From positions 1-21,530 of IMG/VR virus record IMGVR_UViG_3300014720_000222: a stretch of DNA of 21,530 bases; one strand, 5' to 3'. The position numbers were made by a program, and so were the translations under genes. Below, piece after piece: positions 1-21,530 of the stretch. This stretch comes from a virus. The notes below the pieces were generated by a model. That model had not been told where the DNA came from. It searched no databases and worked only from the letters and a program-made list of their open reading frames with translations. Position 1 is the stretch's first letter; every line of letters begins with the position of its first letter.

Positions 1-242
1 ATCTTGTACAGCGTTGTCCCGATGACGGCATAATGCACGTCGCTGGCCGTGATCTGGCCCCGCACGCTGCCCCCGCCGATGGACGCAAACAGCGCGCGCG
101 CAGGCGTGCCATAGCAGACAAAGTCCGTCCGGCCTTCCCCTTCCACAGGCTCACCGTACAGGTTCACCAGGCTGGTCATGCCTGCGGCCTTTGAGCGCCC
201 GACACGGAACGCGCGGCCAAAGGGAACGGGAATGCGCGCCAT
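1..242 (-). CDS. Packaged-DNA stabilisation protein, P22 gp10-like (N-terminal part; runs off the window)
   Basis: Only the first 80 or so codons are present, because the gene continues past base 1. The N-terminus reads MARIPVPFGRAFRVGRSKAA, followed by a VNLYGEP motif (residues 26-32) and a later VRG...VHYAVIGTTLYK stretch. A VNLY-type motif, a Gly/Thr-rich stretch and a 'Y-x-V-x-G-x-x-LY' strand are typical of the start of P22 gp10-type tail hub proteins, which plug the portal channel after packaging and join the tail needle. Its place as the last gene visible downstream of capsid and small connector genes agrees with P22 order (capsid, gp4, gp10). The ATG lies 1 base after the stop of the upstream gene, suggesting translational coupling; no strong Shine-Dalgarno is visible. 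An internal Met at residue 22 is an alternative start. The family call is moderately supported; the fragment is short. Confidence 0.6.
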   Translation of the reverse strand, partial: MARIPVPFGRAFRVGRSKAAGMTSLVNLYGEPVEGEGRTDFVCYGTPARALFASIGGGSVRGQITASDVHYAVIGTTLYK

Positions 243-243
243 G

Positions 244-591
244 TCAGAAATAGTCCGCCGGGACAGGCTCTTTTGCCGACCGCTGCGAGGCGTGGCGCTC
301 AAGCAGCCGAAAGCCTTCCTCGCCCAAGGCATAAGGCGCATCCGACCCCGGTCCCCGCCCGTAGATTTCCGCACACTGGCCAGCAATGATCTTGGCCAGC
401 GGCAACGCGGCAGCGTCGGGAATGGCATCATCCAGCCAATAGCAAAGCCCTTCCTCGACAAGCCAGGCGCGGACCTTCACGGCCCGCCGTTCGATCCGGT
501 CGCGGTCGTCGGCAGGCAGGGCCTGCCCATTGCCAATGAGGCCCAGTTCCTCGGCGACCAGCACATAAAGGTCCGTGTTCGTGATGGCCAT
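244..591 (-). CDS. Putative head-tail connector / tail accessory factor, 115 aa
   Basis: This 115-residue mostly helical protein (MAITNTDLYVLVAEELGLIG...) sits between the capsid group and the gp10-like gene, the place where P22 has gp4, the tail accessory factor that binds the portal ring. P22 gp4 is longer (about 166 aa), and I see no diagnostic motif, so the role comes from gene order and the helical character (residues 3-17, 30-45, 60-75). The central segment LPLAKIIAGQCAEIYGRGPG is a helix followed by a Gly turn. The ATG at 591 has an upstream AGGA about 8 bases away (ATTAGGACAGGCGC). The stop is 1 base before the next start. It could be an unrelated small virion protein. Confidence 0.5.
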   Translation of the reverse strand: MAITNTDLYVLVAEELGLIGNGQALPADDRDRIERRAVKVRAWLVEEGLCYWLDDAIPDAAALPLAKIIAGQCAEIYGRGPGSDAPYALGEEGFRLLERHASQRSAKEPVPADYF

Positions 592-600
592 GCGCCTGTC

Positions 601-912
601 CTAATGGTCTTCAGTGATGATCGTGGGCGTCTTGGCCGGGCGTCCGCGCTTCTTTGGGATGGGCGCGTCGAAGACGTTTTCAACCAGCTGCGTGGCTTCC
701 TCTTCCGACAGCTGCGCCACCGCAACCATGGGATCGGGCACGACTTGGAAGTGCGGGTGATTCATCAGCTTGGTACGCAGATATTCGTAGTTCCGCACGC
801 TGTCGGGCAGTTCGGTCGGGACATTGCAGGCAAACACGACGCCCTGCACCACCACTTCGCTGGGAAGGGGCGTGCCGTCAAATTCAGTGCCGCCGATATA
901 CATGAAGCGCAT
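601..912 (-). CDS. Small late protein with an AT-hook-like KKRGRPAK tail, 103 aa
   Basis: I place the start at the ATG at 912, because AGGGAA lies 6 bases upstream of it; an earlier in-frame ATG at 948 lies in the terminator stem and has no good ribosome site. The product starts MRFMYIGGTEFDGTPLPSEV and looks like a small beta-rich domain (residues 1-60), then an acidic helix (66-80), then KKRGRPAK (87-94), which matches the RGRP core of AT-hook minor-groove binding peptides. The function is unknown. In a late operon next to connector genes it may touch DNA at the portal or be an assembly factor; this is inference from the basic motif and location. It lies directly downstream of an intrinsic terminator, so its expression may be lower than that of the capsid genes. 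Confidence 0.7.
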   Translation of the reverse strand: MRFMYIGGTEFDGTPLPSEVVVQGVVFACNVPTELPDSVRNYEYLRTKLMNHPHFQVVPDPMVAVAQLSEEEATQLVENVFDAPIPKKRGRPAKTPTIITEDH

Positions 913-930
913 GAAATTTCCCTGTTCGGT

Positions 931-960
931 AAAGAAAGGGGCGGACAAAGCGCCCGCCCC
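931..960 (-). terminator. Intrinsic terminator between decoration protein and connector genes
   Basis: On the minus strand a perfect 7-base-pair GC stem (GGGGCGG / CCGCCCC, positions 938-944 and 954-960) with a 9-base loop is followed by TTTCTTT (937-931). It lies in the 57-base gap between the gene ending at 970 and the ATG at 912, in the direction of the late operon. It probably acts as a partial terminator, giving more capsid and decoration transcript than connector transcript. Confidence 0.75.
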
Positions 961-969
961 TTCGATGCT

Positions 970-1431
970 TTACGACGTAGCACCTTCATACCGGCCCCAG
1001 AGGGCCAGCGTGTAAGTGCCCGTCGTGCCCGTTGCCGGGCCAGTTGCGACCGTCGCCACAATCGTCGTTTCGGCTGTATAGACATAGCCGAACCCGACGC
1101 TACGAAGGTTGTTTGCTGTCGCAAACGCGGCGCCGGGCGTGACTGCCGCCGTCTGTCCAATCGTCGCCGCCGCAAACAGACGATCAGCATCGCCTGCATC
1201 GCCGATATCGACTGCCAGCGTCGGTGAGACGTTGGTGTCCAAGTCGGTGGACAAAATGGAAGCACCAAGCACCCGGAAGCCCTTCGGCACCTTGCCAAAC
1301 GTGAACGTGTCCAGGTTTGCAAGGTTGGCGGTGATGGTCACTTCCCAATAAAAGGCAATCATGTTGCCTGGGAAGGGGCCGGGGCCACCGCTGGGCGAGT
1401 TAATGACAAGGCTGGAATTATAATTAGCCAT
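970..1431 (-). CDS. Putative capsid decoration / head structural protein, 153 aa
   Basis: The gene directly follows the major capsid gene (16-base gap) with a good ribosome site (AAAGGA, 8 bases before the ATG). The 153-aa product (MANYNSSLVINSPSGGPG...) is rich in Ala, Thr, Gly and Val, has no Cys, and reads as alternating short beta strands (for example residues 28-36 and 115-130), with a Gly/Pro-rich N-terminal arm (12-22). In many phages the gene just after the capsid encodes a small beta-rich protein that decorates or cements the shell. I do not recognise a named family, so this role is inferred from place, size and composition. The strong terminator just after its stop sets capsid plus this gene apart as a high-output unit. 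Confidence 0.6.
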   Translation of the reverse strand: MANYNSSLVINSPSGGPGPFPGNMIAFYWEVTITANLANLDTFTFGKVPKGFRVLGASILSTDLDTNVSPTLAVDIGDAGDADRLFAAATIGQTAAVTPGAAFATANNLRSVGFGYVYTAETTIVATVATGPATGTTGTYTLALWGRYEGATS

Positions 1432-1447
1432 GATTCAAGTCCTTTCC

Positions 1448-2599
1448 TTAATCGCCAACGCCAGCCGCATACACCGTCACAACGCCGTGTTGCTTGGATG
1501 CGCCTGCATTTGTTGCGAAATGCAACTTGGTGATGCCGCGCAGTTCCTCGATGGCAACGCCCGGACGGAAGCGATAGTCCGCCGTCATGTCCGTGATGGG
1601 CTGCGGTTCCTGTCCCCACGCCACCGCCATGGCCTGCTGGCCACAGAGGAAGTTGGGTTCTACCGAGATCGATGAACCGCCCGCCGCCACAAACGTGGAC
1701 GAAGTCGTGATCAGCGTGCTGATCTCTTCAATCTGGCGGATGATGACGCCATCATAGATCAGATCGCCGTCCTGAAAGAGCGGATTCGAGTTCATGCCGC
1801 CGCCTTCTCGTGCGCGTGCGTCACGGTTGGCATTGATCATGGCGGAATCCGCCTTGAGGTCACGGAACGAGCGAGCGCCCGCAAACATGACGAAATATTC
1901 CCGCCCGTCTTCCAGCCGGAAAGGCCGGATGGCAGGCGAGGCGTTCTTCGCCATGCGCTTGGCAAGTGACACCATGGAAGCCGTCAGCTTGTCCGCAGCG
2001 TTATCCACGGTGGCAAGGCCCGTTGCATGCGTCGCGCTGTAGTTGGCTGTCGATGCCCCAAACAGGATGCGGTCCTGGTTGGCGGCGCACCATGTGTTGA
2101 AGTTGGCAGCCGTTGCACCTGCCACGACCACGTTACCAGCACTGTCCACGATGTTGGTCGCGGGAATGCTGGACGTTGTCACGGTCGGACCTGCCAGGAA
2201 CTTGATCATGTCAGTGCGAAGCGTGTCCGAAGACCATAGCTTGAGCATGTCACGACCGGCATTCAGCAGGTCAATTTCCGTCTTGTACTGCGTCGACTTG
2301 GCCACCTTCACCGCGTTGCGGATCCAGTCAACCGAGACGGCGCAGGAATAATTGCCGAGCTGCTCTTCCTGCCCGTCAAGCACACCCGACCCACGCACAC
2401 CGGCTGCGGACAGCTTGGTAATGAGAGGAATGTTGATGGTCTTGCCGTTTTCGGAAGCGAGTTCGTACTTGGTCACGATGATCGAAGAAGACTTCCGGCC
2501 CATGTAAGGAAGGAAGGAAGACTCGCGGACATATTCAGCGAGGTAGTCGGTGGCCCATTTTTGCTTTTCCAAAGCCGAGGCCAGCAAAGTTTCTGCCAT
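1448..2599 (-). CDS. Major capsid protein, N4-gp56/P22-like family
   Basis: This 383-residue protein forms the icosahedral shell. The N-terminal third has the features of the N4-gp56 type HK97-fold capsid family: a long helix with a conserved Trp (W16), then 'SSSIIVTKYELASENGKTIN' (37-56) and, at about 64-90, a loop of the type G-x-LDGQEEQLGNYSCAVSVDW, followed by an RNAVK helix. The length fits a P22/N4-like capsid. A ribosome site AAAGGA lies 9 bases before the ATG. The scaffold gene is immediately upstream (13-base gap) and a putative decoration gene immediately downstream, the normal head-gene order. No maturation protease gene is seen nearby, in line with P22-type heads whose coat is not cleaved. 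Confidence is high for capsid, moderate for the exact subfamily. Confidence 0.9.
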   Translation of the reverse strand: MAETLLASALEKQKWATDYLAEYVRESSFLPYMGRKSSSIIVTKYELASENGKTINIPLITKLSAAGVRGSGVLDGQEEQLGNYSCAVSVDWIRNAVKVAKSTQYKTEIDLLNAGRDMLKLWSSDTLRTDMIKFLAGPTVTTSSIPATNIVDSAGNVVVAGATAANFNTWCAANQDRILFGASTANYSATHATGLATVDNAADKLTASMVSLAKRMAKNASPAIRPFRLEDGREYFVMFAGARSFRDLKADSAMINANRDARAREGGGMNSNPLFQDGDLIYDGVIIRQIEEISTLITTSSTFVAAGGSSISVEPNFLCGQQAMAVAWGQEPQPITDMTADYRFRPGVAIEELRGITKLHFATNAGASKQHGVVTVYAAGVGD

Positions 2600-2612
2600 T
2601 GTCTAAATCCTT

Positions 2613-3392
2613 TCAGGACTTAAACACCGCCTCAAAAGCCGCGCCGGGGCCTGTTGGCACATGCGGGGATTTCCCGCCTGCGCTGGGGGCAGACGCGATT
2701 GATGCTTTTGGGATCGGTGCGAATTGTGGGGACGGTGCACTAATCCCAGGAGCCGCTGCTGCCGGTGCTTTGACGTAGCCATTCGCTTCGGCCCATTTCT
2801 GTGCCCACGCTTCTGGATCGTCATCGCCAATTTTCGACAGCTGCAGGCTTCGCTGGTGCTGGCGCACCACGAAGTCATAGGGATCGGGCTGGCGACGAAT
2901 GGCTTGGAAAAAATGCGGATTGCGCTGGAGTTCCTGCGCGACCCACTGTTCAGCGGCTTGCACCTTGTCTTCCCCGTGTATGCGACGGGCCGAGGCAAGG
3001 CTTACCGTTGTGATTGCGTTCCATTCGACTTGCTGGATGCGGTTCTGCAACGCAGCTTCGAAGGCTTCCGGGTCGGCGATTGGATCGAGCGGGGCAGGAG
3101 GCTGCTTGGTGGCTTCCTCATACTTGCGCCGGTAGTCTTCCAGTTCCCTTTCGAACTTCTGGCGCTTTTCCCGTTCATCCAGCACGGCTGCAATCGGTAT
3201 GTATCCAGGCGGCGGTGCCCCCGGCTGAACCGATGCGTGATCCGGTTGTGTCGGAGCCGTGGCGGGCGCAGGGGCTTCCTGCGGCGGCGGCGGGCTGGCA
3301 GGCGGCGCCTCTGGCGCGGGCTGCTGGTCTTCGACGTTGGACGCAAATCTTCCTTTGTCGTCCCGAAGGAACGACAGCTTGTCGTCTTCCAT
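2613..3392 (-). CDS. Capsid scaffolding protein
   Basis: The 259-aa protein starts MEDDKLSFLRDDKGRFASNV, followed by a Pro/Ala-rich disordered linker (about residues 22-65), a charged coiled coil (about 72-95, DEREKRQKFERELEDYRRKY), helical segments (105-190) and a second Pro/Ala/Ser-rich tail ending FEAVFKS. This layout (acidic head, low-complexity linker, coiled coil, C-terminal capsid-binding end) and its place directly upstream of the capsid gene are typical of scaffold proteins that set shell curvature and then leave the procapsid. The ribosome site AGGGAAC is 5-6 bases before the ATG. The 69 bases upstream (3393-3461) contain no gene that I can support. Sequence similarity among scaffolds is weak, so the call rests mainly on composition and order. 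Confidence 0.8.
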   Translation of the reverse strand: MEDDKLSFLRDDKGRFASNVEDQQPAPEAPPASPPPPQEAPAPATAPTQPDHASVQPGAPPPGYIPIAAVLDEREKRQKFERELEDYRRKYEEATKQPPAPLDPIADPEAFEAALQNRIQQVEWNAITTVSLASARRIHGEDKVQAAEQWVAQELQRNPHFFQAIRRQPDPYDFVVRQHQRSLQLSKIGDDDPEAWAQKWAEANGYVKAPAAAAPGISAPSPQFAPIPKASIASAPSAGGKSPHVPTGPGAAFEAVFKS

Positions 3393-3461
3393 GAGTTCCC
3401 TATGTGAACGCCCGATGAAGCCCGGCGGCAGCTATTCAACGCCCATCAAGGTCGGCGGCAC

Positions 3462-3938
3462 CTATGCTGCGAACAGCAACATTTCTTCATCCTCGGCGTC
3501 CGCTTCTTCGCGGCGGCGCTTTGCTTCCGCGCGCACCAAGGCATAAAACGCATTGATTTCTCTGAGCGCCCTTTGCAGGGCTTCCAGTTCAGCCAGTTGA
3601 AGGGCGAGCCTTGCGGCTCCGAGCGCCTCCTGTGCCTGAACCTGGACAGCTTCAGGGGCCTGAGCCAACGGGGCTTCGGCCACTTCCGCAATAAACCGCT
3701 CAACGTCCTGCCGCTTGTCGCGGCGCTTGTTGCGCTTCTTGTAGTAGTACGGATCCCACCCGCCCTTGCCTCGGCCTTCGTCCGCCGCCTGAACGCCCAC
3801 AAGCGTGGCAGTGATTGAGCCAGAGCCAGACAGGCTGGCCGAGATAGCGCCGGGGTTCTGTTGACCGCCTTGGAAATACCTGCCCGGAAAGTAGTTGTCC
3901 GGGAAGTATCTGTTGGGGAAGTGGTCCCCGGTACTCAT
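3462..3938 (-). CDS. Virion-associated protein with YFP aromatic repeats and LSGSGS segment, 158 aa
   Basis: The N-terminus contains three to four copies of a short aromatic repeat (FPNRYFPDNYFPGRYF, residues 7-22), then ISASLSGSGSITATL (32-46), a basic patch (YYYKKRNKRRDKR, 64-76) and a long Ala/Glu-rich helix (77-150), probably a coiled coil. Short aromatic-Pro N-termini followed by LSGSGS segments are common in small phage tail-region proteins of unknown function. The same LSGSG repeat type occurs in the gene just upstream (3938-4738), suggesting the two products work in the same structure. The ATG overlaps the upstream stop by 1 base (TAATG). I see no enzyme motif. A role in assembly or as a tail surface protein is inference. 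Confidence 0.6.
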   Translation of the reverse strand: MSTGDHFPNRYFPDNYFPGRYFQGGQQNPGAISASLSGSGSITATLVGVQAADEGRGKGGWDPYYYKKRNKRRDKRQDVERFIAEVAEAPLAQAPEAVQVQAQEALGAARLALQLAELEALQRALREINAFYALVRAEAKRRREEADAEDEEMLLFAA

Positions 3939-4738
3939 TAGCTGTCCGTCAGGTCGTAGGTGATGGCCGTTCTGTTGCCGTCCCCGTCCACCGTGGCAAT
4001 GATGCGGTTCTTGTCGTCAACGAAGGCATTACGGATCGTAATCGTGGTCGTGGCCGCGCCGCTGATCTTGCCTGCCGTAGCCGCTGCAATGAGCCTCAAA
4101 GCCTGTCGCACCGTCACGTCAGTTTCTACCCCGTTCACTGCGTCCAGAACGGCGTTTGCCACGTTGGCAGTGGTCAGCACATCGCCCGTGACTGTGATGT
4201 CAGCGGCAAGCGTGCCAAGGGCCGTCAGGACTGTGGTGCCCGCCACCGTGCCCGTACCGCTCAAAGCCGTTGCCAGGTGGCCGATGGCCGTTAGCTGGGC
4301 GGTTGCCCCGCCCGATCCTGACAGAGCCGCCGCAAGTTGCAGGAACGCCTGTAGCGAAGCGCCTGAGATCGTGCCTGAGCCACTGATCGCCGCCACAAGG
4401 CTGACGATGAGCGCGCCCGTGCCACTGAGCGCGCCCGTGCCTGCAATAACCGCTTCAGCATTCTTGCCGCCCGTGATGGCCGGGGTTAGATCACCCTCGC
4501 CTGCAATGTTCTTCCGTGCCGCCAAGGCCCCGGCTGTGATCGGGATGACCCATGCGTATGGTTCACGGTAGCCGTCTGGGATGCCTGACAGCGGATCCCA
4601 TTCAGTCGAGGTGAACGCACCGCGCGCCTGGCTGGCTTTGTTGAAGTTGCTACGGTCAAGCCCAAGGCCGATGGCGCCACCCCCGATGGAGCGCCCTGGG
4701 TCTTTGGCCAGGACCGAATAGTTGCCAATGAGCGCCAT
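3938..4738 (-). CDS. Repeat-containing phage tail/virion protein, 266 aa
   Basis: I choose the ATG at 4738 because it overlaps the upstream stop (TGATG); the open frame extends further upstream to 4822 but would overlap the preceding gene by 85 bases. The 266-aa product has a unique N-terminal part (1-90), then about four imperfect repeats of roughly 20 residues built on A-(A/T)-x-SG-(S/T)-G-T (about 99-180, e.g. AAISGSGTISG, ATALSGTGTVAG), and a C-terminal module 'DVTVRQALRLIAAATAGKIS ... NRIIATVDGDGNRTAITYDL' (207-263). C-terminal modules of this type (an RLxxAxxAGKxSGA helix followed by ATVDxxGNRT) occur in many phage virion proteins. Function is unknown; a tail or head-surface role is likely from repeats and neighbours. 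Confidence 0.65.
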   Translation of the reverse strand: MALIGNYSVLAKDPGRSIGGGAIGLGLDRSNFNKASQARGAFTSTEWDPLSGIPDGYREPYAWVIPITAGALAARKNIAGEGDLTPAITGGKNAEAVIAGTGALSGTGALIVSLVAAISGSGTISGASLQAFLQLAAALSGSGGATAQLTAIGHLATALSGTGTVAGTTVLTALGTLAADITVTGDVLTTANVANAVLDAVNGVETDVTVRQALRLIAAATAGKISGAATTTITIRNAFVDDKNRIIATVDGDGNRTAITYDLTDS

Positions 4739-5877
4739 CAGCCCCAACCAAAATCCAAATGGCCGTAGAATGCAGATGTGACCGGTGTTGCCGCGCCCGC
4801 GTACATCAGCCAGGTCAAGCAAGCGCCGTCAAATACCCTTGGTAGCGATGGCATCTGGTTGAGCAGGTCACGTTCGGCCGCCACGCCAATGGTGGTCATT
4901 GGCAGAGTGAGAAGCGGGCGAGCAAGCACAAGGTTCGTGGTGCCTGACGTGTGCGTAGCGGACAGGTTGAACTGCTGCACTGAGCGGATACCGGCATCAC
5001 CAGCAGCAAGCGGGATGAAGGGGCCGAATTTGCCCGCGCCTGTGCCTGAATACTGGATTTGCCCGATAGGCGCAGTGGCGTTCGAAATGGGCAGCGTGGT
5101 GGGCGTTATGTTGCCCGCGTTGCCAGCCGCGTCGGTGTAGGTGATCTGGATGTTGGGTGTGCCTGCACCAAGCGCAACCGATGGTGTCAGGTAAGCCTGC
5201 ACGCCCGCGCCATGCGTCGGTTGCCGATCGCCGATATAGACCGTCCCCGTGTGCGTGCCCACGCCAGCGTCAGTGAAGGCAATGGCTGTCGCCGTGTCCA
5301 CGTTCGCCATGCTGGTCGCAACGCGGCAGGTCGTGGCTGACACGCGGATTGCAAAATAGGTGGTGTTGAGGCTGAGACCCGTGGGCAGCGTTGAGGTCGT
5401 CGTGAACCGCAGCGGCGTGTATGACTGAATGTCAAAGCCTGCGTAGGTCAGGAGAAGGCCCGACGACGACGAAGCCGTCACCGTAGCCGAATTGATCAGG
5501 GCTTGGTTGCCGGTCGTCGTCATCGTCGTGACCGGGTACCAACCCTGCATGTCGACCAGCATGAACACGGCGGGCATTGTTGTCGCTGCCGCACTGAAGG
5601 CCGAGGCGTTCAGGATGCGCTTGAAGTCAGTCGTGACATCGCCACCGTGATAGATGGCCCCCGCAAGGCGATCATGGGCCGGGTGAAACGCCAGGTTGGT
5701 GCCGACTGCACCCAAGGTCATGGCGGCCGGGTTGCCCGTCGCATGGGGGAGCGCGTACCACCTACCTGCCGCCTGCGTGCCAACCGCATGTGTCAGCTTG
5801 TTCCAGTCTGCACGCCAGAACTTGCCGTTTACGGTCGTTTCATTGATGAAATCGTCGAGCGACGTAAAGCCTGGCAT
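4738..5877 (-). CDS. Virion-like protein, long paralogue of the adjacent gene, with an inserted module (379 aa)
   Basis: This 379-aa protein is clearly related to the 290-aa product of the next gene upstream (5887-6759). Shared features in the same order are an N-terminal GF-x6-F, a GxW and PxGNPA segment (38-51), HGGDVT (77-82), YP...QALIN (114-129), GAGVQ (223-227), FGPFIPLAAGDAGIRS (284-299), LVLARPL (316-322) and a final aromatic GxxxFxWx end. Between QALIN and GAGVQ it has about 84 extra residues, including LPTGLSLNTTYFAIRVSATT (164-183) and FTDAGVGTHT (201-210), a small beta module seen in many phage tail proteins. The ribosome site GAGGG is 6 bases before the ATG. Likely a structural protein; no catalytic motif is seen. 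Confidence 0.7.
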   Translation of the reverse strand: MPGFTSLDDFINETTVNGKFWRADWNKLTHAVGTQAAGRWYALPHATGNPAAMTLGAVGTNLAFHPAHDRLAGAIYHGGDVTTDFKRILNASAFSAAATTMPAVFMLVDMQGWYPVTTMTTTGNQALINSATVTASSSSGLLLTYAGFDIQSYTPLRFTTTSTLPTGLSLNTTYFAIRVSATTCRVATSMANVDTATAIAFTDAGVGTHTGTVYIGDRQPTHGAGVQAYLTPSVALGAGTPNIQITYTDAAGNAGNITPTTLPISNATAPIGQIQYSGTGAGKFGPFIPLAAGDAGIRSVQQFNLSATHTSGTTNLVLARPLLTLPMTTIGVAAERDLLNQMPSLPRVFDGACLTWLMYAGAATPVTSAFYGHLDFGWG

Positions 5878-5886
5878 GTGAAACCC

Positions 5887-6759
5887 TCAAGCCCACATGA
5901 ACGTGCAATCGCCAAACAGCGGAATACCACTGAGCGAGCCGTTCGGGCATGTGATGAAATTGATGTATGCGTCGTCCTCGACTTCGGGGGCCTTGCCCGC
6001 GCTGTCAAGGTAAAAGTCCTTCTCGGTCGGGGCTGTGATTTCCCTGACTGTCAGTTCAGCAAGTGGCTTGACGAGCACCAGTGTAAACAATCCCACGTCC
6101 GTCCCGTTGGTGCACTGCACAGCCTCAATCGACCGCACGCCCTTGTCACCCGCCTGAAGGGTCATAAATGGGCCGTTTCGATCCGCCCCCGTCTGCTGCG
6201 TGCATAGCAACGTGCCGTTGACACTTGCTGCCGTGGTCATGGTGTGAAGCGGCGTTGTGCGCCCTGCCGTGCCGTCTGAGTTCGTGTACGTCACGAAGAA
6301 TGTGTCGCCAACCAAGCCGTGGGGAGCAACAAGGATCGGCATGATCTGCACGCCCGCCCCTGTCACTGAGCGTGTCAGCACTTCCGTGTTGACCATTGCC
6401 TGGCTGTCTGACGTGCCCATGTCCACAAACGGATAAAACATGAGGTAGTCAAGAACCGTCACCCTTTGGGGCACTGCTGCCGCCGCGACAGCCATTGCCG
6501 TCATGCGGCGCAGGTATTTCTTGCCCCCCGTGACATTGCCCCCGTGCTGTATCCCGCCGTCACCTGACCGCGTGAGAACCTTCGCCTCAAGCGGTGCGGC
6601 TGCGTAATACTGAGGGGCCGGGTTGCCCGGAGCCATTGAGTAGTCAAACCAGACGCCTGCCACAGTCGCAACAGCAGGCACCTTGCGATAGGTCACGTAT
6701 TTGGTATTGCCCGTCAACTCAGCGTCAACGAATGCCGCGATATTGGCGAAGCCTGCCAC
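5887..6759 (-). CDS. Virion-like protein, short paralogue (290 aa), GTG start
   Basis: The start is a GTG at 6759 that overlaps the upstream TAG; AGAGG lies 7 bases before it, which decides the start. The 290-aa product (MAGFANIAAFVDAELTGN...) is mainly beta and small residues. Landmarks shared with the 379-aa neighbour are HGGNVT (72-77), YPFVDM...QAMVN (109-124), GAGVQ (134-138), VTYTNSDGTAG (156-166), NGPFMTLQAGDKGVRS (195-210), LVLVKPL (227-233) and a terminal GDCTFMWA. It lacks the inserted LPTGLS module. Both genes lie in a block placed between portal and scaffold. A tail or head-surface structural role is inferred from context; I recognise no named family. Confidence 0.7.
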   Translation of the reverse strand: MAGFANIAAFVDAELTGNTKYVTYRKVPAVATVAGVWFDYSMAPGNPAPQYYAAAPLEAKVLTRSGDGGIQHGGNVTGGKKYLRRMTAMAVAAAAVPQRVTVLDYLMFYPFVDMGTSDSQAMVNTEVLTRSVTGAGVQIMPILVAPHGLVGDTFFVTYTNSDGTAGRTTPLHTMTTAASVNGTLLCTQQTGADRNGPFMTLQAGDKGVRSIEAVQCTNGTDVGLFTLVLVKPLAELTVREITAPTEKDFYLDSAGKAPEVEDDAYINFITCPNGSLSGIPLFGDCTFMWA

Positions 6760-6956
6760 TAGACGACCTCTTCAATCGGCGGATCGCTTTGGACCGCCAG
6801 AACTGCCTGCGCTGCGTGAGTGAAATCACCGCCGCAATTGTCCATGAGCCATGCGATGTGCTCGGCAGTCGGAACCGCCGCACCGTCCAAGCTCATACGC
6901 TGCCTGAGTTTCGCTTCCCACAACGCTACCGTTTGCTTTGTAGAGGGGTTGGGCAT
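6759..6956 (-). CDS. Small hypothetical protein, 65 aa
   Basis: MPNPSTKQTVALWEAKLRQR... is a 65-residue, mostly helical protein with an acidic end (PPIEEVV). The ATG at 6956 overlaps the upstream stop (TGATG); a GTG directly before it (6959) is an equally close alternative. The stop is overlapped by the GTG of the next gene. Tight packing on both sides and normal codon use support it as a real gene. No domain is recognised. Residues 30-55 look like a short helix pair (AEHIAWLMDNCGGDFTHAAQ). Confidence 0.6.
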   Translation of the reverse strand: MPNPSTKQTVALWEAKLRQRMSLDGAAVPTAEHIAWLMDNCGGDFTHAAQAVLAVQSDPPIEEVV

Positions 6957-7129
6957 CACCTAGCCCGCTTCTCTGACTTGGCAACCTTGCTCTCACCGTA
7001 TGCCGTAGCATGGAGATGAGCCACGACAGGCCCGTTGCACTCGCAGGCGCGACGGAACGTGTCGCCTTCGCGCAGAACTACGACGCCGCATTCCTTGCAG
7101 GTGTAGGTCGTCTCAGGTTTCGGTGACAT
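6956..7129 (-). CDS. Small zinc-ribbon-like protein, 57 aa
   Basis: The 57-aa product MSPKPETTYTCKECGVVVLR... has a CxxC pair (CKEC, residues 11-14) and a CxC pair (CEC, 26-28), separated by 11 residues with a Gly turn. This spacing could hold one zinc ion in a rubredoxin-like ribbon. The C-terminus is basic (KVAKSEKRAR). The ATG at 7129 lies 17 bases inside the end of the preceding gene, in another frame. A longer in-frame reading exists upstream to 7177, but it would overlap that gene more. It may bind nucleic acid or another virion protein; nothing in the sequence decides this. Confidence 0.6.
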   Translation of the reverse strand: MSPKPETTYTCKECGVVVLREGDTFRRACECNGPVVAHLHATAYGESKVAKSEKRAR

Positions 7130-7547
7130 CGAGCGCCCCCGCTGCGAACTGCGGCTGAATGCCGTTGGCAACCGCAAGGCTTGATGTCAGCGCCCCAGCG
7201 TACAACACCAACCCCGCGCCGCTTAGACTTGTCCCTATAGCGACGTGCGTCAGCGTCGCGCCTGAAGCGCCACACTGAGCGAACTGGACCAAGGCTGCAT
7301 TGGCGGTCGCGCCGCTTGACGGCACGTCCCATCCCGATGTGGTGCGGACCACCGCTACGCGCGCGTAGTTGGTGTAGCTCGTCTCGTTCGTGGTCTGCGC
7401 GCCACCAACACCCGGATCCGCCGTGTGCAGGGACAGGTAGAGGTCAGTCGCAGGTGACATGCTGTCATTTTCCGCGATCAGGTTCCACGTGGTGGCGTTG
7501 AAAATCAGCGCCAGGATGGAGTTGCTGGCGGATGTAGACTTAGGCAT
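7113..7547 (-). CDS. Gp80-like phage tail fibre-type protein, 144 aa
   Basis: The 144-aa protein starts MPKSTSASNSILALIFNATT and has the layout of a widespread small phage protein often labelled tail fibre or Gp80-like: an N-terminal NxxLxLIFNATTW segment, LYLSLHTADPG (36-46), SYTNYARVAV (57-66), a GWDVPSSG turn, and a beta-rich end. The HTADPG motif is very characteristic. The role in virions is not well defined; it is usually found among structural genes. The ATG overlaps the portal stop (TGATG), so it is probably co-translated with the portal. Confidence is good for the family, low for a precise function. Confidence 0.75.
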   Translation of the reverse strand: MPKSTSASNSILALIFNATTWNLIAENDSMSPATDLYLSLHTADPGVGGAQTTNETSYTNYARVAVVRTTSGWDVPSSGATANAALVQFAQCGASGATLTHVAIGTSLSGAGLVLYAGALTSSLAVANGIQPQFAAGALDVTET

Positions 7548-9688
7548 CAGATGATCCCTTCTGCGCGCCCGTCAGGGCCTCGTTTGATCTGTTTCGGTTT
7601 GCTCAAGGCGTTCGCCAGAGCCTCTTGGCCCTTGCCGATGGCGAGAAGCCCCGCCCCTAACGCTTCCATCGAGCGGTCTGGCTTGACAGGCTGCATGACT
7701 GTTTCTTGGTCCTTGGCCTTGGCCCGCGCCTCGGTGCGCTCTGCCTCTAGGCCCTTGAACTCGAAGTCCATCTGCTTGGACTGCATCCCAAACTGAAGAT
7801 CCGCGAGCTTCTCTTCGCGCTTGATCTCAAGCATGGCCCTGGCCTTGCCCGTCTCGATCTCGGCCTGACGGTTCAGGCGTTCCATGTCGTACCTGAACTG
7901 CAAGTCAGCCAATTGCATGGCGCGCTCGGTCTTGCGCTGATCAACCTCGTCGGCCCGCTGCAGATCCATGGCCTTTGCCTGCGCCTGCAATTCCATCTTG
8001 CGGGCTTCGGCCTGCATCTGCATGTCGGCCTTCTGCATTTCGGCCTGCATCGCCATGTCAGGCTGTTGCGACTGCTGTTCCTGCGCCTTCTGCAACTTGT
8101 CCAGAAGCAGTTTCTTCTTTGGCAGGCTTGAGGCTTCGATCAGGACATCCGGCGGGATTGGCATTCCGGCCTGTGCCAGCTCGGCCAGGCGCTGGAATTG
8201 TTCTTCGGCAATGACTGCCGTGTCAGGCGTCGAGTCGATGACGATGTCGACATCCATTTCTGCCGGGCTGTTCTGCAACTGCATGGCGGGCTGGCCTGTC
8301 ATGGGGTCGATCTGCGGCTGGCCTGTCATGGGGTCCATGACCGGCGCAGGCACGTTCAGGCCAATATAGCGCGGGGCCTGCTCGTCGTCGGTGACGCGGA
8401 TCCACTTCGGGGCCTTCCAAAACTGCTTGATGCAGTCCCAGAAGCCGCGATAGACGCGCAGCGTCCAATCATCGAACTGGGCCAAGAGCGGGGCCTGTTC
8501 CGTCAGGCCCGCCTGCTGTTCGGCCAGGATCGCCCGCCCCGATTGGCTCGACCCACCCCGGCCTACAATGCCGGGCGTCGGGCTTTGACGGCGCATTTCG
8601 TCCTTGGCGTCGGCCAAGAGTTGCAGATGAGCAGGGGCCAGATTGCGGTCGCCCAGTTCCTGCACCTGCCCTTCGCGGGCCTCGATGATCCCGTCCGGCC
8701 TAGCCCATTCACGGCGCACGCTGTCAATGTCCAGCAGGCCCGGATCCACCCGCAGCTTGGCAACGTTCAGGATATGCACGGCCTTCGAGCGCGCCTTGTT
8801 GATGGCGTCCTGCGGACCCAGCATGTCCTTGATGACACCGTAGCGCATGTTGTCCATGTCGACATAGGCGGACTGCGCGAGGATGGGGTTGCGCGGCCTG
8901 CCCGTCCTTGTGTCGATAAACGCGCTTGGCCCGCTTTCCAAAATGCCACCGGCCACAAACACGCACTTCTCAAAAGCGTTTTGCTTGCGCTTGTACATCT
9001 CGAACACGAGCAAGCGCCGGGCGCGATTGTCGACCCACGCCCAGCCGTCCTTCGGCCTGTCCCTGAACGTATCGCCGCCGGGGGCGACATCGAAGGTCAA
9101 GCTGATCTGATCGACGCGCTCAGGGTACAGGTCCCGCAGATCCGCCTCGTCCATCCACTTCGCAATGCCCATGTAGCGCGCGTCGCCGAAGTCGCCGTCG
9201 CGCGAGTACGGATCATAGAAGAACTCTTCCGGGCGGATGCGCTTCAGCGTAATGTCGCCATCCTCGCCCACTTCCTGCACGCCGGCGCAGTAGCCCCACA
9301 CCAGAAAGTCCTTCAGCGCATCGCGGCGCTTGACGTTGAAGCGGCTGATGTCGGCAACATAGCGCAGGCCGTCCGTCGCCACTTCCGCCGCGTCCTGGTC
9401 GTTGGGCGTGCGGCCCCACGCCTTCGGATCCGTGCGGCCCCGTTCTACAATGCCGATGATCGCGTTGACCGCAGGCTTGATGTGATTGAACGTCAAGGCA
9501 GGCTGATTGCGGGCTTCGAGGATGCGCTTTTCGTCCGACGTCCATTGGTGGCCGTCATAGTAATCCTGATAGACCTGAGACAGGCGGCGGGCCTTGTCCA
9601 GCATGTCCATGCTGACGGTCGCCTTGCGCTTGAGTTCGGCAAGGTACTCGTCTTCTGTCGTGGCTGTGGCTTTCTGTGCATATGTCAT
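7547..9688 (-). CDS. Portal protein, P22-like
   Basis: The 713-aa protein forms the dodecameric ring at one head vertex through which DNA is packaged. P22-type features are an N-terminal helix with VYQDYYDGHQWT (39-50), QPALTFNHIKPAVNAIIGIV (63-82), 'RIRPEEFFYDPYSRDGDFGD' (about 151-170), and an NIKD-like crown core with YRGFWDCIKQFW (about 410-421). The C-terminal part (about 520-680) is a very long Gln/Met/Ala/Glu-rich helix (for example MQAEMQKADMQMQAEARKME), like the helical barrel of P22 portal that reaches into the capsid. The length is near that of P22 portal (725 aa). It lies directly downstream of the terminase genes. The start overlaps the preceding stop by 1 base (TAATG). A short in-frame duplication is annotated separately. 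Confidence 0.9.
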   Translation of the reverse strand: MTYAQKATATTEDEYLAELKRKATVSMDMLDKARRLSQVYQDYYDGHQWTSDEKRILEARNQPALTFNHIKPAVNAIIGIVERGRTDPKAWGRTPNDQDAAEVATDGLRYVADISRFNVKRRDALKDFLVWGYCAGVQEVGEDGDITLKRIRPEEFFYDPYSRDGDFGDARYMGIAKWMDEADLRDLYPERVDQISLTFDVAPGGDTFRDRPKDGWAWVDNRARRLLVFEMYKRKQNAFEKCVFVAGGILESGPSAFIDTRTGRPRNPILAQSAYVDMDNMRYGVIKDMLGPQDAINKARSKAVHILNVAKLRVDPGLLDIDSVRREWARPDGIIEAREGQVQELGDRNLAPAHLQLLADAKDEMRRQSPTPGIVGRGGSSQSGRAILAEQQAGLTEQAPLLAQFDDWTLRVYRGFWDCIKQFWKAPKWIRVTDDEQAPRYIGLNVPAPVMDPMTGQPQIDPMTGQPAMQLQNSPAEMDVDIVIDSTPDTAVIAEEQFQRLAELAQAGMPIPPDVLIEASSLPKKKLLLDKLQKAQEQQSQQPDMAMQAEMQKADMQMQAEARKMELQAQAKAMDLQRADEVDQRKTERAMQLADLQFRYDMERLNRQAEIETGKARAMLEIKREEKLADLQFGMQSKQMDFEFKGLEAERTEARAKAKDQETVMQPVKPDRSMEALGAGLLAIGKGQEALANALSKPKQIKRGPDGRAEGII
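8289..8335. repeat. 27-base-spaced direct repeat inside the portal gene
   Basis: The 20-base string ggctggcctgtcatggggtc occurs at 8289-8308 and again at 8316-8335, a spacing of 27 bases (9 codons). In protein it gives DPMTGQPQI followed by DPMTGQPAM, a short in-frame tandem duplication in a surface loop before the helical C-terminal region. Confidence 0.9.
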
Positions 9689-10002
9689 TACGGACTATTC
9701 GGCTTGTCATACGTTAACTTTGCAATGCGCTTGTCGAAATCGTCTTTGATGTCTTCCGCTGTGTATAGATATGGCGCAAAGCGCCTGTCCCAAATTGCTT
9801 TTTGCAGAATTTGCCGCGCTGCAACCCATTCGTCATCTGTCAAATCGCATAGGCGCGTCCAAGCCTCTTGCATTTGAACGTCAACACCTTCATTGCGTCG
9901 CCTACGTGGCCACGTTTGGTCAATGAGGGTTGTCACCGCGATGTAAGCCGCTACGGCATCTTTACCCCAGCGATTAGCTTGCTTCATGGCTTTCTTCTTC
10001 AT
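9688..10002 (-). CDS. Hypothetical 104-aa protein between TerL and portal, in lower-GC DNA
   Basis: The product MKKKAMKQANRWGKDAVAAY... is small, helical and basic at its N-terminus, with several Trp (W12, W31, W48, W59, W71). I recognise no family. It overlaps TerL by 4 bases (ATGA) and portal by 1 base. Its DNA is less GC-rich than its surroundings: by hand count, 124 of 240 bases at 9721-9960 are G or C (about 52 percent), against about 65 percent in one sampled 60-base stretch of the portal gene (8701-8760). This suggests a later acquisition between two core genes. A role in packaging is possible from location only. Confidence 0.65.
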   Translation of the reverse strand: MKKKAMKQANRWGKDAVAAYIAVTTLIDQTWPRRRRNEGVDVQMQEAWTRLCDLTDDEWVAARQILQKAIWDRRFAPYLYTAEDIKDDFDKRIAKLTYDKPNSP

Positions 10003-11471
10003 GCCGTCTTCCAGTTCGATCTGTTAGCCAGGCTGGTCCGGTGCTGCGTGTACCGATCCACCGCCTTTGGCGCTGCCGCCATCTTGTTGACGGCGCTGTT
10101 GGTGTCACTGACCGCGCGCCCCATCAGGCTGCACGCATCGACCGCGTCGTCATGCTTGCCACTGGGGAAACAGATCAGCTGGTCGATCACTTCATCCGCC
10201 CACGGGGCTTTCGGGAACGCTACTTTTCCATTGGCACACAGTGCTTGAAACGCCCGCGCCCGCGTGGGCTTGTCGTGGATGCTCGGCACCCATTCCATCG
10301 TCACCCACGTGCGCCGTTCCTGCATTCGCTTGTCGAGAATGCTTTCAATGGCACGCCTGATGACACCGCTTTCGGAAAACCATGTCAGCGGCTTGTGCTT
10401 CTGCACCAAGTCCAGTTTCTGTTCGATCCACTCAGCGGCGTGCGTCTGCCCGCGCCACCAGTCGATGGCGTAGATCGTGCTGTCGGCACCCACGCCCCAG
10501 ATCGCATGCTCGGTAAAGTCCCCGCCTGCATCCGTCACGGCCAGATCGCTGGTGCCGTAGATATTGACGGCGGGAAGCTCATCATAACGCTTGAACCATT
10601 CCCGCTTGAAGAACGTTCCCTCATCCGGCTGCGGATCCTGCTGAAACAAGGCCGACCAATAGCGCGGCAGCGTGTTGCGCTTGATGCGTTCAAGGGCTTC
10701 CAAGGGGTAGGCTTCCGGCCACAGCGCCGTGCCATCGTCCTGAATGGCGGGTAGCTCGATCACTTCCCACCTGTCACCGCCCAAGGCTTGCTGTTCCAGC
10801 AGATAGCCGGACAGATCGCCTTCGTGCATGCGGTGGTTGATCAGGATGATCGCCCCACCCGGCTGAAGCCGATTGTAGACGCTGCCCTGATACCATTCGA
10901 TGACACGCTTGCGCTCGACTTCCGACTGCGCGTCAGCCATCGAGCCAAAGGGGTCGTCAATGATAAACTCATCCGCGCCCTTGCCAAGGATCTGGCTGCC
11001 GACGCCGACTGCGTAGAAGATGCCCCCCTGCTTGGTATGCCACCGGCCTGACGCCTGGCTGTCTTCAGCCAGCTGCACGTCAGGGAACAATCGCCTGTAG
11101 GGATCGTCCTTGATGATGTTGCGGACTTCGCGGCCTACGTCTGTCGCGAAACTTTCTGAGGCACTGGCGGCGATGATCTGCCGCGTCGGGTGGTTGCCAA
11201 GGCAGAACGCCGGATAGCGTCGCGAGGCCAGTTCCGTCTTGCCGTGGCGCGGGGCCACGAGCAGCATGAGCCGGTCAATGTCCCGGCGCATGACGCGCTC
11301 GAGTTGTTCGGCAATGATGCGGTGATGAGCGCCGGTGTTGTAGCGGTCGTAAGAATACTCGGTGAAGTCAATGAGGGATTTTCGCGCCCGGATCCGTGCC
11401 CGCTTTTCCTGCAAGGCCTGCAATAGCTGCGTCGAGTTGCTGCTCAGACCATTCACTGACTGGACGTTCAT
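9999..11471 (-). CDS. terL: Terminase large subunit (packaging ATPase/nuclease)
   Basis: The 490-aa protein is the DNA-packaging motor. The ATPase part shows a Walker A-type motif APRHGKTE (73-80), an adenine-loop region before it, and a Walker B stretch EFIIDDP (168-174), followed by a coupling-type INHRMHEGDLSG (211-222). The C-terminal RNase H-like nuclease shows GTSDLAVTD (306-314), with its acidic residues, and GKHDDAVDA (438-446), the third acidic cluster. The length is typical. The ATG at 11471 places the first 104 bases inside the end of terS; the next in-frame Met (residue 61) is too close to Walker A, so only a GTG or TTG inside the first 20 codons would be an alternative. It pairs with the small subunit directly upstream. 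Confidence 0.93.
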   Translation of the reverse strand: MNVQSVNGLSSNSTQLLQALQEKRARIRARKSLIDFTEYSYDRYNTGAHHRIIAEQLERVMRRDIDRLMLLVAPRHGKTELASRRYPAFCLGNHPTRQIIAASASESFATDVGREVRNIIKDDPYRRLFPDVQLAEDSQASGRWHTKQGGIFYAVGVGSQILGKGADEFIIDDPFGSMADAQSEVERKRVIEWYQGSVYNRLQPGGAIILINHRMHEGDLSGYLLEQQALGGDRWEVIELPAIQDDGTALWPEAYPLEALERIKRNTLPRYWSALFQQDPQPDEGTFFKREWFKRYDELPAVNIYGTSDLAVTDAGGDFTEHAIWGVGADSTIYAIDWWRGQTHAAEWIEQKLDLVQKHKPLTWFSESGVIRRAIESILDKRMQERRTWVTMEWVPSIHDKPTRARAFQALCANGKVAFPKAPWADEVIDQLICFPSGKHDDAVDACSLMGRAVSDTNSAVNKMAAAPKAVDRYTQHRTSLANRSNWKTA

Positions 11472-11697
11472 GCGTGACCGTCACTTGTTCCTTTGGCTTG
11501 CCGTGGCCGCGTTCAAGAATGAGGTTTGCAGCCTTCAGCTTGTCTGCGTTGCTGGCTTCGGCTGACATGAGGATGCCGACAGCCACGTCGATGGCGTACT
11601 TGGCGTGAAGCCGTGCATGGGCTTCCAGTTCCAAGTCCTTTTTGCTGCGACCGCCGGGGTTGACGTTGTTACCGGGCTGAAAACCGTGCTTTTGCAT
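11368..11697 (-). CDS. terS: Terminase small subunit-like protein, 109 aa
   Basis: MQKHGFQPGNNVNPGGRSKK begins with the F-x-GN...NPGGR basic motif seen at the start of many small phage packaging and DUF5681-like proteins. It is followed by two to three helices (23-63) and a variable tail. It lies directly upstream of TerL, overlapping it by 104 bases, and has an AGG ribosome site (AACAGGCAGAT) before the ATG. Small terminase subunits bind the packaging site on DNA and form a ring that stimulates TerL. The call rests on the N-terminal motif and the pairing with TerL. At 109 aa it is shorter than P22 gp3 (162 aa). Confidence 0.75.
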   Translation of the reverse strand: MQKHGFQPGNNVNPGGRSKKDLELEAHARLHAKYAIDVAVGILMSAEASNADKLKAANLILERGHGKPKEQVTVTHERPVSEWSEQQLDAAIAGLAGKAGTDPGAKIPH

Positions 11698-11744
11698 ATC
11701 TGCCTGTTATTTTCTTGCGCGCCATTGCGGGGCCGCATTTGCAT

Positions 11745-11918
11745 TTATTGCGCAACCGCTTCCACCTCATGCACCGCCACGACGATGCGGGTTCCGTCTG
11801 TAGCTTTTAGCCATATCTGGCTTGAGCCAGGGACGGGGTTAGGGTGTTCGACGGTGGCGATCTGGCCGAAGGTTGACCAATCGTCGGACAGGATGCGGAC
11901 GGGGGTGCCTGGTGTCAT
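11745..11918 (-). CDS. Small hypothetical protein (57 aa) between tailspike and TerS
   Basis: An open frame from the ATG at 11918, overlapping the tailspike stop by 4 bases (ATGA), to the TAA at 11745 encodes MTPGTPVRILSDDWSTFGQI... ending HEVEAVAQ. The pattern (short beta strands VRIL, GQIATVE, QIWLKA, RIVVAVHEVEAV, with Gly/Pro turns) looks like a small SH3-like barrel. The overlap, in-phase packing and codon choice suggest a real gene. I know no family for it. It is followed by a 47-base gap to terS. Confidence 0.6.
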   Translation of the reverse strand: MTPGTPVRILSDDWSTFGQIATVEHPNPVPGSSQIWLKATDGTRIVVAVHEVEAVAQ

Positions 11919-14900
11919 GCTGCCACAGCCTTGATGACGGCGAAGTTGAAAACAGGCTGCTCCGTGGTCGTTCCACTAAAGGTTCGGAACGTTATGTCGA
12001 AGCTGCCAGCAGCAACAGCCGACACGTTGATGATATACTTGTCGGTTCCCGACTTCTGCGACGCGATCACGGTGTCGGTAGCCGCGACAGTGCTGTTCGT
12101 GACGGTGAAGGTTTGCTCAGTCGTTGATCCAGCCGCCGACACAAGCGTGATTGCGCCATTTGTCTTGTTTAAAATGACGCCATTCGTGCGGCCCGTAGTT
12201 TGAGTGATTGACCCGCCAGAACCCGTGCCGTAGCCAAGGCCGCCGACGCCTGTGACAAGAACGTCGCCTGTGCTTGTAATACGCATACGCTCCGCAAGCG
12301 TGTTGGCGTTGATTGTCCCGAATGTTAGCGATGCTGAACGATTGCCTGCGGCGGCATACGTATCAGCCGACACGGCTCTAACGTAGGCGCTCTCGTTTCC
12401 TGCACCGTTTGATGCATCAAGGTTGAACCTCAACCCGACGCCCTGATTGCTTGCGGACAAGCCGTTGTTTGCAATTGTGAAAGCGTCGTTGATAACGGCG
12501 GCATCATTCCAGCGCTGCTCGGCCTTGCCATCTGTGTTGACGCCAAAATATCTGACGCTTGCGCCGCCTTGCACCCGCAACTTGTCAGTGCTGAAACTTG
12601 TCGTATTTATGCCGACGCCATTGGTGTCAATGTAAACCTTGCTGGCACCATTTGTTGCAATGCCGACCACATTGCCGCCAGACGGAAAATATATTCCAGT
12701 ATCCAGATCGCCTTTGTGAGCAACGGATGGCGCTGCCGCCGTGCCGTCGCCGAAGCTGCCAACACCGTTGACAGTTATGACGGCGTCGGGATCGCCTGCC
12801 GCTGTCCCGCCGCCAAACGACGTTCCTACGCCATTCATTACACTACGTTGCACGGTACTGCCTGCAATGCTGCTAACCTGCTCAATTCGCGTCGTTCTGT
12901 TGCTTCCCGTCCCCCAATCGGCGACAGCCAAAATCCGTTGGCGATAGGCCACGATATTCTGCGCGGCGCTGGTGCCTAGTAGCGTTTCGTACCTAATGCC
13001 CTGCGGCGATCCGCTTGAAGCAGAGCTTGTCAGGCCGTTGTTGGTGTTTCGCACCTGTTCCAGCTCGGCGTTGTCATCGAAACGCATCGCGATAATCGGC
13101 GACCCTGGAACAAGGTTGACGGTGTACGTTCTCCCGCCGTTAAACGCCAAGGCGAGGCTTGAACCTGGCGCGAAAGAGGCGTGCGTTCCCTTTATCCGCA
13201 ACGCCGAACTGTTGTTGTTTGCGCTCGTTGAGGTATCGCGAAACCCATACTGGCAGTTGGCACCGCAATCGGCGGAAACGTCGGCAAGCATTGTGTTGCT
13301 GACCGTATATGTGCCGCTTTCTTCCGCGAACCTGACCGCCGCGCAATCAGCAGCCAAAAACAGCGTGTCGTAGTTGAGGCGCTGAATGCTGATGCCCGCA
13401 AGCACGTTGCCGTCGCACGGCGTTGAATTGACACTGCTGCCCTGAATTATGACACCCGCCAAGCCAGCGCCGTCAACGCTGATATTTGTGACGCTGTTGA
13501 ACGACGCGCCGTGCGTCATTTTCAATCCGAACAGCCCGCAGTTACCAAATTGGTTTCCGGCGAATGTTGAATACCGCGCAAATGCGTCGATGCCCTCACC
13601 GACTTCGCGGATGACGTTGTCGTTTATTGAGCAACGTGTGGCTGAGTAGCCGACATTGATGCCGTCCGTCTCCATGAACCAGTTGTTGTAGCCAGTGCTG
13701 CTGAATTTGATGTTTGAGATGCGGTTGTTGCTCACGACAACTTGAGTTGAACCGACAGAATTTACGATGTCGTTATCGATCTCAACGCCGTCGGATTGCA
13801 CCAATGCGTATTGTACGTAAATGGTATCCGTCGCTCCGGCCGCTGAACCGAGCGTAATGTTTTGCGTGCCAGCATTATATGTGAAAGTCCTGGTGGGTCT
13901 GAGGTTCTGGCCAGACGCTTGCACGCGCACCAAGACCGGCGAACCCAGTGTTGCGGCCAGCGGCAGCGTCCCGGCGGCAGGAACAGTCGTTCCCGTTATG
14001 CCAGTATACGTTTCAACATACCCCGTCATGCCGTCCGACATGACGCAATCGCGTACGACGTTGTCCTTGATTTCTCCGCCGACAATCGAGGCCAACCGTA
14101 TGCCGGTGACCATGCAATTGAAGCCGAATATTTCGTTGTTGCAGATCACGACATTTGTGGCGTTACGGCTACTGATGGCCGATACCACTTTTCCGCCGGA
14201 AGGGCTTGCGTGGGTGATCCTAAACCCGACGATTCCAGCATTGTCGATGGCCGCATACCCGCCAGACAGCTCCCCGGAAATGTTTACCCCGACAGTGTTC
14301 GTGGCGTAACGCTGCCCGGACGTGTTTCTCGGATCAGTGTTGGAGTGCGTCATCGACAGCGTGGCCTTGCGGTTTCCGCCGTCGAGAATCACGTTGGATT
14401 TCAAATCGATCCTTGAGGCAACCGTGTAGACGCCTGGTGGAAAATAGATCACGCCGCCGCCTGCCGCGTTTACGGCGTCAATGGCTGCTTGGATATAGGT
14501 TACGTTGTTCGCGCCAGTTTCGGATGGCGACGCGCCAAAGTCGCGGACAGAAACAACATCCTTGAGCTTCGCATCCACCGTCCGCGTGCTGGCACCCGTG
14601 CCTGCCTGCGTAAACGCCACCTTGGTCGGGGCGATAGCGGCAGAAGCATTCACGTCCGCGTCTACAATAACGCCGGTATCTATCGACCACACGGAGCCTG
14701 AACCGGAAACGACAATGTCGCCCTTGTCGCCGTCGGTGATCTGCCCGCCGCCGCCTGCCGACGTGCCGGAATAAATGCTGCTGCCAGCACGCGGCTGGAT
14801 GTAGATGCGGAATTCTTCAATGTCCCCGCCGTCCGTCTGCACCTGAAAATCCACGTGCCCGAAGCCGCTCAGACGCTGGCTGAAGCGCGTCGTGGTGATG

Positions 14901-15103
14901 GTAGGGTTGGTAATCGTAATGCCTGAAGGAACGCGGCTTACCGCCGTTATTTGCGCCCCATCCAGATAGGACGCCATGTCTACGACATAGGTCAGGCTGT
15001 CTTCGTCTTCCTGATAGGCCGCGAATTCCTGGGGGTTGATCTGAGTGAGGCCCCGCAGGCTGTGGCGCTTGTTCTGCGCGAGGACGATGGTCCTGTCAGC
15101 CAT
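11915..15103 (-). CDS. Tailspike with pectate-lyase-like beta-helix, 1062 aa
   Basis: This is the largest gene and the first of the late operon. Domains seen in order are an N-terminal virion-anchor-like domain (about 1-103; SLTYVVDMASYLDGAQI, 36-52, resembles phage fibre-tail adaptor domains); a Gly hinge (112-121) and a GDKGDIVVSGSGSVWSID segment (125-142) like fibre linkers; then KDVVSVRDFGA (181-191), the usual entry to a Pectate_lyase_3 right-handed beta-helix; then 'AIDAVNAAGGGVIYFPPGVY' (207-226), NNEIFG- and DNVI-type turns; and a C-terminal fibre region with KGDLDTGIYFPSG, AERMRITSTGDV and a terminal beta domain ending FNFAVIKAVAA. It probably binds and perhaps cuts host surface polysaccharide. 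No autocleavage or chaperone domain is recognised. GAGG lies 10 bases before the ATG. Specificity cannot be read from the sequence. Confidence 0.85.
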   Translation of the reverse strand: MADRTIVLAQNKRHSLRGLTQINPQEFAAYQEDEDSLTYVVDMASYLDGAQITAVSRVPSGITITNPTITTTRFSQRLSGFGHVDFQVQTDGGDIEEFRIYIQPRAGSSIYSGTSAGGGGQITDGDKGDIVVSGSGSVWSIDTGVIVDADVNASAAIAPTKVAFTQAGTGASTRTVDAKLKDVVSVRDFGASPSETGANNVTYIQAAIDAVNAAGGGVIYFPPGVYTVASRIDLKSNVILDGGNRKATLSMTHSNTDPRNTSGQRYATNTVGVNISGELSGGYAAIDNAGIVGFRITHASPSGGKVVSAISSRNATNVVICNNEIFGFNCMVTGIRLASIVGGEIKDNVVRDCVMSDGMTGYVETYTGITGTTVPAAGTLPLAATLGSPVLVRVQASGQNLRPTRTFTYNAGTQNITLGSAAGATDTIYVQYALVQSDGVEIDNDIVNSVGSTQVVVSNNRISNIKFSSTGYNNWFMETDGINVGYSATRCSINDNVIREVGEGIDAFARYSTFAGNQFGNCGLFGLKMTHGASFNSVTNISVDGAGLAGVIIQGSSVNSTPCDGNVLAGISIQRLNYDTLFLAADCAAVRFAEESGTYTVSNTMLADVSADCGANCQYGFRDTSTSANNNSSALRIKGTHASFAPGSSLALAFNGGRTYTVNLVPGSPIIAMRFDDNAELEQVRNTNNGLTSSASSGSPQGIRYETLLGTSAAQNIVAYRQRILAVADWGTGSNRTTRIEQVSSIAGSTVQRSVMNGVGTSFGGGTAAGDPDAVITVNGVGSFGDGTAAAPSVAHKGDLDTGIYFPSGGNVVGIATNGASKVYIDTNGVGINTTSFSTDKLRVQGGASVRYFGVNTDGKAEQRWNDAAVINDAFTIANNGLSASNQGVGLRFNLDASNGAGNESAYVRAVSADTYAAAGNRSASLTFGTINANTLAERMRITSTGDVLVTGVGGLGYGTGSGGSITQTTGRTNGVILNKTNGAITLVSAAGSTTEQTFTVTNSTVAATDTVIASQKSGTDKYIINVSAVAAGSFDITFRTFSGTTTEQPVFNFAVIKAVAA

Positions 15104-15120
15104 GGTGGGACAGCCTCAAA

Positions 15121-15161
15121 AGGAAAAGGAAAAAGGCCCGCTGCGGGTGAGGCAACGGGCC
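15121..15161 (-). terminator. Intrinsic terminator just upstream of the late operon
   Basis: On the minus strand, GGCCCG (15161-15156) pairs with CGGGCC (15040-side arm at 15140-15135), extended after one mismatch by TGC/GCA, around a 7-base loop. It is followed by TTTTTCCTTTTCCT (15134-15121). It points left, towards the tailspike start at 15103, so it would stop transcripts before the late genes unless they are antiterminated. It lies about 90 bases downstream of the promoter candidate near 15252. Confidence 0.75.
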
Positions 15162-15251
15162 AAGAGTCAACGCAGCCCGCAACGGGGTGGAGCCGTCGTG
15201 GACTTCGTCATGCCAACAGGGAGGAGATGATTCGGGCGCGAAGCGCCTGAA

Positions 15252-15288
15252 TAGCGAAAATATAGCATTTCAATCGCATGGCTGAAAA
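15252..15288 (-). promoter_or_regulatory. Candidate late promoter (extended -10)
   Basis: Minus strand: TGC-TATATT forms an extended -10 (hexamer 15264-15259, TGC at 15267-15265). An 18-base spacer separates it from a weak -35 TTTTCA (15288-15283, 4 of 6 matches). Predicted start is near 15252. It begins 15 bases after the stop of the gene at 15303 and faces the terminator at 15121-15161 and the late genes. Confidence 0.5.
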
Positions 15289-15302
15289 GCAAATTCGCTT
15301 TT

Positions 15303-15782
15303 TCAATTTTCGGGCAGCTTCAGCACGTCAGCATGGTGTGTGAGTGCGATTCGCATGATGGGCTTGCCAGCCGATGGGTGGTCGCCGCGATTGCGTGCCC
15401 ATACCGAATGGGTTTCGCCCAGCCCTGCAATGGCAACGAGGCAGTCATAGAGGTCTTGACCGTGGGCGGTGCGGTAGATTTGTAGCTTCGCGCGCGCGGC
15501 CAGCTGGTGGTCGGACACGTGGTCCGTACCGCCCCGGATGGCGGGTTCATAGCTCTGCGCGCGGACGGGATGCCCACAGGCGACATAGTAAGTCGCCTGG
15601 AACTGATAGCCCGCCTCGGCTTGACGGCGGGTAATAGTGCCATCGGCCAAATACTGGCTGATGGCGCTCTCAATGGCAAACCACGGCTTCGGCGTCCTGT
15701 CCCTGCCGGGATCTGCTCTGAGGATGCCGCCCTGACGTTCGCGTTCGGCGGTGGGGCGGATGGGTGTTTCTGGCTGACTCAT
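15303..15782 (-). CDS. Unknown protein at the Q-antiterminator position, 159 aa
   Basis: The last gene of the replication operon encodes MSQPETPIRPTAERERQGGI... with a basic, disordered head (1-33), a helix-turn-helix-like middle (AIESAISQYLADGTITRRQA, 36-55, then AGYQFQATYYVACG), a second helical region (DHQLAARAKLQIYRTA, 91-106; YDCLVAIAGLGET, 112-124) and a helical end (PIMRIALTHHADVLKLPEN). The outline, IT-x-x-Q-x-x-AG-x-x-F followed by two helical blocks, resembles DUF6456-type alphaproteobacterial proteins, but I cannot confirm this. It overlaps the upstream gene by 4 bases (ATGA). Its stop lies 15 bases from a promoter that is followed by a terminator in front of the late genes, which is where lambdoid phages put Q. 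An antiterminator or late activator role is inference from this position. Confidence 0.6.
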   Translation of the reverse strand: MSQPETPIRPTAERERQGGILRADPGRDRTPKPWFAIESAISQYLADGTITRRQAEAGYQFQATYYVACGHPVRAQSYEPAIRGGTDHVSDHQLAARAKLQIYRTAHGQDLYDCLVAIAGLGETHSVWARNRGDHPSAGKPIMRIALTHHADVLKLPEN

Positions 15783-16732
15783 GAAACCACCTTCAACACA
15801 AAGTTGTCACCGAAATGCGCGCATAACCTGTCGCCGTAAACCGTATCAATCTTATCGCGCGCAAATTTGGACGCGACGACAAGGCTGGCAACACTGCCGT
15901 TGGGCTTGGCAGTGGCAAACCACGCTTGCCATTCTGTAGGCGGCAGGCTGGCCTTGAAGGCTTGCCAGCGCGGAATATTGTCGGCCCAGTCGGGGCCATG
16001 AGCAACGGGCCGCGTGGGGGCTTCGTCGGCCTGCAAGTAGCCTTCCCAGCGGCGTTCAGACAGCCAGCCTTGCGCGTGTTTGGCCGGGTATTCGCGGCCC
16101 CGCTTGCGCGTTTCGGCGTCGAGGAAAGCCTTGTATTTCGCCACTGCGGCAAGAAGGCTTGGCAATGGGGGCAAATGGGACTTTTGCGCCCGCCAGGACT
16201 TCAAAGCGGCGGCTTTGGACATGTTCGGACTGCGGGGGTACGCTTTCCAAAACACTTCGAAGTCAGCCAAACGCCCGTCCGGGCCGTCAGGACCGGACAT
16301 GTGTTTTATATCTTTAGATATATGTGAGTTGTGAGTTGTGTCAGCCCCAAGTGTTACCTTGGGTACGACTTCAGGTAATGCATTATCCCTCTTGGCTTGA
16401 CGTGCCGCCACACCCAACGCTGAACGAGCCATGAGGCTGTTAAAGCGTTCAACTGCTGTGGCGCGCTCTTCCTCAAGGCGCTTCTGCCGATAGCCGTCCT
16501 GTCCTTCGTGAAAGAAAGCGAGGACGGTATCCTTGTCTTCGGCCCATTCTGACTCAGAAGCGCGGGCTATTGCCCGCAGCGCGGCGTCCACCTTTGGTAG
16601 CGGCCGGTCCTGCTTCCATGAGTACATGAGCAACAGAAGGTATTGTCCATGCTGCCTGGCTGTCAGGTGCATGGTGTCTGCCAGGTAGTCCGCTATCCAA
16701 AGCGGCATGAAGTTTTCGGGGCGGTTGGTCAT
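15779..16732 (-). CDS. Phage replication protein: DUF1376 domain plus DnaA-domain-I-like C-terminus (317 aa)
   Basis: The N-terminus (about 8-95) is a clear DUF1376 domain: MPLWIADYLADTMHLTARQH, then GQYLLLLMYSWKQDRPLP. This domain is common in phage O-like replication initiators. The middle has FWKAYPRSPNMSKAAALKSW (161-180) and HAQGWLSERRWEGY (219-232), also seen in phage replication proteins. The C-terminus (about 255-316) reads RWQAFKASLPPTEWQAWFAT, then LVVASKFARDKIDTVYGDRL, ending FVLKVV. That matches the pattern of DnaA domain I (W-x-x-h ... W-F ... L-x-h-x-x-x-F-x-x-x-h-x-x-x-Y), which binds DnaB and DiaA-type partners. It may recruit the host helicase. The start overlaps the upstream stop by 4 bases. 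The family call for the N-terminus is strong, for the C-terminus moderate. Confidence 0.82.
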   Translation of the reverse strand: MTNRPENFMPLWIADYLADTMHLTARQHGQYLLLLMYSWKQDRPLPKVDAALRAIARASESEWAEDKDTVLAFFHEGQDGYRQKRLEEERATAVERFNSLMARSALGVAARQAKRDNALPEVVPKVTLGADTTHNSHISKDIKHMSGPDGPDGRLADFEVFWKAYPRSPNMSKAAALKSWRAQKSHLPPLPSLLAAVAKYKAFLDAETRKRGREYPAKHAQGWLSERRWEGYLQADEAPTRPVAHGPDWADNIPRWQAFKASLPPTEWQAWFATAKPNGSVASLVVASKFARDKIDTVYGDRLCAHFGDNFVLKVVS

Positions 16733-17244
16733 GCAGGCACCAGCGCGTGTGGAAAATCGCTGGCCGCAATCAATATCGGCGGGTCACCCCTGAAGCGCCT
16801 GACATCAAACGCAAGAAATTTCGTGCCGTCTTCATTGTCCTTGGCATGCGGCGCCACTTCTTTTCTGTCCGCACCTCGGATCAGGTGCGCGCGCCAAGAA
16901 TGCAAGTTAATCAGCATCCAGTGTGCAATGGTGTTCCCGCTTTCGGCGGCGTGTCCGTAAAACATCCAATCCCCGTAACCATTTACCAGTTTGGACAATT
17001 CAGTTTCAGCGCCACTGTCCCTATGTGAACGGACTGTAAAGTCGTACGGGTACTTTTGTGCATATCCGTATCTTCTCATGCGGCAGGCAATGCGTTTGTC
17101 GCGCGCCGCCAAAATGATCAAATCAGTCGCCCGCTTGCAGTCCTCTTCAATCGGTGCTGGTTCCAAAAGGTATGGGCCGACAATCCGCTTCATTTCAGGG
17201 ATGTAGCGGTCAGACCACGCCCTATCCTTTTGGTACTCGGTCAT
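16729..17244 (-). CDS. Conserved phage protein of unknown function, 171 aa
   Basis: MTEYQKDRAWSDRYIPEMKR... has a conserved-looking core: PAPIEEDCKRATDLIILAAR (29-48), RIACRMRRYGYAQKYPYDFT (51-70), VRSHRDSGAETELSKLVNGY (71-90), GDWMFYGHA (91-99), and HSWRAHLIR (115-123). The order acid, TDL, a strand with IACRMRR, then DFTVRS and a GAETE helix recalls the spacing of restriction-fold nucleases, but no clean PD-(D/E)xK motif is present, so I do not assign it. It overlaps both neighbours by 4 bases (ATGA) inside the replication operon, between the methylase and the DUF1376 protein. A DNA-related role is inference from context. Confidence 0.7.
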   Translation of the reverse strand: MTEYQKDRAWSDRYIPEMKRIVGPYLLEPAPIEEDCKRATDLIILAARDKRIACRMRRYGYAQKYPYDFTVRSHRDSGAETELSKLVNGYGDWMFYGHAAESGNTIAHWMLINLHSWRAHLIRGADRKEVAPHAKDNEDGTKFLAFDVRRFRGDPPILIAASDFPHALVPA

Positions 17245-18380
17245 TCCGCAGCCTCAAACTTTGAGGTTTCATTACCGTATTGACTAAAACCATCGCGCGC
17301 TTCCCGGCTGAACACGTCAATACGCGGACCCGTGGTGACGCGACGTATCACGTCATAGAATTCGTCCGGCTTGCGGCTATGTTCGCGCCGGGGGGCTTCA
17401 AAGCAGACATTGAATGCTTTAGTGTCCGCAAATGTCGGCGCCCCACGCCGGGCATAGATCGCGAATTCGCAATTGTACTGGGGCAAGCCAAAAGGTTGAA
17501 ATCCGCCCGGCTTGTGCCAGACCATGGTGAGCACATACCGAAAGCCCCAGGCGTCCAGCAGCCGCAACGACATGGGCAGGAATTTGTGCGTGGTCCAGCA
17601 AAACAGGTGGCAGTCATCTGCCGCCATATCTGCGACAGGGAACGCGGCCAGCTGGTCTTCCGCCATGATCGGATAATCGAAAGCAACCTGATGCTCACGA
17701 ACATCACGCTCGATCTTTTCCATTGGCCACGGCGGGTCGATGACGATCGTGCTGAATTTGCCCGCTGGGATGTGTACCGGCGTGGCGGCGATGGCTAGGA
17801 TTTCTGCGCGTCGAACTTCTGCCTTGTGAATGCGTATCCGCTTCGCCGCTTCCAGAATTTCCTTTTCGCCCTTGGCGACGATTTCCGTCTGTTCGACCTT
17901 GGGCAAGGTCGCCACGTCAGCGGCGGCACTGACAGATACCCTGCCCGCTTCAACGGCTTTCACTAGTTCGGGCGTCCCCTGCTTATGAACTGTCTTGGCG
18001 CGCTCAACACTCGCACGACCAACATTGAGCATCGTTGAAGCTACCTCAATTGAGGTACCTTGAACTTTGTCACCGCGTTGCCCGTCTTGCAGGGACGCAA
18101 TTTTGGCCCCCGCCATCGCCCTCTGGCTTTCGTCCAGGTGCCGCCGCGCCACGTTCTTTGACACGACAAACGCCACCGGGTCAGCCCCTTCGAACACTTC
18201 GAAGTGCGGCTCTACCCCAGCTGCAACGCACGCCCTGTAGCGATTGCGCCCGTCCAGAATATCGCCGTCGAGCGTGACAATGGCTTCAAGCAATCCCTGC
18301 TTGGCCACGTCAGCAACAAGCGCGTCAAATTCCGCGCCTTCGATCAAAGGAAACACGTCTGCAAGGGGGTGATATTTCAT
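17241..18380 (-). CDS. ParB-like domain fused to MT-A70-type adenine methyltransferase (379 aa)
   Basis: Residues about 1-100 form a ParB/Srx-like N-terminal domain: DGDILDGRNRYRACVAAGVE (38-57) and KNVARRHLDESQRAMAGAKI (75-94), the two ParB box-like motifs. A helical linker follows (105-200). Residues about 205-370 form an MT-A70 family N6-adenine methyltransferase with the catalytic DPPW motif (IVIDPPW, 212-218), HLFCWTTHKFLP (258-269), WGFRYVLTMVWHKPG (278-292) and EFYDVIRRV (340-348). It probably methylates adenine in phage or host DNA using S-adenosylmethionine. The ATG at 18380 overlaps the upstream stop (ATGA), which supports this start over one at 18467. No restriction enzyme gene is adjacent, so it looks like an orphan methylase, perhaps for protection against host restriction. 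Confidence 0.88.
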   Translation of the reverse strand: MKYHPLADVFPLIEGAEFDALVADVAKQGLLEAIVTLDGDILDGRNRYRACVAAGVEPHFEVFEGADPVAFVVSKNVARRHLDESQRAMAGAKIASLQDGQRGDKVQGTSIEVASTMLNVGRASVERAKTVHKQGTPELVKAVEAGRVSVSAAADVATLPKVEQTEIVAKGEKEILEAAKRIRIHKAEVRRAEILAIAATPVHIPAGKFSTIVIDPPWPMEKIERDVREHQVAFDYPIMAEDQLAAFPVADMAADDCHLFCWTTHKFLPMSLRLLDAWGFRYVLTMVWHKPGGFQPFGLPQYNCEFAIYARRGAPTFADTKAFNVCFEAPRREHSRKPDEFYDVIRRVTTGPRIDVFSREARDGFSQYGNETSKFEAAE

Positions 18381-18631
18381 GCGCGTACCGTTGGGTTGGG
18401 GTTTAGGGCATGCACCGGCCAGCCGCCGACCATGTCGGAGCGAATGCAGAAAACCTGGCCGGGGCAATGGGCCGCGCGGTCACCAAGCTCGATGGACGTG
18501 GCCACGTTTGTGGTGACAATCTTGCCCTTGTCAGCCCAGTAATCGCGGATGCGCTGGGCCAGTACTTGTGCGTGATGCAGCTGGCACCAATCGCGGCTGG
18601 GAAGGCTGGTCGGGGTCTGGCGTCCGGTCAT
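18377..18631 (-). CDS. Hypothetical 84-aa protein
   Basis: I start this gene at the ATG at 18631, which overlaps the DUF1064 stop by 4 bases. The same frame is open much further upstream, but that part runs antiparallel in composition to the DUF1064 gene and is not coding. The product MTGRQTPTSLPSRDWCQLHH has a helix AQVLAQRIRDYWADKG (21-36), then ATSIELGDRAAHCPGQVFCI (44-63) and GGWPVHALNP. The last part could be a short beta sheet with two Cys. It is tightly coupled with the methylase (ATGA overlap). No family is recognised. Confidence 0.68.
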   Translation of the reverse strand: MTGRQTPTSLPSRDWCQLHHAQVLAQRIRDYWADKGKIVTTNVATSIELGDRAAHCPGQVFCIRSDMVGGWPVHALNPNPTVRA

Positions 18632-19023
18632 ATCTCTTGGACCTCGATGTTCAGCAAAGCGCGCATCAGTTTCTTTTTCAGTCTGTAGACCGGCGTCTGC
18701 ACGCCTTTGCTGTCCACCACGACGCGCTTGCCGTTTTTGAAAAAAACCGCGTCGGCAATGTAGGTCGTGACCAGCTGGCCGTTGACCGACAGCCGGAACT
18801 TCGGCTGACGTTCCAAGCGGGTAATCAAGCCCGCCTTCTCGCGCAGCTTTAGGGCGCACCAATCGGCATATTCTTTCTTGCTGGCGAAGCGGCCTTCTTC
18901 GGTCACGATGGGCTGGTTTTTGTATTTCCTGCGTGAGGGAGCGGCTGGCGCACCGGACAGGGTATCGCCAGCCGCCGACGCGCGCGCTGCCTTCGGGGGG
19001 AATGTGCGCGCGTGTTTCTTCAC
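18628..19023 (-). CDS. DUF1064 family PD-(D/E)xK-like nuclease (131 aa)
   Basis: After a basic disordered head (1-30), the sequence shows RKYKNQPI (32-39), GRFASKKEYADWCALKLREK (44-63), GLITRLERQPKFRLSV (65-80), YIADAVFF (88-95), VVVDSKGVQTPVYRLKKKLM (101-120). This matches the DUF1064 pattern, with candidate active-site residues E51, D91, D104 and K106 (D-x-K followed by G and T). Such small phage proteins are thought to be structure-specific or Holliday-junction-like endonucleases. A role in processing replication or recombination intermediates fits the operon. The start at 19023 overlaps the preceding gene by 4 bases. Confidence 0.82.
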   Translation of the reverse strand: MKKHARTFPPKAARASAAGDTLSGAPAAPSRRKYKNQPIVTEEGRFASKKEYADWCALKLREKAGLITRLERQPKFRLSVNGQLVTTYIADAVFFKNGKRVVVDSKGVQTPVYRLKKKLMRALLNIEVQEI

Positions 19024-19241
19024 TTCGCCGCCACCTTGAGTTCAAGGATGTCGCTCTGTTCGTTTTCAAGGATTGGACGCGGGTTTGCTGGCGCCTTCTC
19101 GACAACGCAGCTGCGAACGTGGGCCAGGATGCGGTCGATGAGGATCTCACGCTTGGACAGATGGCCCCGGCCCGCGAGCGGGTCGGCGTCCACTTGCACG
19201 AAAATCTGTTCAAGCGTTGCTTTTGTCAGTTGTGTATTCAC
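19020..19241 (-). CDS. Hypothetical 73-aa protein, probable GTG start
   Basis: A GTG at 19241 has AAGGAG 7 bases upstream and follows the preceding stop by 19 bases, so I prefer it. An ATG at 19316, also with AAAGGA upstream, would add 25 residues but overlap the upstream gene by 56 bases. The product (M)NTQLTKATLEQIFVQVDADP... has HLSKREILIDRILAHVRSCV (27-46), a helical, charged segment, and an acidic end. No family is recognised. It lies between the DnaA domain IV gene and the nuclease gene. Confidence 0.6.
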   Translation of the reverse strand: MNTQLTKATLEQIFVQVDADPLAGRGHLSKREILIDRILAHVRSCVVEKAPANPRPILENEQSDILELKVAAK

Positions 19242-19260
19242 GTCAGTCTCCTTGCGGCTG

Positions 19261-19788
19261 CTAAACCATGTCGGCTTGGGAAGCTGGTTGACTGGCTTCC
19301 ATGGTCGCTTGGTCATTGGCTTTCCTTTCAGAAATAACCCCCGCCTTACGCTTCGCCGCGCGGTTTTCCCGCGCCAGCTTTATCGTTCCGTGTTCGTACA
19401 TCGTGGGACGGCGCGTCATGTTCATGACGCTGGTGTGATCCATGCCGCCAAAGAATTGACCGATGCGCGGGAAGGACCAGCCCTTCACCTCGCGCAACCG
19501 CTTCATGACGTCACAGCGTGCATTGACGATCCGCGTGCAGCGCGACCTCGTCATGATGTCTTTGGTGGTCAGGTTGGTGCCGTTAATGGCGTTGTGCCAC
19601 CAGAGGATCTCGGCCACGAGTTCGCGCGTGGCGCGCGCGGGCGTGTTGATGTCATCGCTGGCGCGGCGCTGGTTCCACACCGCGCTTTCCGGCACGCCAA
19701 GGCGTCGCGCTTCGGCAATCGTGTCTTCATCATTAGTTGGTAAATCCGCGAAGCGTGAGGCAGCGCATGGACGGGATGTCTGGTCCAT
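19261..19788 (-). CDS. DnaA domain IV (DNA-binding) protein, 175 aa
   Basis: The region about residues 55-128 matches the DnaA C-terminal domain: ELVAEILWWHNAINGTNLTT (56-75), KDIMTRSRCTRIVNARCDVM (76-95), KRLREVKGWSFPRIGQFFGG (96-115), MDHTSVMNMTRRP (116-128). The G-x-F-x-G-x-DHTSV signature is the helix-turn-helix that binds DnaA boxes. The AAA+ part of DnaA is absent, so this is a stand-alone DNA-binding domain. It could compete with host DnaA for its boxes or mark the phage origin. A long N-terminal tail and a basic C-terminal tail (KLARENRAAKRKA) flank it. I start at the ATG at 19788; the in-frame extension to 19902 would overlap the Cro-like gene. Confidence 0.82.
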   Translation of the reverse strand: MDQTSRPCAASRFADLPTNDEDTIAEARRLGVPESAVWNQRRASDDINTPARATRELVAEILWWHNAINGTNLTTKDIMTRSRCTRIVNARCDVMKRLREVKGWSFPRIGQFFGGMDHTSVMNMTRRPTMYEHGTIKLARENRAAKRKAGVISERKANDQATMEASQPASQADMV

Positions 19789-19792
19789 GGTT

Positions 19793-20029
19793 CTATTCTG
19801 CTGCCTGAACTGTTTGGGGAATGGATGCCAAGGACAGGCCAAGAAGGTCATCGGCAGTGACCGCACCGCCGCTGGCTTCGTAGACCTTGCGAATGACATC
19901 AACGCTGACGCGGTTTCTGTACTTCTCAGGGCGACACAGCTTGCTGACGCACGCCTTGCTTAGGCCCGCTTCGCGCGCGAACTCGACCTGGCGCTTGTTT
20001 CTGCTGATAAGGTATTGGCGAAGGTTCAT
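19793..20029 (-). CDS. Cro-like HTH regulator (78 aa)
   Basis: The first gene of the leftward replication operon encodes MNLRQYLISRNKRQVEFARE..., with a helix-turn-helix at about 13-35 (QVEFAREAGLSKACVSKLCR) and a third helix (VSVDVIRKVYEASGGAVTAD, 41-60). It resembles short Cro/YdaS-type XRE proteins. It is divergent from the CI-like gene at 20105, with a 75-base control region between them. It most likely represses the repressor gene or the early operons. No Shine-Dalgarno is visible before the ATG, and the predicted promoter leaves an almost leaderless transcript. Confidence 0.8.
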   Translation of the reverse strand: MNLRQYLISRNKRQVEFAREAGLSKACVSKLCRPEKYRNRVSVDVIRKVYEASGGAVTADDLLGLSLASIPQTVQAAE

Positions 20030-20032
20030 GAT

Positions 20033-20060
20033 TGGACAGTTTCATGAAAAGAAATATGCT
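20033..20060 (+). promoter_or_regulatory. Promoter for the rightward CI-like gene
   Basis: Plus strand: TGGACA (20033-20038, 5 of 6 to TTGACA), a 16-base spacer, TATGCT (20055-20060, 4 of 6 to TATAAT). Predicted start is near 20067, 26-38 bases before the candidate ATGs. The -10 overlaps the -35 of the opposed promoter. Confidence 0.5.
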
Positions 20061-20077
20061 GTCAAGCCCGAATTCGG
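20034..20077. promoter_or_regulatory. Candidate operator cluster in the divergent control region
   Basis: Symmetric elements seen are GACAG/CTGTC arms (20035-20039 and 20059-20063), a perfect TTCATGAA (20041-20048), and a perfect CCGAATTCGG (20068-20077). GGACAGTTTCA (20034-20044) recurs exactly at 20483-20493. These could be binding sites for one or both HTH proteins. Confidence 0.45.
20038..20065 (-). promoter_or_regulatory. Promoter for the leftward (Cro/replication) operon
   Basis: Minus strand: a perfect -35 TTGACA (20065-20060), a 16-base spacer and a weak -10 GAAACT (20043-20038). Predicted start is around 20031, only 2-3 bases before the ATG at 20029. It overlaps, face to face, the rightward promoter, so the two should exclude each other. 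Confidence 0.55.
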
Positions 20078-20104
20078 CAGCGCGACTGTTTTATGCTTCC
20101 CCCC

Positions 20105-20410
20105 ATGACCAGAGGCACGGGCAGGAACCTATTCAGGAAGTGGCGCGACCACTGCCAGCTGACGCAGGACCAAGTGGCCCAGCGAACGGGCCTGCCGAAG
20201 TCCACAGTGTCCAAACTGGAAAACGGGAAAATGGAATATACCCAAGGCCACCTTGAGGCTTTGGCGCATGCCTATGGTGTCGAACCCGCTGACTTGATCG
20301 GCAGGCTGCCGGGCGCACCCCAGGAACTCACCTTGTTGGTGAACAAAATCCCGGCTGAAAACAGGGAAGCCGCAATCACCGTTCTGAAAGCTTTGATCAA
20401 GGTCGCTTAA
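20105..20410 (+). CDS. CI-like XRE repressor, short form (101 aa)
   Basis: MTRGTGRNLFRKWRDHCQLT contains an XRE helix-turn-helix: LTQDQVAQRTGLPKSTVSKL (19-38), ENGKMEYTQGHLEALAHAYG (39-58), VEPADLIG (59-66). The C-terminal part (70-101) is a short helix (AENREAAITVLKALIKVA), perhaps for dimerisation. It has no LexA/S24 peptidase domain, so induction by RecA self-cleavage is not expected. An ATG at 20093 would add four residues (MLPP); neither start has a Shine-Dalgarno. It is the best candidate for the lysogeny repressor because it is divergent from the Cro-like gene. Confidence 0.8.
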   Translation: MTRGTGRNLFRKWRDHCQLTQDQVAQRTGLPKSTVSKLENGKMEYTQGHLEALAHAYGVEPADLIGRLPGAPQELTLLVNKIPAENREAAITVLKALIKVA

Positions 20411-20465
20411 CCCTAAGCTGCGACGTTTTGGCACATGCAAATGCGCCCAATTCATGTTGCTTCAA

Positions 20466-20493
20466 TAGAATGTTTCATTGGCGGACAGTTTCA
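20466..20493 (+). promoter_or_regulatory. Candidate promoter/operator of the second rightward operon
   Basis: The 121-base gap 20411-20531 holds a TAGAAT hexamer (20466-20471, 5 of 6 to the -10 consensus, but with no clear -35), GTTTCA at 20472-20477 and 20488-20493, and GGACAGTTTCA (20483-20493), identical to the sequence in the divergent control region. The site is probably under the same regulators. I saw no terminator after the CI-like gene. Confidence 0.4.
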
Positions 20494-20531
20494 CTTGTAG
20501 CAAGATGACCGTGCCAACAAGGAGCACGGCA

Positions 20532-20699
20532 ATGCTGCCAAACACACCAGAACGTATCAGCGCAATGGCGATTGCCATTGCCATTTTCGTAGGCGCGGGC
20601 CTGACCGCGTTTAACGTCGGGCGGTATGACGCCCAGCATCGGACGGACTGCAAGACGCTGCGCCCGCTGTCCCTGCCGTTCAAGGGGACGCTGCCATGA
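20532..20699 (+). CDS. Small single-pass membrane protein, 55 aa
   Basis: The ATG at 20532 has AAGGAG 7 bases upstream. The product MLPNTPERISAMAIAIAIFV... has a hydrophobic segment ISAMAIAIAIFVGAGLTAF (9-27), followed by a polar tail with one Cys (DAQHRTDCKTLRPLSL). This suggests an inner-membrane protein with the short N-terminus inside. No family is recognised. It overlaps the next gene by 4 bases (ATGA). Possible roles include superinfection exclusion or metabolism of early genes; nothing in the sequence chooses between them. Confidence 0.62.
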   Translation: MLPNTPERISAMAIAIAIFVGAGLTAFNVGRYDAQHRTDCKTLRPLSLPFKGTLP

Positions 20700-20932
20700 C
20701 TGCAGAACCCATGACGGAACAGCAGTTCTACTGGGAACAGGCCATGGACCGCGAAGACACCCGCGCCATGATCGAAGAGGTTCGCCGCCTCGAAGACTTC
20801 AAGGACAGGTTGTTCGAAGAACGCGGCGACTTGCGGTCTATCGAATGGAAGCTGAAATACGACCTCGCATGCATGGCATGGGCGCGCGCCTACAACAGGC
20901 TGCAAGATCACCTGAAGGCGTTGCTGCCATGA
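20696..20932 (+). CDS. Small acidic helical protein, 78 aa
   Basis: MTAEPMTEQQFYWEQAMDRE... is rich in Glu, Asp and Arg, with a long helix around residues 20-50 (RAMIEEVRRLEDFKDRLFEE) and a second one (IEWKLKYDLACMAWARAYNR, 49-68). No family is recognised. Both ends overlap neighbours by 4 bases (ATGA), supporting co-translation in the rightward early operon. Confidence 0.65.
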   Translation: MTAEPMTEQQFYWEQAMDREDTRAMIEEVRRLEDFKDRLFEERGDLRSIEWKLKYDLACMAWARAYNRLQDHLKALLP

Positions 20933-21225
20933 GCGACCGCGACACCTATGGCCTGTACCAGTGGCAAGGCCAGTACGGCGACATCGAAGGTGACGAGCAA
21001 GACAGGCCGCGTCGCAAGCGTCCCGGCCCTGAGTTTCCTTTCACCCCCGTCCGCCGCTGCGTGCGCTGCGACGGCTTTATGGTGGCGTGGGCGCGCTTTG
21101 CCCACGTCACTCGCCAGAAGGCAACGGAATGCCACCATTGCTTGGGTGAAATCCGCTGCGACAGCGGCAAGCACAACATCGAGCCGGGACGCGGCTGCGT
21201 GGTCTGCGAGGTGTTCCGTGGATAA
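20929..21225 (+). CDS. Cys-rich, probable zinc-binding protein (98 aa)
   Basis: I start at the ATG at 20929 (4-base overlap with the upstream stop) and not at the upstream openings of this frame. The product MSDRDTYGLYQWQGQYGDIE has an acidic head, a basic patch (RPRRKRPG, about 26-33), then CVRC (44-47), CHHC (68-71), a Cys at 77 and CVVC (91-94). Four Cys groups suggest one or two structural zinc ions. It may bind nucleic acid. It is an early rightward gene of unknown role. Confidence 0.66.
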   Translation: MSDRDTYGLYQWQGQYGDIEGDEQDRPRRKRPGPEFPFTPVRRCVRCDGFMVAWARFAHVTRQKATECHHCLGEIRCDSGKHNIEPGRGCVVCEVFRG

Positions 21226-21436
21226 CGTGATCATGTTTCCCAACGCAGCTGAACAGCAAATCCGGCAGCAAGTCAGGATGGACTGCGCTGCCGTGGTCGC
21301 GCTGATGCAAAAGCGCATGGGCGACGTGCAGCCCGCGCTGACCATGGACGAACTGGAAACCGCCCTGTCCTTGCTGAACCGCGCATGGGGCGCAGTGGCT
21401 GGCCTGATGATTGTCGAGGTGAAACGTGAAACGTAA
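21218..21436 (+). CDS. Small helical protein (72 aa), GTG start
   Basis: GAGG lies 6 bases before the GTG at 21218, which overlaps the upstream stop by 8 bases. A GTG at 21227 and an ATG at 21233 are alternatives. The product (M)DNVIMFPNAAEQQIRQQVRM... is two or three helices (8-35 and 42-66; MDELETALSLLNRAWGAVAG). No family is recognised. It is part of the rightward operon. Confidence 0.6.
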   Translation: MDNVIMFPNAAEQQIRQQVRMDCAAVVALMQKRMGDVQPALTMDELETALSLLNRAWGAVAGLMIVEVKRET

Positions 21437-21530
21437 GGCCATCACCCCTGCCATGAAGCTAGACGCCCTGCAACGCGCCCGGCTTCAGGCCGACTGCTAC
21501 GTGTGCCGCCGGACATGCAGTTGGGACGGC
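21426..21530 (+). CDS. Start of a Cys-containing protein, possibly HNH-type (cut by window end)
   Basis: The GTG at 21426 has GAGG 6 bases upstream and lies inside the end of the previous gene. Only 35 residues are in the window: (M)KRKAITPAMKLDALQRARLQ..., then CYVCRRTCSW. A basic helix followed by a CxxC pair is how many small phage HNH endonucleases begin, but the HNH residues would lie beyond the window. This is weakly supported. Confidence 0.45.
   Translation, partial: MKRKAITPAMKLDALQRARLQADCYVCRRTCSWDG

Follow-up and report, generated by a model that had tools for sequence, protein, structure and literature searches.

A DUF6456 (GafZ-type) protein and a terminated leader in the probable late-gene switch region of a probably temperate tailed phage

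The late genes of the virus record IMGVR_UViG_3300014720_000222 lie behind a short intergenic region that follows the early operon. The window, that is, the whole stretch of DNA analysed, is this 21,530-b record. Its early operon genes are tightly packed, all on the minus strand, and the operon is closed by a 159-aa ORF that shares a 4-nt overlap with the preceding DUF1376 gene. A gap of 199 nt follows the 3' end of the 159-aa gene, and then the late genes begin. The main genes are as follows.

15779..20029, minus strand: early operon with Cro-like, DnaA-HTH, 98-aa, DUF1064, MT-A70, 171-aa and DUF1376 genes
15782..15303, minus strand: 159-aa ORF with ATG start, last gene of the early/replication operon, candidate late-gene antiterminator (DUF6456, GafZ-type)
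11915..15103, minus strand: tailspike gene with its ATG at 15103, first late gene past the terminator

Past the tailspike gene, the minus strand carries a small terminase candidate, the large terminase (terL), portal, capsid and further late genes. The gap between the spike and the small terminase candidate (217 nt, 11698-11914) is similar in size to that between the 159-aa gene and the spike. The 408-aa protein encoded at 17241-18467 on the minus strand contains a ParB-like N-terminal part fused to an MT-A70 methyltransferase; a different gene is present there in the related contig L005. The initial annotation compared this region with the Q-pR'-tR' layout of lambdoid phages, and the gene, promoter-like site, strong terminator and spike were all confirmed as anatomy. 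The window probably belongs to a temperate tailed phage, and the module is probably the on-switch for virus particle production. The elements between the 159-aa gene and the spike are listed below.

15283..15288, minus strand: -35-like TTTTCA (promoter scan)
15265..15290, minus strand: imperfect inverted repeat GCTTTTCA-10 nt-TGAAATGC, spanning the -35/-10 spacer and abutting the -10
15259..15267, minus strand: extended -10 TGC-TATATT (promoter scan; TATATT at 15264-15259, alphaproteobacterial CTATAT)
15230..15252, minus strand: 5' hairpin of the leader (fold z = -3.4), at the expected transcript start
15219..15226, minus strand: CTCCTCCC, anti-Shine-Dalgarno-like, its TCCTCC part invariant in all aligned leaders
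about 15169..15209, minus strand: middle stem-loop of the leader in the MFE fold, alone not above chance (z = -1.1)
15130..15161 (stem to 15135), minus strand: intrinsic terminator, tR'-like, GGCCCGTTGC-loop-GCAGCGGGCC + TTTTT, with a 10-bp GC-rich stem

The 5' hairpin, CTCCTCCC, the second stem and the inverted repeat in the spacer were absent from the initial annotation. The terminator is real by all computed tests. It sits about 97 nt past the -10. No other stem on either strand of the window combines a length of at least 10 bp, at least 8 G-C pairs and a TTTTT directly behind it; 100 dinucleotide shuffles contained no such stem, and the local fold has a z of -4.9.

The promoter-like site begins 14 nt past the end of the 159-aa gene, with 18 nt between TTTTCA and TATATT, and a transcript start would be expected near 15252. 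Promoter-like sites occur at chance level as judged by the hexamers alone (3 found in 10.5 kb vs 4.1 +/- 1.7 in shuffles); the site is credible because of its position and its counterparts in related phages. Promoter activity here is what we infer from these features. The chance frequency, together with the coupling of the 159-aa gene to the replication operon by the 4-nt overlap, would also suit an account in which the promoter match is due to chance, early transcripts stop at the hairpin, and the late genes are expressed from an unrecognised promoter or by read-through. The promoter scan detected no promoter-like site between the terminator and the spike ATG at 15103, a point on which the initial annotation could have failed, so the chance-match account would leave the late operon with no promoter candidate upstream of the spike. 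It also leaves unexplained the homology to GafZ and the conservation, in relatives, of a stretch that begins at the -35 region and includes the first hairpin. The account is considered very improbable.

The initial annotation suggested that the product of the 159-aa gene might be related to DUF6456-type proteins, and this relation is supported. The Pfam DUF6456 model (PF20057) matches the protein with 22.7 bits (E=1.1e-4), below the curated cut-off of 26.3 bits. An independent profile was built from 25 strong chromosomal DUF6456 domains and searched against the phage proteins and 2000 shuffles; it matched the 159-aa protein with the same E-value of 1.1e-4, the best shuffle being 0.095. Comparison of the phage proteins with chromosomal DUF6456 by hhalign gave a probability of 96% (P=4e-9), or 84% (P=8e-6) with the window left out. 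In the direct search with the chromosomal profile, the remaining phage proteins scored no better than the shuffles; they are placed in the family because of their link to the window protein, the profile-profile comparison and a weak Pfam DUF6456 match of the L005 protein (E=0.056). From these comparisons, the 159-aa protein is classed as a divergent member of the DUF6456 superfamily, under the Pfam cut-off. The earlier statement that it resembles no known Q family also holds, as DUF6456 was the only Pfam family that hmmscan returned with an E-value limit of 1, and none of the classical Q families PF03589, PF06530 and PF06323 was among the matches. A PDB sequence search with the protein gave no match.

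DUF6456 is present in 61 of the 299 sampled Pseudomonadota genomes and, among 14 well-known control genomes, in Caulobacter only. This distribution suggests that the host belongs to the Alphaproteobacteria. A prophage search of genome contigs for the host detected none with DUF6456, and the terminases found were only distant. Two anonymous Pseudomonadota chromosomes (L119 and L120) contain a DUF1376-like gene followed by a weak DUF6456 ORF, like an operon remnant.

DUF6456 is a domain of Rhodobacter GafA (PMC9638019, PMC9765227), which binds the omega subunit of RNA polymerase and activates promoters (PMC9638019). GafZ is the Caulobacter counterpart of the C-terminal part of GafA and has the same domain; its antitermination was demonstrated in 2024 (PMC11150451). 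GafZ spreads over its cluster with RNAP, NusA, NusE and NusG and lets terminators be read through; it depends on an inverted repeat in the -35/-10 spacer (PMC11150451). The idea of the initial annotation is thus largely borne out, but a wholly new antiterminator class is not supported, since GafZ, with the same domain, is already an antiterminator. The inverted repeat in the window spacer is a candidate binding element placed like ZBE/QBE; a binding role is suggested because the GafZ binding element has a matching published position (PMC11150451). The DnaA-HTH protein of the window showed no likeness to GafA N-termini (probability 0.2%), and no GafY-like partner was recognised in the window by this comparison with GafA N-termini. 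The DnaA-HTH match is also missing from several DUF6456 phages, part of them fragments. As no relative of the GafA N-terminus was recognised, promoter activation, if required, would come from elsewhere.

The predicted model of the 159-aa protein is weak (pLDDT 64.5), with no significant Foldseek match in PDB and no VIA-align match at a Z of at least 5. The model of the L005 homologue is better (74.5). Foldseek against PDB returned nothing significant for it, and its top VIA-align matches were sigma factors (8x6g, Z 6.9; 1rp3, Z 6.4) and Q21 (6p18, Z 6.7 over 95 residues; 6p1b, 6.3; 6p1a, 6.2; 6jnx, 5.5), values that may reflect a common arrangement, as Z is below 8 for a helical protein. A helix-turn-helix likeness among sigma region 4, Q21 and lambda Q has been described previously (PMC7171158), and the resemblance of the L005 model to sigma region 4 and Q21 is suggestive. 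The fold comparison with Q21 proposed earlier thus gave a suggestive match for the homologue and none for the weak model of the window protein. An unrelated enzymatic fold, which would have spoken against the initial annotation, was not turned up for either model by the fold searches. In the BFVD fold search, the second-best match was a phage protein named DUF6456 (E=7.7e-5). Gp44 of Rhodobacter phage RcRhea (KR935216; 172 aa, L132 34728-35400) also surfaced in a fold search and was rejected as DUF6456, having no Pfam DUF6456 match. It is placed at the end of the replication genes, ahead of the late genes, and is followed by TTGACT and an inverted repeat, GAACCG-CCCC-CGGCTC.

A single-sequence search of viral contigs and INPHARED phages with the 159-aa protein yielded no relatives. 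Contigs L003-L006 were reached via the terminase, and the remaining relatives via their DUF6456-type proteins, alignments and leader DNA. Between the window protein and those of the other phages, sequence identity is about 25%. Six groups were distinguished: the window; L003; L005 with L006, L062, L063, L067 and L070-L074; L077/L078; L089; and L133/L134/L139. All six share the order DUF6456-type gene, promoter-like region, 5' hairpin, TCCTCC, terminator hairpin with T tract, and late genes, with the caveats that L062 stops before the T tract and that the assembly of L089 has a frameshift in the gene. The late genes after the terminator begin with a spike in the window, L003, the L005 group and L089, and with terS/terL of other types in L077 and the L133 group. 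In the named phages Pam1 and phiAO1, which have related terminases, no DUF6456 match above noise was detected in the parts compared.

The initial annotation had asked whether gene, promoter and terminator always travel together. They do in the six diverged groups, but not in every contig. In L004 (1-563), the promoter, leader and terminator are conserved behind an unrelated A+T-rich ORF, and a DUF6456 gene may lie further upstream, beyond the contig end. The DUF6456 gene of L133 and L134 is separated from the leader by a pair of small ORFs of 90 and 80 aa (6457-6890), and L139 is without them. A long degenerate GC-rich repeat array of GAACTCACGGCAGGC-like units is located directly upstream of the DUF6456 gene in L003 (about 1198-1640).

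The 5' hairpin occupies the matching place in the relatives with a differing sequence. Two blocks are conserved in their leaders when the window is excluded, TAGCG..CGAA.TGCGT right after the -10 and YTCCTCC; the window leader retains only TCCTCC as a conserved block. A conserved CTAA lies in the spacer between TTGCA/TTGACC and YAKAAA in the L005-like groups and L077, and in L077 it belongs to the palindrome TTAGA-AACCA-TCTAA. A model based on sequence alone and made from the relatives' leaders failed to match the window leader, and the exact leader motif of the window was absent from all other viral contigs searched. What ties the window leader to the others is its place and its motif rather than a tested homology in sequence. 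Long-range pairs given by RNAalifold on the leader alignment A5 were set aside because hairpins of unequal length misalign.

The weak -10 of the relatives (YAKAAA) would suit an activated promoter, as would the fold resembling sigma region 4 and the known activity of GafA, which binds omega (PMC9638019). The DUF6456 protein could accordingly be a GafA-like promoter activator that recruits RNA polymerase, with the hairpin serving as a leaky attenuator or as the end of early transcripts. If activation were all, there would be no sense in the strong terminator that every group keeps between the promoter and the late genes, and GafZ, a split form like the 159-aa protein, antiterminates (PMC11150451). 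Activation as the sole role is judged unlikely.

The leader may also have a role as RNA. The Rfam family closest to the window leader is ar14 (RF02344).

15129..15246, minus strand: full-length ar14 match below the cut-off (36.4 bits, E=1.2e-5, gathering threshold 58.8)

Membership of the window leader in ar14 was rejected on this score. The ar14 pattern of three hairpins each showing CCUCCUCCC was not found either; there is one CUCCUCCC, and the other loops carry CUCCACCCC and CCUCACCC. In the relatives, the L005 leader reaches 14 bits and the L077 leader gives no match. The ar14 family was founded on the sRNA NfeR1, which is 123 nt long, carries anti-Shine-Dalgarno loops and has the promoter CTTAGAC-N17-CTATAT (PMC10746234); in the same format, the window site reads CTTTTCA-N17-CTATAT. 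In Stx phages, the sRNA StxS is produced between pR' and tR' (PMC7873438). The short transcript might itself be an anti-Shine-Dalgarno sRNA in the style of ar14/NfeR1, the DUF6456 gene alongside having another role. The full-length match, the NfeR1-like promoter spacing, the invariant TCCTCC block and the StxS precedent agree with this proposal. The score below the ar14 cut-off and the poor matches of the relatives disagree with it, and the late operon would be left without a promoter. As a replacement for a late switch it is quite improbable, and it is compatible with such a switch rather than exclusive. The UCCUCC is invariant, which suggests some role for the terminated RNA, and since the leader resembles an anti-Shine-Dalgarno sRNA, the terminated transcript may regulate by itself as StxS does.

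The explanation we consider fairly probable is that a GafZ-type protein runs a Q/pR'/tR'-like late-gene switch of the phage. RNA polymerase would start near 15252 and by default stop at the leader terminator about 120 nt on. Once transcription has reached the far end of the early operon, the DUF6456 (GafZ-type) protein would accumulate, bind in or near the -35/-10 spacer and load onto polymerase leaving the promoter. The loaded polymerase would then pass the leader terminator and later ones, and the spike, terminase, portal and capsid genes would be expressed. The late-switch explanation is favoured because of the DUF6456 homology and the experimentally supported antitermination by GafZ (PMC11150451), the terminator that passes the computed tests, the recurrence of the element order in six groups with different terminases, the conserved promoter spacer of the relatives with its palindrome in L077, the lack of a promoter between terminator and spike, the resemblance of the homologue model to sigma region 4 and Q21, and a NusG/RfaH-like antiterminator in a comparable slot of phage phiLM21. 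It is weakened by the chance-level hexamers, the Pfam score under the cut-off, the weak window model without a Q21 match, the window leader unmatched by the relatives' model, the role of GafA as an activator through omega in Rhodobacter (PMC9638019), the GafY-like partner that was not found, and the L004 leader behind another gene.

GafZ antitermination and the Q layout are both known. No description of the two combined in phages, along with a conserved leader, was found in the literature searched, which covered few subscription journals and preprints; DUF6456 is named there in just two papers, and phages are the subject of neither. A wider proposal, which we regard as doubtful, is that DUF6456/GafZ proteins form one more Q-type family of late antiterminators in phages, probably those of Alphaproteobacteria, and are the source of the domesticated GafZ/GafA, with the leader (5' hairpin and UCCUCC) as a conserved functional element, either a nut/put-like loading aid or a trans-acting anti-Shine-Dalgarno sRNA for as long as the late genes stay silent. 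If true, it would add one more Q family at the equivalent genome position, provide a phage setting for a regulator so far known only from gene transfer agents, and make the late switch of alphaproteobacterial phages recognisable by anatomy. In a cassette of about 700 bp, two questions become testable: the dependence of GafZ-type proteins on GafY, and whether activation, antitermination or both are the mode of action of GafA/GafZ.

Several known systems resemble this locus. The window leader is like ar14/NfeR1 in its length, CUCCUCCC motif, terminator and CTATAT promoter spacing, whereas it differs in its score below the cut-off, its single full anti-Shine-Dalgarno motif and its location as a phage late leader. 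Like the StxS region, it has a pR'-type leader that ends in a terminator before the late genes and possibly functions as an sRNA (PMC7873438); no sequence relation is claimed, and the sRNA role here is putative. As in the Q-pR'-tR' regions of lambda, 21 and 82, the gene closes the early operon, the promoter has a terminated leader and the late genes follow. The 159-aa protein has no Pfam sequence match to these Q proteins, the Q21 fold likeness being suggestive and seen in the homologue only; the Q families themselves occupy equivalent genome positions with no significant sequence likeness between families (PMC7171158). GafZ of Caulobacter crescentus has the domain in common with the 159-aa protein and works at a promoter before a head-tail cluster with terminators to pass. 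The window system differs from it in being phage-borne, in its match below the Pfam cut-off, in the gene directly before the promoter that it presumably serves and in having no recognisable GafY partner. In Sinorhizobium phage phiLM21 (L144, 17500-23500), gp34, annotated as an antiterminator and NusG/RfaH-like, follows DUF1376 and DnaA-HTH genes. Gp34 belongs to an unrelated family and is separated from terS by an HNH gene, a tRNA and other genes, but its slot ahead of the late genes is comparable to the one that the DUF6456 gene occupies. This agrees with operons of this kind ending in a slot for an antiterminator.

Follow-up and report, generated by a model that had tools for sequence, protein, structure and literature searches.

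DnaA domain I-like tail on a phage primosomal-type protein and a stand-alone DnaA domain IV protein in the same early operon

Background

Two genes of one phage operon each encode a piece of the initiator DnaA: a DUF1376 protein (P0001) carries a C-terminal tail assigned to DnaA domain I, and a separate small protein (P0002) corresponds to domain IV. The question raised by this locus is whether the two pieces act jointly as a split DnaA, as the first-pass annotation had suggested, or serve separate functions. All positions refer to the window, i.e., the entire stretch of 21,530 nt that was analysed.

Operon layout and domain composition

A temperate-type phage has its early operon at this locus (Table 1). 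The domain IV gene is the second of the operon, 4 bp after the Cro-like gene, and the operon runs on from there via short overlaps to the DUF1376 gene. Both genes lie on the minus strand, at the coordinates given by the first-pass annotation; as it had also stated, the AAA+ domain is missing, i.e., none was matched by Pfam profiles in P0001 or P0002, and the two are thus not classed as full DnaA. The DUF1376 domain of P0001 exceeded the Pfam cut-off (67.2 vs. 30.1 bits) and was accepted as a family member. PHROGs with DUF1376 carry the name "primosomal protein," and the model of this domain resembled winged-helix initiators (DnaD, the plasmid RepA N-domain, and ORC2), with weak scores.

Table 1 Features of the early operon and its surroundings (positions in the window)
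Feature	Position	Strand	Evidence or remark
Divergent repressor-like HTH gene	20093..20410	+	HTH_3, E 1.2e-13
Cro-like gene, first of the early operon	19793..20029	-	HTH_26, E 5.8e-4
Stand-alone DnaA domain IV protein P0002, 175 aa	19261..19788	-	
Bac_DnaA_C domain, residues 71-126 of P0002	19411..19578	-	
DUF1064/Holliday-junction-resolvase-like gene, same operon as P0001/P0002	18628..19023	-	
ParB-like + MT-A70 methyltransferase gene, same operon as P0001/P0002	17241..18386	-	
Initiator/primosomal protein P0001, 317 aa: DUF1376, middle helical domain, DnaA domain I tail	15779..16732	-	
DUF1376 domain, residues 6-88 of P0001	16469..16717	-	Pfam, E 1.7e-18
Middle helical domain of P0001, about residues 154-236	16025..16273	-	AF2 pLDDT >90 over most; HMM in relatives
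DnaA domain I tail of P0001, about residues 249-317	15782..15988	-	Profile, own HMM, AF2 model, structure matches
DUF6456 (GafZ C-terminal)-like gene, directly downstream of the initiator gene	15303..15782	-	PF20057, own HMM
Promoter-like site upstream of the terminator	15259..15288	-	Weak; total site count equals chance
Intrinsic terminator between DUF6456 gene and late genes	15135..15161	-	10-pair stem, T run

Assignment of the two DnaA pieces

Residues 257-304 of P0001 matched the Pfam family DnaA_N (PF11638) at an E-value of 2.5e-4; with 21.1 bits the curated cut-off of 24.6 was not reached, and the tail was therefore filed as DnaA_N-like and not as a Pfam member. Relatives scored 18.3 and 16.3-20.5 bits, and a Terriglobus prophage 34.2 bits. 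An HMM of DnaA domain I, built on 27 alphaproteobacterial sequences and searched against 160 distinct DUF1376 ORFs, matched four of them, i.e., P0001 (E 1.5e-5), its relative L002 (1.6e-4), L021 (8.9e-8), and L111 from a Terriglobus albidus prophage (8.5e-5); the next real ORF had an E-value of 0.31, and among 3,200 shuffled sequences the lowest was 0.0083. Searched against PDB sequences, the tail by itself gave no DnaA match, only two alpha-mannosidase chains (E 1.2). Based on a by-eye alignment to the E. coli sequence, W256, E267, and F290 of P0001 are presumably the counterparts of W6, E21, and F46 of E. coli DnaA. The W6-equivalent is retained, the F46 position is F in three of four tails (P0001, L002, L021) and Y in the fourth (L319), and the E21 position varies (E in P0001, H in L002, A in L021), being mostly V or similar in the alphaproteobacterial DnaAs shown in the alignment.

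For structure prediction, the tail was modelled alone with AF2 from an alignment of five phage or prophage tails that held no DnaA sequence; the best model had a pLDDT of 85.4 and a pTM of 0.68, and the other four averaged 62-76. Foldseek against the PDB placed DnaA domain I in all of the top five rows (4tps, 2e0g, 2wp0), with probabilities of 0.82-0.99 and E-values of only 0.035-0.14. With VIA-align, DnaA domain I of three species gave Z 8.5, 8.0, and 6.1, the first unrelated row 5.1, and DciA 4.6 and 4.0. Judged by sequence and predicted fold, the tail is a true DnaA domain I, and the resemblance that the first-pass annotation had noted by eye was borne out by profile, HMM, and model, albeit with a Pfam match below the curated cut-off.

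P0002 passed the Bac_DnaA_C (PF08299) cut-off (E 2.7e-10, 40.5 vs. 31.5 bits) and retains the equivalents of the box-reading residues R399, P423, D433, H434, and T435, with changes at T436 (S), Q408 (C), and L422 (F); its earlier identification as a stand-alone domain IV thus holds. Among 102 phage domain IV sequences, the H434-equivalent was present in all 102, D433 in 99, and R399 in 96. Three phage contigs (L252, L258, and L273) carried the domain IV match inside a complete DnaA (domains I, III, and IV), and host DnaA was among the matches listed in a Bac_DnaA_C survey of 249 Rhizobiales-type genomes.

Distribution in other phages

The pairing of domain I tail and domain IV recurs in a second phage lineage: L319, found by a viral scan with the L021 protein, has the order Cro-like gene, domain IV gene, and, further on, DUF1376 protein fused to domain I, and L021 holds both pieces. 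No new tailed relatives emerged when the L111 and A1 proteins were used for viral scans. A tree of the initiator middle domains (19 rows) did not clearly separate the two tailed lineages, so that one gain of the tail and two are indistinguishable in it. Stand-alone domain IV accompanies 37 of 146 DUF1376 clusters, compared to domain I tails in 4/160 DUF1376 proteins, and was common without any domain I tail in a set of 80 loci centred on domain IV. Two of the three tailed lineages have domain IV against a background of 25%, and the pairing is thus not significant. The two pieces are not an obligate pair, because domain IV is frequent without the tail and the Brevibacillus phage SecTim467 has a tailed initiator, with Bac_DnaA_C unmatched across its 130 kb record.

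Search for DnaA boxes, helicases, and loaders

DnaA-box-like sites, which the first-pass annotation had proposed to look for, formed no cluster in the window (16 sites with one mismatch observed, 21.5 expected) or in 98 domain IV loci, where never more than two sites fell within 400 bp, and a DnaA-box origin was dropped from consideration. Exact TTATCCACA sites numbered 8 in the 98 loci (3.4 expected) and 5 in 123 control loci (6 expected; 123 being the number listed, with loci below 5 kb skipped), and sites with up to one mismatch numbered 141 (121.8 expected) and 196 (173 expected), respectively. Near-sites in the 500 bp upstream of the domain IV ORF numbered 12 over 49 kb, a weak excess at 0.243 per kb (at most 0.177 in other bins).

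The four virus records with a DnaA_N tail that were searched yielded neither a DnaB-like nor an IstB/DnaC-like gene. DnaB_C was detected in 7 and IstB in 4 of 34 other DUF1376 phage records (E 0.01); since most of these phages lack both genes, their absence was rejected as a specific mark of the tailed phages.

DUF6456-like gene and terminator

A partner candidate that the first-pass annotation had not mentioned lies directly downstream of the DUF1376 gene, 3.5 kb from the domain IV gene. Its product matched PF20057 weakly (E 1.1e-4; 22.7 bits, below the cut-off of 26.3), and it was itself among the seeds of our own DUF6456 HMM. Intrinsic terminators were found within 450 bp after DUF6456 genes at 8 of 25 loci and in 11 of 250 control stretches (p 5.8e-5); in L002, the gap matching that between the DUF6456 and late genes of the window contained none. 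Domain IV and DUF6456 were associated across DUF1376 phage clusters (odds ratio 4.6, Fisher p 5.6e-4), with 22 of 37 IV-positive clusters having no DUF6456 within the stretch examined. In the IV-centred set, DUF6456 occurred at 19/80 loci, always downstream and on the same strand, and a domain-IV-like ORF adjoined DUF6456 at 27 of 30 Rhizobiales loci.

The domain IV-like GafY and the DUF6456 protein GafZ form an activator/antiterminator pair in gene transfer agents. P0002 was rejected as a GafY orthologue based on residues and tree: all 26 GafY sequences formed a separate clade (support 0.999) with P0002 outside, and the H434-equivalent is R in 28/28 GafY sequences, whereas P0002 keeps the DnaA-type residues.

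Interpretation

Domain I on the phage initiator is most simply read as a dock for the host DnaB helicase; binding of DnaB via E21/F46 is described for E. coli DnaA domain I in a review. We give about even chances to a reading in which the initiator docks DnaB through domain I and P0002 is an accessory regulator, not a necessary partner in a split DnaA. P0001 would then be the phage replication initiator or primosomal protein, its winged-helix-like DUF1376 N-terminus meeting the phage origin and its C-terminal domain I docking host DnaB there; the phage would borrow the helicase-recruiting surface of its host without the DnaA ATPase. P0002, which belongs to a large phage family found in such early operons mostly without domain I, may bind DnaA-box-like DNA and serve the early/replication region as an accessory regulator, with gene expression as its probable target and the DUF6456 (GafZ/Q-like) protein encoded downstream as its probable partner. 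Should the tail dock DnaB, the locus would be a naturally occurring, minimal test of whether domain I by itself recruits helicase without ATPase and origin filament.

The split mimic of the first-pass annotation, in which domain IV on DnaA-box-like origin sites would meet the initiator and domain I would bring DnaB, bypassing ATP control, appears unlikely. Its domain identities, reading residues, and recurrence (L319, L021) stand, both pieces share one operon (in L319 likewise ordered behind a Cro-like gene), and complete DnaA does occur on phage contigs; however, joint action is not supported, as domain IV mostly occurs without domain I, SecTim467 has the tail alone, the pairing lacks significance, and box clusters were missing from the window and the 98 loci. 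A broader version, in which phages took DnaA apart, some having it whole in the early operon, many only domain IV there, and a few domain I shifted to the primosomal protein, and the pieces form an ATP-independent two-protein initiator firing whenever expressed, seems to us quite unlikely. A transcription pair like GafY and GafZ, with domain IV activating phage promoters, the DUF6456 protein serving as a Q-like late-gene antiterminator, and no role in replication, is possible, though short of probable: the known roles in gene transfer agents, the Rhizobiales loci, the association and constant orientation in phages, and the Q-like layout ending in a strong terminator speak for it, but GafY forms its own clade with H434 replaced by R, most IV-positive clusters are without DUF6456 in the examined stretch, and the two genes of the window are 3.5 kb apart.

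Takeover of the host, with domain IV occupying host DnaA boxes and/or the tail sequestering host DnaA, DnaB, or DiaA-like factors and oriC being shut down, would fit the DnaA-type reading residues of P0002 and the retained W6-equivalent, and has a proposed precedent in the prophage protein YfdR, which is reported to bind DnaA domain I via F46 and to inhibit initiation. Yet the pieces sit in a replication operon, and fusion of the tail to a primosomal-type protein points to phage replication, which leaves this reading very unlikely. The DciA structure matches, together with the reported similarity of the DciA central domain to DnaA domain I, would agree with a similarly folded mimic of a DciA-type loader that does not derive from DnaA; as DnaA domain I scored higher by structure and was matched by sequence profiles, which rank DnaA_N above DUF721 for the tail, we regard such a mimic as highly improbable.

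Comparison with known systems

The putative replicon initiation protein of SecTim467 (ALA07507.1) is likewise a winged-helix initiator with a C-terminal DnaA_N, there over the Pfam cut-off, but it has HTH_36 instead of DUF1376 at its N-terminus and is an unrelated initiator. A "DnaA N-terminal domain containing protein" of an uncultured Caudovirales phage (A0A6J5SN45, about 340 residues) gave a weak tail-like fold match (E 0.42, probability 0.75). In the Rhizobium phages RHph_N28_2 and RHph_TM3_3_3, the gene immediately after the DUF1376 gene carries a DnaA-like annotation, although the DUF1376 protein of RHph_N28_2 has no DnaA_N match. Domains I and IV are shared with chromosomal DnaA; here, with no AAA+ domain found, they are split over two proteins. 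The DUF6456-like gene of the window is placed similarly to lambda Q, with a terminator and then the late genes after it. In gene transfer agents of alphaproteobacteria, GafY/GafZ and GafA resemble the window in combining a domain-IV-like protein with a DUF6456 protein (in the window a DUF6456-like one, matched below the Pfam cut-off) in an alphaproteobacterial-type phage element; the differences are that P0002 does not show the signature of GafY (H434 to R, loss of a G) and lies outside its clade, that the phage DUF6456 protein is shorter, and that the two genes are not adjacent. The widespread association of domain IV and DUF6456 suggests that GafY/GafZ originated in ordinary phage early operons.

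DnaA-type domains of the phage proteins

The C-terminal tail of the DUF1376 protein had been read by eye as DnaA domain I in the first-pass annotation. This assignment is carried by a custom profile and by the modelled fold; in Pfam, the DnaA_N match (residues 257-304, E 2.5e-4) remained below the curated cut-off, as did those of the close relative L002 (18.3 bits), of L021 (20.5 bits), and of L319 (16.3 bits); the Terriglobus albidus prophage L111 scored above it (34.2 bits). Trained on DnaA domain I from 27 sequences, the custom profile picked 4 of 160 distinct DUF1376 ORFs, i.e., exactly the fusions (window, L002, L021, and L111), with an E-value gap of 1.6e-4 vs. 0.31 to the remaining ORFs and a best value of 0.0083 for 3,200 shuffled sequences. 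The tail was modelled from phage and prophage tails only, yielding the order helix-helix-strand-strand-helix-strand. Rows 1-5 of the Foldseek search were all DnaA domain I structures (B. subtilis, E. coli, and H. pylori), with E-values (0.035 at best) not significant on their own, and VIA-align against DnaA domain I returned Z-scores of 8.5 (65 residues, 2.0 Å), 8.0, and 6.1; DciA, a helicase loader of related fold, ranked lower (4.6).

The tail was found in three DUF1376 lineages of the set examined (window/L002/L003; L021/L319; L111, an acidobacterial case above the Pfam cut-off), and a tree of DUF1376 plus middle domain was compatible with one gain or two. The same kind of tail (DnaA_N above cut-off) is borne by the initiator of Brevibacillus phage SecTim467, which is unrelated to the DUF1376 proteins. 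No domain IV was found in the 20 kb locus of L111. The DUF1376 proteins of L098, L100, and L104, which are related to the initiator, end without domain I and share a short W...WGP.PG..GC motif, perhaps another docking module. Searches of open-literature listings yielded no account of a DUF1376::DnaA_N fusion, alone or paired with domain IV.

The stand-alone domain IV proposed for the same operon was confirmed, with a Bac_DnaA_C match above cut-off and R399, P423, D433, H434, and T435 retained. Among 102 phage sequences of this type (not de-duplicated), H434 was kept in 102, D433 in 99, R399 in 96, T435 in 91, and P423 in 90; at sequence level, the DnaA-type residues are largely kept. In a FastTree tree the window protein clustered with L002 and L045 (0.941), the latter being its nearest relative after L002.

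Early operon and gene company

The window corresponds to a single IMG/VR virus record (21,530 bases), whose terminase, portal, and major head genes lie on the minus strand. The early operon starts with a Cro-like gene opposite a repressor-like gene, followed on the minus strand by domain IV, a 98-residue unknown, DUF1064, ParB/MT-A70 (a methyltransferase with ParB-like N-terminus), a 171-residue unknown, DUF1376, and a DUF6456-like gene, with adjacent genes overlapping or almost touching. By eye, L002 seemingly carries another DNA methyltransferase in the ParB/MT-A70 slot. The DUF6456-like gene, a candidate partner missed by the first-pass annotation, is the last early gene; a 199-base gap separates it from a tail-type gene, and a promoter-like site and then a 10-pair terminator lie 3' of it. 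Neither was found in the corresponding gap of L002. Terminators followed DUF6456 in 8/25 loci vs. 11/250 random stretches; a Q-like position would produce this pattern, and so would any operon end.

Coordinates of features in the window and in comparison loci
Feature	Locus	Position	Strand
DUF6456-like gene	window	15303-15782	-
DUF1376 protein (317 aa)	window	15779-16732	-
Exact TTWTNCACA match	window	16748-16756	-
ParB/MT-A70 gene	window	17241-18386	-
Domain IV protein (175 aa)	window	19261-19788	-
Cro-like gene, operon start	window	19793-20029	-
DnaA-box-like pair	L045	6260-6303	
DUF1376::DnaA_N fusion	L111	9998-11092	
Complete DnaA	L252	6762-8285	
Complete DnaA	L258	6840-8285	
Complete DnaA	L273	6882-8288	

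The 168 DUF1376 loci (excluding L001, L003, L009, L010, L207, and L178-L206) formed 146 clusters at 85% identity, of which 37 contained domain IV, 29 a DUF6456-like gene, 15 both, and 95 neither (Fisher p 5.6e-4 for co-occurrence; p 1.2e-3, n = 102, for loci with at least 3 kb on each side). Domain IV (37/37) and DUF6456 genes (27/29) shared the strand of DUF1376. The 80 domain-IV-centred viral loci contained DUF1376 in 10 and DUF6456 in 19, the latter always downstream on the same strand; this sample is biased, as it comprises the best 80 of at least 512 candidates, picked by similarity to L011.

Readings of the operon

The early operon is most economically read as a lambda-like cassette: the initiator would bring a helicase dock of its own (domain I), with the domain IV protein acting as an accessory DNA-binding factor. 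In E. coli, DnaA domain I is reported to bind DnaB via E21 and F46 (PMC5448010), and all four aligned tails (window, L002, L021, and L319) have an aromatic residue at the F46 position. It is possible that both pieces meet at one origin; the joint action suggested earlier found no backing from DnaA-box clusters, none of which were detected in the window or in 98 domain-IV loci, or from obligate pairing. A lone exact TTWTNCACA match in the window (TTTTCCACA) precedes the start codon of the DUF1376 gene by 16 bp, with no cluster around it. Upstream of the L045 domain IV ORF, at a distance of approximately 70-106 bp, lie two DnaA-box-like sites spaced 35 bp apart, one an exact TTATCCACA and the other, on the opposite strand, ATATCCACA. 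A bolder and less probable reading, for which viral contigs such as L252, L258, and L273 leave room, is that phages may have taken DnaA apart. The domain IV hit of these three contigs belongs to a complete DnaA (DnaA_N, Bac_DnaA, and Bac_DnaA_C all above cut-off), situated in an apparently early phage region. A further ORF of L258 resembles DnaN by eye.

Comparison with Gaf systems

Among the control genomes, PF20057 (DUF6456) matched in Caulobacter, and a domain-IV-like ORF adjoined 27 of 30 Rhizobiales DUF6456 loci. According to published work, relatives of GafA carry the DUF6456 annotation, and GafA, which has a DnaA-like N-terminal DNA-binding region, is divided over two genes in Hyphomicrobiales (Sherlock and Fogg, PMC9638019); GafZ was shown to be an antiterminator (Tran and Le, PMC11150451); and GafY is homologous to DnaA domain IV, its first naming as a replication factor being credited by citation to the HdaB paper (Gozzi et al., PMC9632790). 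GafY formed a clade of its own (26/26; 0.999) and differs from the phage domain IV protein, which has both H434 and P423, whereas in GafY H434 is replaced by R (28/28) and P423 is kept in 0/28.
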